DNA from: Acidiphilium multivorum AIU301
GTDB lineage: Bacteria > Pseudomonadota > Alphaproteobacteria > Acetobacterales > Acetobacteraceae
Direction: 5' to 3'
Length of the DNA: 64,000 nt
NCBI RefSeq assembly: GCF_000202835.1
Contig: NC_015178.1
Span: 1 to 64,000, forward strand
Under the pieces are notes generated by a model. It was given only the letters and a program-made list of their open reading frames with translations. It was not told the origin of the DNA and searched no databases. Positions within the stretch are counted from its first letter, which is position 1. Each line of letters opens with the position of its first letter. This document shows positions 1-64,000 of this stretch, piece after piece. Made by a program: the position numbers and the translations under genes.

Positions 1-1194
1 ATGGACCAGATCGAGTCGCCGCCTGACAAAATCGTCCGACATGCGACACTTTTGTCCAATCAACTTCATGTATTGCGACAGCGCATGTATCCACCGGAGG
101 CACAGAAATCCCTCAGGCCGTTTGCAACGCATGAAGTCTCGTCACTGACGTCTATCCCCGAATCGACGCTGCGGACGATGTCGATTGAGGGTAAGGGCCC
201 GATCCCTTCGCGGCGTGAAAACAACCACCGGACTTATACGCTTGAGCAGGTCAACGAGCTCAGGCAGTTCTTCGCCGCACAGAAGCCGAACGATGCTCTC
301 CGCTACCTACCTCGCCGGCGCGCTGGCGAACACCTCCAGATCCTCGGAGTCGTGAATTTCAAGGGCGGTTCGGCCAAGACCACCTCAAGCGCGCATCTCT
401 GCCACTACCTGGCGCTGCAGGGTTATCGGGTGCTGGCGATCGATCTCGATCCCCAGGCCAGCCTTTCCGCAATGTTCGGTGCCCAGCCCGAACTTGATGT
501 CGGTGCCAACGAGACGATTTTCGCATCTCTGCGAAGCGGCGAAGACAGGCGCCCGATGCGCGAGATCGTGCGCAAGACATACTTTACCGGGATCGATCTC
601 ATTCCTGGCAATATCGAAGTCATGGAGTACGAGCACGAGACCCCCCGCCTTCTCGCTGAGAGCAACGGCGGCGAAGCGGCTCTGTTCTTCGAGCGTCTCA
701 GGATGTCGATTGCCGAGGTTGAAGACGACTATGACATCGTCATTCTCGACACGCCGCCATCACTGGGCTTCCTGACTCTTGGCGCCATCTGTGCGGCCAC
801 CGGGCTAATTGTTACGGTTCATCCGGCGATGCTCGATATGATGTCAATGTCCCAGTTCCTTTTGATGATGGGGGATCTGATCAGTGTGATCGGTAGTGCT
901 GGCGCAGCCCTGCAGCAGGACTTCCTCAAGTACCTGATCACGCGACATGACCCTAACGACCAGCCGCAGACGCAAATCGTCTCGTTGATGCGCCACCTTT
1001 TCGCCGATGACGTCTTTATTCCGACCGCGATCGAAAGCACTGCGGTAGAGAGTGCCGGGCTACACAAAAAGAGCGTCTACGAACTGGCACCCGGTGATGT
1101 CGGTCGTGACACGTACCGGCGTGCGCGGGATTCCATGGATGCCGTCAATTTCGCGATCCTCGAGATGATCAACAGGGCCTGGGGGCGCAAATGA
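1..1194 (+). CDS. repA: RepA/ParA-type plasmid partition ATPase
   Basis: This 397-residue protein matches the size and plan of RepA from repABC-type plasmids. Residues about 45-95 look like a MerR-like helix-turn-helix, used in this family for operator binding and autorepression. A deviant Walker A box (KGGSAKTT) lies near residue 120, followed by the DLDPQAS segment and a Walker B region (DIVILDTPPS) near residue 245. With RepB and centromere sites it should drive ATP-dependent plasmid segregation. The stop overlaps the repB start (ATGA), so the two genes are probably translationally coupled. The window begins at its ATG, so its promoter is not visible. Confidence 0.92.
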   Translation: MDQIESPPDKIVRHATLLSNQLHVLRQRMYPPEAQKSLRPFATHEVSSLTSIPESTLRTMSIEGKGPIPSRRENNHRTYTLEQVNELRQFFAAQKPNDALRYLPRRRAGEHLQILGVVNFKGGSAKTTSSAHLCHYLALQGYRVLAIDLDPQASLSAMFGAQPELDVGANETIFASLRSGEDRRPMREIVRKTYFTGIDLIPGNIEVMEYEHETPRLLAESNGGEAALFFERLRMSIAEVEDDYDIVILDTPPSLGFLTLGAICAATGLIVTVHPAMLDMMSMSQFLLMMGDLISVIGSAGAALQQDFLKYLITRHDPNDQPQTQIVSLMRHLFADDVFIPTAIESTAVESAGLHKKSVYELAPGDVGRDTYRRARDSMDAVNFAILEMINRAWGRK

Positions 1195-2231
1195 GCAAGA
1201 AGCCATCACGATCGATCGTCGGCAGCTTCAACCTGCTTTCCGAATCCCTGCGCCCCGACAAGGAACCGGTCGAACCAAACAATCCGTCTTTCTCCCCCGC
1301 ATCTCACCACACACCCAGGATGCCGGCCGGCGTTGTCGCGGCCACCGAGCGGTCGATCTCCCAACTCCGCGAGGAGCGTGACCAGCTCAGGGCCAGGCTT
1401 TCGAATATGGCCCCCGATGAGTTGGACCCGGCCATCTTGGAGCCCTCCCCGATCCCTGATCGTCTGCCGGATGATGATCAGGAAGGCTTTAATGCCCTGG
1501 TGGATTCAATTTCTGCCGAGGGACAGAAGCTTCCGATTCAAGTCCGCCCCCACCCGTCCAAGCCCGGTCGCTACCAGATCGTCTATGGCCACCGTCGCTG
1601 GAGAGCCGCCCAGCATCTGGGTGTCAAAGTCAGGGCGTTCGTTGTCGACCTGGACGACCGGGAACTGATCATCACGCAAGGACTGGAAAACGAGTCCCGA
1701 CAGGATCTGAGCTGGATTGAGCGTGCGTCGTTCGCCAGGAAGATGGAAGACGGCAGGATAGATCCACGCGACATCAAAGGCGCGCTGAGTATTGATGACG
1801 CCGAACTCTCGAAGATGCGGATGGTGACCCGCGTGATTTCGCGCGAGCTCATCGAGACCATCGGTCGTGCACCCAAGATCGGTCGTCCCCGGTGGCTCAA
1901 CCTTGCCAAAGCGCTGGAATCCGATCCATCCCGGGAAGCGGACGTTCGCCAAACCTTGTCAGGTGACAAGGCCCCGACCTCGTCGAACGAGCGCTTTAGC
2001 CTCGCCATGGCGACGCTTCAGGCAGAGCATTTGAAGTCGTCTGACGAGATCGATCTTCTGACCTCGAAAGATGTTCGAATTGGCACGGCAAGTTTTTCCG
2101 GATCCAGCGTCACCATTCGGTTTAGCAAGGATCATGCTGCGCCGCTTCGGGAATTTATTCGAAGCGCACTCGCAGAACTCGCTGATGCCTATGAGCGGCA
2201 AGTTGCGTCCAACCGGTCCAAAAAAGGCTGA
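1191..2231 (+). CDS. repB: RepB/ParB-type centromere-binding protein
   Basis: This 346-residue protein has the ParB/RepB plan. A basic N-terminus (MSKKPSRSIVGSF) is followed by a ParB nuclease-like domain with the GHRRWRAA motif near residue 133 and the NESRQDLSWIERA segment near residue 167. A central helix-turn-helix comes next. It should bind the CTTGTCAGNTGACAAG palindromes, one of which lies inside this gene, and load RepA for segregation. It starts inside the repA stop codon. In a canonical repABC locus repC would follow, but none is seen downstream. Confidence 0.92.
   Translation: MSKKPSRSIVGSFNLLSESLRPDKEPVEPNNPSFSPASHHTPRMPAGVVAATERSISQLREERDQLRARLSNMAPDELDPAILEPSPIPDRLPDDDQEGFNALVDSISAEGQKLPIQVRPHPSKPGRYQIVYGHRRWRAAQHLGVKVRAFVVDLDDRELIITQGLENESRQDLSWIERASFARKMEDGRIDPRDIKGALSIDDAELSKMRMVTRVISRELIETIGRAPKIGRPRWLNLAKALESDPSREADVRQTLSGDKAPTSSNERFSLAMATLQAEHLKSSDEIDLLTSKDVRIGTASFSGSSVTIRFSKDHAAPLREFIRSALAELADAYERQVASNRSKKG
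1955..1970. promoter_or_regulatory. parS-like palindrome, copy 1 (inside repB)
   Basis: CTTGTCAGGTGACAAG is a 16-bp palindrome (one central mismatch) in the repB coding sequence. The same motif recurs twice downstream with only the central base changed, as expected of a partition site. ParB binding is inferred from family behaviour and position. Confidence 0.62.
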
Positions 2232-2312
2232 TCCAACCCCTGACCGAGTCAGACCAACGGCGCGCCCATTGTTTCCAATGTTCGTCAGCTGGTGTTATCG
2301 CACCGGATAAAC

Positions 2313-2328
2313 CTTGTCAGATGACAAG
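2313..2328. promoter_or_regulatory. parS-like palindrome, copy 2
   Basis: CTTGTCAGATGACAAG lies 82 bp after the repB stop and differs from the other two copies only at the central variable base. It is probably part of the plasmid centromere. Confidence 0.65.
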
Positions 2329-2445
2329 GCGCTTGAGGGAGCGCGGCACCATGCCTCCGGTCCGATAAACAAAATCAGGAAAATTGTGTATTTGCGCAGC
2401 CCGTGCCCACCTTCCAGAACGGATAGAGTCACTCCTCGCCGCGAA

Positions 2446-2461
2446 CTTGTCAGCTGACAAG
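2446..2461. promoter_or_regulatory. parS-like palindrome, copy 3
   Basis: CTTGTCAGCTGACAAG is a perfect 16-bp palindrome 133 bp after copy 2. Three copies in about 500 bp around the repB 3' end support a RepB-bound centromere cluster. Confidence 0.65.
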
Positions 2462-2631
2462 GCTACACTCGCGATAAGATAATGAGACATCAAGACGGAT
2501 GTCCGTCAAAGGGGAGGGGAGGAATATACGGAGATGTCCGCCTTCTAAGGCGTCCTTGCCTTATCGGCACTCTCGTAGGCGACAATAAGCTGATTGCACT
2601 GGCGGCCTCAAGAACGCCCCGGGAGCTCCGT

Positions 2632-3007
2632 CTATGTGCCTAGCGATGGTTCGCTCTCCATCGGCAGTCCCTGCGCATACGCAGCCCGCCGTGCCTGCTC
2701 GAGAACCATCGCAACAGCCTGCCGGTCGCCGTGTTCAATCGAAACCCGGGCGAACGAGATCCTGAACTAGTTCAGGATCCCGATGATCCGCTCATCGATC
2801 TGCTCGACCTGGTCACGTACGTGGACGCGGCTATAGTCCCTGTATCACTCCGACCGGTGGACGAAGAGGTTCAGTGACGAGTACGCGAAATGCGCTTCGA
2901 GTGCCGCTAGCTCGATGCCAGGGCTGGTCTGGTAGGCGCAGCACAGCAGGCAAGGGCACTTTGCGCCTGCAGGTGATCCGGATTGGCCTGAAACTGAGTC
3001 CGATGGA
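2632..3007 (-). pseudogene. Decayed ORF of unknown function
   Basis: Read on the minus strand, one frame gives protein-like text of about 120 residues interrupted by two in-frame stops. It includes CPCLLCCAY, LAALEAHFAYSSLNLFVHRSE, then a stop, YRDYSRVHVRDQVEQIDERI, then an amber stop, and RISFARVSIEHGDRQAV. The amber stop sits at the centre of a perfect 22-bp palindrome. The composition suggests a former helical protein with a Cys-rich N-terminal region. I do not recognise the family. It abuts the 3' end of the recombinase gene. Confidence 0.35.
2758..2779. repeat. Perfect 22-bp palindrome
   Basis: The sequence GATCCTGAACT and its exact reverse complement meet without a spacer. The palindrome creates an amber codon within the decayed ORF read on the minus strand. 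It could be a binding site or a small fold-back mutation. Confidence 0.75.
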
Positions 3008-3008
3008 C

Positions 3009-4136
3009 CTAGAGCACCCCATCCAGCGGGTGTCCGTCAAACAGGTCGCCGAACTCCAGGTACTCCCCGAGCACGTCATAGCTCTTGTGGCGGCCGAGCC
3101 GCTTCAGGCGCGCCGGATGCACGCCGCGCTCCATCCCGGTGGTGAGTGCCCCGCGCTTGAGGCTGTGTCCGCCCAGGTCGCGCCGGCCGAACCCGGCCGC
3201 CATGGCCCGGCGCTGGATGATCAGGGCCACGCTTTGCGGGGTGAGGGCCTGCTCGCCAATGACCGGCCCAGGCGGCGCGGTCCGCTCGCGCCCTTTGCGG
3301 CCGGATGGCGGTGACCAGATCCGGCGGAACAACGGGCCCCGCTGCAGCCCCGCGGCGACCCGCCAGCGCTCAAGGGCATGCACCGGACAAAGTTCGGTAT
3401 CGCCGTAGGGCAGGGCGACGGTGACCGCCTCGGCCTGGCTTCCTTTGGTCTGCGGCAGGGTCAGGCGGAGCCCCCGCTCTGACGGTGTCAGGTGCTCGAT
3501 CCTGATGCCGGCGAGTTCCGAGCGCCGCAGCGCGCCGGCGAAGCCGACCAGGATCAGCGCGCGGTCGCGCAGGTCAGTCAGCTCGGTATCGCCGATCGCC
3601 GCCAGAAGTCGGCGGATCACCGTCGCTGTCGCCGCCACCTTCTTGCGGCGGATCTCGCCACGGGAGGCGGCGTCACGCTGGATGCCCGCCATGGTCTCGG
3701 CGACGCAGGCATCATCGGTGGGCACCGGGCAGCCGGCGAGGCGATGCAGGTAGCGGATCGCGGCGCGCCGGAGCTTGAGGGTTTCGGTCGAGACGCCGCG
3801 GCCGCGCTCATCGGCGAGGAAGGCGGCGACATCAGCACCGGAGGCGGGGAGGGGCGTCAGCCCGTGGCGGTCGCACCAGAGGCACCAGACGCGCACGGCC
3901 GCGCGGTAGGCCCGCCTGGTGTTGTCCGCCTTGGCCCGGCGGGCATAGGCGCTGGCGGCGCTGCGGGCGCCGGCGAGCGTGCCATCGGCCACCGGGACCG
4001 GTTCGTCCTCGATCTCGCTGAACCAGCGCCGGACCGCGTGCCCGTCTCCGGCCAGCGGAGGAGGGGAGGGCACCAGGCTGCCGGCCGATGGCGCGTCGGG
4101 GCGGTCTTGCGGTGCGAATTCGGTGTTGTCGGGCAC
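3009..4136 (-). CDS. Tyrosine recombinase (phage integrase family)
   Basis: This 375-residue recombinase has an N-terminal SAM-like core-binding domain (about residues 55-150) and a C-terminal catalytic domain (about 170-370). The catalytic set is visible: Arg in GFAGALRRSELAG, Lys in TKGS, the HxxR-type box HSLKRG, His in LGRHKS and the nucleophilic Tyr in GEYLEFGD. It should carry out site-specific strand exchange, either in plasmid dimer resolution or in integration and excision of an element. Its closeness to the rep locus favours a plasmid-maintenance role. A proline-rich N-terminal extension of about 40 residues precedes the domains. Confidence 0.9.
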   Translation of the reverse strand: MPDNTEFAPQDRPDAPSAGSLVPSPPPLAGDGHAVRRWFSEIEDEPVPVADGTLAGARSAASAYARRAKADNTRRAYRAAVRVWCLWCDRHGLTPLPASGADVAAFLADERGRGVSTETLKLRRAAIRYLHRLAGCPVPTDDACVAETMAGIQRDAASRGEIRRKKVAATATVIRRLLAAIGDTELTDLRDRALILVGFAGALRRSELAGIRIEHLTPSERGLRLTLPQTKGSQAEAVTVALPYGDTELCPVHALERWRVAAGLQRGPLFRRIWSPPSGRKGRERTAPPGPVIGEQALTPQSVALIIQRRAMAAGFGRRDLGGHSLKRGALTTGMERGVHPARLKRLGRHKSYDVLGEYLEFGDLFDGHPLDGVL

Positions 4137-4298
4137 TTGGGGCCTCTCCTGAGCGCGGTTCGGTCGGTTCTGCGCCCGGAATCCTATGAAATTTCTGTAG
4201 TAGCGACAACCATGTTTATCAGGAAACCAGTCAAAAAATCCCGATCGCCCGCTGAAAAAGACGGTTGTTTCGTGCTATAAGGTAACTGGAGCAAACTT

Positions 4299-4508
4299 AT
4301 GGATCAGGATATTGATTTTCCGTTCGAGGATTTTCCTAGCGTTCCGCCCAACCCAGGCCCGATTCCTTTCCTCCATCAGGGGCCGGAGCAAAATCGGCGT
4401 GCCCGCGGCGGTTCGGGGTTTTGCTCCATGGCCACTCGTCGGGCGGTCCGGTCGAGACGATCGGCACAAGGTGGCCGGCGTGCCGCGCCTGTCAGGTCGG
4501 GGCGGTGA
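4299..4508 (+). CDS. Small hypothetical protein
   Basis: This is a possible 69-residue ORF with a well-placed GGAG seven bases before its ATG. The first 25 residues are acidic and proline-rich (MDQDIDFPFEDFPSVPPNPG); the remainder is Arg-rich and may be noise. The inverted repeat at 4385-4427 lies inside it. I do not recognise it, and it may not be a gene; it could instead be leader sequence for the next gene. Confidence 0.3.
   Translation: MDQDIDFPFEDFPSVPPNPGPIPFLHQGPEQNRRARGGSGFCSMATRRAVRSRRSAQGGRRAAPVRSGR
4385..4427. repeat. Inverted repeat with 9-bp arms
   Basis: GGAGCAAAA at 4385-4393 is repeated in inverted form as TTTTGCTCC at 4419-4427. The GC-rich spacer is 25 bp. It could be a regulatory hairpin, an old IS end or a recombination site near the recombinase gene; no function can be assigned. 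Confidence 0.45.
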
Positions 4509-4609
4509 TGGCGAGGTCGCGCATGGACGGCAGACGGTCGACCATGTCCGCGAAATGCTGACGCTCCCTCACCATCAGCCCGGCCGGGACGGCGGGGCCA
4601 AGGCACTTC

Positions 4610-5725
4610 ATGGCTCCCCCTGAAATGCCGGCCCAGCAGCTTCTGATGATCGCCCTCGAGCGGGCGGCCGGAGCGTTTGCCCGGCTCGACCAGGCCCTCT
4701 CGATGCACCCGCTCCGCGGCGCCTTCCTCTACCGGTTTCGCCTCGATGCGGTGCGCCGCCAGGCGATGGTAGATGGGCAGATGATCGAGCCGTGGCATCT
4801 CGCGGCCCTGCTCGAGGGGGTTCGGCTCCGTATGGACCCATGGTTGAGCCTCGCCGAGCGGGGTGACATCTTCGATGCGGCCCGCCACGCGTTCTCGATG
4901 CACCAGTGGATCGTCGAGCCCGATTTTGATCAGGAGGGTGAGATCCAGGTGGCGATGAAGGCGATCGAGCGCGATGTCGCGCGCGCCTCCCCGCTGCTCG
5001 GCGCGGCGCACGCGGCCCATGCCTGGCTGGCCGGGGGCGGGAGACGAGCTCCATTGCGGGGCGCACTGATCCGCTTCTGGCGTCAGAGCGGGCTGCTGCA
5101 CCTTCCGGTGCCGATCACCGGACCGCAGGCCCTCGGCGGCGACCTTCCCTTTGACCGGGAGAGCTGGATCCCGCTTCTGCTCCATGCACTGGCGAACGAG
5201 GCCGCGGCAGCCCAGGACCTCATCCGCGATCTCGATCGGGCCTGGCAGGTCGCACGCGCTTCGATCGGCAAGCGGCGCAAGAACAGCCGGGCCGCCATGG
5301 CGATCGATATCCTGGCGGCAACCCCGATCATCTCCGCGAAATCGCTCGCCGAACGGCTCGGCATGAACGTGGCGAACGCCCACACCCTGCTCGGCGAGCT
5401 GCTCGAAGCCGGGCTGGTCGTCGAGCTGACCCACCGCAGCAAGCGACGGCTCTTCGGCCTGTCGGGCATGGGCCGGATGCGCGACTACGTGGCGCCGCCG
5501 CGCCGGCCGCAGCCGGGGCGGGGAAGGGGGCGGCCCCGGATCGAACCCGAAATGCCGCAGCCCGCGCCGCCCGCCGAGCTTCCGCCGGCGCCCTCCGGTG
5601 GCGTCCTGCCCCGGCTCGCGTTCGACTTCAGCGATCTGGAAGAGGCCATGGCGGCAGCCGATGCCGCGATCCGCGAGACCAGGATCAGCCTCGATCGGAT
5701 CCGTCAGGCAGGCAGGCCGGAGTAG
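4610..5725 (+). CDS. RHE_PE00001-family plasmid protein (DUF1612 with HTH)
   Basis: The 371-residue protein resembles the RHE_PE00001 family common on rhizobial and other alphaproteobacterial plasmids. An N-terminal helical domain of the DUF1612 type (about residues 10-200) has the run RLDQALSMHPLRGAFLYR. A winged-helix-like segment at about 225-285 (AAMAIDILAATPIISAKSLAERLG) is followed by a Pro/Arg-rich linker and a helical tail. Its function is not established; the HTH suggests DNA binding, perhaps in plasmid maintenance or transfer. A second in-frame ATG lies five codons in. Family assignment is from memory of motif order. Confidence 0.78.
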   Translation: MAPPEMPAQQLLMIALERAAGAFARLDQALSMHPLRGAFLYRFRLDAVRRQAMVDGQMIEPWHLAALLEGVRLRMDPWLSLAERGDIFDAARHAFSMHQWIVEPDFDQEGEIQVAMKAIERDVARASPLLGAAHAAHAWLAGGGRRAPLRGALIRFWRQSGLLHLPVPITGPQALGGDLPFDRESWIPLLLHALANEAAAAQDLIRDLDRAWQVARASIGKRRKNSRAAMAIDILAATPIISAKSLAERLGMNVANAHTLLGELLEAGLVVELTHRSKRRLFGLSGMGRMRDYVAPPRRPQPGRGRGRPRIEPEMPQPAPPAELPPAPSGGVLPRLAFDFSDLEEAMAAADAAIRETRISLDRIRQAGRPE

Positions 5726-5830
5726 GGACTACCTCGACCGGTGGTGCGCCCTGGGGAGCAGCTGAAACCTATACGGTTCAGCGGAATGACCCGGCGTTCG
5801 TCTCGAACAACGCCGCGGAGGACGTCGCTG

Positions 5831-7021
5831 TCAGTCGGCAGCCGCCTTCATCTGCTCGCAGCCATGTCGGTAGAGCGCCTGGGCAGCGGCGACGCCTGCG
5901 CCGAGGCGGATGTCGAGGCCGAGATCGGCCATGCACATCTCGGCAACGGCAAGGCCAGAGAGCGCCATCGCATCGGTGAGCATGCCGAGATGACCGATGC
6001 GGAAGACCTGGCCGGCGACATCGCCGAGCCCAGCACCGAATGCCATGCCGTAGCGCTCGGCGGCGTGGGTGACGATGCGCGCGGGGTCGAACCCGTGTGG
6101 GACGCGAATGGCGGTGACCGAGTTCGAATAGAGCTCGGATGCTGCGGCGCACGGTGCCAGGCCCCAAGCGGCGACCGCAGCACGCACGCCATTGGCGATC
6201 CGGGCGTGGCGGGCGAAGACGTTGTCTAGCCCTTCATCGAGCAGCATCCGGCTCGACAGCGCGAGCCCGTTCAAAAGTCCGACCAGCGGCGTGTAGGGAT
6301 ACCCGTTCGCGACGTTGGTGGCCCGCATGTCGTCGATATTGAAGAAATTACGCGGGAGTTTAGCATCCCGGCTGGCCGCGAGGGCCTTCTCGCTGAAGGC
6401 GGTGATGGCGAGGCCAGGGGGCAGCATGAAGCCCTTCTGCGAGCCGGTCACCGCGACGTCGACGCGCCAGTCATCAAATTCGAACGGCATCGAGCCGATC
6501 GAGCTGACACCATCGACGAGGAGCAGCGCATCATGGCTGGCCTCATCCACCACCCGGCGCAGGCCGGCAATGTCGGAGACCACGCCGGTCGCGGTTTCGT
6601 TATGGGTGGCGAGCACGGCCTTGATCCGGCCCGCTTTGTCCTCGTGCAGGAGCTCGGCGAAGCGGGGAAGTGGAATCCCCTCGCCCCATGTCACGTCGAT
6701 CTGGATGACTTCGAGGCCGAAGCGCCGGCACATCTTGATCCAGCGGTCGCTGAACATTCCGTTGCGGGCGGCGAGGACGGTGTCGCCGGCGCTGAGCGTG
6801 TTGGAGATCGCGGTTTCCCACCCGCCGGTTCCCGTCGAGGGGAAGATGAAGATTTCGCCACGCTCCGCCTTCATCACGCCGCGGCAGCCGGCGAGCGCCG
6901 CTTTCAGGATCGGCGCAAAAGCCGGCGACAGGTGATCCACGGTCGGCATGTCGCACGCCTTGCGGATCACTTCGGGAATATTCGTCGGCCCGGGGATGAA
7001 GACAGGGTTTTGCAGGCTCAT
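5831..7021 (-). CDS. Serine/aspartate-glyoxylate aminotransferase (class V, BhcA-like)
   Basis: This 396-residue PLP enzyme belongs to the class V alanine/serine-glyoxylate aminotransferases. Visible marks are the N-terminal FIPGPTNIPE, the cofactor loop STGTGGWE, the ATHNETATGV segment, LVDGVSSIG with the PLP aspartate, and the Schiff-base lysine in GSQKGF. It transfers an amino group to glyoxylate to make glycine. The text is close to BhcA, the aspartate-glyoxylate aminotransferase of the beta-hydroxyaspartate cycle, but no bhcBCD genes are adjacent, so the amino donor (serine or aspartate) stays open. The start MSLQNPVF fits the family; an upstream in-frame extension would run into low-quality sequence. 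Confidence 0.88.
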   Translation of the reverse strand: MSLQNPVFIPGPTNIPEVIRKACDMPTVDHLSPAFAPILKAALAGCRGVMKAERGEIFIFPSTGTGGWETAISNTLSAGDTVLAARNGMFSDRWIKMCRRFGLEVIQIDVTWGEGIPLPRFAELLHEDKAGRIKAVLATHNETATGVVSDIAGLRRVVDEASHDALLLVDGVSSIGSMPFEFDDWRVDVAVTGSQKGFMLPPGLAITAFSEKALAASRDAKLPRNFFNIDDMRATNVANGYPYTPLVGLLNGLALSSRMLLDEGLDNVFARHARIANGVRAAVAAWGLAPCAAASELYSNSVTAIRVPHGFDPARIVTHAAERYGMAFGAGLGDVAGQVFRIGHLGMLTDAMALSGLAVAEMCMADLGLDIRLGAGVAAAQALYRHGCEQMKAAAD

Positions 7022-7086
7022 TGGGCGGATCCTTCGTCGGTTGCGCGAGATATAGAGAGCCGCCCGACAGCGCGCAATTTTATGGA

Positions 7087-7329
7087 ATGGCCCGCCCCTT
7101 CCCCCTTGTAGAGTAATCTGCTGGGGGCCAACGGAAGAAAGGGAGGCAGGCAATGAAGACAGAGATCGCGGTTTTAGGGATTGATCTGGGCAAGAACAGC
7201 TGCAGCCTTGCGGGACTGGATGGGACTGGTGCGGTGATCAAACGGCGGCGGATGCGACCGGAGACCGTGGTGACGTTCACGAAGGAGTTGCCGCCTTGCG
7301 TGATAGCGATGGAGGCGTGCTGGGCCCGT
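7087..7329 (+). pseudogene. 5' fragment of an IS1111/IS110-group element
   Basis: The segment starts with the subterminal sequence ATGGCCCGCCCC also found at both ends of the complete IS1111-group element near 31.1-32.5 kb. The transposase ORF begins at 7153 ([19 protein letters not shown], the first acidic motif of the DEDD domain). It stops making sense after AMEACWA, where the IS1634 end begins. Only about 59 transposase residues remain. Confidence 0.78.
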
Positions 7330-9280
7330 GTTCGCGGTCATGAGGCAGATTTGGCTGTGTGTGGCTTGGGCAAGTGGTTGAATTGATTGGATTGAATGAT
7401 CGTGGAGTGGGCGGAATCTGCGCCAACACATAGACACACGACTCTCGGCCTTATGTCTTTTATAACCTGACGAGATACGCTATTCGATAGGCATGTATCT
7501 GCGTGTCACCCAGCGCCGGAACCGCGACGGCTCCACGGTCCGCTACTATGGGCTCGCGGAGAACGTCTGGAACACCGACAGCAAGCGGTCGGAGACCCAG
7601 GTGATCCACAGTTTCGGCCGTGCGGATCAACTCGATCGCGCCGCTCTCGAGCGGCTGGTGCGCAGCATCAACCGTGTGCTGGGCGATGACGAGCAGGTCG
7701 GTGATGGCGCGCCGGCAGGCACCGCGCCGCCCGATATCGAGATCGACGCCGCCTTCGAGTTCGGCATTCCGTTGACAGCGCGGCATCTGTGGGAGGAACT
7801 CGGCATCGGCCCGCCGGTCAGGGATTGCCTGAGCAAGGCCGAACTCACCGCCCCGCATGAGGCAGCGTTGTTCGCGATGGCGGCGAACCGGCTCGATGAT
7901 CCGGGCTCGAAGCGTGCCTGCGCGGAGCGGTGGCTCACCGACACTGCCTGGCTGCCGGAGGCGACTGGTTTGACGGTCGACCACCTCTACCGCGCCCTCG
8001 ATGTTCTGGCGGTCTGGGCCGACGCGATCGAGCGGGCGGTGTTCCTGCGGGCCGCCGACCTGTTCCGCCTCGATGTCGATCTGATCTTCTATGACACCAC
8101 GACGGCCTATTTCGAGATCGACGAGGCCGACGAGACCGAGCAAGTCTGGGCCGGGCGGCTGTTCGCCCCGCTGCGCCGGCGCGGCCACAGCAAGGAGGGA
8201 CGCGACAATCAGCCGCAGGTGATCATCGCCATGGCGGTGACACGGGACGGCATGCCGGTTCGCTCCTGGGTGCTGCCGGGCGACACCGCCGATGTCGCGA
8301 CGGTGGCGCGGATCAAGGAGGATCTGCGCGCCTGGAACCTTGGGCGCTGCCTGTTCGTCGGCGACGCTGGCATGTATTCGGCGGACAATCTGATGGCGCT
8401 GAGCAAGGGGCTCGGCCGCTACATCCTGGCGGTGCCGATGCGCCGGCTGCGCGATGTGGATGAGGCGGTTCTGACCCGACCGGGGCGCTATCGGAAGGTT
8501 GCCGACAATCTTCAGGCCAAGGAGGTCGTGGTCGGCGACGGTGAGCGGCGCAAGCGTTACGTTCTTTGCCTGAACCCTGAGGAAGCCGAGCGGCAGCGCC
8601 AGCATCGCGACGAGGTTCTGGCCGGCCTGCGCGCCGAACTGGCGTTGCTCGCCGCCCGAGATGCCGAGCATCCCAAGGCCGCCTGCGCGCTGCTCACCTC
8701 GCGCCGCTACGGCCGCTACCTGAGCACGGATGCGGCCGGCAGGCCGCATCTGGATTCCGGAAAGATCGCCCATGCCGCCCGCTTCGACGGCAAGTTCGTC
8801 GTGATCACCAACGACGACACGCTGTCCACCGAGGACGTCGCCCTCGGCTACAAAGGCGGAACCATCATCGAAGCCTGCTTCCGGCGGATGAAGCAGACCG
8901 GGCTCGAGGTCCGGCCGATGTATCACTGGAGCCCGCGCCGGATCGAGGCGCATGTCAGGCTCTGCGTCCTTGCCCTGCAGATACAGCGCTCGGCGGAGTT
9001 GCGCTGCGGCCTTCCCTGGGCGCGGATCGCCCACATCCTGGCCGGCCTCAAGGCGGTCCGCTATCAGATCGCCGGCCGGACTATTGTTCAGCGCACGAAA
9101 ATCAGCCCCGAAGCTGCCGAGACCCTCAAAAACCTTGGAATATCAAAGCCAAAGAAGCTGCTCACAGTCATCGAGCCGCCGCAGGCCAACGCCACCTCAT
9201 AGATACACGCCCCGATTCCGTATCGAAAATCCATCGGAAAATAGACAGACTTTCCTCACGTCTGCCTCATGACCGCGAAC
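7330..9280 (+). mobile_element. Complete IS1634-family element with 20-bp perfect inverted repeats
   Basis: The ends are GTTCGCGGTCATGAGGCAGA at 7330-7349 and its exact complement at 9261-9280, enclosing one transposase gene. No target duplication is present. The left neighbour is the 5' part of an IS1111-type element and the right neighbour is the 3' part of an IS5-like transposase. This points to recombination between two copies rather than a simple insertion. Confidence 0.8.
7493..9202 (+). CDS. IS1634-family DDE transposase
   Basis: This 569-residue protein has the expected length for IS1634 transposases. The N-terminus MYLRVTQRRNRDGSTVRYY is typical. The first catalytic Asp is probably in LIFYDTTTAYFE, the second in LFVGDAGMYS, and the Glu in GGTIIEACFRRMK. 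The gene fills almost all of the element and has no frameshift, so it is likely active. Confidence 0.92.
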   Translation: MYLRVTQRRNRDGSTVRYYGLAENVWNTDSKRSETQVIHSFGRADQLDRAALERLVRSINRVLGDDEQVGDGAPAGTAPPDIEIDAAFEFGIPLTARHLWEELGIGPPVRDCLSKAELTAPHEAALFAMAANRLDDPGSKRACAERWLTDTAWLPEATGLTVDHLYRALDVLAVWADAIERAVFLRAADLFRLDVDLIFYDTTTAYFEIDEADETEQVWAGRLFAPLRRRGHSKEGRDNQPQVIIAMAVTRDGMPVRSWVLPGDTADVATVARIKEDLRAWNLGRCLFVGDAGMYSADNLMALSKGLGRYILAVPMRRLRDVDEAVLTRPGRYRKVADNLQAKEVVVGDGERRKRYVLCLNPEEAERQRQHRDEVLAGLRAELALLAARDAEHPKAACALLTSRRYGRYLSTDAAGRPHLDSGKIAHAARFDGKFVVITNDDTLSTEDVALGYKGGTIIEACFRRMKQTGLEVRPMYHWSPRRIEAHVRLCVLALQIQRSAELRCGLPWARIAHILAGLKAVRYQIAGRTIVQRTKISPEAAETLKNLGISKPKKLLTVIEPPQANATS

Positions 9281-9628
9281 CCGGGCTATGTCGACCGCGG
9301 CTATCGCGGCCACAGCGTCGAAGCCGAGGGCAGAAGGATCTTCATCTCCCGCCAGAAACGCGGCATCACCCCCACCATCCGCCGCGAGTTGCGCCGACGC
9401 ACAGCCATCGAACCCGTCATCGGCCAAATGAAGACCGATGGCCATCTGGGGCGAAACTTCCTGCTCGGCGTCGACGGTGATGCCATCAACGCCGTCCTCG
9501 CCGGCGTCGGCCACAACCTCCGCCTCCTCCGCAGATGGCTGATCAGGCTTCTTTGTGCCCTCGTCGCATGGCTCTCTGCCACAAACCGCTCACCAAGCCT
9601 CGGCTTCGCCCACCGCCAGATCACATAG
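9281..9628 (+). pseudogene. 3' fragment of an IS5-family transposase
   Basis: The frame reads NPGYVDRGYRGH, then KRGITPTIRRELRRRTAIEP and IGQMKTDGHLGRN. This is the C-terminal part of an IS5-type DDE transposase with the late Asp and Glu regions. The 5' portion is missing because the IS1634 right end replaces it. Confidence 0.8.
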
Positions 9629-9681
9629 TTCACAGGCGACTAGGTAACCATAAATCAAGTATTTCGTGCGATAGGGATCGA

Positions 9682-10242
9682 ATGCTGGGCATCATTCCTC
9701 ATACGATCGATCAGTATCTCAGGACCCGCGTTCCGCCTGAGGCCAGGGCGGGAATTCTCGGGCGCGCGGGATTTCCGGACGGGCAGACCTTCCGGCTCGA
9801 TACGGAATATGACGACGAGGCCTGTTGCGCGCTGGTCGATGCGATCGCCGCGGAAACCGGCACGACAACCGAGGCCGTATTCGATGAGATCTCGGCGTTC
9901 TTCCTCGACTGGGCGGAACGCACCTTCTCGGGATTTTTCAAGGTTGCGCCGGATACGCGCGGCTTTCTCCTGCTGCAACCGGAGATCCATAGCAGCCTTG
10001 CCTGTGGGCTGCGGGCCAGCGGGCAGCGAAAGGTGGCCGACAAGTTCAGGGTCGAGGCGCTGCCGGACGGGGTGCGGATGCATTACCGCTCGTCGAACCG
10101 GCTCGGCTATTTCTACTGCGCGCTCGCCCGCTGCCTCGCCGCCCGCAGGGGCGAGGTGGCCGAGATCAGCTTTCTCGACGGCGATGTCGACTCGGCCGCC
10201 GCGATCATCGAGGTGAGGCTAAAACCGGCGCTGGCGGCCTGA
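9682..10242 (+). CDS. H-NOX-like (heme NO-binding, HNOB) sensor protein
   Basis: The 186-residue protein has the length and order of stand-alone bacterial H-NOX domains: N-terminal [11 protein letters not shown], an acidic [19 protein letters not shown] helix, and a candidate proximal heme-ligand His at residue 103 (PEIHSSL). The heme-propionate motif is altered: canonical YxSxR appears as YRSSNR, one residue longer, so heme binding needs testing. It lies 5 bp upstream of a PAS-GGDEF-EAL gene, the usual output partner of NO-sensing H-NOX proteins. The start at MLGII has AGGGA seven bases upstream; an earlier in-frame start lies within IS sequence. Confidence 0.75.
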
Positions 10243-10247
10243 CGCGC

Positions 10248-12110
10248 ATGGATCAGGCCGAAACGCTCGATCGCGCCGCGGTCGAGGCCCTGTGCGAGGC
10301 GATGTGTGGCGTTGTCTCCGGCGACCTGTCGGTGCGGCTGCGGACGGCGAGCGCGGACCTGACGGTCCAGAAACTGTCGCTGCTCGCGAATTTCATGCTG
10401 GAGACCGCCCAGCGCGCGGTGGAGCGCAGCCGGGCCTATGCCGGGGCACTCGACAACGTGCAGCGCATCGCACGGCTTTCGGCCTGGCAACTGGTGTTGC
10501 CCGACCAAGAGGTCGTGCCGGTCGGCACCGCGGCGGGCCTGCCGGATGCGGCGGCCGCGCCGCTGCGGGGGACCGCGTGGTTCCTCGACCGCGTGGGCCC
10601 CGGCTGTCGCGCCGCGATGGCCGCCCTGTTCCAGGGCGATGGCGGGACGCTCGAATGGCTGGCGGCGGATGGCGAGGCCTGGTTCCGCACCGAGGTCGCC
10701 GCCCTGCGCGACGAGGGCGGGCTCTCGGGGTATCTCGTGATCACCCAGGACGTCTCCGAGCGCCGGCGGGCGACCGAGCGCATTCGCTATCTCGCCGAGC
10801 ACGACCCGCTGACCGGGCTCGCCAACCGGAGACGGCTGCACGAGCAACTCGAAGGGGAACTCGAGGCCGGCCGCCGGCAGGGTACGAAATTCGCGGTCCA
10901 TGTCATCGATGTCGACCGATTCAAGACGGTGAACGACCTGTTCGGCCATGCCGCGGGCGACCGGCTGCTGGTCGATCTCGCCACCTGCCTGCGGCAGGAA
11001 GCGCGGGAAAGCGACATGATCGCCCGCATCGGCGGCGACGAATTCGTCGTCCTGCAGACCGGGATCGGCGATGCGCGGGACGCCGGGGCGCTGGCCGGGC
11101 GGCTGGTCGGGGCGGTGAGCGCGCGGCTCGCCGAGACCGGCGCGCGCGCGCTGGCGGCGACGGTCTCGATCGGCATCGCGCTGGCGCCAGATGACGGCAC
11201 GACCGCCGAGGCCCTGCTCTCGCATGCCGACATGGCGCTCTACCAGGTGAAGTCGACCGGACGGAACGGCTTCGCCTTCTTCAACACCGAGATCAACGAG
11301 GCCCAGCTCGCCCGTCGGCGGATGGAGGCGGAACTGCGCGGCGCCTGCGAGCGAGGCGAAATGGCGGTGCACTACCAGCCCCTGTTCGAGATCGCGTCCG
11401 ACCGGGTCGTCGGGTTCGAGGCGCTGGTACGCTGGCGGTGGAACGGCGAGGAGATCTCGCCGGCCACGTTCATCCCGATCGCCGAGGAGTCGGGCAGTAT
11501 CATCGAGATCGGCCGCTTCGTGCTGCGCGAGGCGTGCCGCGAGGCGGCGGGCTGGCCGGCGAAGCTGCGCGTCGCCGTCAATATCTCGGCGCTGCAGATC
11601 CAGGACGGCGGGCTGCCCGATCTTGTCGCCACCGTGCTGGAGGAGACCGGTCTGGAGGCCGGGCGGCTCGAACTCGAGGTGACCGAGTCGCTGCTGCTCG
11701 CCAATGCCGAGGCGGCGACCGAGGTGCTCGCGCGGATCCGGGCGCTCGGGGTGACGATCTCGCTCGACGATTTCGGCACCGGCTATTCCTCGCTGGCGAC
11801 GCTGCGGATGTTCCCCTTCGACAAGATCAAGCTCGACCGCTCCTTCGTCAATGATCTCGGACGGCTCGGCGAGGCGGAAGCGATCGTGATGGCGGTGCTC
11901 GGGCTCGGCCGCGCGCTCGACGTCTCGGTGGTCGCGGAAGGGGTGGAAACCAAGGAACAGGCCGCCATGCTGCGAGAGGCAGGATGCTCGCTGCTGCAGG
12001 GCTACCTGATCGGCCGACCGGCACCGATCGCCCGGTTCAGCGCGGAGGTCGGCCGCGACGTTACGAGCAGGATGACGAAAACACCGATACCTGCGGATTC
12101 GCCTGGTTAG
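10248..12110 (+). CDS. PAS-GGDEF-EAL cyclic-di-GMP synthase/phosphodiesterase
   Basis: The 620-residue soluble protein has an N-terminal helical region (about 1-65), a PAS-like domain ending in [15 protein letters not shown], a GGDEF domain (about 175-345) and an EAL domain (about 355-605). The synthase motif GGDEF is intact. An RESD sequence five residues before it forms a standard allosteric I-site. The phosphodiesterase motifs [23 protein letters not shown] and AEGVET are also intact, so both activities are possible. It sits 5 bp after the H-NOX gene. By analogy with known H-NOX pairs, ligand state probably tunes c-di-GMP output. Confidence 0.95.
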
Positions 12111-12127
12111 GCAACCCGGGCCAGCTA

Positions 12128-12980
12128 GTGTCCTGATTCTGTAGTTTCTCCGATTTGGCTTGAGCGCTGGCAGAAGCGCTGGATAGCGGCGAGGATGTTG
12201 TCGGCGGACTTGGTCCAGCGGAAGGGCTTTGGGATCGGCGTTATGAGCGTCGATGAAGGCGCGGATATCGCTTTCCAGCTGCTGGGTTGAGCGGTGGACG
12301 CCGCGTCTGATCTGCTTTTCGGTCACCAAGGCGAAGAAGCGCTCGACTTGGTTACTCCAGGATGCTCCGGTGGGGGTGAAGTGGACATGCCAGCGCGGGC
12401 GCTTGGCGAGCCAATCGCGGATCGGTTTGGTCTTGTGGGTGGCGTAGTTGTCCATCACCAGATGGACGTCGAGGTTGCTCGGCACGTTGGCCTCGATCTG
12501 GTCGAGGAACTTCCTGAACTCGCTGGAACGGTGCTTGGGGTAGCAGCGGCCGATGACCGCACCGGTGGCGATGTCGAGCGCGGCGAACAGCGAGGTTCGG
12601 CATGCCGGGTGTAGTCGTGGGTTCGGCGCTCGATCTGGCCGGGGCGCATCGGCAGCAGTGGTTGCGTACGGTCAAGCGCCTGGATCTGCGATTTCTCGTC
12701 GACACACAGCACCAGCGCCCGTTCAGGCGGCGCCATGTAGAGGCCGACAATGTCACGGACCTTCTCGACGAAGAGGGGATCGTTGGAGAGCTTGAACGTC
12801 TCGCTCCGGTGGGGTTGCAGGCCGAAAGCGCACCAGATGCGATGGATGGTGGATGGCACGTAGCCGACCGCCCTGGCCATCAAACGGAGCGACCAGTGCG
12901 TCGCCCCGGGCGGCGTTGTCTCCAGCGTCAGGCGGATCGTCTCGGCGATCTCGTCGTCACCGATCGGACCAACAAAAACG
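12128..12980 (-). pseudogene. Broken IS630-family transposase
   Basis: Read from the right, the frame gives [37 protein letters not shown] (first Asp) and ERRTHDY. It then shifts by one base near 12597 to continue as [13 protein letters not shown] and [10 protein letters not shown] (second Asp), then [15 protein letters not shown] (Glu). A second shift near 12235 precedes the C-terminus [18 protein letters not shown]. The N-terminal HTH of about 100 residues is missing. Two frameshifts and the deletion make it inactive without help from another copy. Confidence 0.85.
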
Positions 12981-13028
12981 CGCCATAATTCATGTGCAAA
13001 CTGCCCCTCTTGCAGGGGGATGAAAATC

Positions 13029-13391
13029 ATGAAAGCCAAGCACATTGGACTCATTGTCAGCCTCTTCACCCTAGCCATCGCTGGTTCTACATCGATCGCG
13101 ATAGCAGGACCGCCACCATGGGCCGGCGGTCCTCATGGTCCTCCACCTCCAGGCTGGGGCCACGCACCCGGACCACCGCCCTGGGCGCACGGCCCGCACA
13201 GGCCTTGGGGATGGTGGTATCCAGGCCCCCCCCCTCCACCGCCTGTTGTGTATTATGCTCCCCCGCCAGTCATATATGTGCCGCCGCCGCCACCGCCTCC
13301 TCCTCCGCCGCCGCCGGTGGTATATGCGCCACCACCTGTATACTTCGGGCCGCCTTCACTATCCTTTGGTGTAACCTTCCCTCTCCATTAG
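13029..13391 (+). CDS. Secreted proline/glycine-rich protein
   Basis: After an N-terminal signal peptide ([19 protein letters not shown], cleavage likely after SIAIA) the mature region is almost wholly Pro, Gly, Trp, Tyr and His. It has PPPPGWGH-type and poly-Pro runs and a C-terminal FGVTFPLH. I chose the ATG at 13029 because AGGGGG lies nine bases upstream; another in-frame ATG three codons earlier has no spacing. Such proteins occur widely in Acetobacteraceae without known function and could be envelope-associated. The gene begins a few tens of bases after the broken IS630 end, so its native promoter may be lost or IS-derived. Confidence 0.6.
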
Positions 13392-13479
13392 GAAAGTATC
13401 GACACGGACAAGATCAGAACATAAAACGAACAAAGGAGTTGCTCCCTGAAGTTCCAGGATAGGTGATCACACTATCGTT

Positions 13480-13653
13480 ATGAACCGGACCGTTCTCCAG
13501 ATCGATCTTGAACTCGATGCCGAGCGGCGGCTCCTCGATGCCGCCGTCGCTGAAGCCCGGGCCGATCTCCGGCCGGCTGTGCCGCATGAGCAGGTGCGAG
13601 CCGATCTCCTGCGCGAGATCAAGCGGCTGAATCTGGCGATCGCTGGTCACTGA
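13480..13653 (+). CDS. Small antitoxin of a RelE/ParE-type pair
   Basis: A 57-residue ORF (MNRTVLQIDLELDAERRLLD at the N-terminus) precedes the toxin gene by only 2 bp. It is charged and helical, like short type II antitoxins that bind the toxin and repress their own promoter. I do not recognise a specific family. Its position, size and tight spacing are the main evidence. Confidence 0.68.
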   Translation: MNRTVLQIDLELDAERRLLDAAVAEARADLRPAVPHEQVRADLLREIKRLNLAIAGH

Positions 13654-13655
13654 GC

Positions 13656-13934
13656 ATGCAGGTCGAATGGCATCAGCTTGCCCTGGAAGATCGTGATGTC
13701 ATTGTTGCTTATCTCGAACTGCTCAACCCGAACGCAGCCTCAAGCGTTCTGCGTGGACTGGTGCTCGCCGGCGACAGCCTGGCACTGTTTCCCGCCCGGG
13801 GCCGCTTGGGCTTGGCCGCCGGCACCCGGGAACTGGTGGCGGTGTGGCCGTATCTGATCGTGTATGAGGTCGATACGTCATCCGATACGGTGCGGATTCT
13901 CCGTATCTGGTACGAAGCCCAGGATCGACCGTGA
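13656..13934 (+). CDS. RelE/ParE-superfamily toxin
   Basis: The 92-residue protein has the RelE/ParE fold signature: WHQLALEDRDVIVAYLELLN (helix 1-2), FPARGRLGLAAGTRELV and the C-terminal strand pair YLIVYEVDTSSDTVRILRIWYEAQDRP. The arginine-rich end fits either mRNA cleavage (RelE) or gyrase inhibition (ParE); sequence alone does not decide. It is coupled to the upstream antitoxin ORF and probably serves as a plasmid addiction module. Confidence 0.87.
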   Translation: MQVEWHQLALEDRDVIVAYLELLNPNAASSVLRGLVLAGDSLALFPARGRLGLAAGTRELVAVWPYLIVYEVDTSSDTVRILRIWYEAQDRP

Positions 13935-13953
13935 TGAATGCCAAAAAGAAAAT

Positions 13954-13972
13954 GGCGGCCTTTAAGGCCGCC
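13954..13972. terminator. Strong GC hairpin after the toxin gene
   Basis: GGCGGCCTTTAAGGCCGCC forms a 7-bp GC-rich stem 20 bp after the toxin stop. The T-tract expected of an intrinsic terminator is on the minus strand (AAAAAGAAAAT precedes it), so it would stop leftward transcription best. It may be bidirectional or simply an IS-related hairpin. Confidence 0.42.
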
Positions 13973-14660
13973 AAGTTAAGAGATTGGGAGCGAACCTCAG
14001 CGGAGATCGCTTTCCGCTTCACGGTCCGATATGGCCCGGTTTGGCGGGGCTGCAATATGCATGTTTTGAGAGGTGATGTGGGGCGGCGGCCAGTCTGCCG
14101 CCATGACACGAGAGCGTAATATCGCCTTGAAATCAGGGCTGGAAAACGCATGTCAAACTCCGGACAAGGCTTTTGGGTTGCCTTTCCAATCGTCTCAGCG
14201 TTTAGCGATCTGCCACTCAGCGACCCCGGCCCATGGGGTCGCCATTTTCTCGTCTGCACCACACCAGACGCGACACTCCCCGCGGCGAAAGGCGACCAGG
14301 GGCAGCCAGCAATCATGCGACTGGTGAAAGAGCCGAGAGAAAGGATTCGTGCCTGCCATCCTGGCGAGCTTGTGGCGCGTTGATTTGACAGTCTATGGGG
14401 CGGGCTCTGGAGTTCGCCGGCGGCCTGTGCGGTGTCTATGTGACGACTTCGCGGCGACTTGCCAGGAAGTTCCATAATGCCGAATCTGGGACGCAATCAT
14501 TCCTTCGAGACACGCTCCAGGTAGATCGCAGGACCATCAGCCGTAGATTTTCGATTTCATGACAAGATATTTTACATATCATGAATATTTTCATATAAAG
14601 ATGATAGATAAGTTCGTCCCTGACGTAAGCGCAGGCGTCAAAAGCATCTTTACGATAGGG
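13973..14660. other. Non-coding or unrecognised stretch with falling GC
   Basis: No convincing gene is visible. Short ORFs on both strands lack recognisable domains. From about 14540 the base composition turns AT-rich, leading into the small secreted protein and the AT-rich regulator beyond IS1595. This suggests the island border lies here. A possible -35-like TTGACA occurs near 14387, but no matching -10 was chosen. Confidence 0.45.
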
Positions 14661-14668
14661 CATAGTCG

Positions 14669-14905
14669 ATGTTGACATGGACAAGGATTGGGCTCCCCCA
14701 ACGGGTCGCCATTGTGGCCGTCATCAGCTTTGGGGCTGCCACTTTTGCACAAGCTCACTCATTTCCGACGCAACCCCAAACTGTTTCAGTGCCGGGCACA
14801 GTATTGGAGTGCCACCATCAGTATGGTGCATCATATATGCATTTTTGTGTAAATCCCACCAAAGCAAATTCTCCGGAAAAGAGGGATGCTTGCCTATCCG
14901 GTTGA
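14669..14905 (+). pseudogene. Small secreted protein truncated by IS1595
   Basis: The N-terminus is a clear signal peptide (MLTWTRIGLPQRVAIVAVIS, cleavage probably after FAQA). The mature part has two Cys (VLECHHQYG and MHFCVNPTK). The last five codons lie in the IS1595 left inverted repeat, so the present C-terminus is IS-encoded. Removing the IS and one 8-bp target copy continues the frame for about 25 more residues (GATTATAAAAATGAA onward, ending VGS), giving a protein near 98 residues. I do not recognise the family. It may have belonged to the same AT-rich island as the downstream regulator. Confidence 0.6.
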
Positions 14906-15968
14906 CTCCCATACCTACTAGATCTAGTGTTGGGCATGGATGTCCTGGCCCGTGAAGACCTGCCGTTCCCGCAGTCTCTGCCGGAATTCCAGCGTATTTT
15001 CCCGAACGACGCGGCCTGTGCCGCCTATCTCGAAAGCGCCCGCTGGAATGGAGGGTTCGCCTGCCCAAGGTGCGGCGTCGTTGGCGAGCCGTTCCGTTTC
15101 GAGGCGCGCCCGGGCGTTCTGCGCTGCCGGGCCTGTCGCAAAGACGTAAGCCTGATGGCTGGGACCGTTATGGAACGCAGTCACACGCCGCTGTCGACTT
15201 GGTTCTGGGCGGCTTACTTGATCGCCAGCCAGACGCCCGGAATGTCGGCCGTCCAATTTCAGCGGCAACTCGGCCTGTCGCGCTACGAGACCGCCTTCGG
15301 CATCCTTCATAAGCTGCGCGCCGGGATGGTGCGCCCCGAGCGCGACAAGATTGGCGACACGCCGCAAGAACACGTCGAAGTGGATGAAACGTGGGTTGGA
15401 GGACGAACCCGAGGCGATGGACGGGGTGTCCATCACAAGGTTCTCGTCGCCTGTGCCGTGGAGGTGCGCCACCGGAAACCGGGAACCAAGCTCGACAATC
15501 GGAAAGACGGTCGCTACGCGGGACGCGTTCGTCTCGCTGTTGTCCCCGACCGTAGCGCCAATTCGCTCTGCGGATTCGTCGAAAACGCCGTTGCTCCCGG
15601 ATCGCTGATCGTTACCGACGACTGGAGCGGCTATGCCGGTCTCGGAAGGCGCGGGTTCGACCACCATGCAATCGCCGAATGCGGCGACCCGGAGGTGGCA
15701 GAAGAATTCCTGCCGATCGTCCACTTGGTCTTTACCAACCTGAAGACCTGGATCAACGGCATCCATCACGGGGTCAGCGCCAAACATCTACAAGCCTACC
15801 TCAATGAATTCACGTTTCGGTTCAACCGGCGCCTCTATCCCTTCAACGCGTTCCGCTCGCTGCTCGGAATCGCGGGTAGGGCAGCCGCACCAACCTTTGA
15901 CGAGCTTTATTCCGGGGAATGGACACACCCTACATTTAGTGGGTGTGGGTAACAACCGGATAGGCAAG
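14889..15968 (+). mobile_element. IS1595-family insertion sequence with 8-bp target duplication
   Basis: The outer inverted repeats CTTGCCTATCCGGTTG (14889-14904) and its complement (15953-15968) are perfect. A further imperfect stretch (CCCAYACCYACTA) extends inward on both sides. The 8-bp direct repeat GAGGGATG flanks the element (14881-14888 and 15969-15976), the size typical of this family. It is 1080 bp long. Confidence 0.92.
14936..15952 (+). CDS. IS1595-family transposase (ISXO2-like)
   Basis: The protein of about 338 residues has an N-terminal zinc ribbon (CPRCGVVG and CRACRK) and an ISXO2-like DDE domain. The first acidic residue lies in HVEVDETWVGG, the second in IVTDDWSGY, and the conserved HLVFTNLKTWINGIHHGVS and YLNEFTFRFNRR blocks follow. 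The ATG is preceded by an in-frame GTG nine bases earlier that could also serve. The gene is intact. Confidence 0.92.
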   Translation: MDVLAREDLPFPQSLPEFQRIFPNDAACAAYLESARWNGGFACPRCGVVGEPFRFEARPGVLRCRACRKDVSLMAGTVMERSHTPLSTWFWAAYLIASQTPGMSAVQFQRQLGLSRYETAFGILHKLRAGMVRPERDKIGDTPQEHVEVDETWVGGRTRGDGRGVHHKVLVACAVEVRHRKPGTKLDNRKDGRYAGRVRLAVVPDRSANSLCGFVENAVAPGSLIVTDDWSGYAGLGRRGFDHHAIAECGDPEVAEEFLPIVHLVFTNLKTWINGIHHGVSAKHLQAYLNEFTFRFNRRLYPFNAFRSLLGIAGRAAAPTFDELYSGEWTHPTFSGCG

Positions 15969-15988
15969 GAGGGATGATTATAAAAATG

Positions 15989-16014
15989 AAAAATCCAAAA
16001 TAAAAGGATTTTTT
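15989..16014 (+). terminator. AT-rich hairpin with T-run
   Basis: AAAAATCC and GGATTTTTT form an 8-bp stem around a 9-base A-rich loop, ending in Ts. It lies about 100 bp before the AT-rich regulator and inside the reconstructed tail of the interrupted small gene. It is a weak terminator candidate, and low complexity makes chance pairing possible. Confidence 0.33.
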
Positions 16015-16115
16015 ATTGTAATTGGTCCGGCGACACCTCTTGTTGGATCTTGAAAAACATAAATAAAAATTTCCACAAACTTATTAAACAAATATTCGAG
16101 TGAGAAAACTCAAAG

Positions 16116-16937
16116 ATGAAAAATGATTTCAATATATATAAAAATAAAAAATATGATCATCAATATTTAATATTCGTCATATCGTATGACCAAAACATAA
16201 TAGAGAAATTTAAATACAAAAAGATTTATCTTGCGCCTTTTTTAGTTGGAGACGACGAAACCATATTTAGTTTATTGTTTGAAAAAAAAGAAGGCGAAAT
16301 AAATTTCGATATTTGCATATTTTATTCAGAAAATTATTCTTATAATATAATTAAAATCATTCCAGAGATAAAATTGATAACTGACATCCCGATTTTAGCT
16401 ATATCAGGATCATATGATGAGTTATTTGTTGTGGATTTACTTAGGATAGGAGCAGACGACTGTGTCGTCTCAGCAATAGGAGCAATAGATCTAAATCTAC
16501 GGATTGAGAAACTAATTGAAAAAAATAGAAGTTCTGCAGATCACCAAAACCATAATATTCAAAACAATCCAATAAACAAAAACAATAATAATAATAATAA
16601 TAATAAAATCTTTGTTTTTGAAAAGTTTTATAAATATTTTACTCCAAGTGAGGATAAAATACTAAGCGAACTCATAGAAAATAAGGGGAAAGTCGTTAGC
16701 AGGGAATCTCTGTCTCTTCATACAAGAGATTCATATAAAAACACATCAAAAAGAACAGTTGATAATATCATTTGTAGGATTAGAAAAAAATTCGACATGC
16801 TATCCATTAACAATTACGTCATAAAGACTTATAGCTCTTTAGGATATTCCTTCATAGGAGATCCAGATAAATTCTTTTATGATTTAGCAATTAATATTGA
16901 AAAATATGAAAAAACCCTGCCAGAAAATCGTAATTGA
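16116..16937 (+). CDS. OmpR-like regulator with degenerate receiver, AT-rich island gene
   Basis: The 273-residue protein has two parts joined by a poly-Asn linker. Residues about 15-140 follow the receiver fold, but key residues are gone. The phosphoacceptor strand reads ICIFYSENY with no Asp, the acidic pair is replaced by SYDQN, and the KPF lysine region reads VSAIGAID; only GADDC remains familiar. Residues about 170-260 form a winged helix (FTPSEDKILSELIENKGKVV, RTVDNIICRIRKKF, IKTYSSLGYSF) as in OmpR/PhoB. DNA binding without phosphorylation is inferred. Codon use is extremely AT-rich against a GC-rich replicon, a strong sign of transfer. No partner kinase is adjacent. Confidence 0.87.
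   Translation: MKNDFNIYKNKKYDHQYLIFVISYDQNIIEKFKYKKIYLAPFLVGDDETIFSLLFEKKEGEINFDICIFYSENYSYNIIKIIPEIKLITDIPILAISGSYDELFVVDLLRIGADDCVVSAIGAIDLNLRIEKLIEKNRSSADHQNHNIQNNPINKNNNNNNNNKIFVFEKFYKYFTPSEDKILSELIENKGKVVSRESLSLHTRDSYKNTSKRTVDNIICRIRKKFDMLSINNYVIKTYSSLGYSFIGDPDKFFYDLAINIEKYEKTLPENRN
16584..16606 (+). repeat. AAT trinucleotide microsatellite (poly-Asn linker)
   Basis: About eight AAT units encode consecutive Asn residues between the pseudo-receiver and the DNA-binding domain. Unit changes keep the frame but alter linker length. Confidence 0.92.
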
Positions 16938-16998
16938 TATAGTTTATGCGGAGGGAACGCACAGTAAACATCGGATGCGTCTGAATCTTGGTGTGAGT

Positions 16999-17520
16999 TC
17001 AGCAGGCGCAGGACAGCGCCCGCCGGGCGCTGGAATAGAGGCCCCAGAGCATGAGGGCGATCGCCACCCCGTAGATTGCACCTTCATGGGTGGCAATGAA
17101 GCCCTGGATCGGCAGACCGAGCTGCCCGACAGCCGGTAGTACAGAGGCGATGGTTGCAATCGCCAGTGGCAGGATCGGGGTACAGCAGAGCAGTGCAGGC
17201 AAGGTTGCCAGCACCGCGCCCAGCACGGTGCCAGTCGGCCCCACCCGTGCCCCCTGTCGGATGCCGTAAACGCCGAGCGTCACCGTCAGCGCGAGAAGAA
17301 CGGCCATGATCAGCGCCAGAACAAACTGGCCTGGTGTCAGGAAGCGAAGCGAGACCAATCCGACGACACCGCCCGTGCTGGTGGCGGGCAGCAGCATCGC
17401 ATAGAACCCGAGCGCCGCGACAAACAGGACCATCGTCCCGATCACGGCCCGGCGGGAGCCCAGGGCGAATTGCAAGGCGCGCGGCACCATCTCCACGCGC
17501 TGATAAAAGGCGGCAATCAT
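16999..17520 (-). CDS. Four-helix membrane protein with vicinal Cys pair (mer operon)
   Basis: The 173-residue protein has four likely membrane helices: AVIGTMVLFVAALGFYAML, FVLALIMAVLLALTVTLGV, a long one around residues 98-135 containing LPALLCCTPILPL, and AIYGVAIALMLWGLYSS. The CC pair followed by TP resembles the metal-binding pairs of MerT-type importers, but the rest does not match MerT, MerC or MerF as I know them. The C-terminus SCAC adds two Cys. It starts within the stop of the TlpA-like gene (ATGA) and is last in the MerR-controlled operon. A role in Hg(II) uptake or thiol electron transfer is inferred only. Confidence 0.75.
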   Translation of the reverse strand: MIAAFYQRVEMVPRALQFALGSRRAVIGTMVLFVAALGFYAMLLPATSTGGVVGLVSLRFLTPGQFVLALIMAVLLALTVTLGVYGIRQGARVGPTGTVLGAVLATLPALLCCTPILPLAIATIASVLPAVGQLGLPIQGFIATHEGAIYGVAIALMLWGLYSSARRALSCAC

Positions 17521-18110
17521 GATCCGGTCTTTGGCTTGATGAAGCTTGCGATCTTGCCGAAGGTGGCGGAGGGCGTCGAGGAAACCACGGCGACGTGCCC
17601 GTCCGGCGCGATCACCTGGTAGACATCGACAAATTTGTGCGGATTGTAGAGGTCGAACAACGCCTTCGTGTCGTCTCCGATCACGAAATGCGGGTCGTTC
17701 AGCAGCTTCGGTGCCGCCTGCTCGACAAACTGGTGCATGCTCGGGCCAGAATAGCCGCCATTCTTGTCGTCGCGCAGCACGAGGATCGTCATGTCAGACT
17801 TGTCGATCTCCGCCTGATGCTGTGCGAAGGTCCTGAGCCCGGCCTTGCAGCTTGGACACCAGGTGGTGACCTGCCAGACCACGAGCGGATGGCCCATATA
17901 GGTTTTCAACTCGACGCTCTTTCCGTCAACGATGAACGGCGCGTTGGGCGCAGTCATGTCCTGCGGCGCCGGCGCGCTGGTTGGCCCCATCTTGCCTGTG
18001 GGGCCGGCAAATGCGGTCGCTGAAGCAAGGCCGGTGAACGCCAGTGCAGCCAATAGCGGTTTCCCGAGCCGCAGGAACCGAGAGTGAAAGAGGTTGTTGG
18101 TTTTTGTCAT
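17517..18110 (-). CDS. TlpA/redoxin-family thiol protein in the mer operon
   Basis: The 197-residue protein carries a signal peptide (LLAALAFTGLASATAFA, then GPTGK) and a thioredoxin-like domain with the active site TTWCPSCKAGLRTF near residue 85. Later blocks include ILVLRDDKNGG and YQVIAPDGHVAVV. It should act in the periplasm as a disulfide reductase or thiol carrier. AGGAG lies seven bases before the chosen ATG, which rules in favour of the second of two close ATGs. It follows merA by 65 bp and overlaps the Cys-pair membrane gene, suggesting the two proteins work together, possibly replacing MerP/MerT. Confidence 0.87.
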   Translation of the reverse strand: MTKTNNLFHSRFLRLGKPLLAALAFTGLASATAFAGPTGKMGPTSAPAPQDMTAPNAPFIVDGKSVELKTYMGHPLVVWQVTTWCPSCKAGLRTFAQHQAEIDKSDMTILVLRDDKNGGYSGPSMHQFVEQAAPKLLNDPHFVIGDDTKALFDLYNPHKFVDVYQVIAPDGHVAVVSSTPSATFGKIASFIKPKTGS

Positions 18111-18175
18111 GCGCATTCTCCTTTCGTGGTCATGAATCCATCCTCGTTCTGCCGTGCCTGACTGTTGCATCGCGT

Positions 18176-20220
<2,045 letters not shown>

Positions 20221-20412
20221 GGCCCGAACTCCTTCTGCAGCCCTGGTGCGAGCCATAGCGCGAATATCCGCAGCATTCCGATACCAAGACTGCCCCAGGA
20301 CACTTTTGGCCACCGGCAGGATCATCGCCGGCCCACCCATGGCTGCGCGGGGCGCGGAAAATATCACCTGGTCGGAAACGCATGACCCCTCCAAATTTAT
20401 CTCACGATGGTC

Positions 20413-20443
20413 TAGATAGGTTCTGGAGTAACTCCAGAATCAA
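20413..20443 (-). promoter_or_regulatory. MerR-type mer promoter and operator
   Basis: On the minus strand TTGATT (-35) and TATCTA (-10) are separated by 19 bp, the overlong spacer diagnostic of MerR-activated promoters. The spacer region holds a perfect 8-3-8 inverted repeat, TTCTGGAGTAACTCCAGAA (20421-20439 on the plus strand). MerR bound here would underwind the DNA when Hg(II) is present and switch on the leftward operon. The same site lies just before merR and probably controls it too. Confidence 0.87.
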
Positions 20444-20452
20444 GGGCATGTC

Positions 20453-20923
20453 GTGGGTAATGTGAATGACCGCCAAATTCGTGCCTCGGCTGCTAGGCTG
20501 GATGGTCCGTTGGAGCCGATCGGCAAGGTTGCGCGGCAAATCGGCTGTGGCATCGACACGATCCGCTTCTATGAAAAAATCGGAGTTCTACGTCAGCCGC
20601 GACGCACCGGGAGTGGCCGTCGGGTTTACGGCCCCGCCGAAATCGCACGCCTCGCCTTCATCTGCCGGGCACGGGAACTCGGCTTCTCTCTTGACGAGGT
20701 GCGCGGACTGCTCGACCTCGCGGAGGAGAAAGAGCGGCCCTGCGAGGATGTTAAGCAGGCCGCTGTCCGTCATCGCCAGGACGTACGACGCAAGATCTCC
20801 GACTTGCGGGCGGTCGAAGCCACGCTCGGCACCCTGATCCAGCAGTGCGAAGCCGACGGGCCAGCGGAATGCCCGTTGATCGAGGCATTATCGCAGCCGA
20901 GCATCGTCGTGCCCCGTCTTTGA
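20453..20923 (+). CDS. merR: MerR, Hg(II)-responsive regulator
   Basis: The 156-residue protein has the N-terminal MerR helix-turn-helix (EPIGKVARQIGCGIDTIRFYE), a dimerisation helix and three Cys at 97, 132 and 140. The 35-residue spacing between the first two equals that of Tn501 MerR Cys82-Cys117. The last gap is 8 instead of 9. These form the trigonal Hg site across the dimer. The start is a GTG, and a second GTG three codons later is possible. It is divergent from the mer operon, with the operator between. Confidence 0.93.
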   Translation: MGNVNDRQIRASAARLDGPLEPIGKVARQIGCGIDTIRFYEKIGVLRQPRRTGSGRRVYGPAEIARLAFICRARELGFSLDEVRGLLDLAEEKERPCEDVKQAAVRHRQDVRRKISDLRAVEATLGTLIQQCEADGPAECPLIEALSQPSIVVPRL

Positions 20924-20945
20924 AAGCGTCACCCGGAAAATCCAT

Positions 20946-21345
20946 TCACAACCCCAAGCCAAGCAACGCCACAGAACTGAACCACGCCGGGATATGCCGC
21001 TGGCGTGGCCGGCCGCGGCCCGCGGTCGGGAAGATCAGCGCCACGTCAGCCGGATAGACCTTCTGCTTGAACGGAATCCCCACGGCCCACCGCAAATTGC
21101 GGGCACTCAGCGCCTGGCGAAACGGCGCACTCAGGCCATAGCCGGTGTCAGCGAGCACACAGCCGAACCGCGCGCCGCCCACCCTGATCCGGTCGATCTG
21201 TCAATCGCGATCTCCGTCTTCCTACGAAATCCCTGGCGATCCGGCGGCACTCGCGCCTTGCTCATGCGGATTGGATCGCTTGTCCAGCTCTCCGGCAGGA
21301 ACAGGCGCAATCCCCGGTGTCGGTGTAGCGCGACAATCTGGGGTG
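20946..21345 (-). pseudogene. IS701-family transposase fragment with frameshift
   Basis: On the minus strand, LRLFLPESWTSDPIRMSKA and VPPDRQGFRRKTEIAI are followed, after a frame change near 21200, by DRIRVGGARFGCVLADTGYG and VGIPFKQKVYPADVALIFP. This is the central DDE region of IS701 transposases. Both ends are missing. Confidence 0.77.
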
Positions 21346-21379
21346 AGAATACGCCATCACCGTCCGGGAACATATTCTC

Positions 21380-21787
21380 GTGAGGCAATACGATTCTCAC
21401 GCTGATTGTCGCGCGGCAGTCGGGCCAATTACCTCGATTACCATGGCCCTGTCTGCGGTAAACCCGGCAAATTTCGAGAGTGGCCGCCACTTCGCTGCGT
21501 GGCTGGGACTGACGCCACGAGAACATTCGACAGGTGGAAAACATCGCCTTGGCCGGATCAGCAATGCGGGCAATGAGCGGTTGCGTTAGTTACTGGTCGT
21601 CGGCGCGATGGGGGTGTTTCGATACGCCAAGCCGGGCAGCAAATCAGCAAATACCTGGCTGTTGCAATTGCAGGAGCGCCGGCCGCGCAAGATCGCGGTG
21701 ATCGCTCTGGCCAACAAGATCGCCCGGATCATCTGGGCGATGATGGCGCGCGGCGAGGCATACCGGCGGCAGCCGGCAGCAGCCTGA
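21380..21787 (+). pseudogene. IS110-family transposase C-terminal fragment
   Basis: The frame reads GPITSITMALSAVNPANFES, WLGLTPREHSTGGKHRLG and NAGNERLR, then an in-frame stop. It continues YAKPGSKSANTWLLQLQ and VIALANKIARIIWAMMARGE to a natural end. It is the Ser-containing C-terminal domain of an IS110-group transposase different from the 31-kb element. The N-terminal half is missing. Confidence 0.78.
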
Positions 21788-22065
21788 CCGCGGCCGGTGC
21801 CAGGGAGGCAAGAGCGACAGAAGAAGATGGTGATTGGTCGAACCGACGAATGGCGGCAATCCAGCGGGGGTCAACGGCAGGTCGATGCCGCAGATTTGTT
21901 TGGATGCCATTCGCGGAACCCATCTGGGCTGGCGGTCATGAGGCCGCGCCAAAAAGCCGGACACATGACCGCATTCGTGCCGCCGCCAAATTCTCGCACC
22001 GTCGATCTTGAATCCCGGGCCGTTCCACACATGACCCCCTCGATTGAGAGGAGGGACAGATGGCG

Positions 22066-22518
22066 AGCGGCGCTGCCTTATCTTGTCGAACGCGATACGC
22101 CGTTGGGCCGCTGGGCGCGGGGATTGCTCGACCGAGCGCATAAGAACGTGGGCGTAGTCGCGCTGGCCGCGAAGCTGGCTCGGATCGCATGGGCTGTTTT
22201 GGCGCACGGTTGCGATTACGGCGCCCAATTCGAAGCGGCGGCTGCGGCAGCATGACGGAATCGCCCGAACAGCGCTCGCAGTTGGGCGCGAAAGGGCAGT
22301 CGATGTCTGCGTGAGGTGAAAGGAAGATGGCCTGACAGTCGAATGGCGGCTTGAAACCCTGACCCATTGAACGGCCTCCGAGGCCGGTGTGATTATAAGG
22401 ATCAGGCCGCGCGGATCTCCATCTTGGCCGGGTTCGAAGCCCGAGACCGGATACGTTGAAGCAGACTGATTAGAGCCAGATGAAATTCACCCCTTGCGGA
22501 CGGGGCGGGCCATACGTT
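22066..22518 (+). pseudogene. 3' fragment of the IS1111-group element (repeat of 32044-32497)
   Basis: This stretch of about 453 bp is nearly identical to the last part of the complete element at 31.1-32.5 kb. It holds the last 60-odd transposase codons (ALPYLVERDTPLGRWARG to the Ala-rich end), then the 3' non-coding segment including TGTGATTAT at 22388-22396 and the terminal GGGGCGGGCCAT. About a dozen substitutions separate the copies. Confidence 0.88.
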
Positions 22519-22656
22519 CAGTTCGTTTGCGAAGACGAACGGAGATACGATGGACTGGAGGTCAACCGGGCGAGCGACAATACGCCGAGTTACTGCATCT
22601 TCGTAGGCCGGGCGGATTATGCGAAGCGCCGGATAATGCGGAGTGTCGGCCGCTGA
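22519..22656 (+). pseudogene. C-terminal remnant of an unknown gene
   Basis: Directly after the IS1111 end an open frame reads QFVCEDERRYDGLEVNRASD, then TPSYCIFVGRADYAKRR and a stop. Composition is protein-like, but the 5' part is lost to the IS. I do not recognise it. It precedes the primase-helicase gene by about 110 bp. Confidence 0.3.
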
Positions 22657-22768
22657 ACGCCGGCATTCCATGCTGCTGCGCCTAATGCTGCCCGTCGATC
22701 CGCCGAGCCACGCGTCGCCCGCCTTAAGGTCGTGCTCCCTTTGGTCTATGTTGTCTCTTGGTCTATGG

Positions 22769-25222
22769 GTGAGAGCAACGACTTTGGCGGACGAGAACGA
22801 CCTCTCGGCGGACATCGCGCGCGTTCGGCGTCGGTTGACCGATCTCGATGCCGAGCGCACGAGGCTCAAGGCCGAGTTGGAGACGCTGGAAAAGAGGCGG
22901 GCGTCTGATCGCCGACCGGCCGAGCAGCCGTTCCCTGGTGATGCCGCGGTCACCAACCACTCGTCGTCGCTCGAGAAGGTCGATTTGTTCCGGCGGTTGT
23001 TTGCCGGGCGCCCCGATGTCTTTCCGGTTCGATGGGACAATAGAAAGACCGGGCGTTCAGGATATTCGCCGGCCTGCTCGAATGAGTGGGCAAAGGGGAT
23101 TTGCGGCAAGCCGGCGGTGAAGTGCGGAGAGTGCCCACATCAGGCCTTCATCGCACCCTCCGAGGACGTGATCGAAAGACACCTGCGCGGCGGTGGCACC
23201 TCCACCAGCGGCTTTGTCGCCGGGGTGTATCCATTGCTGCAGGACGAAACCTGCTGGTTCCTGGCCGCAGACTTCGACAAGGAAAGCTGGGCGGACGATG
23301 CCAGGGCATTGCAGGACACCTGCCACGCGAAAGGAATTGCCGCCGCTTTGGAACGGTCGCGGTCGGGGAATGGTGGCCATGTTTGGATCTTCTTCTCCGA
23401 GCCTGTGCCGGCAAGGGCCGCCAGGCAGTTGGGCTCGGCGTTGATAACGGAGACGATGGAAAGCCGCCCCGAGATCGGTTTCTCCTCCTACGATCGGTTC
23501 TTTCCCAACCAGGACACGATGCCCATCGGTGGCTTTGGCAATTTGATCGCGTTGCCGCTGCAAAGAAAGGCTCGCGAATGCGGCAACAGCGTGTTTGTCG
23601 ACAAGGATCTACAGCCTTACGACGACCAGTGGGCGTACCTGTCATCCCTGCCTAGAGTGCCGGCAGCCACCGTCTTCCGGATCGCGGACGAGGCGGAATC
23701 GTCGGGTCGTGTCCTGGGTGTTCGCATGCCGGTCGAAGACAAATATGCGGAAGAGCCATGGAAGATGTCGCCGGCGCGGCGCAGCGAGCCGCGGCGCATC
23801 GAGGCTGCGATACCGAAAACCGTCAGGATCGTGGTCGGCGATCAGGTTTACATCGACCGGACGGAGCTTCCGCCGGCCCTGATCACGCAGTTCATTCGAC
23901 TGGCGGCGTTCCAGAACCCGGAATTCTATCGTGCGCAGGCCATGCGGCTGCCGACATTCGGCAAGCCGCGGATCGTCTCCTGTGCCGAGCTTTATCCGAG
24001 ACATGTCGCTTTGCCCCGCGGCTGTCTCGAGGAGGTGATCGATCTCGCCAAGAGCCACGGGGCCGTCACCGAGTTGGAGGACCGCCGCGAGAGCGGCACG
24101 CCACTTCCCGCGGGCGTCGTCTTCCAGGGCGAGTTGCAGCGGCCGCAGTCGAGGGCCTTCGAGGCCCTCGTCGCCCACGACGCCGGGGTGCTTGCGGCAA
24201 CGACCGCCTTTGGCAAGACTGTTGTCGCGGCGGCGCTCATCGCCCATCGCAGCCGGAACACGCTGATCCTCGTCCACCGGCGCGAACTGCTGAAGCAATG
24301 GGTGGAGCGTCTGCGGACTTTCTTGAATATAGGCCGCAATCAGATCGGCGTAATCGGTGGCGGAAAACGGAAGCCGACCGGCATCATCGACGTTGCGCTC
24401 ATCCAGAGCCTGGTCCGCAACGGGGAAGTTGCGGACACAGTTGCCGATTATGGCCATCTGATCGTCGATGAATGCCATCACCTGTCGGCGGCAAGCTTCG
24501 AGCTTGTCGCTCGGCGATCGAAGGCGCGGTATGTGGTGGGCTTGTCCGCGACTGTGGCCCGCAAGGACGGCCACCACCCGATCATCTTCATGCAATGCGG
24601 CCCCGTCCGTCATCGGGTCGATGCTAGAGTTCAAGCCGCCGAAGGCGGCATCCGCCACCGGGTGCGCGATCGCTCGACGACATTCGAGCTGCCGCCGTCC
24701 CTGGCGTCAGTCGAGCGTCCGTCGATCCCTGCGATCTACGCGGCATTGGCTCAGGACGGCTCGCGGAACGATCTCATCTTCGGCGACGTGCTGAAGTCGC
24801 TCGAGGCGAAGCGCTCGCCTGTCGTTCTGACGGAGCGGAAAGATCATCTTGATCGGCTTCGGCAGCGGTTCTCGCCGTTCGTGAAGAACCTCGTCGTGCT
24901 GCGCGGCGGCATGTCTGCGGGCGATCGCAAAATGGCCGAAGCCGCAATGCGGGTCCCGGACGATCAGGAGCGCCTGATCCTCGCGACCGGCCGTTACATC
25001 GGCGAAGGCTTCGACGACGCCCGCCTCGACACGTTGTTCTTGACGATGCCGATCGCCTGGAAGGGGACATTAGCGCAATATGTCGGCCGTCTCCATCGCC
25101 AGCATGCTGGAAAGCGGGACGTCCTTGTCGTGGACTATGTCGATCATGCTGTGCCGGTTCTCGCTCGGATGGCCGTGAAACGCCGCGCCGGCTATCGCGC
25201 CTTGGGCTACATCATAGAGTAG
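22769..25222 (+). CDS. TOTE-type archaeo-eukaryotic primase fused to SF2 helicase
   Basis: The protein of about 817 residues begins with a coiled coil (DLSADIARVRRRLTDLDAER), then a small Cys-containing segment (CSNEWAKGICGKPAVKCGEC). A primase-like domain follows with a DxD motif in WFLAADFDKESW and the histidine strand GNGGHVWIFF. An SF2 helicase makes up the C-terminal half: Walker A-like ATTAFGKTVVA, DECHH box (LIVDECHHLSA), GLSAT and the arginine-finger motif QYVGRLHRQH. This is the AEP-helicase plan of TOTE conflict systems, thought to act in defence against mobile DNA. The start is uncertain; GTG at 22769 sits just before the coiled coil, and ATG at 22748 or TTG at 22784 are alternatives. 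No separate nuclease partner is visible. Confidence 0.83.
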   Translation: MRATTLADENDLSADIARVRRRLTDLDAERTRLKAELETLEKRRASDRRPAEQPFPGDAAVTNHSSSLEKVDLFRRLFAGRPDVFPVRWDNRKTGRSGYSPACSNEWAKGICGKPAVKCGECPHQAFIAPSEDVIERHLRGGGTSTSGFVAGVYPLLQDETCWFLAADFDKESWADDARALQDTCHAKGIAAALERSRSGNGGHVWIFFSEPVPARAARQLGSALITETMESRPEIGFSSYDRFFPNQDTMPIGGFGNLIALPLQRKARECGNSVFVDKDLQPYDDQWAYLSSLPRVPAATVFRIADEAESSGRVLGVRMPVEDKYAEEPWKMSPARRSEPRRIEAAIPKTVRIVVGDQVYIDRTELPPALITQFIRLAAFQNPEFYRAQAMRLPTFGKPRIVSCAELYPRHVALPRGCLEEVIDLAKSHGAVTELEDRRESGTPLPAGVVFQGELQRPQSRAFEALVAHDAGVLAATTAFGKTVVAAALIAHRSRNTLILVHRRELLKQWVERLRTFLNIGRNQIGVIGGGKRKPTGIIDVALIQSLVRNGEVADTVADYGHLIVDECHHLSAASFELVARRSKARYVVGLSATVARKDGHHPIIFMQCGPVRHRVDARVQAAEGGIRHRVRDRSTTFELPPSLASVERPSIPAIYAALAQDGSRNDLIFGDVLKSLEAKRSPVVLTERKDHLDRLRQRFSPFVKNLVVLRGGMSAGDRKMAEAAMRVPDDQERLILATGRYIGEGFDDARLDTLFLTMPIAWKGTLAQYVGRLHRQHAGKRDVLVVDYVDHAVPVLARMAVKRRAGYRALGYIIE

Positions 25223-25341
25223 CTGCGCCTCGCGGGGATGCGAGACGCCGCATGGCGGTCAGCGCGACCAGATAAGTTGGACACCCGCAAGAACCCCTTC
25301 GGCTTGGGACACTCATGCGGGTTTGACCAGGCTCGTCCATC

Positions 25342-25386
25342 TTGAAATAATGTTCACTACATCTTACACTAAATCAGATAGTGTAA
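25342..25386 (+). promoter_or_regulatory. hipBA promoter and operator
   Basis: TTGAAA at 25342-25347 and TACACT at 25365-25370 are 17 bp apart, a good sigma-70-like promoter. An inverted repeat TTACACTA (25364-25371) and TAGTGTAA (25379-25386) with a 7-bp spacer overlaps the -10 box, the expected place for autorepression by the HipB-like protein encoded next. Confidence 0.65.
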
Positions 25387-25401
25387 AAGTTAGTGAGCAA
25401 T

Positions 25402-25737
25402 ATGAGCGCCAAACCCGAAGCCACATTGCCAATCCCGGTGCGCCGTGCCCTCAGGAAGCTGGGTGCGGACATCCGTGATGCGCGTCGCCGTCGGAGAATT
25501 CCGACGACGACCATGGCGGAGCGCTCGCTCATCAGCCGCGTGACGCTCACCAAGGTCGAGAAGGGCGATCCCAGCGTCAGCTTTGGCATCTACGCCACTG
25601 TGCTCTTCGTCCTCGGCATGACCGAGCGCCTGGCTGAACTGGCTGACCCCAAGCACGACACCATTGGCCTCAGCCTGGAGGACGACCTGCTGCCGCAGCG
25701 CATCCGCAGCCCGAACAAGCCCAAGGGAACCGGCTGA
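25402..25737 (+). CDS. hipB: HipB-like XRE-family antitoxin/regulator
   Basis: The 111-residue protein has an XRE helix-turn-helix (RALRKLGADIRDARRRRRIP, then MAERSLISRVTLTKVEKGDP). The tail is charged. It should bind the upstream inverted repeat and neutralise HipA. Its stop overlaps the hipA ATG (TGATG). An upstream in-frame GTG would add three residues. Because hipA is split by an IS, this antitoxin may now act only as a free repressor. Confidence 0.83.
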   Translation: MSAKPEATLPIPVRRALRKLGADIRDARRRRRIPTTTMAERSLISRVTLTKVEKGDPSVSFGIYATVLFVLGMTERLAELADPKHDTIGLSLEDDLLPQRIRSPNKPKGTG

Positions 25738-25966
25738 TGGACCGCGAGATTTTTGTCTACATAGACCTGCACGGTGAACCCATTCTCGTCGGCCGCCTGT
25801 GGTCGCGCGTGCGCAAGGGGCGGGAAAGCGCGTCGTTTGAGTACGACCCGGCGTGGCTTGCGCACCCGGAACGCTTTGCGCTGGAGCCAGCCTTGACGCT
25901 TGCGCCGGGGCCGTTCCACACTCCGCCCGAAAAGGCGCTATTTGGCGCGATTGGTGATTCCGCACC

Positions 25967-27194
25967 CAGGGGTTACGCATGAAAGAAGCCGGTGAGCACT
26001 TGCTCCATGTAACGGTTATCCCAGGCGGCCATTTTGCGGCGCCCCTTGAGACTGGCCTTTGATGCCTGATGGCGGCGAACGAGGTTGATTGCGATCTTGC
26101 GAAGCAGGGAGAAGTTCTGGACGGCGTTGCGATCCCGGATCCGGCAGTGATCTTCGTTGAAGGTGACGTCGAGCACCCAGTGTAGGCTGTTCTCGATCTG
26201 CCAATGTTGACGGATCGCTTTCGCCAGGATTTCGGGTTGATCGTCGCTGCTGGACAGGAAGTAGCGGATTTCGGCTTCGATCTTGCCGGATCCGTTGACG
26301 CCGCGGATGGTTTCCACGGCCAGAACGCTCTTCAACCCCGGCCAGTCGCGCAGCGGTTCCAGCGCTACGGCGTCCGGACAGACGAACACCCGGCGCCGAA
26401 CAAGACGACCATGACCATCATCGAATTCGTCATGCACCGGCCGATCAACGGGTGAGCGGCTGAAGCAGGTGGTTGCGCAATACTCCTGCACGGCGCTGTG
26501 TTTCTTCCCCTGGTTTGCTTTGAGGGTGACGAGATAATCAGCACCCCGCTCGAGAATTTTGGACGCGATGGCTCGCTGGCACCCCATCGCGTCCAGCGTG
26601 ACAATGGCGCCCTTGATGTCCAGCACATCCAGCAATTCCGGGATCGCGGTGATCTCGTTCGATTTGTCGCCGACCTGACGCTGGCCGAGCACCAGCCCCC
26701 GATCACTCGCCCATGCACTCACAACGTGAAGCGCCGCCTGGTCCCGGCTGCGATCAAACGAGCCGCGGATCGTTTTCCCGTCAATCGCCACCACTTCCCG
26801 GTCCAAAGTCGTCCCGAATGAGCGCGCCCACGCTTCGAAACATGCCTCGAAACGCCCGGTATCGATCAGCATGAACACACGCCGGAAGGTGTCGTGCGAT
26901 GGAATGCCGTTCGGCAGCGCCAAAAACGTGCCCAGCCATTCCTGCTTGCTACGGCCATACAGTGCCATATCCTCCCAGCTTTCCGCCCCGGCAATCACCG
27001 CGCACACCGCAATCACCAGAATATCAATTAGCCGGTGCTCAACCTTGCCGCCGCAGCGGGGGTCTTCCAACGCCGAAAATTCCTCCACAAGCCGCCTCAC
27101 CGACATGCACGTCTCCCAATCTCAAGGAGACTCCCCGAATCACACCCGATTCCATGCCGTCAACTATGCCCGAAATTTTCATGCGTAGCCCCTG
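25967..27194 (-). mobile_element. ISAs1-family insertion sequence in hipA
   Basis: The ends match as CAGGGGTTACGCATGAAA (left) and CAGGGGCTACGCATGAAA (complement of right). A 10-bp direct repeat ATTCCGCACC flanks the element (25957-25966 and 27195-27204). The element is 1228 bp with one intact transposase gene reading opposite to hipA. Confidence 0.94.
25973..27106 (-). CDS. ISAs1-family transposase
   Basis: The 377-residue protein has the H repeat-associated/ISAs1 plan: LVEEFSALEDPRCGGKVEHR at the N-terminus, VVAIDGKTIRGS with the first Asp, IVTLDAMGCQRAIASKIL with the second, and HWQIENSLHWVLDVTFNEDH near the C-terminus with the Glu. It is uninterrupted and reaches nearly to the left end of the element. 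Confidence 0.94.
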   Translation of the reverse strand: MSVRRLVEEFSALEDPRCGGKVEHRLIDILVIAVCAVIAGAESWEDMALYGRSKQEWLGTFLALPNGIPSHDTFRRVFMLIDTGRFEACFEAWARSFGTTLDREVVAIDGKTIRGSFDRSRDQAALHVVSAWASDRGLVLGQRQVGDKSNEITAIPELLDVLDIKGAIVTLDAMGCQRAIASKILERGADYLVTLKANQGKKHSAVQEYCATTCFSRSPVDRPVHDEFDDGHGRLVRRRVFVCPDAVALEPLRDWPGLKSVLAVETIRGVNGSGKIEAEIRYFLSSSDDQPEILAKAIRQHWQIENSLHWVLDVTFNEDHCRIRDRNAVQNFSLLRKIAINLVRRHQASKASLKGRRKMAAWDNRYMEQVLTGFFHA

Positions 27195-28299
27195 ATTCCG
27201 CACCCGACCGTTGGGGCCGTGTGCTCATGCGCCGGGCTGAACGCCGCCGCGCCGAGCGGGAGAGGCAGGCACCGCGCACGCTGTTTGAGGCTGACTTTTT
27301 GCTCCTGGTGGACGACGTGGCGCGTCAGGGGGCCTTGCGGTTCAGGGCCGAGCCGGATGGTCCTTTCCTTGCGCCGGAAGACAGCATGCGGATTCCGCCC
27401 TTGATAGAGTTGCCCCGTCTGCTGTCCGCCGTCGAGCGGGTTTCGAACGAGGAAGAGGACGACGAAGACCTGCGCGTCTTGATCGTTCCCGGTTCTTCCT
27501 TAGGCGGAGCGCGCCCCAAGGCGTCTGTGCGCGACCATGACGGCCATCTGGCACTGGCCAAGTTCCCGCACAAGCAGGACGACATCAACGTCGTCCTTTG
27601 GGAGGGGGTTGCCCTGTCTTTGGCAGAGAAAGCTGGGATTGGTGTGCCCGAATGGCGCATCGAGACGATAGGCGAGAAGCCTGTCATTCTCATCCGCCGC
27701 TTCGACCGCAAAGGGGGGCTGCGCGTCCCGTTTCTGTCCGCCATGAGCATGTTGGGCGCGAACGACAACGAACAACATTCCTATCTGGAGATTGCCGACG
27801 CGCTGCGGCAGTTCGGGGCCGCGACGAAGGACGATCTGGCCCAACTCTGGCGACGGATCGTCTTCAGCGTCCTCATATCAAATACCGACGACCACCTGCG
27901 GAACCACGGTTTCCTGTACGGTAGCCACAAAGGTTGGCGACTATCGCCTGCCTACGACCTCAATCCCGTCCCCGTGGACATTCGCCCGCGAGTCCTCTCC
28001 ACAGCAATCGACATGGATGATCCTACGGCTTCCATCGAGTTGGCGCTGGAGATGGCCAACTACTACGGCCTGAAACCGGTAGACGCAAAGGCCATCGCCC
28101 AGCAGGTGGCGCTTGCCGTCGCCAAATGGCGCGGTGATGCCGCGAAGCTGGGCATATCAGCACGCGAGATCGAGCGCATGGCGTCAGCCTTCGAGCATGA
28201 GGACGCCAGGAAGGCGCAGACGCCTTCCTGCTGACGCCGGGACAGGCATACGTCAGGGCCACAATCCGGTGGAGACAAAGGGTCAATCCGAAGCGGAAA

Positions 28300-28563
28300 T
28301 CAACAGGCGGGCCGTTTCCTGGCGAAAACTCCCATCTCACTCCGCCGCCCTTCTTTCAGCTCGGCCTGCAGCCCGTCGATGATCGCCTGCCGGTCTTCCC
28401 TGTCCTTTTCCGCCTCGGCACCCTCATTGACCGGGACGATGTAGCGCTGGGCCGCCTTGCCCTTGCCAATCCAGACCTCTTTTACCCAGAGCTGGGTATC
28501 GCCATGCTGGCGATCGAGCACTAGCGGGACGATCGACACCAAATCCTGTGGGGAGTGACTCAC
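28300..28563 (-). pseudogene. Fragment of an IS1634-like transposase
   Basis: The 87 residues include LWVKEVWIGKGKAAQRYIVP, NEGAEAEKDREDRQAIIDGL and QAELKEGRRSEMG. This pattern matches the mid-region of IS1634-type transposases (compare KEVVVGDGERRKRYVLCLNP in the intact copy at 7.5-9.2 kb). It is truncated on both sides and from a diverged relative. Confidence 0.58.
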
Positions 28564-28568
28564 GATAG

Positions 28569-29239
<671 letters not shown>

Positions 29240-29245
<6 letters not shown>

Positions 29246-29495
29246 CTCTTCTACCTGACGATGGTGAACCGGGGTTATCTGATCGACGCAATCATTGCTG
29301 GCTTCGGCGCCGTGCCCCACATCCGCAACGCGACCGTCGCACTTGCGCATATTTCCTTGAATTACACGACGATCTTCAACATCCTGTTCCTGGCGGTATC
29401 ATCACTCCTTGCGCAACATGTCCGGTGCACCGGACATGTTGCGCATGATGGTGGCGCTATCCGAAGGCCAGGATCATCACCATGACCATATCTGA
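29240..29495 (+). pseudogene. C-terminal fragment of a heavy-metal permease
   Basis: The frame reads HLFYLTMVNRGYLIDAIIAG, FGAVPHIRNATVALAHISLN and NILFLAVSSLLA, a membrane segment of SO_0444-type/permease proteins. At the 34-bp palindrome the frame is lost and resumes as PDMLRMMVALSEGQDHHHDH, a His-rich end suited to metal binding. The gene is truncated at both the N-terminus and the palindrome. Confidence 0.68.
29411..29444. repeat. Perfect 34-bp palindrome
   Basis: GCGCAACATGTCCGGTG is followed at once by its exact reverse complement. One half is native permease coding sequence (CCGGACATGTTGCGC) and the other half looks like its mirror. It breaks the reading frame. Confidence 0.93.
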
Positions 29496-29621
29496 ACCAC
29501 CCACCGCCTCCCCCCGCATGCAGGAAGCCTTCGATCCTGCGCCCAGACGCCCTATGCCGGACAGCGACAATCAAAGAGGATACTGGGCGTCTCCGGCCTG
29601 AAGCCGGCGAACGCTACAGTT

Positions 29622-30344
29622 ATGGTGCAAGGCAACAAACCCAATCCGGCGCGAGTGAGGATCACTCTGGCCTTCGGCGCACTCGGGCTGTTCGCCGTGG
29701 TCGGCATCGCCGCGTTCGCCGCCGGCTTGTCCTTCCATGGGCTGACCGCCTCGCCGGACGCAATCGTCCGCATCATCCGCTCCTGGGGCGCATGGGGCGC
29801 GCTCGCCGCGATCGCCCTGATGATCGCGCATTCCTTCCTGCCGCTGCCAGCCGAGGTGATCGCGGTTGCAAACGGCATAATCTTCGGGCCCGTCTGGGGA
29901 ACCGTGATCACCTGGACCGGCGCGATGCTCGGGGCCTGGGCCGCCTTCGGCCTCGCGCGCCTCTTCGGCCGCCCCCTCGTCGAGACATTCGTCCCCGCAC
30001 GATATCGGCACACGCTCGATGACTGGGCGGAAACGCGGGGCGCGATGCCGCTCCTCATCCTCCGCCTGATTCCGATCGTCGCGTTCAACCTGATCAACTA
30101 CGCGGTCGGCCTCGCGCGTATCTCGTGGTGGACCTTCACCTGGACGACCGGCCTTGGAATCCTCCCCATGACCCTGTTGATGGTGGTATTCGGAGATCGT
30201 CTGGCCAGCGTTTCCGGCGAAGCGGGGCTGGTCGTCCTCGCCGGTGTGCTGCTGGCCTGGCTCGCGGTCAAGCTACTGCGGAAGCGTCTCCCACTGCACC
30301 GGCCGGGCCGGAGATCGCCGGCCCGCCCACGCTCTGGATCATGA
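29622..30344 (+). CDS. TVP38/TMEM64-family (VTT domain) membrane protein
   Basis: The 240-residue inner-membrane protein has several helices, with the VTT/SNARE-associated core from about residue 60: SFLPLPAEVIAVANGIIFGP, WTGAMLGAWAAFGLARLFGR and LRLIPIVAFNLINYAVGLAR. Such proteins are linked to lipid scrambling or membrane homeostasis and are frequent next to mer genes. The Arg-rich C-terminus is cytoplasmic. It follows the merA/cueR remnants, so it may once have belonged to that metal locus. Confidence 0.87.
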   Translation: MVQGNKPNPARVRITLAFGALGLFAVVGIAAFAAGLSFHGLTASPDAIVRIIRSWGAWGALAAIALMIAHSFLPLPAEVIAVANGIIFGPVWGTVITWTGAMLGAWAAFGLARLFGRPLVETFVPARYRHTLDDWAETRGAMPLLILRLIPIVAFNLINYAVGLARISWWTFTWTTGLGILPMTLLMVVFGDRLASVSGEAGLVVLAGVLLAWLAVKLLRKRLPLHRPGRRSPARPRSGS

Positions 30345-31193
30345 AGCTTCCCGATGTATTGGCTCGCCAGTAATGAACGCCGCAAAGCGGGGGCAATTGG
30401 GTTCGACTGCACCCGCGCCCGATATCGCCGCGATTATTCCCCGCCAGGCAAAGTTTGGAGTAGTTCATGGGGCCGGCGATGACCACAAAAACGGAGCCTT
30501 CGGGATTTGCTGGGTCACCTCTCTGACACGATCGTTCATGCAGCCCGGACGCACGCGCTACTGGCGTATGGTCTCGCCTTCGTGCTGACCGCGGCGGAAG
30601 CGTTTCCCGTCATCGGCGCGCTGGTACCTGGAACCGCCATTATTGTCGGATTGGGCGCTCTCGTGCCGACGGGTGCCCTGCATTTCTGGCCTCTGGTGGC
30701 CTGGTCCACGGGAGGCGCCATCCTGGGCGACGGGCTGCCCTTCTGGTTTGGCTCCCGGTTCCGGAACCAGGCGACAGGGCTCTGGCCACTGAGCCTGCAT
30801 CCGGATCTGCTGCCGCGAGGCAAGGCATTCTTCGAGCGCCATGGCGGGTCCGCCGTCATCATCGCACGCTTCACGCCAGGCGTGCGGGCCGTTGTGCCCA
30901 TTGTGGCCGGAGTCAGCGGGATGCGTTCGCTCCGCTTTTATGTGCTCGACGTCGTTTCAGCGGTCATCTGGGCGCCCGCGCATGTCGGCGCCGGGGTTCT
31001 CGTTGGCGCCTCGTTGGCCATTCTGGGCGTCATGGCAGGCAGGCTCGAGGCCCTGCTCATCGGCTTGATCGTCAGCCTCGTGCTCCTGCTCTGGCTGGTT
31101 CCACGGCTTCTCCGCTTTGTGATTATGGGATGGCCCGCCCCTCTCGCGGCGATCGGGTAGTATCGCCGCTGGTTTGGAGAGAGGAGCAGACCG

Positions 31194-32234
31194 ATGGATA
31201 TCGTGATTGTCGGCATCGATCTTGGCAAGAACTCTTGCAGCGTGGTGGGCATGGACGCCGCCGGCCGGGTTGTTTTGAGGCGGAGACTTCGGCGGGGAAC
31301 GTTGGAAAGTTTCGTTGGCGAGCTTGGGTCGTGCATTGTGGCAATGGAAGCATGTTGCGGCGCTCATCACCTCGGGCGGATTTTCGCCGCGCGGGGCCAC
31401 GAGGTGCGGCTGATGTCGCCGGAATATGTCCGTCCGTACGTGAAGGCGCAGAAGAACGATGATCTCGACGCGGAGGCGATCGCAGAGGCTGCGACGCGGC
31501 CAACGATGCGTTTCGTGCCGGTGAAGAGCCAGGACCAATCTGATCTCCAGGCTTTGCACCGAGCCCGGGAGCGCCTGGTCTCGGAACGGACGGCGCTGAT
31601 CAATCACTTGCGGGCGTTGCTGCTGGAGCGAGGGATCGTCGTTCCGCAAGGCCGGAGGAAACTGGAAGCCGAGCTTGAGACATTGGCCGAAGATGGCGGT
31701 TTTGCCGCGTTGAGCCCGCGCATCCGGACGTTGATCGAAGATCTTCGGGCGGAATGGCGTTCACTCGACCAGAGGATCACCGGCTTCGACGCCGAGTTCG
31801 TTCAGTTGGCTCGTGACGACGTGGCTGTGCGACGTTTGACCAAAATCCCAGGAATGGGAACGATAAACGCTACGGCGCTGGCGGCGGCGGTCGGCGAGGC
31901 GCAGGCATTCAAACGTGGGCGGGACATGGCGGCGTGGCTGGGGCTCGTTCCACGGCAAATGACAACGGGTGGAAAACCGCGCCTGCTCGGCATCAGCAAA
32001 CGCGGCAATCGTTATTTGCGGAAGAACTTGATCCATGGCGCACGAGCGGCGCTGCCTTATCTTGTCGAACGCGATACACCGTTGGGCCGCTGGGCGCGGG
32101 GATTGCTCGATCGAGCGCATAAGAACGTGGTCGTAGTCGCGCTGGCCGCGAAGCTGGCTCGGATCGCATGGGCCGTTTTGGCGCACGGTTGCGATTACGA
32201 CGCCCAATTCGAAGCGGCGGCTGCGGCCGCATGA
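31194..32234 (+). CDS. IS1111-group DEDD transposase/recombinase
   Basis: The 346-residue protein has an N-terminal RuvC-like DEDD domain ([25 protein letters not shown] and QKNDDLDAEAIAEA). The C-terminal Transposase_20 domain (IPGMGTINATALAAAVG, AWLGLVPRQMTTGGKPRLLG) carries the catalytic Ser region (LLGISKRGNRYLR). GGAG lies eight bases before the ATG. It is full length. Such recombinases use an element-encoded guide RNA to choose target and donor. Confidence 0.94.
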   Translation: MDIVIVGIDLGKNSCSVVGMDAAGRVVLRRRLRRGTLESFVGELGSCIVAMEACCGAHHLGRIFAARGHEVRLMSPEYVRPYVKAQKNDDLDAEAIAEAATRPTMRFVPVKSQDQSDLQALHRARERLVSERTALINHLRALLLERGIVVPQGRRKLEAELETLAEDGGFAALSPRIRTLIEDLRAEWRSLDQRITGFDAEFVQLARDDVAVRRLTKIPGMGTINATALAAAVGEAQAFKRGRDMAAWLGLVPRQMTTGGKPRLLGISKRGNRYLRKNLIHGARAALPYLVERDTPLGRWARGLLDRAHKNVVVVALAAKLARIAWAVLAHGCDYDAQFEAAAAAA

Positions 32235-32480
32235 CGGAATCGCCCGAACAGCGCTCATAGTTGGGCGCGAAAGGGCAGTCGATGTCTGCGTGAGGTGAAA
32301 GGAAGATGGCCTGACAGTCGAACGGCGGCTTGAAAACCTGACCCAGTGAACGGCCTCCGAGGCCGGTGTGATTATGAGGATCAGGCCGCGCGGATCTCCA
32401 TCTTGGCCGGGTTCGAAGCCCGAGACCGGATACGTTGAAGCAGACTGATTAGAGCCAGATGAAAATCACCCCTTGCGGAC
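32235..32480 (+). ncRNA. Candidate bridge/seek RNA region of the IS1111 element
   Basis: IS1111-group elements encode their guide RNA downstream of the transposase, and this is the only long non-coding part of the element. It is conserved in the 22-kb partial copy. It contains GTGATTATG at 32368-32376, the same nine bases that form the left tip of the element (31119-31127), as expected of a donor-recognition segment. Short self-complementary stretches such as GGCCTCCGAGGCC occur just before it. RNA ends cannot be set from sequence alone. Confidence 0.42.
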
Positions 32481-33936
32481 GGGGCGGGCCATACGTTAGC
32501 TGGTTGGAAAGCAAGCGCGGGCCAGCGCTTGCCTGGGCCCACGCCGGCAAAGGCAGGATCCGCAGTAATGTGGCTTCCATCCTCGATCCGGCACGGGCGG
32601 AACTGTCCGGCCTGATCACCCTCGCCGGGGCTCTTGCGGGCAGCCTCTGGCTTTTGCTCGGCGTTCTGCAGGATCTGATCGCCGGAGATCCGCTGGTTTA
32701 TGCCGATCACGCGATCCTGCATTTCCTTGAGCCCTATCGAAGCGGCATACCGATGGAAGCGGCGATGGCATTCTCTCGGCTTGGCAGCGGCGCGGTCACG
32801 GTTGCTGTCGCAGCGGTCGTGCTCGTCTGGCTCGACCGGCAGAGCGCGTGGCGTGGTGCGGCCTATGGTATTGCCGCTGTGATTGGTGCCTCCCTGTTCA
32901 CCGCGGGGCTCGATCTTGCCCTGCATCGCGCGCCACCGTCGCCGATTGCGCCCGGCTGGAGCCTTATTCCGTTTCCCGGCGGCGATCTTGCAACCTCATG
33001 CGCGGTTTATGGCATCCTGACCGTCATCGCCGGCCGACGGCTCGGCGCGCGCCCACGTATTGGGCTGATCACGGCGACGGTCCTTTTCGCTGCACTGCAG
33101 CTCGGCAGTCGGGTCTATCTCGGGCTGGACTGGTTTTCATCCGAACTGGCTGCGCTGGGCTTCGGGTTCGCGTGGGCTGCCGGTCTCGGCCTCGCCTATG
33201 TTGCGCGTCCGGTCGAACCCGTGGCACCCTGGCGCCTCGTCGCCATTACGGCGGCTACGCTCGCCACCGCCGGTACGGCGGCGGTCGCCCTAAATCGCAA
33301 TGCCGATCTGGCGCGCCATGACGTGGGGCGCATGAGCACGACGATGACGTGCCCTGACTGGCTTCAACACGGCTGGCAAAACCTGCCAACACGCAGCCTC
33401 GGCATGCTCGGCAGTTTTTCCGGCTCACTGACGATCCAGTGGATTGGCCCGGCCGACGGGCTTCGGCACGCTCTCGCCCAGCTCGGCTGGCGCTCGTCCG
33501 CGCCCTGGACATTTCGCAATGCTCTTGAATTTCTAGCCCCGCACGCAAGCCCAGCCGAGATCCCGGCGCTGCCGCGCTGGGATGACGGCCGACGCGCAGA
33601 CCTGATAATGGTTTTCGTCGGACACGGCCTTGCCGCCGATCAACGGCTGGTGCTGCGCCTCTGGAAGACGAGTGTATCTGTAACCATGCCGACAGGATCG
33701 GTACGGACGCTCAGGATAGGGGAGATCGAGATGCAGAGGCTGCGAAGGATGGTCTCAACCCTGACAATCCCTGTCTCGGAAGGTTCCGCTTATACCGTCC
33801 TGCCTCGAATCGCGGCGGCATTACCTGCCTCGCGGCTGGTGACGCGTGCCGCCGATGGCGCCACCGTCCTGCTCGCCGGTGATCGTGCCGTGGATACGGA
33901 GGGATGCCTGACGCAGCACCGAGGGGACGGTGCGCA

Positions 33937-34614
33937 ATGAGGGTTCTTATCGTCGAGGACGAGGCGAAGACCGCAGCCTATCTCCGAAAGGGTCTCGAAG
34001 AGAACGGCTTCACGACGGATGTGGCTACTGATGGAGAGACGGGGCTCCAATTCGCCCGCCACGGCGGCTACGATGCCATTATCCTCGACATCATGCTGCC
34101 ACGGCGCGACGGCTTCGAAATCCTCGCCGAAATCCGGCGGCGCGACAGCCATACCGCCGTGCTTCTACTCACCGCGCGGGACCAGGTGACAGATCGCGTC
34201 GCCGGGCTGGAGGCCGGGGCCGACGATTACCTCGTCAAGCCCTTCGCGTTTTCCGAGCTGCTTGCCCGTGTGCGCACCATCCTGCGGCGAGGGCACGCGC
34301 GGCAACCGGCGCTGATCCAGATCGCCGATCTCGAGATTGACCTCTCGGGACACCGGGCAACGCGAGCGGGTCAGGCGCTCGATCTGACGCCGAAGGAGTT
34401 CCGCCTGCTTTCGTTGTTGGCCCGCCGCGCGGGCGATGTCATCTCGCGAACGGTCATTGCCGAACAGGTCTGGGACATCAATTTCGATTCTGGCACGAAC
34501 GTCGTCGACGTCCACATGTACCGCCTCCGCGCCAAGCTGGACGACCCGTTCTCCCGCCGCCTGATCCACACCGTTCGTGGTGTGGGTTACGTGCTCGAAG
34601 ACCGTGGCGGCTGA
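33937..34614 (+). CDS. OmpR-family response regulator (heavy-metal type)
   Basis: The 225-residue protein has a complete receiver (VLIVEDEAKTAAYLRKGLEE, phosphoacceptor Asp in AIILDIMLPRRDG, Lys in YLVKPFAFSELLARV) and a C-terminal winged helix (LDLTPKEFRLLSLLARRAGD, VDVHMYRLRAKLDDPF, RGVGYVLED). It resembles CusR/CopR/IrlR regulators. Its ATG overlaps the stop of the DedA-PAP2 fusion, and its stop overlaps a GTG start for the kinase. It probably activates the RND genes downstream in response to metal. Confidence 0.95.
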   Translation: MRVLIVEDEAKTAAYLRKGLEENGFTTDVATDGETGLQFARHGGYDAIILDIMLPRRDGFEILAEIRRRDSHTAVLLLTARDQVTDRVAGLEAGADDYLVKPFAFSELLARVRTILRRGHARQPALIQIADLEIDLSGHRATRAGQALDLTPKEFRLLSLLARRAGDVISRTVIAEQVWDINFDSGTNVVDVHMYRLRAKLDDPFSRRLIHTVRGVGYVLEDRGG

Positions 34615-35986
34615 TCCTGAAGCGCCGAGCGCTGGCGGATCGATGTCCCTGCGGATGACCGCGTGGTACGCAGGGACGGCGTTCCTGCTCGTCCTGCTGG
34701 CCACTAGTCTCCTGACCTGGTCGTTCGGCGCGCGCATCGCCAGGCAGGAAGACCGCACGCTGCACGTGCTCGCACGGATCGCCCGCCCGCTGGGCGGCGC
34801 TGCCGATCCGTCCGCGTCGCTGGCCATTGCATCGGCGCTTGAGCGAGCGGGCAACACCCGCGAGATCCAGTTCCGCGTCATCGGCCCGCACGGTCGGATC
34901 ACAATCCAGTCAAATGGCAATCATCTGCCTCTGCCACCATCGGTCGGCTTGCCGAACGTTGCCACGCTTGATAGCGGCGGGATGGCGTTTCGTGTTCTCA
35001 CCCAGCCCCTGCCGAACGGCTTCATGCTGCAGATCGCCATCGCCAGCCCCGGCTCGCAGGCCCTCCTGCTCCGTTACCGCGAAACCCTTACCCTGGTTCT
35101 TGCGGTGTCGATCATCCTCTGCGCCGTGCTCGGATATCTCATCGCCCGTTCGGGCATGCGCCCGATCGAGCGCATTGCCGAAACGGCCGAAAATATCCGC
35201 CTTTCGACCCTCCATGAACGTCTCGACGTCGCAGGGCTTCCCGCCGAACTCGCCGCGCTCGCCAACACGTTCAACCTGATGCTGGACCGGCTTGAGCAAT
35301 CCTTCCTCCAGCTCTCCCAATTCTCGGCTGACCTCGCGCACGAGCTGCGCACGCCGATCAGCAATCTGCGCGGCGAGCTGGAAGTTGCGTTATCGAGGCC
35401 CCGCTCTGACGATACTTATCGGGAAGTCCTCGGCTCCGCACTCGAGGAATGCACTCGCATCAGCCGGGTCATCCAGAGCCTCCTGTTCCTTGCCCGCGCC
35501 GAGATGGTCGGGGCTCCACCCGCCGTTGAAGCTCTTGATCTTGCCACCGAGATCGCAACGGTTCTCGAATTCTACCAGCCGATGGCGGCGGAGGCGGGGC
35601 TGTCGCTGACCGCCCGCGTCCGCCCGGGACTACCGATCAGGTTCGACCGCATTCTCCTCCAGCAGGCGCTCGGCAATCTGGTGGCCAATGCAATCGCCCA
35701 TACCGGCACCGGCGGGCAGATCACCATCGAGGTTGCGGAGGTGCTGGAACAGCTCTCCATCCGCATAAAGGATACCGGGCAGGGGATCGCACCCGAGCAT
35801 CTGCCGCATGTGTTCGACCGGTTCTATCGCGCCGATCCCGCGCGTTCGCATGTCGGCGGCAATCTCGGGCTCGGCCTCGCCGTGGTTCGCGCGATCATGG
35901 ACCTGCACGGAGGCCGGGTTTCCATTGAAAGCACGCAGGGTCAGGGCACCACCGTATCGCTACTGGTGGCAGCGACCGCGCGTTAA
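34604..35986 (+). CDS. Heavy-metal-type sensor histidine kinase
   Basis: The protein of about 460 residues has two membrane helices (AGTAFLLVLLATSLLTWSFG and LTLVLAVSIILCAVLGYLIA) flanking a periplasmic sensor of about 110 residues. A HAMP domain (SGMRPIERIAETAENI) follows, then the phosphoacceptor His in FSADLAHELRTPISNLRGE, and the ATPase boxes LGNLVANAIAHT, DTGQGIAPEHLPHVFDRFYR and GLGLAVVRAIMDLHGG. The plan fits CusS/CopS kinases. The start may be the GTG at 34604, overlapping the regulator stop, or the ATG at 34643 (MSLRMTAWYAG), which better fits the family. Confidence 0.93.
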   Translation: MAADPEAPSAGGSMSLRMTAWYAGTAFLLVLLATSLLTWSFGARIARQEDRTLHVLARIARPLGGAADPSASLAIASALERAGNTREIQFRVIGPHGRITIQSNGNHLPLPPSVGLPNVATLDSGGMAFRVLTQPLPNGFMLQIAIASPGSQALLLRYRETLTLVLAVSIILCAVLGYLIARSGMRPIERIAETAENIRLSTLHERLDVAGLPAELAALANTFNLMLDRLEQSFLQLSQFSADLAHELRTPISNLRGELEVALSRPRSDDTYREVLGSALEECTRISRVIQSLLFLARAEMVGAPPAVEALDLATEIATVLEFYQPMAAEAGLSLTARVRPGLPIRFDRILLQQALGNLVANAIAHTGTGGQITIEVAEVLEQLSIRIKDTGQGIAPEHLPHVFDRFYRADPARSHVGGNLGLGLAVVRAIMDLHGGRVSIESTQGQGTTVSLLVAATAR

Positions 35987-36085
35987 TCCCGAAACGGTGA
36001 GCCCAAACTGACGAAATCGTCATTCTGGCGTGGTGGAAACGTCATTCTCGCCGGCTAAAGCGCGAACTCATTTCCGCTTGAAGCC

Positions 36086-37459
36086 ATGAAGAAAACGTCC
36101 CGACACCTCCGTTTCAGACCCAACCGCGTCGGTGCTCTTGCGCTTGCGACACTGCTTGCCGGCTGTGCGCGGTATCAGCCGGCGCCGTTGCATCCCGGTA
36201 CTTCGGCCACGGCACTGCTCGGCCGCCGTCTCGACGAGCCGGCGCTTGGCCAATTCCTCGCGGCTATGGGCGTGCATCCGCGCGGACACTGGGGATTGCG
36301 GGCTCTGACGCTCGTTGCCGTCTATGAGCGGCCAGATCTGCGAATCAGCGTCGCCGCCTATGACGCCGCGAAGGCGGCAGTGACGACGGCCCAGCAGATC
36401 CCGAACCCCACGCTTTCCCTCGCGCCCAGCTTCAACGCGACTCAAGCCTTCCCGTCGCCAATCAAGATCGGGCCGGTCATCAGTTTTCTCGTCTCCAATC
36501 TCGGCGCTCGCGAAGCTGGCATCGCCGCCGCGCGGGATCGCCAGCAAGCCGCGCGAATACTCATCGCTGCCGCGGCATGGCGGGAACGCAGCAACGTCCG
36601 CAACGCGCTGCTCACACTCTGGCTCGATGAACGGATCGCCAGGATCAAGGCGCGCGTCGCCAGCTATGCCGCGACAGCGTCCCGCCTCGTAGCACAGCGC
36701 GTTACCTCTGGAATGCTTGCTGATACCGTGCTCGCCAGCACAACCGAGGCGGCGAACAAGGCAAGCTTTGGCACCGCTGAAGCGCGGGTCCAGATCGGAA
36801 TGGACCGGGCCCACTTGGCCGCTGCGATCGGAATGCCGGCGGCGGCGCTTCGAGGTAAGCACCTTTCATTCACCGCCTTTGAGCATCCGTTGCCGCCGGC
36901 CAATCTCGCCGCTCTTACGCGCACGGCGCTGGTAACCAGTCCATCAGTCGTCGCGGCCTACAAGAATTATCGCGCGGCCGACGCTTCTCTCCGCAAAGCG
37001 ATCGACCAGCAGTTTCCAGGCTTTCGTATTGGCCCCGGGTATCACTACGATCAGGGCGCCAGCAAGTTCATACTCGCCCTCTCGCTGCCGCTGCCAATTC
37101 TCAACCAGAATCAGGACCCGATCGCCGAGGCGCGTGCAAGGCGCCAGCTTGCGGCGGCCCTGTTCGATCGGGCGCAGGTGCGCGTTCTCCACGAGATCGA
37201 CGCGGCCAAGGCCGCTCTGCAAGGCAGCGTAAGCGTTGCGCGCGCGGCACGGCTTCTTCTCGCAACCGCCCGCGAGCGCGAACGCCAGGCTATTGAAGCT
37301 TACCGCGCCGGTGCGACCGGCCAGCTGCGCATGGTCGAGGCCGAACAGCAGGCAACTTTGGTCCGCGAACAGGAGCTGACCACGGATGCTCAGCGATTAC
37401 GCGCCCTCGCAGCCGTGGCCGACGCGCTCCATCACCCCATTTTCCGGGAGAGCCACTGA
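36086..37459 (+). CDS. TolC-family outer-membrane efflux lipoprotein
   Basis: The 457-residue protein has a lipoprotein signal with lipobox LLAGC near residue 30 and the long coiled-coil helices of outer-membrane efflux factors (VAAYDAAKAAVTTAQQIPNP, ARARRQLAAALFDRAQVRVL). It should form the outer-membrane channel of the RND exporter encoded next. About 100 bp separate it from the kinase. Its last codon overlaps the ATG of the adaptor gene (TGATG). Confidence 0.9.
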   Translation: MKKTSRHLRFRPNRVGALALATLLAGCARYQPAPLHPGTSATALLGRRLDEPALGQFLAAMGVHPRGHWGLRALTLVAVYERPDLRISVAAYDAAKAAVTTAQQIPNPTLSLAPSFNATQAFPSPIKIGPVISFLVSNLGAREAGIAAARDRQQAARILIAAAAWRERSNVRNALLTLWLDERIARIKARVASYAATASRLVAQRVTSGMLADTVLASTTEAANKASFGTAEARVQIGMDRAHLAAAIGMPAAALRGKHLSFTAFEHPLPPANLAALTRTALVTSPSVVAAYKNYRAADASLRKAIDQQFPGFRIGPGYHYDQGASKFILALSLPLPILNQNQDPIAEARARRQLAAALFDRAQVRVLHEIDAAKAALQGSVSVARAARLLLATARERERQAIEAYRAGATGQLRMVEAEQQATLVREQELTTDAQRLRALAAVADALHHPIFRESH

Positions 37460-38385
37460 TGAAGCGGCATCTGCAGGCCATCGCGGCAAGCCTGTCACTT
37501 GTTTGCGCCGCAGCTGTCGCGCATGCCGCGGCCCTGCGCAGCGTGACGATCAATGCGGCCACGATGAGCAGCGGCCTCATCAAGACGAGCGTCCTGCGCC
37601 TTGAGACTAAACATCCCAGCTCCGCGGCTTACGGCCTGGTGATCGATCCTTCCCCGATTATCACCTTGCGGCACCGGATCGTCTCGGCACACGCAAAGCT
37701 GACGCTGGACGATGCAAATCTCGCCCGCGCCCAGAAGCTTTATCGCTCTGGAGGTAACGTCTCCAAGGCCAGCCTGCAGCAGATCCAGGCTAAAACCGCC
37801 ATTGCGCAAGCGCGTGTCGAGGAATTGCTGGCCCAGGCGAAAATGCGCTATGGCGCCGCCCTCGGAACGGCAATCGCCGATAATGGCCCCTCGTTCAGGA
37901 CAATCAACGGCGGAGGTTCGCTTGTCTCGGTTGTGCAGGCAGGTGCCACACTTGTATCCCCGCCGGCCGCATCCGCCAGAGCGCCGGATGGATCTCGCGT
38001 CATGCTGCGCCCTGTCGGATCTGCCGGCCGGATCCCGAAAGGCTTGCTGGGGCAGACCTTTTTCTACACTGGCCCCGCACTGCCCATCGGCGTACCGCTC
38101 GCCATCACGCTCCGCGCGCCCGGCGTTGTTACCGGCTACGCCGTGCCCGCGGCCGCGCTGATCTGGCACAACAATGGCCCCTTCATCTTCGTCCGGATCG
38201 GCGCCAGCCGTTTCGCGATGTACCGTGTGACCAGATCGCACCCGCTGTACCGTTCGGGCACGATCTCGGGCTTCTTCGTGCCCGGCGCAGACCTGCCTGC
38301 CCACCCGGCGATCGTGACGTCGGGCGTTGGATTGCTGAACTCGGCGCTGGCCGGCGGTGGCGCATCCGCCGCGAACAACGACTGA
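37459..38385 (+). CDS. Periplasmic adaptor (membrane fusion protein) of an RND exporter
   Basis: The 308-residue protein has a signal peptide (LQAIAASLSLVCAAAVAHA), a helical hairpin segment (DDANLARAQKLYRSGGNVSK) and a beta-barrel/proximal region (GQTFFYTGPALPIGVPLAIT, VVTGYAVPAAALIWHNNGPF). It is shorter than typical CusB or CzcB adaptors, and the lipoyl half-motifs are reduced, but its place between the TolC-like and RND genes is decisive. Translation is probably coupled to the upstream gene. Confidence 0.78.
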   Translation: MKRHLQAIAASLSLVCAAAVAHAAALRSVTINAATMSSGLIKTSVLRLETKHPSSAAYGLVIDPSPIITLRHRIVSAHAKLTLDDANLARAQKLYRSGGNVSKASLQQIQAKTAIAQARVEELLAQAKMRYGAALGTAIADNGPSFRTINGGGSLVSVVQAGATLVSPPAASARAPDGSRVMLRPVGSAGRIPKGLLGQTFFYTGPALPIGVPLAITLRAPGVVTGYAVPAAALIWHNNGPFIFVRIGASRFAMYRVTRSHPLYRSGTISGFFVPGADLPAHPAIVTSGVGLLNSALAGGGASAANND

Positions 38386-38394
38386 GACAATCAC

Positions 38395-41300
38395 ATGCTG
38401 TCTCCGATCGTCCGTGCCGCCCTGCGCTACCGCCTCGTCGTCGTGCTTCTGGTCGCGGGCTTCGCGGCCCTACAACTCGCCCGCCTGCCCACCGCCCGCT
38501 ACGATGTCTTCCCCACATTCACTGCCCCAACAGTCGTGATCCAGACAGCGGCGCCTGGCTTCAGTGCGCTGCAGACCGAGCAGGTGGTCACCGATCGCCT
38601 CGAACGCACCCTCACCGGCCTGCCCGGGCTCGCGAAGATGCGCTCGTCCTCGGAATCGGGCCTGTCTGTCATCCATCTCGTCTTTCACGGCGGCACCGAT
38701 CCCTATCAAGACAGGCAGCGCGTCGCCGGGCGTCTGAGCGAGCTTGGCGGGGTGCTCCCGGCCGGGATCCTGCCCCGCCTTGCGCCGATGCAGTCCTCCA
38801 CTGGCACCGCCCTCGAAATTGGGCTCTACGCCCGGCGCGGCATGTCCCTCGAACGTCTGACCGCTATCGCCGAAGCCGGACTACGGCCCGCCCTGCAAGC
38901 GGTGCCCGGCGTTGCGAATGTCGTGATCTTCGGCGCACGCCCGCCACAGCTGAATGTCGAGGTCCAGCCCCGATCGCTCATCGCCACCGGCTTCACCATG
39001 CAGGATGTGGCGCGTGCCGCAAGGCACGGCAGCGCCGTGCTCGGCGCCGGCTTCATCGACAACGGCAACCAGCGGTTGGTGCTCGCCCCTCACGGTCAGG
39101 CACGCACCGCTGCCGTCCTCGCGAAGACCTGGCTCGGCACAAGCGACGGCGCGCCAATCAGCCTCGGCGATGTGGCAAGCGTCCGGTTATCGGCGCCGCC
39201 CCGCTACGGCGCGGCGCTGATCCACGGTCACCCCGGCCTGCTGATGATCGTCTCCTCGCTCTATGGCGCGAACACGCTTGCGGTGGCCGACCAGGCAGCC
39301 CGAACGGTCGCGCGGCTGACGCCGGGCCTTGAGGCGCAAGGGATCGAGATTGATCCCAGAGCCTTCACGCCGGCTACGTTCATTCATGTCGCACTGGCCG
39401 ATCTCGGCCATGTGCTGCTGATCGGCGCGGCGCTCATCCTGCTTGTCCTGCTCATCGCGCTGCGCGACTGGCGGGCCTCAGTCATCTCTTTTGTGGCTAT
39501 CCCGGTCTCGCTGCTTGCCGCCACTGCGATCATCACGGCCCTCGGGATCACGCTGAACACGATGGCGCTCGCGGGGCTTGCGATCGCACTCGGCGAACTC
39601 GTCGATGATGCGGTCGTCGATGTCGAAAACATCACCCGCCGCCTGCGCGAGAACCGCATCGCCGGCAGCCCGGAACCACCGCTCCGCGTCATCTTCAGGG
39701 CATCGTTGGAAGTGCGCAGTGCTATCATTTTCGCCAGCGCCGCCGTCGCCATCGCCTTCACCCCGGTGATCGCACTCGGCGGTGTCGCAGGCCGGCTCTT
39801 CGCCCCCCTCGGGATTGCCTACATTGCTGCGATCGGCGCGTCACTCGTCGTCGCGCTGGTCCTTACTCCGGCCCTCGCCGCGCTGCTCCTGGTTCGGCCC
39901 ACCGCGGCGGCGGACCACACGCCGCCGATCGCACTGCTGCGCCCGGCTTATCGCCGCGCTCTCGGCAGGCTGGAACATCACGGACGTGCCTTCATCGCCG
40001 CCGCGCTCGCCCTGATCCTGCTGGCCGGTATCAGTGTCCCGCTGCTGCAAATTCGATTCCTGCCGCGCTTTCGAGAAAACGACGTCATCGTCCATTATCT
40101 CGCCGCACCTGGCACGTCGATCGACGCGATGCTCGCCATTGGCAGGCTCGCGATCCACACGCTCGAGAACCTCCCCTCGGTCGGGGATGTCGTGATGCAT
40201 ATCGGCCGCGCTTCGATGAGCAACGGCCATGCCGGGGTGAACAAGGCCGAGATCGACATCACGCTCAGCGAGACCGGCAACCGCCACGTCGAACGATCGA
40301 CGCGGCAGATCCTGGCGTCGGTCGACCATATCGACGGCCTGTCCTGGTGGTCGCGCACATTTCTTAGCGAGCGTGTCGATGAAAGCCTTTCCGGCGTCAC
40401 CGCCCCGGTATCCGTTTCGGTATTTGGCCCCTCCCTCGATGCGATCGACATCGCAGCGGCGCGGATCGTGGCGGCGTCACACGGGGTGCCTGGCGTGCGC
40501 GCAGCAAGCATGGCGGCAGTCCAGCAGGTGCCCGCCCTCGCGATCGACCTGAACCGCGCGGCGATGCTGCGATACGGCATTACCCCCGGCGCGGCGCTCG
40601 AGGCGATGAAGATCGCTTATTCAGGCGCCACCGTCGGCCATGTCTATCGCGGTACTCTCGTTGAGCCGATCGTTGTCACGCTGCCCGCAGAACTCCGCCA
40701 TCAACCGGCTGCAATCGGCGACCTCCCGGTCGCGGCGGCAGGCGGCATGATCGTGCCCCTCGACCGTATCGCGACAATTCGCCAGACACGGGTTCCGGCG
40801 CAGATCCTGCATAACGACGGCCGCCGCGTTCAGGTCGTCACCGTCCAGGTCGCGCATGGCCATGCTGTCCCGGTGATCCGCAGCCTGCGCCAGCGGCTTG
40901 CCAGGCTTCGGCTGGGCACGGGGGTTTACGTCCGCTACGGCGGCACGGCAGTCGCCGGCGGTACCGCGCGGCGCGAGCTTGCCATCCACGCCGCCATCGC
41001 GCTTGCCGGCATCCTGATCCTGATCGCGCTCGCCCTGCGCGAGGCGCGGGCCGTTGTGCTCATGATGGCGATTATGCCGGTTGCCTTCTCCGGTGGCATC
41101 ACGGCGACCTGGGCCTTCCTTGGTGGCCATCTCGAACTTGGCGCCATGGTCGGTCTAGCAACGCTGTTCGGCCTCACGTTGCGCAACGGCCTGCTGCTCC
41201 TGATCCACATGCGCCGACTCATGGAGGGCAGCGGCAAACCATGGTCAGCAGATGTCGCGCGACAGGCCGCGGCCGACCGGCTTCCGGCGATCCTGATCAC

Positions 41301-41496
41301 CGCCTGTGTGACCGCCCTCGGCCTGCTTCCGCTCGCACTCGCTACCGGCTCCCCCGGCGACGCCATTGAGGGGCCGATGGCCATCGTCATCCTCGGCGGC
41401 CTCGCAACCGCAACGATCCTGACGCTGTTCGTCCTTCCGATCCTTGCGCCGCGCGTTCTTCGTCTCGCCGCCCCGAAGCCCGACGGCCTCGGTTGA
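38395..41496 (+). CDS. RND-family heavy-metal efflux pump
   Basis: The 1033-residue inner-membrane transporter has the HME-RND plan. The first helix is near RLVVVLLVAGFAALQLARLP. Helices 2-6 follow the first large periplasmic loop, with ALRDWRASVISFVAIPVSLL and GLAIALGELVDDAVVDVENI (the DD pair of the proton relay). The second periplasmic loop precedes a last helix set (LVGLATLFGLTLRNGLLLLI-type segment). Proton flow drives metal export through the adaptor and outer-membrane channel. The neighbouring copper-type oxidase suggests Cu(I)/Ag(I), but the substrate is not proven. Confidence 0.95.
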   Translation: MLSPIVRAALRYRLVVVLLVAGFAALQLARLPTARYDVFPTFTAPTVVIQTAAPGFSALQTEQVVTDRLERTLTGLPGLAKMRSSSESGLSVIHLVFHGGTDPYQDRQRVAGRLSELGGVLPAGILPRLAPMQSSTGTALEIGLYARRGMSLERLTAIAEAGLRPALQAVPGVANVVIFGARPPQLNVEVQPRSLIATGFTMQDVARAARHGSAVLGAGFIDNGNQRLVLAPHGQARTAAVLAKTWLGTSDGAPISLGDVASVRLSAPPRYGAALIHGHPGLLMIVSSLYGANTLAVADQAARTVARLTPGLEAQGIEIDPRAFTPATFIHVALADLGHVLLIGAALILLVLLIALRDWRASVISFVAIPVSLLAATAIITALGITLNTMALAGLAIALGELVDDAVVDVENITRRLRENRIAGSPEPPLRVIFRASLEVRSAIIFASAAVAIAFTPVIALGGVAGRLFAPLGIAYIAAIGASLVVALVLTPALAALLLVRPTAAADHTPPIALLRPAYRRALGRLEHHGRAFIAAALALILLAGISVPLLQIRFLPRFRENDVIVHYLAAPGTSIDAMLAIGRLAIHTLENLPSVGDVVMHIGRASMSNGHAGVNKAEIDITLSETGNRHVERSTRQILASVDHIDGLSWWSRTFLSERVDESLSGVTAPVSVSVFGPSLDAIDIAAARIVAASHGVPGVRAASMAAVQQVPALAIDLNRAAMLRYGITPGAALEAMKIAYSGATVGHVYRGTLVEPIVVTLPAELRHQPAAIGDLPVAAAGGMIVPLDRIATIRQTRVPAQILHNDGRRVQVVTVQVAHGHAVPVIRSLRQRLARLRLGTGVYVRYGGTAVAGGTARRELAIHAAIALAGILILIALALREARAVVLMMAIMPVAFSGGITATWAFLGGHLELGAMVGLATLFGLTLRNGLLLLIHMRRLMEGSGKPWSADVARQAAADRLPAILITACVTALGLLPLALATGSPGDAIEGPMAIVILGGLATATILTLFVLPILAPRVLRLAAPKPDGLG

Positions 41497-42390
41497 CAAG
41501 ACCTCACCGCGAAGGTGGGAGCCGAACAACCTCGCTCCCCTTATCGTGGACATGAGCCGCGACCTGCGCTGGCCTAGACCTCGATACCGTCGTAGCGGAC
41601 CTCCGTCATCATGCCCGTCATCATGTGATAGAGGTTGTGGCAATGCAGCGCCCAGCGCCCGGGGTTGTCGGCGTCGAAGGCGATCCGCACACTGCCCATC
41701 ATCGGCGTCACCAGCACGGTGTCCCGCACCGCACCATTCAACGGCCGACCGTTCACCGCGACGACCGGGAACGCATGGCCATGCAGGTGCATCGGGTGAG
41801 CCATCATCGAATGGTTTACCATCTCGATTTCCACGCGCTGGCCCTTCCGGAGCATCAGCGGCGTGATGTTCGGCCAGAACTCCCCATTCAGTGACCACGA
41901 ATAGGGCTTCATGCCGCCCCCGAGGACAATTCGGTGCACGAGGTCGGGCTTGCGGGCGGCCAGCGGCGCGCGGGCGACCAGCCTGGTTTCCAGCGAATTG
42001 TCGACCGGCAGCATCTGGTCGAGCCCGGTGTCCTGGATCCGTACTACCCGCGAGCCCGGCGTTGCCAGCACGACACCGGTCCGCCGGCGCGACCCCTCCA
42101 GCCGCGCGAGAACGGGGAACGCTCCGGCCCCCGGCAGATCGACCACGATGTCCAGCCGCTGCGCAATAGCCAGCGGAAAGCGGCGTCCGACAACCGGCAC
42201 CACCGGATGCCCGTCGACCGCAACCACCCGGCCGGTCAACGCGCCGAGATCGATCCAGAACTGGCTCGACGATGCCGCGTTAATGATCCTGAGCCGCACA
42301 CGTCCCGACCGCTCAACCTGAATGGTTTCAGGGTCGTGCAGGGTACGGTCATTTGCCAGGAACGCGTCGTAGTTGATGTCGTTCAGGTCC

Positions 42391-42465
42391 ATCGACATCC
42401 CACTCATCGACATGCCGCTCATCGACATGCCGCTCATCGACATGCCGCTCATCGACATCCCCATC
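42391..42465 (-). repeat. 15-bp tandem repeat coding for the Met-rich segment
   Basis: Five adjacent near-identical 15-bp units (ATCGACATGCCGCTC type on the plus strand) encode SGMSM on the minus strand. Three central units are identical. The repeats lie in the multicopper oxidase gene and likely vary in number between strains. Confidence 0.93.
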
Positions 42466-42983
42466 CCCTTGCCGGCGGCCGTATGGGCCATTCCCTGCAT
42501 CGGTCCCATGCGATTGCCGACAGTCATCGGGGCCGGCGCAGCATTCTCCGTCGAGCGGGCCATCGCGTGAATCGCCGAGGGCGTCTGCCCGGTCAGGCCG
42601 GCTAGCAGCGCGTCGGGCGCGGTGAAGCTGAAATCATGCAGCATCACCACCACCTCCTGCCGGCCCTCGGCCAGAACGGCAGCATCCTGGACGATCAGCG
42701 GGGCCGTCATGAGACTCTGCTCCTGCAAACCCTGGTGCGAATGCATCCAGTAGGTCCCGGGGATCGGCACGTAATCGTAAGCGCGCGTCGCCGCCGGCGC
42801 GAGTGGCGGGGTCTGCGGCCATGGAAAGCCGTCCTGTGTCCAGGGCGGCAACTGGCCGTGCCAGTGAATTATGGTGTGATCGGCGGTCCGGTTCAAAAGT
42901 TTGACCCGAAACTGCTCGCCCGGCGCCAAGGTAAGCCCGGGGCGGCCGGCCTGATCGGTCAGACGGAAGACCCGCGCCGCGCG

Positions 42984-44385
42984 GGGCTATGGCTGAAAAT
43001 AGGTGATGAGGTTTGAGAAGGCGGCGTATCGTGGCGGGTGTCCAAGCCTGCCAGAACCTCCCTGAGGAGCGATACGCCTATGAACGAGAATAGCACGATC
43101 ACCTCCTTTCATCAGCCTGGTTCGATCATGGACCCGTTGACGGACATTGCCCGTGAGGGCGCGCGGCAGATGCTGATGGCAGCCCTGAAGGCCGAGGCGG
43201 CAAGTTTCGTCGCCCAGTTCAGCGAGGAACTCTTGCCCGACGGCCGGCAGCGTGTTGTCCGGCACGGCGCCGGACCGGAACGGGCGGTGCAGACCGGGAT
43301 CGGACCGGTCCCGGTGCAGCGGCCGAAGGTGCGTGACCGCGCGCCGGGCGTGTCGGCGGAGACGAGGATCCGCTTCACCTCGGCGATCCTGCCGCGCTGG
43401 GCACGCCGCTCGAAAAGCCTCGATGCCCTGTTGCCCGTGCTGTATCTGCGCGGCGTCTCCACCGGCGATTTCCAGGAGGCGCTGACGGCGTTGCTCGGGG
43501 CGGACGCGCCGAACCTGTCGCCGGCGGTGATTTCCCGCCTCACGGCAGGCTGGCAGGAGGAGTATGATCGTTGGCAGCGCCGCGATCTCTCGGCGCGCCG
43601 CTATGTCTATGTCTGGGCCGACGGCGTCTACCTGCAGGCCAGGATGGAGCCGCAGGCCGAGTGCATGCTGGTGATCATCGGGGCGACACCGGAAGGCCGG
43701 AAGGAGCTTCTGGGCTTTCAGGTCGGCTTCCGCGAGAGCGCGCAGAGCTGGCGCGAACTGCTGGTCGATCTCAAGGCCCGAGGGCTTGCCGTGCCGCCCG
43801 AACTGGCCGTCGGCGACGGCGCCCTTGGGTTCTGGAAGGCGCTGGACGAGGTGTTCCCCGGCACCCGCCATCAGCGCTGCTGGTTCCACAAGATCGCCAA
43901 CGTGCTCAACCACTTTCCGAAATCCATGCAGCCAGCGGTGGCAGCCGACCTGCGCGAAATCTCGCACGCTGAAACCCGCGCCGCCGCCCTGGCGGCGATC
44001 GACACCTTCAAGGCGAAATATGCCGCCAAGTATCAGCGCGGTGTCGCCTGTCTGACCAAGGACACCGAGGTTCTGCTGGCCTTCTATGACTACCCGGCCG
44101 AACATTGGGAGCATCTGCGTACCTCGAACCCGATCGAGAGCGTCTTCGCCACCGTTCGTCACCGCACGGTGCGGACCAAAGGCGCGTTATCGCAGAAGAC
44201 CGCCAAGCTAATGGTCTTCACTTTGATTCGGGCCGCTTCGAAGAAATGGCGCAAGCTCAACGGCACCAGCCAGTTGCCACGCGTCATCGAAGGCGTCAGA
44301 TTCAACGACGGCGTCGCACAATCCGACGCCACCCAGAGCCGCGCCGCCTGATCACGCCGCGTCACCCAAATTCCGCCATAGCTCC
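42984..44385 (+). mobile_element. IS256-family insertion sequence in the oxidase gene
   Basis: The ends are similar (GGGCTATGGCTGAAAATAGG on the left, GGAGCTATGGCGGAATTTGG as the complement of the right). An 8-bp direct repeat GCCGCGCG flanks the element (42976-42983 and 44386-44393). It is 1402 bp with one intact transposase gene. Confidence 0.94.
43080..44351 (+). CDS. IS256-family mutator-type transposase
   Basis: The protein of 423 residues starts MNENSTITSFHQPG after a GAGGAG site. It has the mutator DDE plan: YVYVWADGVYLQARMEPQAE (first Asp), LAVGDGALGFWKALDEVFPG (second) and the helical region before NPIESVFATVRHRTVRTKGA (Glu). The CxxxH-like segment RCWFHKIANVLN is present. It is uninterrupted and probably active. 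Confidence 0.96.
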   Translation: MNENSTITSFHQPGSIMDPLTDIAREGARQMLMAALKAEAASFVAQFSEELLPDGRQRVVRHGAGPERAVQTGIGPVPVQRPKVRDRAPGVSAETRIRFTSAILPRWARRSKSLDALLPVLYLRGVSTGDFQEALTALLGADAPNLSPAVISRLTAGWQEEYDRWQRRDLSARRYVYVWADGVYLQARMEPQAECMLVIIGATPEGRKELLGFQVGFRESAQSWRELLVDLKARGLAVPPELAVGDGALGFWKALDEVFPGTRHQRCWFHKIANVLNHFPKSMQPAVAADLREISHAETRAAALAAIDTFKAKYAAKYQRGVACLTKDTEVLLAFYDYPAEHWEHLRTSNPIESVFATVRHRTVRTKGALSQKTAKLMVFTLIRAASKKWRKLNGTSQLPRVIEGVRFNDGVAQSDATQSRAA

Positions 44386-44757
44386 GCCGCGCGCCCGTTC
44401 ACCTCGAGGCTACGCGTTCCGGCAACGAGGCGCTGCCCAGCCCGAGCAGCCGTTGCGGCCCGGGCAACAGCCATGTCGGCAGCACTCAGGGTCAGACTTG
44501 CGGCCATAAGTCCCCGACGGGTTATCATTGGCATTTTTGCATCCTTTTCTCGTTGCGGCAGTGACAGGCCGAAACAGCTCGTGGCGGGCCGGAGCAAAGA
44601 CGGTGGTTGGGAAGACGTCGTCGCGATGCGCCGGCAATCCCCGGATTTTCGGGTCGGACATGATGGCGGTGAGGCGCCCTTTGTGAACGCCGGATCCTAA
44701 CGCCACGCGATCGGGCGGCCTTGACGCTCCAGCGATGCGGGTGAGCGCTCTCTACGT

Positions 44758-45423
44758 TCAGCACTCGATGGGACAACCTGCCGCCTTCCACTCGGGATAC
44801 CCATCTTCCAGTCGTATCGCCTCAATCCCACAGGCGCGAAGCTTCGCCACCGCCTCGAACGAAAGAACGCAGTAAGGCCCCCGGCAATAGGCAACAACCG
44901 GCGACCGGGCGACAAGACTGTCCAGCATCGCGTCAAGCTGATCGAGCGGAATATTGAGCGCCCCCGGCAGATGCCCGTGAGCAAATTCCTCCGTTGGACG
45001 GACATCGAGGAGTGTCACGCTGCCGTCCCGGAGGCGTTCAAGCAGGGTCAAGCGCGATACGGGCTCGAGAGAATCCCGCGCCCGGAAATACGCCTGCATC
45101 ACCTGGTCGATTTCCGCGATGTTCCGCTCGCCCACTCGCCCCAGGCTGGCCAGCAACGTGACCACCTCGGTCTCGGAGACCAGGCTGTAGAACACGTTCT
45201 TGCCCTCCCTCCGCGGCGCCGCAAGGCGGGCACGGCGCAAGACCTGCAGGTGGCGGGACGTGTTCGAGAGCGACAGGCCGATCCGTTCGGCAAGATCCTC
45301 CACGCTACGCTCGCCCTGGGCGATCAGTTCGAGAATTTCGATCCTGTGCGGATGTGCAAGTGCCGCGGCGATCTCGGCGAGATGGCTGAAAATCTGTTGC
45401 TTTGGACCACTGCTTGACTTCAT
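44758..45423 (-). CDS. ArsR/SmtB-type regulator fused to a rhodanese domain
   Basis: The 221-residue protein has an ArsR winged helix (residues about 10-95: HPHRIEILELIAQGERSVED, LSLSNTSRHLQVLRRARLAA) and a C-terminal rhodanese domain (VTLLDVRPTEEFAHGHLPGA, active-site loop VVAYCRGPYC). The ArsR half has no Cys, so sensing may occur at the rhodanese Cys through sulfane sulfur or another thiol-reactive ligand. It is divergent from an MBL-fold hydrolase and an MFS gene, an arrangement like BigR-controlled sulfur loci. The ATG at 45423 is chosen; a TTG five codons earlier is possible. Confidence 0.92.
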   Translation of the reverse strand: MKSSSGPKQQIFSHLAEIAAALAHPHRIEILELIAQGERSVEDLAERIGLSLSNTSRHLQVLRRARLAAPRREGKNVFYSLVSETEVVTLLASLGRVGERNIAEIDQVMQAYFRARDSLEPVSRLTLLERLRDGSVTLLDVRPTEEFAHGHLPGALNIPLDQLDAMLDSLVARSPVVAYCRGPYCVLSFEAVAKLRACGIEAIRLEDGYPEWKAAGCPIEC

Positions 45424-45508
45424 CACCGACTCATTCAATCAATATCGCGAATGATAATGTGACAGCGCGCTGGCGACAAGATCGCCGCGTCAGCCGGGAG
45501 CCAAACCC

Positions 45509-46240
45509 ATGATCCTCCGACAGTTCCTGCACACCGACCCCACGGCGGCCTCCTATCTGCTCGGCTGCGTCGGCAAGGGCGCCGGCGTGGTTGTCGACCC
45601 GCTGTTTCCGATCGAACCTTATCTGCACGCCGCATCGGCCTCGGCGACGCCGATCCGCCTTGTGATCGACACGCATCTGCATGCCGATCATCGCTCCGCC
45701 GGCCGCGCGCTGGCCGAAGCGGCCGGTGCCGAATACGCCATCCACGAATCAGCCGAGGTGGGCTATGCTTGCCGCCGTCTTGTAGACGGCGAACGGCTCG
45801 AACTCGGCAATGTCGTGCTCGAGGTGTTGCACACGCCCGGCCACACGCCGGAGCATCTCTGCCTCACGGTGACCGACCGCACCCGCGCGGATGAGCCATG
45901 GAGCGTGCTCGGCGGCCACACGCTCATGGTGGGCGATGTCGGCCGGACCGAGCTTGCGACCGACGCCGCGCGCGGCGCGCGCGACCTGTTCACCAGTCTC
46001 GTCAGGCTCAAGGCGTTACCCGACCATATCGAGGTGCTGCCCGGTGCTCTGGCCGGCTCGGTCTGCGGCCGCGGTCTCTCCGGCAAGCCGGTATCCACCA
46101 TCGGTTTCGAACGGCGACACAACCCCGCCTTTCGCATCGGCGATGCCGACCGCTTCGTCGCCTTCATGCTCGAGAACATTCCGCCCGCGCCCGAGGGGGC
46201 GGCCGAACTGCGCGCCTGGAATGCGGGCTTCACCGCGTGA
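45509..46240 (+). CDS. MBL-fold hydrolase, persulfide-dioxygenase-like
   Basis: The 243-residue protein has the metallo-beta-lactamase motif THLHADHRSAG near residue 53, then LHTPGHTPEH and MVGDVGRTELA, as in ETHE1/Blh-type persulfide dioxygenases and related hydrolases. With the ArsR-rhodanese gene next door, glutathione persulfide or sulfane-sulfur handling is the best guess. GGGAG lies nine bases before the ATG. It probably forms an operon with the MFS gene 2 bp downstream. Confidence 0.87.
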   Translation: MILRQFLHTDPTAASYLLGCVGKGAGVVVDPLFPIEPYLHAASASATPIRLVIDTHLHADHRSAGRALAEAAGAEYAIHESAEVGYACRRLVDGERLELGNVVLEVLHTPGHTPEHLCLTVTDRTRADEPWSVLGGHTLMVGDVGRTELATDAARGARDLFTSLVRLKALPDHIEVLPGALAGSVCGRGLSGKPVSTIGFERRHNPAFRIGDADRFVAFMLENIPPAPEGAAELRAWNAGFTA

Positions 46241-46242
46241 CC

Positions 46243-47487
46243 ATGGTGGCAAACGCCTCGGATCATATCCGCGGCATCACGGCCAATCGCGGCCAGTTTA
46301 CCCTGCAGGCGCTGCAGGTCTTCTTCGTCGGTCTTGTCATCGGTATGGAGCGAGCGGTCCTGCCGACCCTCGCGCACGAGTTCGGCGTCGCTCCCGGTGC
46401 CTTTCTTTTTCTCGCGAGCTTCGTTCTCTCCTTCGGCCTGGTGAAGGGCGCGCTCAACCTTGTCGCCGGCGGGCTTGCCGACCGGTTCGGCCGCAAACCT
46501 GTCCTCATCGCCGGCTGGATCGCCGCCATTCCCATCCCGCTGCTGATCTGGGCGGCACCCAACTGGTGGTGGATCGTGATCGCGAACGTGTTTCTCGGTA
46601 TCAGCCAGGGCTTCACCTGGACGATGACGGTGACCAGCCAGATTGACCTCGCCGGCAGCCACCAGCGCGGGCTTGCCGTCGGCATCAACGAAGCCACGGG
46701 GTATGTGGCCGTCGGCCTCGCCGGTGCTTGTGCTGCCTTGCTGGCCGAGGCGGTCGGCGCGCGTGATGCCCTGCTGATTTTCGGCATGGCCACGATTGGT
46801 CTGGCCTTCGCCACGATCACCCGTGTGCGCGACACGCTTGCCTGGGTGAAGGCCGAACATGCCGAGGCCGGTGCCGGTGCCTCGCAGGATCATACGCTCA
46901 CGCTGCGCGCGATCTTCGTCCGCATCTCTTTCCGCGATCGGGTCGGGCGGGCGATCTGTCAGGGCGGCATCGTCAACAAGATCGCCGACACACTGGTCTG
47001 GGTGATGTTCCCGCTGTTCTTCAAGGCACATGGTGCAAGGCTGGTCGAAATCGGCTGGCTGACCGGCACCTACGCCATGGTCTGGGGCGTCTCGCAGCTC
47101 TGGACTGGCCATCTGGGTGACCGGGTCGGCCGCCGCGCCCCAGTGATCGCCGGGTTTTTTCTCCTCGCCGCCGGCATCGCGATCACGGCGGCCGGGCGCG
47201 ATGCGTCGCTATGGCTGCCGGGGGCGATCGTCATGGGCGTTGGCATGGCGCTGCTCTACCCGAACCTCATCGCTGCGATGTCGGACCAGGCAGCGCCGTT
47301 GATCCGCGGCAAGGCCCTCGGCACTTACCGCTACTGGCGCGACACCGGCTACGCGCTCGGCGCCGTCGCGCTCGGCCTCATCGCGCAGTTCGCCCACGCA
47401 ACCCTGCCGGCGTTGTGGATCACGGCGGCCCTCGTGGCCGGCTCGGGCCTTTGGCTCGCGCGGGATATGCCGCGCGCCGCAGAATAG
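46243..47487 (+). CDS. MFS transporter
   Basis: The 414-residue membrane protein has twelve likely helices and the MFS loop motif GGLADRFGRKPVLIAGW between helices 2 and 3, repeated in part in the second half (GHLGDRVGRRAPVIAGF). Its substrate is unknown. Placement after the MBL-fold hydrolase suggests export of an oxidised sulfur product or related anion under control of the ArsR-rhodanese protein. A GTG two codons earlier overlaps the upstream stop; the ATG is preferred. Confidence 0.9.
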   Translation: MVANASDHIRGITANRGQFTLQALQVFFVGLVIGMERAVLPTLAHEFGVAPGAFLFLASFVLSFGLVKGALNLVAGGLADRFGRKPVLIAGWIAAIPIPLLIWAAPNWWWIVIANVFLGISQGFTWTMTVTSQIDLAGSHQRGLAVGINEATGYVAVGLAGACAALLAEAVGARDALLIFGMATIGLAFATITRVRDTLAWVKAEHAEAGAGASQDHTLTLRAIFVRISFRDRVGRAICQGGIVNKIADTLVWVMFPLFFKAHGARLVEIGWLTGTYAMVWGVSQLWTGHLGDRVGRRAPVIAGFFLLAAGIAITAAGRDASLWLPGAIVMGVGMALLYPNLIAAMSDQAAPLIRGKALGTYRYWRDTGYALGAVALGLIAQFAHATLPALWITAALVAGSGLWLARDMPRAAE

Positions 47488-47498
47488 CGCCGCCTCGC

Positions 47499-48298
47499 TC
47501 AGCGCTCACGCGCCGCCGGGGCGACGACACGCACCGTCGCGGTCATGCCGGCGGCGAGGAGCATGCTCGGCGGCACATGGTCGAGCGTCACATAAACCGG
47601 AATCCGCTGAGACAGCCGCACCCATGAATACACCGGATCGACGCGCGGCAGGCCGCTGCGTGCATCCTGCATGTTGGCATCTGCAACCCCGCGTCCGATC
47701 CCCTGCACATGGCCATCCAGCACCCGGCCGGGGTCGGACATCAGCTCGATCCGGGCCGGCGCGCCCGGCCTGATCTGGTCGAGCTCGGTCTCCTCGAAAT
47801 ACGCGGTCACCCAGAGTTCGCCAGTATCGACCATCGTGATCGCGCCGCTGCCGGCATGGGCATAATCGCCTGCATGGGCGGTGAGATTGGTGATCGTGCC
47901 GCTCACCGGCGCGCGGACCACCGTGCGCGCGAGATCGAGCGCAGCCTGCGCAACCCCCGCCTCGTCCGCCTGCACGCGTGCGGCGGCGGCCCGTGCGGCG
48001 GCGGCATTGCCCCGCGTCTCCGCCGAAACCGCGATCGAGGGCAGTCGCGCGCGCCGCGCCGCATCCGCCGCCTTCATCCCCGCGATCGCCCGATCGGCGG
48101 CGAGTGTTGCCCTCGCCACAGCGAGACGATTGGCGAAATCCGCAGGATCGATCCTGAACAGGACCTGCCCCTTGCGCACGCGTTCATTGTCATGAACCGC
48201 AACCGCGACGATCCGGCCCGAAATCTCCGGCGCCACCGTCACGGCGAAGGCGCGGACTCGCGCATCCCGCGTCCGGGGCGTGGCGTCGTAGCGATGTC
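47499..48298 (-). pseudogene. HlyD/EmrA-type adaptor lacking its N-terminus
   Basis: The frame reads RYDATPRTRDARVRAFAVTV, APEISGRIVAVAVHDNERVR (first lipoyl half), a coiled coil rich in Ala, then VVRAPVSGTITNLTAHAGDY and YFEETELDQIRPGAPARIEL. It is the body of a membrane fusion protein, but the cytoplasmic tail and membrane anchor are missing: the sequence is cut at about 48298 by an IS3 fragment. It is convergent with the MFS gene with only 11 bp between the stops. An internal GTG could start a soluble remnant of 247 residues. Confidence 0.83.
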
Positions 48299-48493
48299 AG
48301 GTGGCAAAGCCGAGCCAGAACCGGCGGTCGAGCTCCACCATCGCAAAATAAGGCGATGCCTTACGCAGGATCTCATTCGCCTGGCGTAGCTCCCGGACCT
48401 CTCGTTCCAGAGACTTGATCCGCTTCTGGTCAGCACTCGTCGGACCGGGCCGTAGCCCCTGATCGCGCTCCGCCCGGCGAACCCACCCCCTCA
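48297..48493 (-). pseudogene. IS3-family OrfA fragment
   Basis: The minus-strand frame reads VRRAERDQGLRPGPTSADQK, RIKSLEREVRELRQANEILR and KASPYFAMVELDRR, the leucine-zipper end of IS3 OrfA proteins. The N-terminal HTH is cut at the junction with an IS1111 sliver. Confidence 0.78.
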
Positions 48494-48525
48494 GCGCCAT
48501 GGATCAAGTTCTTGCGCAAATAACG
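48494..48525 (-). repeat. IS1111-group sliver
   Basis: The 32 bases match the complement of the IS1111 transposase gene near 32013-32044 (coding YLRKNLIHGA) with one change. It joins the IS3 and IS66 remnants. Confidence 0.7.
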
Positions 48526-48677
48526 GCACGCCGGCCACGGAATGCATAGACCGCACCATCAAACGGGTTCCCGCCAAAGACCTGCTGGACCATCATCGCC
48601 AGCCCGTCCAGCCCCTTCCTCGTGTCCGTCCGGCCGCAGGCAAGATAGACCCGGACACCCGCACCCGGCGCGATCAT
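48526..48677 (-). pseudogene. IS66 TnpB fragment
   Basis: The frame starts MIAPGAGVRVYLACGRTDTR and continues KGLDGLAMMVQQVFGGNPFD, the N-terminal half of IS66 TnpB. It ends after YAFRGRR at the IS1111 sliver. Its ATG overlaps the tnpA stop. Confidence 0.85.
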
Positions 48678-48910
48678 GCGCCCCTCAGCACCGCCAGCAC
48701 CCGGCTCAATGCCGCCTGGCTCACCCCGGCGCCGAAACGCAATACCACCCCGTCCGGCAGCGCGATCTCGATTGTCTCCATCGCCGTCGGCGCCGCCAAG
48801 CCCAACGCCGGCGCAGTCCCGCTTACCACCGCCCGCGCAAAGCCCGGCACCAACGGCGCCGCTTCAGCCAGATCCCCCTCGCCTGAGCCGCGATTGTCCC
48901 GCGCGCGGGC
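48674..48910 (-). pseudogene. IS66 TnpA C-terminal fragment
   Basis: About 78 codons remain. The end ETIEIALPDGVVLRFGAGVS, QAALSRVLAVLRGA is typical of IS66 TnpA proteins. The 5' part is missing where the sequence meets the cobF stop. Confidence 0.77.
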
Positions 48911-49660
48911 TCAACTGCCCGTGCGGCGGAGCAGGTAGATATCCATGATCCAGCCATGCTGCGCCCGCGCCTCGGCACGGCGGGCAAGGATGCGGGGGCC
49001 GGTCTCTGCAAGGAGGCCGGCCTCGGTGAGCTCTTCTGCCATACCGACATAGGCGCCCCACCAGATCGAGAGGCCTTCCGGAGCAAGGTCCTGGAACGCG
49101 CAATCGCCGTCGAGCATGACAAGGATTGTGTCGACGCCCTCTGGCCAGCCACCGTCACGCAGCCGCCGGCCGGTGGTGACAGTGAAGGGAGTACCGATCT
49201 CGCTCAGCGGGATAACATGGGCCGCGGCGAGCGCCTGGATCGAGGTTATGCCGGGGATCACCTCCGTCCGCAGCCCAAGCCGAGCGGCAATGCGCAAGGT
49301 GCTGTCGTAAAGCGAAGGATCACCCCAGACGAGCAGCGCCACCCTTCCATCGCCGCCCGGCAGCTCCTTGGTGATGGCCGCTCGCCAGGCCTTGGCAATG
49401 GCGTCGTGCCAATCATCCACCCGTCTGCGGTAGTCGGGAGTAGCGGGGTCGCGCACCGGCTGGTTGAACTCCACCATACGGGTCGCGGGATTGGTGATGA
49501 ACTCGGCGCAGATCGTGCGGCGCAGTTCGGCGAGGTCGGCCTTGCTCTCCCCCTTGCAGGGAATGAGGACGACATCGGCCGCGTTGAGCGCGCGGATCGC
49601 CTGAAGTGTCAGATGCTCCGGGTTGCCGGTGCCGATCCCGATCAGCGAAAGAGCGATCAT
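48911..49660 (-). CDS. cobF: Precorrin-6A synthase (deacetylating)
   Basis: The 249-residue SAM-dependent methylase converts precorrin-5 to precorrin-6A with loss of acetate, a step specific to the aerobic route. It has the family start SLIGIGTGNPEHLTLQAIRA, LLVWGDPSLYDSTLRIA and VIPGITSIQALAAAHVIPLS. It is the last gene of the cobL-E-M-B-A-F group and overlaps the cobA stop by 4 bp. An IS66 remnant begins right after its stop, marking the border of the cob cluster. Confidence 0.95.
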   Translation of the reverse strand: MIALSLIGIGTGNPEHLTLQAIRALNAADVVLIPCKGESKADLAELRRTICAEFITNPATRMVEFNQPVRDPATPDYRRRVDDWHDAIAKAWRAAITKELPGGDGRVALLVWGDPSLYDSTLRIAARLGLRTEVIPGITSIQALAAAHVIPLSEIGTPFTVTTGRRLRDGGWPEGVDTILVMLDGDCAFQDLAPEGLSIWWGAYVGMAEELTEAGLLAETGPRILARRAEARAQHGWIMDIYLLRRTGS

Positions 49661-50385
49661 GCCTCCGCCGCCTCTGCAAGCGGCCCATAGAGGATCAGCG
49701 CCGGCGCCGTTCCCGGATCGCCCGACAGCCGTTCGGCCAGTTCCGCAACGGTGGTGCGGACCAGCTGCTGCTCGGCCCGGCCCACGGCCTCGGCCAGAAG
49801 GGCGGGGGTGCCAGGCGGCAATCCTGCGCCGGTGAGCATGGTGAGGAACGCCGGGAAGGTGCGCTTGCCCATGAAGACCACCGTGGTGGCCATCGGATCA
49901 GCGAGCGCCGCGAGGTTCAGATCCTCTGCCAGCCCGCCGGTCACGTCATGTCCGGTGACGAATTGCACCCGCCGCGCTGTTATCCGCCGCGTCAGCGGTA
50001 TTCCGGCGGCAGCGGCGGCGGCGCAGGCCGAGGGCACGCCGGGGATGATCTCGAACCCGATCCCAGCGTCGCGGAGCGCGGTGGTCTCCTCCTCCAGTCG
50101 CCCGAAGAGCCCAGCGTCGCCGGATTTCAGCCGCACGACCCTGGCGCCGGTCTTCGCATAATCGACCAGAAGCCGGCTTACTTGATCCTGCTTCGGCGAG
50201 GCGCGACCCGCCCGCTTGCCAACTCCGACCAGGTCCGCATCGGCCCGCGCATGGGCAAGGGCGGGCCCGGAGGAGAGATCGTCGAAAAGGATTGCATCCG
50301 CAGCCGCGATACGCGCCGCGGCCTTCAGTGTCAGGAGCTCGGGATCGCCCGGTCCAGAGGAGACGAAAGAAACGAAACCATTCAT
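49657..50385 (-). CDS. cobA: Uroporphyrinogen-III C-methyltransferase
   Basis: The 242-residue SAM methylase makes precorrin-2 from uroporphyrinogen III. It shows FVSSGPGDPELLTLKAAARI, VVRLKSGDAGLFGRLEEETT, the loop EIIPGVPSACAAAAAAGIPL and RVQFVTGHDVTGG. Its length equals that of single-domain CobA, with no siroheme dehydrogenase fusion. It overlaps cobB upstream and cobF downstream by 4 bp each. Confidence 0.95.
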   Translation of the reverse strand: MNGFVSFVSSGPGDPELLTLKAAARIAAADAILFDDLSSGPALAHARADADLVGVGKRAGRASPKQDQVSRLLVDYAKTGARVVRLKSGDAGLFGRLEEETTALRDAGIGFEIIPGVPSACAAAAAAGIPLTRRITARRVQFVTGHDVTGGLAEDLNLAALADPMATTVVFMGKRTFPAFLTMLTGAGLPPGTPALLAEAVGRAEQQLVRTTVAELAERLSGDPGTAPALILYGPLAEAAEA

Positions 50386-51719
50386 GACGTCCCCCCGATC
50401 AGGTGGAAGAAAGAGCCGGAGACATTGCCGCGCCGCGACCCGGTCTCTGCCACCGTCTGGCCCGCCGCATCGGCAACCGCCGCCATCGGCGCATCGGGCT
50501 GCTCGACAACCCCTGCGTAGTGGAACTCATGCCCGGCAATAACGGCACCCCCGGGCAGGCCAAGGCAGGGGCCGGCAAGCCGCGCCCGCCTGTAACCCAG
50601 ATGCATCTGCCGCTTGGCGAAGCTGGTGACGAGGCCCAGAAGCCCCGCCATCTCGTGCCGCGTGCCCTCGGCATCAACCAGTCCCGCGCCGAGCGCCATG
50701 TAGCCCCCGCATTCGCCATGAACCGGCCGGGTCTCCGCGAAGGCTCGCAGCGCCGCCCGGAACCGCGCGGCGGCAGCAAGGCGGCCGGCGTGCAGTTCGG
50801 GGTATCCGCCCGGCAGCCAGCAGGCGTCGGCACCAGGGTCAGGCGCCTCATCGGCGAGCGGAGAGAACGGCAGGATCTCCGCCCCCTCAGCGCGCCAGTC
50901 GTCAAGGAGATGCGGATAGGTGAAGGAAAAAGCTGCGTCCCGGGCGAGCGCGATGCGCTGGCCGGGCGGCGGGAGGCGTGTTGCGACGGGCGCGGGCAGG
51001 ACGCGCGCGGCGGCGGCGATATGGATCGCCTCCAAGTCGCAATGTTCGGTGACCAGCGCCGCCGCGGCCTCTATCAGCGCCTCGAGAGCCGGATGCTCGC
51101 CGGCCTGGACGAGGCCGAGATGCCGCTCCGGCATGGTTATGGTCGCGACGCGGGGCAGGGCGCCGAGGACGGGCAGCCCCGCCTCGGCCATGCCCGCGCG
51201 GATCAGGGCCTCGTGCCGCGGGCTTGCCACGCGGTTCAGGATCACGCCTGCGATCGGCAGATCCGGCCGGAACCGCGCGAGGCCGAGCGCCACGGCGGCT
51301 GCGGTCTGTGCCTGCCCCTTCGGGTCGATCACCATCAGCACCGGCCAGCCCGCCAGCGTCGCGATATCCGCGCTCGCCCCGGTCCCCGCCAAGCCCGGCT
51401 TCGCGACCCCGTCGAAAAGCCCCATGGAGCCCTCGGCAAGGATCAGATCCGCCCCCTTGGCGCGCCCAACCTCCGCCGCGATCCGCCCCGGCGGCATCGC
51501 CCAGCTGTCGAGGTTGACCGAAGCGCGCCCCGCTGCTGCGCTATGGAAGGCCGGATCGATGTAATCCGGACCGGATTTGAACGGCTGAACCGCCAGCCCC
51601 GCGTTGGCAAAGGCCCGTGCCAGCCCCAGCATCAACGTCGTCTTGCCACTGCCCGACGCTGGGGCCGAGATCATAAGCCCCGGCACCGGCCCTGCCACGG
51701 TGGCGCGCGCGCCACTCAC
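50382..51719 (-). CDS. cobB: Hydrogenobyrinic/cobyrinic acid a,c-diamide synthase
   Basis: The 445-residue ATP- and glutamine-dependent amidase has an N-terminal P-loop domain ([37 protein letters not shown]) and a C-terminal class I glutaminase domain. The nucleophile Cys lies in [13 protein letters not shown] and the late His in IAGHEFHY. The start is a GTG overlapping the cobM stop by 4 bp. It amidates the a and c side chains before cobalt insertion by CobNST. Confidence 0.95.
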
Positions 51720-52501
51720 TCCCGCCCCTCCGGGAAGCGCGGCTCGGATCCGACGGGGCGGTAGCGGCGGTCGTAATCCCCGGCGTAGAGGCGGCTCTCC
51801 GCGAAGCCCTCGGCGGCGAGTGTGCGGCCGACGAGGATCAGCGCGGTGCGGTCGATCTCGGCGGCCATCTGCGCCTCGATGGTCGCAAGACTGCCTCGCA
51901 GCACCCGCTCGTCCGGCCAAGAAGCGCGCCAAACCACCGCAACAGGGCAATCTGCGCCGTAATGCGGGGTCAGTTCCTCCACGACCTTCGAAAGGACGTG
52001 GATCGACAGGTGGATGGCCAGCGTTGCGCCGGTTACGGCGAAGGCCGCGAGCGTCTCGCCTCCCGGCATCGGCGTCGCCCTACCAGAAGTGCGGGTGAGC
52101 ACCACAGACTGCGCCACGCCCGGCAGTGTGAGCTCCGTCGCCAGCGTCGCGGCGGCGGCTGCGAAGGCAGGCACGCCCGGGGTCACGTCGAAGGGAATCG
52201 CAAGCGCGCGCAGGCGGCGAAGCTGCTCCCCCATCGCCGACCAGACGGAGAGATCGCCGGAATGGAGGCGTGCCACGTCCTGCCCCGCCGCATGGGCGGC
52301 GGTGATCTCGGCTATGATCTCGTCGAGCGAGAGTGGCGCGGTGTTCACGATCCACGCGCCTTCAGGGCAATGCGCCAACACCACGGGCGGCACCAGCGAT
52401 CCAGCATAGAGACAGACCGGAGAGGCCGCGATCAGGTCGCGGCCGCGGAGCGTCAAGAGGTCTGGAGCGCCGGGGCCGACGCCTATGAAATGAACAGTCA
52501 T
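51716..52501 (-). CDS. cobM: Precorrin-4 C11-methyltransferase
   Basis: The 261-residue SAM methylase has the start [57 protein letters not shown] and [20 protein letters not shown]. It converts precorrin-4 to precorrin-5. It overlaps cobE upstream and cobB downstream by 4 bp. Confidence 0.96.
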
Positions 52502-52866
52502 ACTTTGGCCTCGGTAGTGGCGATGGCGGCGGTTGCGGTCCCGTCTGCGGAAGTCGCGCGGGGGCCGAGAAGGCGGGCGCCGGGGCCGGCAGCGGCGAGC
52601 GCCGCAGCCTCTGCCAGGCTTCCTGTGCCGTAGCGGGCGGCGACGCGGGGGGATCGCGTGAGCGTTTCGGTGTTCGCGAGCGTGGCAAGCGGCACCAGCG
52701 TCACCGCCAGCCCCAGCTCGGCGGCCAGCACAAGAAGTGGCGGCGCCTCGGCCTTGTCGGCGGCGGTGGCAAGGCTGCTCAGCGCCCCGCCGCCCGCTGC
52801 AGCGATGGCCTCGGCCAGCGCTGCGGGCGTCGTCCCGTCCCGGAAGCCGAGCCCCGCCACCCTCAT
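52498..52866 (-). CDS. cobE: CobE-type cobalamin biosynthesis protein (CbiG C-terminal-like)
   Basis: The 122-residue protein starts [20 protein letters not shown] and has the CobE/CbiG_C pattern [40 protein letters not shown] and [19 protein letters not shown]. CobE is needed for aerobic cobalamin synthesis; its exact role is not settled, and intermediate binding has been proposed. The start overlaps the cobL stop (ATGA). Confidence 0.9.
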
Positions 52867-54080
52867 TTCACAACGCTCCATTGCACCACCGGCCGTGCCG
52901 CGCTCCACCCCCGCTTTCGGCCAAGGGGTTGCGCCTCGGCAAGCTCAATCCGCAGCAGGCTGCCACCCTTCGCGGCGGACCATTGGGCCAGCAGCGCTTC
53001 GGTTTCAAGCGTTACCCCGTTGGCGACAAGCCGTGCGCCTTCGGGCAGCCTCGGCCAGAGCGCCGCAAGCAGCGTCTCCGTCGCTCCGCCGCCGATGAAG
53101 ACGGCATCGGGCGGCGCGAGCCCGTCCAGTCCTTCCGGCGCGCGCGCCTCGGTGACGCCAAGCCGCGCGCCCAGCCCGAAAGACTCGGCGTTGGCCCGGG
53201 CGCGAGCGGCGCGGGTTGGATCGGCCTCCAGCCCCGAGGCGCGGGTGCCCGGCGCGGCGAGCAGCCATTCGATGGAGATCGAGCCGGAGCCGAGGCCGAT
53301 ATCCCAGAGATGCTCGCCCGGCTTTGGCGCCAGCGCCGAGAGTGTAAGCGCGCGGACCGGGCGCTTGGTGATCTGGCCGTCATGGGCGAAAAGCGCGTCT
53401 GGCAGGCCCGACGCGCGGGGGAGGGCGGGACCGCCCGCCGCCTCCAGCGCCACCGCGACCGGCGGCCCGCCCGGGGCGGCCGACGGGACGGGGCGGGCGG
53501 CGAGAGCGTCGGCCGTCATCACCTCGATCCGCTCGCGCGGGCCGCCGAGCGCTTTCAGCCGCCAGAGCCGCGAGGCCCCGAAACCCTGCGAGGCGAGCCA
53601 TTGGGCAAAAGCCGGTGCCGCCGCCCCGTCGCGCAGCAGGCACAGAAGCCGTGCCCCGGGGGCGAGATGCCGCCGCGCCTCCGCGAATAGGGCAGCGTGG
53701 AGGGCGAGAGTTGTGACCTCCTCCTGCCGCCAGCCGAGCCTGGCGGTCACGAGCGCGAGTGTCGAAGGCGCCGGAAAGGCCCGCCAGTCTCCGGGGGAGA
53801 GGTGGCGCGAAAGGCTCCCTCCGGCCCCATGCCAGAACGGGTCGCCCGAGGCGAGCACCGCCACCCGCCGCCCGGCATGCGCCAGAACGGGAGCCACGGA
53901 GAAGGGCACCGGCCATGCCTGACCGCGCTCGTCCACGCCCTCTGCCACCCCGGCAAGTGCGAGGTGACGCGGCCCACCAAAGACCACTTCGGCCGCCTCC
54001 AGAGCCGCCAGCGCGGCGGGAACCAGCCCCTCGCGCCCGTCCTCACCGATGCCGATGATCGAAAGCCAGGGTTCAGCCAT
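52863..54080 (-). CDS. cobL: Precorrin-6Y C5,15-methyltransferase (decarboxylating)
   Basis: The 405-residue bifunctional enzyme has an N-terminal CobE/CbiE-like methylase ([39 protein letters not shown]) and a C-terminal CbiT-like Rossmann domain ([38 protein letters not shown]). It methylates C5 and C15 and decarboxylates precorrin-6B to precorrin-8X. Its promoter must lie in the 67 bp shared with the divergent cobK. Confidence 0.95.
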
Positions 54081-54147
54081 GCACGCCCCCGCTTGCGATG
54101 CGCGCGCGTTCACGACAGGAGAGGGGGAAGACGGAAGGAGACAGGCG

Positions 54148-54894
54148 ATGCGGGTCCTGCTGCTCGGTGGCACCAGCGAGGCGAGCGCGCTCGCCCGCGC
54201 CCTGGCGGAGGCCGGGGTGGATGCGGTCTTCTCCTATGCCGGCCGCACCGGGGCACCGGTAGCCCAGCCGCTGCCACAGCGCATCGGTGGCTTCGGCGGC
54301 GTTGCGGGGCTGGTGAACTGGCTGACGGCGGAGCGCATCACCCACATGATCGATGCCACCCATCCCTTCGCGGCACAGATGAGCGCCCATGCCGTCGCTG
54401 CTGCGGCCGAGACCGGCGTGGCGCTTCTGGCCTTCGAACGCCCGCCCTGGCGCGCGGGCGCGGAAGACCGCTGGACCCATGTGCCGGACACCGCTGCCGC
54501 CATCGCCGCGTTGCCGTGGGCCCCGAGGCGGATCTTCGTCGCCATTGGCAGGCAGGGCCTTTCCGCCTTCGCCGCGGCCCCGCAACACCATTATCTCCTG
54601 CGCCTCGTGGATCCGCCCGAGGTGCCCTTGCCCCTGCCGGATGCCGAGGCCGTCGTCGCCCGTGGCCCCTTCTCCGCGGCGGGCGACCGGGCGCTGCTGG
54701 AGTCTCATCGCATCGAACTGATCCTCGCAAAGAACGCCGGCGGCAGCGGCGCGCGCGCCAAACTCGACGCCGCCCGGGCGCTCGGTCTTCCGGTAATCCT
54801 GATCGACCGCCCGGAAGTTCCCGACCGGCCAGTCGCCGTGAGCATCGCCGAGGTGATGGCCTGGATCTTTCATTCCACCTGCCCTGAACCCTGA
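54148..54894 (+). CDS. cobK: Precorrin-6A reductase
   Basis: The 248-residue NADPH enzyme has the Rossmann start VLLLGGTSEASALARALAEA, the conserved THMIDATHPFAAQMSAHA, and LILAKNAGGSGARAKLDAAR near the C-terminus. AAGGAG seven bases upstream decides the ATG. It is the only ring-stage gene on the plus strand, divergent from cobL and convergent with cobJ, whose 3' ends overlap by 25 bp. Confidence 0.95.
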   Translation: MRVLLLGGTSEASALARALAEAGVDAVFSYAGRTGAPVAQPLPQRIGGFGGVAGLVNWLTAERITHMIDATHPFAAQMSAHAVAAAAETGVALLAFERPPWRAGAEDRWTHVPDTAAAIAALPWAPRRIFVAIGRQGLSAFAAAPQHHYLLRLVDPPEVPLPLPDAEAVVARGPFSAAGDRALLESHRIELILAKNAGGSGARAKLDAARALGLPVILIDRPEVPDRPVAVSIAEVMAWIFHSTCPEP

Positions 54895-55667
54895 GCGCGC
54901 GCGCTTTCGGACGGCGAACCGGTGCCCGCTTCGCCAGGGAACATGCGCGGCGTATAGACGAACCGCCCCACCCGCCGCGTGGCGGAATTGCCCATCAGGA
55001 CTACCGTCCGCATGTCGGCCATCTCCGGCGTTGCCTCTACCAGGGTTACCGTGTTGATCCGCTCCTCGAGGGTGCTCACGGCCCGGGCGAAGGTGATCAG
55101 CTGATGGGCCCCGCATTCCTCGCGCAGGATCTCAAGCGCGCGGGCGAAGCCTTCGGGCCTGCCTCTGGAACGGGGGTTGTAGAAGGCCATGGCGAAATCC
55201 GCCTGTGCTGCGAGCCGCAGACGCCGCTCGATCACCACCCACGGCTTGAGGTTGTCCGACAGGTTGATCGCGCAGAAATCATGCCCCAGCGGCGCCCCGG
55301 CACGGGCAGCAGCGGCCAGCATCGCGGTGATCCCGGGAAGCACGCGGATGTCAAGCTCCTGCCACTCCGGCGCGCCTTCCAGCGCCTGGAACACGGCCGA
55401 GGCCATGGCGAAGACCCCCGGATCGCCGGAGGAGACCACGACGACGCGCGCGCCCGCAGCTGCCATCTCCAGCGCATGGCGGGCCCGGTCGAGCTCTACC
55501 CGGTTGTCGGACGGATGCAGCGTCAGCCCCGCGCGCGGCGCGACGCGAGCGATATAAGGGATGTAGCCCACCACATGGGTCGCCTCTGCCAGCGCGGCCT
55601 CTACCTCTGGCGTCACCAGCGCGGCGTCCCCGGGACCGAGCCCGGCGATGGCGAGCCAACCACTCAT
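54870..55667 (-). CDS. cobJ: Precorrin-3B C17-methyltransferase
   Basis: The 265-residue SAM methylase has LAIAGLGPGDAALVTPEVEA, VVVVSSGDPGVFAMASAVFQ, VLPGITAMLAAAARAGAPLG and DFCAINLSDNLKPW. It performs ring contraction to precorrin-4. It overlaps cobI by 4 bp and ends within the 3' end of cobK. Confidence 0.96.
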   Translation of the reverse strand: MSGWLAIAGLGPGDAALVTPEVEAALAEATHVVGYIPYIARVAPRAGLTLHPSDNRVELDRARHALEMAAAGARVVVVSSGDPGVFAMASAVFQALEGAPEWQELDIRVLPGITAMLAAAARAGAPLGHDFCAINLSDNLKPWVVIERRLRLAAQADFAMAFYNPRSRGRPEGFARALEILREECGAHQLITFARAVSTLEERINTVTLVEATPEMADMRTVVLMGNSATRRVGRFVYTPRMFPGEAGTGSPSESARAQGSGQVE

Positions 55668-56401
55668 GCGTCGATCTCCGGTCGCCGGCCCTGGCCGTGG
55701 ACGAGGACGATAGCGAAATAGGGGTAGTCGCCCTCCGGAAGATCGGCGAGGCGGGCGACGCGCTCGTCGGCCATCGTGCCGCGCTCCACAAGCCAGGCAT
55801 CCGCCAGCCGCCCGGCCTCTGCCAGCGCACGGCGAACCTTCGGCAGATTGCGGCCGGTCTTCATCACCACAAGCGCCTCCGCCTCCCGCATCTGCGCCAC
55901 AAGCCGTGCCTCGGGCAAGGTTCCGGGCAAGACGCAGAGGATATCGTCGCCCCAGGTGATCGGCACGCCGGTTGCCGTCCAGCAGCCCGACATGCCGGTG
56001 ATGCCGGGGATGACCTCCACCGGCACCCGGCCCTTCAGGCGAGTATAGAGATGCATGAAGGAGCCGTAGAAGAATGGGTCGCCCTCACAGAGGACCACGA
56101 CCTCCTCGGTCTCGGCCAGCTGGGCAAGGTGGTCGGCCCAGAGGTCGTAGAACCGTGCCAGCGTCTCGGTGTATTCCAGGCTGTCGAAGGCGATCTCAGT
56201 CGTGACCGGGTATTCCATCGCATGTTCGATTGAGCCAGGGGCGAGCATCCCCTCGACGATGCGGCGCGCCTGCCCGGCGTGGCCGGCCTTGCGGAAGAAG
56301 GCTATGTGACGGGCACCGCGGATCGCACGGTCGGCCTTAACGCTCATCAGTTCCGGGTCGCCGGGGCCAAGCCCGGCGCAGAGAATGCGGCCCATGCTCA
56401 T
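55664..56401 (-). CDS. cobI: Precorrin-2 C20-methyltransferase
   Basis: The 245-residue SAM methylase starts MSMGRILCAGLGPGDPELMS and has VVVLCEGDPFFYGSFMHLYT, VIPGITGMSGCWTATGVPIT and ALVVMKTGRNLPKVRRALAE. It makes precorrin-3A. The start overlaps the cobH stop (ATGA), with a second ATG two codons later. Confidence 0.96.
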   Translation of the reverse strand: MSMGRILCAGLGPGDPELMSVKADRAIRGARHIAFFRKAGHAGQARRIVEGMLAPGSIEHAMEYPVTTEIAFDSLEYTETLARFYDLWADHLAQLAETEEVVVLCEGDPFFYGSFMHLYTRLKGRVPVEVIPGITGMSGCWTATGVPITWGDDILCVLPGTLPEARLVAQMREAEALVVMKTGRNLPKVRRALAEAGRLADAWLVERGTMADERVARLADLPEGDYPYFAIVLVHGQGRRPEIDA

Positions 56402-57027
56402 TCTTTCCGGCTGGCAAGCGCGTTGATCGCGGCGACGGTGACGGCGGACCCGCCGAGCCGCCCCATGACGGCCATCGACGACACCGGCGGCGCCTCCATC
56501 AGTGCGGCCTTCGACTCGGCGGCACCGACAAATCCCACCGGGCAACCGATTATCGCGGCCGGGCGCGGGCAGCCGGGATCTTCCAGCATGTTCAGCAGGT
56601 GGAAAAGCGCCGTCGGCGCATTGCCGATAGCCACCACCGCGCCCGCGAGCCGTGGCCGCCAAAGCTCCAGCGCGGCGGCGGAGCGCGTGGTGGAAAGGTG
56701 CTGCGCCAGTGCCGGCACCTTAGGGTCGTGGAGCGTGCAGAGGATCTCGTTCTCCGCCGGCAGCCGCGACCGGGTGATCCCCTCGCTGACCATACGCGCA
56801 TCGCAGAGGATCGGCGCACCGGCCATGAGGGCGGTCCGGGCGGCCTCGGCCAGGCCCGGGGTGAAGGCGACGCTCGCCTCCAGCCCGACGAAACCGAGCG
56901 CATGGATCATGCGCACAACGACCGGTTCCTCCTCCGGCGTGAAGCGGGCGAGGTCGGCCTCGGTGCGGATGGTGGCGAAGGACTGCCGGTATATCGCGGC
57001 GCCGTCGGTCTCGTAGGCGTGGGGCAT
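56398..57027 (-). CDS. cobH: Precorrin-8X methylmutase
   Basis: The 209-residue enzyme moves the C11 methyl group to C12, giving hydrogenobyrinate. It has the catalytic His in VVVRMIHALGFVGLEASVAF, then ILCDARMVSEGITRSRLPAE, AIGNAPTALFHLLNML and IIGCPVGFVGAAESKAAL. It is coupled to cobG (TGATG). Confidence 0.96.
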   Translation of the reverse strand: MPHAYETDGAAIYRQSFATIRTEADLARFTPEEEPVVVRMIHALGFVGLEASVAFTPGLAEAARTALMAGAPILCDARMVSEGITRSRLPAENEILCTLHDPKVPALAQHLSTTRSAAALELWRPRLAGAVVAIGNAPTALFHLLNMLEDPGCPRPAAIIGCPVGFVGAAESKAALMEAPPVSSMAVMGRLGGSAVTVAAINALASRKE

Positions 57028-58175
57028 CAGGGGGCACCGAATGGGTAAGGGGTGGCGAGAAGTGCCGCGGGCGAGAGAGCGGGGCGAAGGGGCGGGGCAC
57101 CGGCGGAGGCGTCGCGGGCAAGATCGAAGCCCTTGGGCGTGGCGGTCAGAACCAGGCCGCAGGGCCCGGGATGGGCGCAGCCCTTGGCGCAGCCAGAGAC
57201 ATGGAGGCTCTGCCCGGCCGCCAGCTTGGGCGCAAGAGCCCGGGCGAGCGCTCGGGTCTCGGCGAGCGCCTGCGGACAGCCGAGCCGCCCGGTGCAGGCA
57301 TGGACGCGCAGCAACGGATCCTCAGGATAGGCCAGAATCCCGGAAAGCGCAGGCAGCGCCCGCAGGCCGGGCATAAATACGCCCCGCCAGGGCGTCAGCC
57401 GAATCTCGGCGCTCAGGTCCGCGAGGGCCGAGAGCGTCTGTGCAGGCATCAGCCCGAATGCTACGATGGCGAGTTGCCCGTCGCCGACCGGCCCTGGTTT
57501 TGGCAGCGCAGCAGGTAGGGCAGGGGCAACGTTGCAACCCCCTGGCAGGTCGTGCTTGCCAATAAGATGCTTGCGCATCCGGCCGCGGCCGTTCCGGACA
57601 CCTCCAGTCTCCAGGAACCAGCCGATCAGCTTCGTCAGAATAGCCGGTAGCGTCTCGGCCGTCACAGGCCAGCCCGTGGCCGAGCCATCGGGGCGCAGCA
57701 CTAGCCGACCGTCCGCCGCCCGTTCCAGCCGGAGATCGGCGGCGGTCCCCGCCAGCACCGGCGCAGAGCCGATATCGAGCGTTGCGCCGAATTTCGAGGG
57801 CAGGGGCGCGGCGCGGAGCGCCTCGGTCAGGATGTTCGCCAGGCTCGTAATCTCTGCCGCCTCTCGATAGAAAGGCGCGATGGCGATGGCGCGCGCGCGC
57901 TCGGTTTCCGGGTCGGGGTCGACCAGCCCGTGGGCCGCCAGCTCCGCCAGCAGTGCCGCGTGGTCCGCCTCGGCCACGCCACGGATCTGTAGGTTGGCGC
58001 GCGAGGTCAGCTCCACTTCCCCCGATCCGAATCGTACCGCCGCCGCTGCTACCGCCCGCGCCTGTGCCGAGCTGAGGCGGCCCAGCGGCGGGCGCAACCG
58101 CACCACAAGCCCATCGGCCGAGGCCATCGGCGTCAGCGCACCAGGGCACCAGCCGCGGATTTCGGGCTCGCTCAT
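57027..58175 (-). CDS. cobG: Precorrin-3B synthase
   Basis: The 382-residue monooxygenase of the aerobic route has nitrite/sulfite-reductase-like repeats and the Fe-S/siroheme-type Cys pattern ACTGRLGCPQALAE and SGCAKGCAHPGPC. The N-terminus reads IRGWCPGALTPMASADGLVV. It uses O2 to make precorrin-3B and marks the pathway as oxygen-dependent. The start overlaps the cobN stop by 4 bp. Confidence 0.95.
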   Translation of the reverse strand: MSEPEIRGWCPGALTPMASADGLVVRLRPPLGRLSSAQARAVAAAAVRFGSGEVELTSRANLQIRGVAEADHAALLAELAAHGLVDPDPETERARAIAIAPFYREAAEITSLANILTEALRAAPLPSKFGATLDIGSAPVLAGTAADLRLERAADGRLVLRPDGSATGWPVTAETLPAILTKLIGWFLETGGVRNGRGRMRKHLIGKHDLPGGCNVAPALPAALPKPGPVGDGQLAIVAFGLMPAQTLSALADLSAEIRLTPWRGVFMPGLRALPALSGILAYPEDPLLRVHACTGRLGCPQALAETRALARALAPKLAAGQSLHVSGCAKGCAHPGPCGLVLTATPKGFDLARDASAGAPPLRPALSPAALLATPYPFGAP

Positions 58176-61100
58176 GCCCGACCCTCCAGCGCCGCGGCGA
58201 TGGAGTTGCGCTGGGTGATCCAGAGTCCCGCATCACGGAGTGCGGCGAATGTCTCGTTCATCCGGGCCAGCGCCGCCGGGTTTTCCCGGGCTAGGAACTC
58301 AGCCACCTCGATCCGCCCCAGCGTCGCCTCGTGATAGAGGTCGAAGAGATGCGGCGGGACGGCGCGGGCAAGATGGGCGAAGGCAGCGAGGTGGTCGAGC
58401 GTCGCTGCGATCTCCGCCCCGCCGCGGAAGCCGTGGCGCATCATCCCCTCGGCCCAGGCTGGGTTGGCGGCGCGGGCCCGCATGACGCGCGCGATCTCTT
58501 CCGAAAGCGCCCTCGCGCGCGGCGCCTCCGGGTTGGTCGCGTCGAGGTGGTAGAGCGCCGGGGCCGGCCGGCCGAGCCGCGCGGCGGCGGCGGCGATTCC
58601 GGCTTCATGGGCAGCAAAATCCTCGGCCAGCAGCAGGTCCGTCTCCGGCAGATCCTGGGAGTGGACGAAGGCATCGGCGGTACCCACGCGGGCCTCCAGC
58701 GCCGAACGGGCCTCGCGGCTTGCCCCATCCGCGCCGATCGCCCAGGCGGAAGCTGCCAGCCATGCCTCACCCGCCGCCGCACGCGCGGCATCGCTAAAAT
58801 CGATGGGATCTGCGGCGATGCCGAGGCCATAGGCCCCGGGCTTCGGCCCGAAGACGCGAGGGCTGAGTGCGGCATATGGGTTTTCAGCCGGATCCTCCTC
58901 GCGATCCGCCAGCGCCGCGGCGCCCGCCTCGAAGAGCTGGGCGAGGCCGGGGAATATGTCGCGGAAGAGGCCCGAGACGCGGAGCGTTACGTCGATCCGC
59001 GGGCGACCGAGCAGCGCTGGCGGGATCACCTCGAATCCCGAGACGCGAGTGGAGCCTTCGTCCCAGACCGGCGCAAGGCCGGCAAGATGCAGCGCCATGG
59101 CGAAATCCTCGCCCGCCGTCCGCATCGTGGCAGACCCCCAGAGGTCTACGATCAGCCCCCGCGGCCAGTCGCCCTGGTCCTGCAAATGGCGGCGGATCAG
59201 CTCCTCGGCGAGCTTCACGCCCTGCGCATGGGCGGCCCGCGTCGGCACTGCGCGCGGATCGACGGCGAAGAGGTTGCGCCCGGTGGGCAGCACATCCGAC
59301 CGCCCACGTGCAGGAGAGCCGGAGGGCCCTGACGCTACCCGGCGGCCGTCGAGCGCGGCAAGAAGCCCGGTGCGCTCCTCGATCCCGCAGGCGCCGCGCC
59401 CGAAGACGTGGAGCCCCTCGCCGAACCGGCTTTCCTTCAGATCACAGACGAAACGGTCGATCCGGGTGATCGCCTCCGCTGCACTGGCGCCGGGCGGTAG
59501 CGCTAGGTCATCCTCAACCCCCTGCGCGCGCGCTTCCTCTCGAATCGCGGCGACCAGCCGGCTCCGCCTCGCCGGGTCGAGCCCTTCGGCGGTGGAATAT
59601 TCGTCGAGCAGGCTCTCCAGCCGTGCGAGCCCCTCAGGCAGTGTGGATCCGACGAGTGGCGGCGGAAGGTGGCCCAAGGTCACCGCGCCGAGCCGCCGCT
59701 TGGCCTGCGCCGCCTCGCCGGGGTCATTGACGATGAACGGGTAAATTACAGGCATCGCGCCGGTAAGCGCCTCTGGCCAGCAATCGGCCGAGAGCGCGAC
59801 CGACTTGCCCGGCAGCCATTCCAGCGTCCCGTGAGCGCCGATATGCACGAGCGCCGCCAGCCGCCGGGCGCGCAGCCACAGATAGAAAGCGACATAGGCG
59901 TGCCGCGGTGTGGAGGCGAGGTCGTGGTAGCTCGCCTCCCGCCCGGCGCGGTGCCCACGCTCGGGTTGCAGTGCGACGAGCATGCGGCCAAGCGCGAAGG
60001 CTGCGAAGTGGAAGACGCCGTCGCGCACCGCCGGATCCTCTTCCGGAGCGCCCCAGGCCTCGTTGAGTTGCTCGCGCAACGCCTCGGGCAGGGTGGTAAG
60101 CGCGACGCGGTAATCGGCGAGCGGCCAGGCCAGCGTCTCGGCCCCCAGCCGCGCTGCCAGCCCGGCCTCGGGGCCAGTCACGTAGCCCGCCGCAGCGAGA
60201 TCGGAGAGGATCGCCTCGGCCGAGGCCAAGGCATCGAGCCCGACGGCATGGGCCATCTGATGCGCCCGGCCGGGGTAGGTGGAGAGGATCAACGCCAGCT
60301 CCCGCTCCGCTGCCGGGGTGGCGGCCAGCCGCTGCCAGCCCCCTACCCGGGCGGCGGCGCGGGCCACCTGCTCGGGCTCGGCCCGATGTACGAAGCGCGA
60401 ATATTGCAGCGCGTCATCGCGCGGTGTCGCCGCCTTGAAGCTGACGGCCCCTGCGAAGAGCCGTCCGTCCACCTCCGGCAACACCACATGCATGGCGAGG
60501 TCGGCCGGCGACAGCCCGCGATCCGAACCTGCCCAGTCACGCCGCTGCGCGGTCGAGAGTGCGACCTGGAATACCGGCGCCCCCGGCCCGTCGAGCGGCG
60601 AGCGCCCCTCCGCCCCCTGCGCCGAGAAGGCCGTCGCATTGACGATGACAGCGGGCGGATGCGCGGCCAGCAGCTCGGAAACGAGCGGCGCGGCGCTCGG
60701 GGCCTTCAGCGAGGGCGCGAAAAGGCCGTAAGCGGCAAAGCCTTCCGCCTCCAGAGCCCCGATCAGCGCATCGATCGCACCGAGATCCGCCGCCGTCAGA
60801 TAGGCGCGGTAGAACGTGACCGCCGCCGCTGGCCGCGGATCCTCCGGCAGTGCGGCCACGACACCCCGCCCGGGCAGGTATAGCCCGACCTCCGGCATCG
60901 TCTTCGCGCCTGCGACCGGCCCGGCATAGAGTCCGGCGGCAAGCGAGAGCTGCGCCAGTGCCGCCTGCGCGGCAACCGCCCCTCCGGCATCGCACAGGGC
61001 CGAAAGCCGGCGCAGGGTGGAGACGGGCAGCGTCGAATAGGCATCGAGTGCCGGATCCTCGCGCCCGTCGGCGGGCAGCACGGCGAGCGCCAACCCCTGC

Positions 61101-61426
61101 CGTTGGGAAAGGTCGCGCAGGGTCGAGAGGCCATAACTCCAGTAGGCCTCGCCGCCGATGAGCCGGACCAGCATCGCCTTGGCGCCGGCCAGGGTACGCT
61201 CGGCATAGGTGTCAACCGACAACGGATGGCGCAGCGCCACTAGGTTGGCGAGTCGTAGCGTGGGAAGGGTGCTACCCGCCTCCCGCGCGCGGTGCCAGCC
61301 CGCCGCGAAGGCGCCAAGGTCACTGTCGGAAAACGAGAGCACCACAAGATCGGCCGGATCCTGGCCGAGATCTTGCGGGGTCTCGGTCTCCTCTAGTCCA
61401 TGACTCTCGCGGAAGATGACATGCAC
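58172..61426 (-). CDS. cobN: Cobaltochelatase subunit CobN
   Basis: The 1084-residue large subunit inserts Co(II) into hydrogenobyrinic acid a,c-diamide with CobS and CobT and ATP. It has the CobN/Mg-chelatase H-type blocks HVIFRESHGLEETETPQDLG at the start, HIGAHGTLEWLPGKSVALS, GRNLFAVDPRAVPTRAAHAQ and RVSGLFRDIFPGLAQLFEAG. The start is a GTG. CobS and CobT are not in this window and must be elsewhere. Confidence 0.96.
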   Translation of the reverse strand: MHVIFRESHGLEETETPQDLGQDPADLVVLSFSDSDLGAFAAGWHRAREAGSTLPTLRLANLVALRHPLSVDTYAERTLAGAKAMLVRLIGGEAYWSYGLSTLRDLSQRQGLALAVLPADGREDPALDAYSTLPVSTLRRLSALCDAGGAVAAQAALAQLSLAAGLYAGPVAGAKTMPEVGLYLPGRGVVAALPEDPRPAAAVTFYRAYLTAADLGAIDALIGALEAEGFAAYGLFAPSLKAPSAAPLVSELLAAHPPAVIVNATAFSAQGAEGRSPLDGPGAPVFQVALSTAQRRDWAGSDRGLSPADLAMHVVLPEVDGRLFAGAVSFKAATPRDDALQYSRFVHRAEPEQVARAAARVGGWQRLAATPAAERELALILSTYPGRAHQMAHAVGLDALASAEAILSDLAAAGYVTGPEAGLAARLGAETLAWPLADYRVALTTLPEALREQLNEAWGAPEEDPAVRDGVFHFAAFALGRMLVALQPERGHRAGREASYHDLASTPRHAYVAFYLWLRARRLAALVHIGAHGTLEWLPGKSVALSADCWPEALTGAMPVIYPFIVNDPGEAAQAKRRLGAVTLGHLPPPLVGSTLPEGLARLESLLDEYSTAEGLDPARRSRLVAAIREEARAQGVEDDLALPPGASAAEAITRIDRFVCDLKESRFGEGLHVFGRGACGIEERTGLLAALDGRRVASGPSGSPARGRSDVLPTGRNLFAVDPRAVPTRAAHAQGVKLAEELIRRHLQDQGDWPRGLIVDLWGSATMRTAGEDFAMALHLAGLAPVWDEGSTRVSGFEVIPPALLGRPRIDVTLRVSGLFRDIFPGLAQLFEAGAAALADREEDPAENPYAALSPRVFGPKPGAYGLGIAADPIDFSDAARAAAGEAWLAASAWAIGADGASREARSALEARVGTADAFVHSQDLPETDLLLAEDFAAHEAGIAAAAARLGRPAPALYHLDATNPEAPRARALSEEIARVMRARAANPAWAEGMMRHGFRGGAEIAATLDHLAAFAHLARAVPPHLFDLYHEATLGRIEVAEFLARENPAALARMNETFAALRDAGLWITQRNSIAAALEGRA

Positions 61427-61441
61427 GGCGCGCGCACGCCC

Positions 61442-62472
<1,031 letters not shown>

Positions 62473-62476
<4 letters not shown>

Positions 62477-62835
62477 GGCGCGGGTTCCTGCGGGGGGATT
62501 CTTGCGATGGATTGCTTGCGGAAGATCACGGGCCGCTCGCGCCAGGGTACGAGGCCGTTCGGCGCGCGGGCATAGGCTGCGGCGCCCCCGAGGATGTCGG
62601 GCGCATCCTCGGGGGCCAGCCGGCCGTAGATATAACTCCACCGCCCTGGGGCGGAGAGCGCGACGGCGGCGCCGGTATTGCAGGCAGACAGGCACTCGAC
62701 CGGGCGGATCGTGACGCCCTCGGGGCAGTCCCCGGCCTGAAGCGCGGCTAGCAGGCGCGCGCCGAGGCAGGGCATCCCCTCCACCGGCTCTTGCCCGGCG
62801 CGGCAGGTGATGCAGACATGGAGCGTCGTGCCCAT
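62473..62835 (-). CDS. DUF1636 ferredoxin-like metal-binding protein
   Basis: The 120-residue protein has a 2Fe-2S ferredoxin-like Cys pattern: LHVCITCRAG near the start, then MPCLGARL and RPVECLSACNTGAAVAL. DUF1636 genes often lie beside cobW in alphaproteobacteria; their role is unknown and metal binding is inferred. It is the first gene after the B12 riboswitch and so probably leads the leftward cob operon. Confidence 0.88.
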
Positions 62836-62945
62836 CGGGTCCTCTCGGTTGGCGGCGGCCCTGGGGGCATGCGAGACGAGGACGGGCCAGAATGCCACAC
62901 CACCGTCGGTCGCAGCGCACCCCGGCCGCCCGGTCAGTTTTGCTG

Positions 62946-63123
62946 CTGGCAGGTCTCCCGGCTAACGGATATAAGCCTCTCGGCCCTGCGGACGCCCGCC
63001 TTCCCGGTCCGCGGACCAGTGGCATCGGGCGACCTCTCCGGTCACGGTCGCGGGGGCGGCTGCGCTCGGGGTTCCCCCTGTCGCATTCCCTCTTAGGCCC
63101 GACGCAAGCCGGGCACCAGCATG
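62946..63123 (-). promoter_or_regulatory. Cobalamin (AdoCbl-type) riboswitch
   Basis: On the minus strand the conserved blocks appear in order: a P1-P2 start (CTGGTGCCCGGCTTG), AAGAGGGAATGCGACAGG, CCGCCCCCGCGACCGTGA, the B12-box-like GCCACTG, GGGAAGGCGGGCG and AGCCGGGAGACCTGCC. It lies about 110 bp before the DUF1636-cobW-cobN operon. Bound adenosylcobalamin should close the structure and lower expression. Confidence 0.93.
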
Positions 63124-63174
63124 GCGTCAGGTGTGGCAGGATGCAGCCTGTTGTCAAGAACAAGGAGCGACGCA

Positions 63175-63792
63175 ATGGGCCGCAAACCCGTCAGCGAGGA
63201 AGAGCACGCCGCCAAGAAGGCCAAGATCAAGGCCGCGCGCGACCGGATGATGGCGGAGAAGATCGGCGAGAAGGGCCTGATCATCGTCCACACCGGCCCC
63301 GGCAAGGGCAAGTCCTCCTCCGGGTTCGGGATGATCCTGCGCTGCATCGCCCATGGCATGCCCTGCGCGGTCGTCCAGTTTATAAAGGGGGCCTGGGACA
63401 CGGGTGAGCGACGGCTCCTGACCGAGCATTTCGGGGATCTCTGCCAGTTCCACGCCATGGGCGAGGGCTTCACTTGGGAAACCCAGAACCGCGCCCGCGA
63501 CATCGCTGCCGCCGAGGCCGGCTGGGAAAAGGCCAAGGAGTTGATCCGTGACCCCTCGATCCGTATGGTCCTTCTTGACGAGATCAACATCGCGCTGCGC
63601 TACGAATACCTCGACATCGAGGCCGTGATCGCCTTCCTGCGCGAGGAGAAGCCCGAGATGACCCATGTCGTCCTCACCGGCCGTAACGCCGCCGAGGGGC
63701 TGATCGAGGCTGCCGACCTTGTGACCGAGATGACGCTGGTCAAGCACCCGTTCCGCGCCGGAATCAAGGCGCAGGCGGGGGTGGAGTACTGA
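63175..63792 (+). CDS. cobO: Cob(I)yrinic acid a,c-diamide adenosyltransferase
   Basis: The 205-residue CobO/BtuR-type enzyme has the P-loop VHTGPGKGKSSSGFGM, VVQFIKGAWDTGERRLL and VLLDEINIALRYEYLD. It adds the adenosyl group to the corrinoid. AAGGAG seven bases upstream decides the ATG. It is divergent from the riboswitch-led operon and followed after 75 bp by cobQ in the same direction. Confidence 0.97.
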   Translation: MGRKPVSEEEHAAKKAKIKAARDRMMAEKIGEKGLIIVHTGPGKGKSSSGFGMILRCIAHGMPCAVVQFIKGAWDTGERRLLTEHFGDLCQFHAMGEGFTWETQNRARDIAAAEAGWEKAKELIRDPSIRMVLLDEINIALRYEYLDIEAVIAFLREEKPEMTHVVLTGRNAAEGLIEAADLVTEMTLVKHPFRAGIKAQAGVEY

Positions 63793-63867
63793 ACGTCAGA
63801 GGGCACTGCGCCGGGAAATTTGGGCCACGAGCAAGACGAACTTGATAAACGGGGTGGGGAGCGCGCG

Positions 63868-64000
63868 ATGCCGGCGCTGATGATCCAGGGTTGCGGCTCG
63901 AATGTGGGCAAGTCGATGCTGGTCGCGGGGCTGTGCCGCGCGGCGCGGCGGCGCAGGCTGACGGTGGCGCCGTTCAAGCCGCAGAATATGTCGAACAACG
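63868..64000 (+). CDS. cobQ: Cobyric acid synthase, 5' part (runs off the window)
   Basis: The visible 44 codons read [44 protein letters not shown], the N-terminal ATP-binding P-loop and [10 protein letters not shown] motif of CobQ/CbiP. The enzyme amidates side chains b, d, e and g. The GGGGTGGGGA upstream serves as the ribosome site. The rest lies beyond the window. Confidence 0.95.

What the first reader, a model, noticed from the sequence alone, without database searches (positions are those of the whole stretch)
31119..32497. IS1111 element whose 3' non-coding region repeats its own left tip: likely guide RNA
The left tip GTGATTATG recurs inside the 260-bp 3' non-coding region (32368-32376) and, apart from its last base, in the partial copy at 22388-22396. 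In IS110/IS1111 elements a guide RNA pairs with donor and target ends. A copy of the donor end inside the expected RNA region is what such a guide would need. The subterminal repeats ATGGCCCGCCCC confirm the IS1111 group.
Basis: partly seen in the sequence, partly recalled or inferred. Interest (0 to 1): 0.62.

Follow-up and report, generated by a model that had tools for sequence, protein, structure and literature searches.

The report
IS1111 jumping gene with guide RNA

Summary
The repeat is real: TGTGATTATG (10 nt) occurs at 31118-31127 and 32367-32376. But TGTGA at 31118-31122 is target DNA, not the element's tip. Removing the element as TTATGGG...ACG (31123-32495, 1373 bp) restores an open DedA-PAP2 frame that aligns without gaps to an empty paralogue in the same genome. 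Among 74 relatives, the RNA segment matching 32367-32371 copies each element's own left flank (mean 4.5/5, against 1.6/5 for other elements' flanks). A segment just upstream is the reverse complement of its own right flank (4.9/6 against 3.1/6). Neither was reached in 10,000 permutations. These are the two target guides, in the order published for IS1111 seekRNAs. They sit in a conserved stem-loop with strong pair covariation. The true copy of a donor end lies elsewhere: ATACGTT at 32430-32436 repeats the right end. In distant relatives the equivalent 7-mer changes with the right end (27 of 32 exact; never exact for a different 7-mer). So the guide-RNA idea is right, the assignment of the repeat is wrong, and the system is a new member of a published kind (seekRNA/bridge RNA). 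No transcript or movement was tested.

The parts
31123..32495 (+). IS1111-family insertion sequence (1373 bp), inserted in a DedA-PAP2 gene
   Evidence: 7/3-bp extensions beyond 12-bp inverted repeats; 12 full copies in the genome; empty-site join restores a 613-codon open frame
31118..31122 (+). Left target flank TGTGA (host DNA, formerly called part of the left tip)
   Evidence: empty paralogue reads CTCCGC-CTCGCGATC-AACTGG at the same place; copy L002 differs from the window copy only here, TGTAA
31123..31129 (+). Left terminal extension TTATGGG (TT = core shared with target)
   Evidence: conserved in relatives
31130..31141 (+). Left subterminal inverted repeat ATGGCCCGCCCC
31194..32234 (+). 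Transposase, 346 aa, DEDD RuvC + Transposase_20, with GLVPRQMTTG motif
   Evidence: Pfam PF01548 and PF02371; NCBIfam NF033542 'IS110 family RNA-guided transposase'; motif position
32290..32480 (+). Predicted guide RNA (seekRNA/bridge RNA) region
   Evidence: covariance model R1, 181 bits (this copy is a training sequence); pair covariation
32303..32309 (+). Outer stem, 5' arm (AAGATGG), pairs with 32398-32404 (CCATCTT)
   Evidence: helix 1, 97.5% of cells paired
32322..32333 (+). Guide-loop stem, 5' arm, pairs with 32381-32393
   Evidence: helix 2: 9 of 12 pairs with changes on both sides
32343..32350 (+). Right target guide CCAGTGAA, complementary to the top strand of TT + right flank
   Evidence: own flank 4.90/6 against 3.05/6 for others, n=40, 0 of 10000 permutations
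32351..32365 (+). Hairpin between the two guides (CGGCC-TCCGA-GGCCG)
   Evidence: helix 4, 99.5% paired; closing pair changed on both sides in 25 of 40
32367..32373 (+). Left target guide TGTGA + core TT, identical to the top strand of the left flank
   Evidence: own flank 4.47/5 against 1.64/5, n=40, 0 of 10000 permutations; per-position covariation
32374..32376 (+). Guide tail ATG, identical to bases 3-5 of the element's left end
   Evidence: TTATG in nearly all relatives; in distant relatives the first tail base follows base 3 of the left end (TGA/TGT/TGC) in most elements listed
32430..32436 (+). Donor guide ATACGTT, identical to the right end (32491-32497)
   Evidence: equivalent 7-mer exact in 27 of 32 non-redundant distant elements, never exact for a different 7-mer; compensatory ATACATT in L041, whose right end is ACA
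32440..32443 (+). Short 3' helix, 5' arm GCAG, pairs with 32473-32476 (TTGC)
   Evidence: helix 5, 99.4% paired but little variation
32481..32492 (+). Right subterminal inverted repeat GGGGCGGGCCAT
32493..32495 (+). Right terminal extension ACG
   Evidence: conserved in relatives
32496..32503 (+). Right target flank TTAGCTGG (host DNA; TT core)
   Evidence: matches the empty paralogue TCAACTGG; guide predicts TTCACTGG, 6 of 8 matched
30507..31122 (+). 5' part of the interrupted DedA-PAP2 gene
32496..33940 (+). 3' part of the interrupted DedA-PAP2 gene
22064..22518 (+). 3' fragment of a second copy, holding a second guide RNA (22311-22501)
   Evidence: 97% identity; 172 bits
28589..28743 (+). 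5' fragment of another copy, also preceded by TGTGA
   Evidence: 93% identity; sequence

Best explanation
It is an IS1111-family insertion sequence whose 3' non-coding region is transcribed into a guide RNA of the seekRNA/bridge RNA kind. In one stem-loop the RNA holds two target guides: CCAGTGAA, which pairs with the top strand right of the cut, and TGTGATT, which pairs with the bottom strand left of it. The two overlap on the TT core. The reported repeat is the second guide plus core plus three bases of the element's left end, so it can pair across the whole left junction of an inserted copy. A further segment, ATACGTT, matches the right end and is the likely donor guide. The transposase-RNA complex would excise the element as a circle by recognising its ends together with the flanking target, and insert it at TGTGA^TT(C...) sites. 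Shown here: element ends, target origin of TGTGA, conserved RNA structure, covariation of the target guides with own flanks, covariation of the donor guide with the right end. Inferred: transcription, processing, binding to the transposase and the strand reactions.
For: Twelve full copies; seven distinct sites listed in G000, with left flank TGTGA at six and TGTAA at one. Empty-site joins restore open frames across the junction in three genes, and an empty paralogue aligns without gaps. Guide-flank covariation: left 4.47/5 own against 1.64/5 other, right 4.90/6 against 3.05/6, no permutation of 10000 reaching them; 120 close pairs with different guides match their own flanks 8.1/10 and swapped flanks 3.0/10. 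RNA structure: 96.2% of cells paired against 32-42% when slid; 113 cells with double changes against 33.5 shuffled. Donor guide: 27 of 32 exact. Base 32343 of the guide is C, G or T in near-identical copies and target base +8 is its complement at seven of eight distinct sites. A pACRY01 copy with 98.8% identical transposase has guide CGTGA and flank CGTGA. Positive control: IS4321 and IS5075 carry copies of their right end and right-flank complement in the same layout and match the RNA model at E about 1e-15. Published mechanism: PMC11187229, PMC11208160.
Against: No transcript data, and no promoter was established. The right guide fits the window's own site only in part (4 of 6 beyond the core). 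No right donor guide (complement of the left end) was found by covariation. Permutations ignore tree structure, so their extremity overstates independence; the swapped-pair test among close relatives lessens this but its pairs share members.
Confidence: 0.92

Rival explanations
1. One reading: GTGATTATG is the element's own left tip and its copy in the RNA is a donor guide.
For: The copy does extend three bases (ATG) into the element, and in distant relatives the first base after the core follows the left end.
Against: TGTGA lies outside the element: empty paralogue and restored frames. The copied bases vary with the insertion site in relatives. The donor-end copy is ATACGTT elsewhere.
Confidence: 0.04
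2. The repeats are DNA-level binding sites for the transposase rather than parts of an RNA guide.
For: The donor-end copy lies near the right end and could in principle be a DNA site; no RNA was measured here.
Against: The segments sit in a structure with compensatory changes typical of RNA. One copies a strand and the other complements it, as guide pairing requires. Related elements have RNA co-purified with the transposase (PMC11187229).
Confidence: 0.03
3. The match between RNA and flanks is chance or common descent, with no guide function.
For: Relatives share ancestry and some share flanks such as CCCCC.
Against: Close relatives (non-guide identity at least 80%) with different guides match their own flanks and not each other's. 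One-base guide changes in near-identical copies are mirrored in the target.
Confidence: 0.01

Closest known systems
IS1111-family seekRNA elements (ISEc11, ISKpn4, ISPa11, ISPst6; Siddiquee et al. 2024, PMC11187229)
   Same: Subterminal inverted repeats with 7-bp left and 3-bp right extensions, 3' non-coding region, top-strand complement located 5' of the bottom-strand match, overlapping matches in the target, no target duplication, natural re-direction between relatives
   Different: Different target (TGTGA^TTC) and host group. A donor-end copy (ATACGTT) is identified here; the parts of that paper read here describe target matches only. Expression not tested here
IS4321 and IS5075 (IS1111 family, target Tn21-family ends)
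   Same: Same RNA layout: right-end copy ATAGATTC 48 nt before the right repeat and right-flank complement AAAACGGAA at -144; RNA model match 59 bits
   Different: About 38-40% transposase identity; different target and core context
IS621 bridge RNA (IS110 group; PMC11208160)
   Same: RNA with target guides and donor guides sharing a core dinucleotide; related C-terminal transposase domain
   Different: In IS621 the RNA is at the left end and the inverted repeats are only 2-3 bp; the order of the target matches is reversed in the IS110-group element tested in PMC11187229; here the RNA is at the right end and no right donor guide was found

Membership tests
IS1111 family | DEDD (RuvC) transposase with C-terminal Transposase_20 domain and GL-P----S/TG motif | tested here: met
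   PF01548 and PF02371; GLVPRQMTTG at residue 250; NF033542
IS1111 family | Subterminal inverted repeats of about 11-13 bp | tested here: met
   12 bp, perfect
IS1111 family | 7-bp left and 3-bp right terminal extensions, no target duplication | tested here: met
   TTATGGG and ACG; empty-site comparisons
IS1111 family | Long non-coding region downstream of the transposase gene | tested here: met
   246 bp, 32235-32480
[quoted passage not shown]
   32343-32350 then 32367-32373; covariation
seekRNA | RNA transcribed, 70-100 nt peak form, bound to the transposase and essential for movement | not testable with these tools
   needs RNA sequencing and transposition assays
bridge RNA | Left donor guide matching the donor end and core | tested here: met
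   ATACGTT at 32430-32436; family-wide covariation
bridge RNA | Right donor guide complementary to the other donor side | tested here: inconclusive
   no covariation signal found
IS1111 family | Circular intermediate with junction promoter | not testable with these tools
   no promoter established

The most novel reading that the evidence does not exclude
Across the IS1111 family, one fixed RNA layout would serve every step: a target-guide loop whose left guide runs on through the core into the element's own left end, and a separate copy of the right end about 50-60 nt before the right repeat. The same RNA would then read both junctions of an inserted copy (for excision) and both the empty target and the circle (for insertion). 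Evolution would retarget the element by changing only the loop, base by base.
Probability: 0.45. Interest if true: 0.5.

Novelty: new member of a known kind. Interest (0 to 1): 0.36.

Why it matters
It corrects which part of the element is which: the repeat is an address for the target, so the element's ends, its target rule (TGTGA^TT) and the donor-end copy can all be read from sequence. The family set gives a simple rule for predicting targets of unstudied IS1111 elements, and shows retargeting by single-base guide changes in near-identical copies. It also makes the role of the donor-end copy in IS1111 RNAs directly testable.

Tried and rejected
Rfam search of the region gave nothing. A right donor guide (complement of TTATGGG) was sought by covariation anchored on the donor guide; no consistent diagonal. 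A junction promoter was considered by eye (TTGCGG at the right end with TTATGG at the junction) but not tested, so no claim is made. A per-column test of the right guide first gave two overlapping registers, because one group of elements has an extra base between guide and hairpin; a register-free score replaced it. One Pfam call on the target genes failed on a frame error and was replaced by reading frames across the joins; the gene names at the insertion sites, DedA-PAP2 included, rest on sequence reading, not on a family search.

Full report
What is in the sequence. The reported repeat is exact and one base longer than stated: TGTGATTATG at 31118-31127 and 32367-32376. The subterminal repeats ATGGCCCGCCCC are at 31130-31141 and 32481-32492. 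The transposase (31194-32234) has the DEDD and Transposase_20 domains, the GLVPRQMTTG motif, and meets the NCBIfam model named IS110 family RNA-guided transposase. The genome holds 12 full copies, two fragments inside the window and two copies of a 69% relative.

Where the element ends. A paralogous DedA-PAP2 gene on another contig is empty and reads CTCCGC-CTCGCGATC-AACTGG where the window reads CTCCGC-TTTGTGA^TT-AGCTGG once the element is taken out. Taking out TTATGGG...ACG (31123-32495) leaves a 613-codon open stretch across the join; the same cut restores open frames at two other copies (L002, L006). This agrees with the 7-bp and 3-bp extensions published for IS1111 (PMC11187229). Copy L002 differs from the window copy at one base of the 1380 compared, in this stretch: TGTAA instead of TGTGA. 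So TGTGA belongs to the target, and TT is the shared core.

What the repeat is. Relatives were collected; 74 elements, including two from this genome, had both ends placed. In the aligned non-coding regions, positions 32367-32371 copy each element's own left flank, position by position (78-98% identity against about 30-50% expected). Over 40 non-redundant elements the own-flank score is 4.47/5 against 1.64/5 for other flanks; the upstream segment ending at 32350 is the reverse complement of TT plus the own right flank, 4.90/6 against 3.05/6. None of 10000 permutations reached either value. Because permutations ignore ancestry, close relatives with different guides were also compared: 120 pairs match their own flanks 8.1 times in 10 and swapped flanks 3.0 in 10. 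The order, top-strand complement first, is that of published IS1111 seekRNAs.

Retargeting at single-base scale. Among near-identical elements, guide base 32343 is C, G or T, and target base +8 is its complement at seven of eight distinct sites. In plasmid pACRY01 of Acidiphilium cryptum, one copy has guide TGTGA and flank TGTGA, and another, with a 98.8% identical transposase, has guide CGTGA and flank CGTGA.

RNA structure. In 40 aligned sequences, 30 predicted pairs are formed in 96.2% of cells; slid versions reach 32-42%. Double changes number 113 cells against 33.5 after shuffling. The guides lie in the loop closed by 32337-32338/32378-32379 and the long stem 32322-32333/32381-32393, on either side of the hairpin 32351-32365. 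A covariance model finds the RNA at 32290-32480 (a training sequence) and in the fragment at 22311-22501, and in most of the distant elements tested, including IS4321 and IS5075.

The donor-end copy. ATACGTT at 32430-32436 repeats the right end ATACG plus TT. It hardly varies in close relatives; the one element whose right end is ACA (L041) has ATACATT in the RNA. In distant relatives (37-47% identity), the equivalent 7-mer is exact in 27 of 32 non-redundant elements and never exact for a different 7-mer. It lies about 50-59 nt before the right repeat. IS4321 and IS5075 obey the same rule. Donor-binding nucleotides in IS1111 RNAs were already predicted by others (PMC11208160), so this is support, not discovery. 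A right donor guide was not found.

Why the repeat runs into the element. The left guide continues through TT into ATG, the start of the element. In distant relatives the first base after the core follows base 3 of the left end in most of the elements listed (my count from that listing is 25 of 28). The guide can therefore pair across the whole left junction of an inserted copy, in keeping with the published need for intact target flanks during excision.

Verdict. A guide-RNA IS1111 element, new as an individual member, ordinary in kind. Expression and movement remain untested.

Noticed in passing
window 21400-22033: 3' remnant of a different IS1111 element (GTGG-type repeats, core TG) with its own RNA (21811-21984, 36 bits) and donor copy ACACATG repeated at its right end; the fragment of the present element follows directly.
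   Followed up: partly
window 7080-7300: Left end of another IS1111 relative (TTTTATGG-AATGGCCCGCCCC) with the start of a transposase gene; no RNA hit follows it within the window.
   Followed up: no
L003, L004, L008, L010, L011, L012, L009 flanks: Most copies in the genome sit just upstream of what read like transposase genes of other insertion sequences (IS1634-like and IS5-like by eye), so the target guide seems to exploit other repeated elements.
   Followed up: partly
L006 and L002 flanks: Two copies interrupt genes that read like an M32 carboxypeptidase and an MgtC-type membrane protein; not checked by a family search.
   Followed up: partly
L033-L036 (Sphingobium lactosutens): Four copies with guide TTCCC sit at flanks TCCCC, CTCCC, TTCCC and TTCCC, showing tolerance at the outer guide positions.
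   Followed up: no
window 28589-28743: 5' fragment of the present element with an altered left repeat (ATGGCTGGCTCACCCC), also preceded by TGTGA; its 3' part may be the fragment at 22064-22518, which would imply a rearrangement.
   Followed up: no
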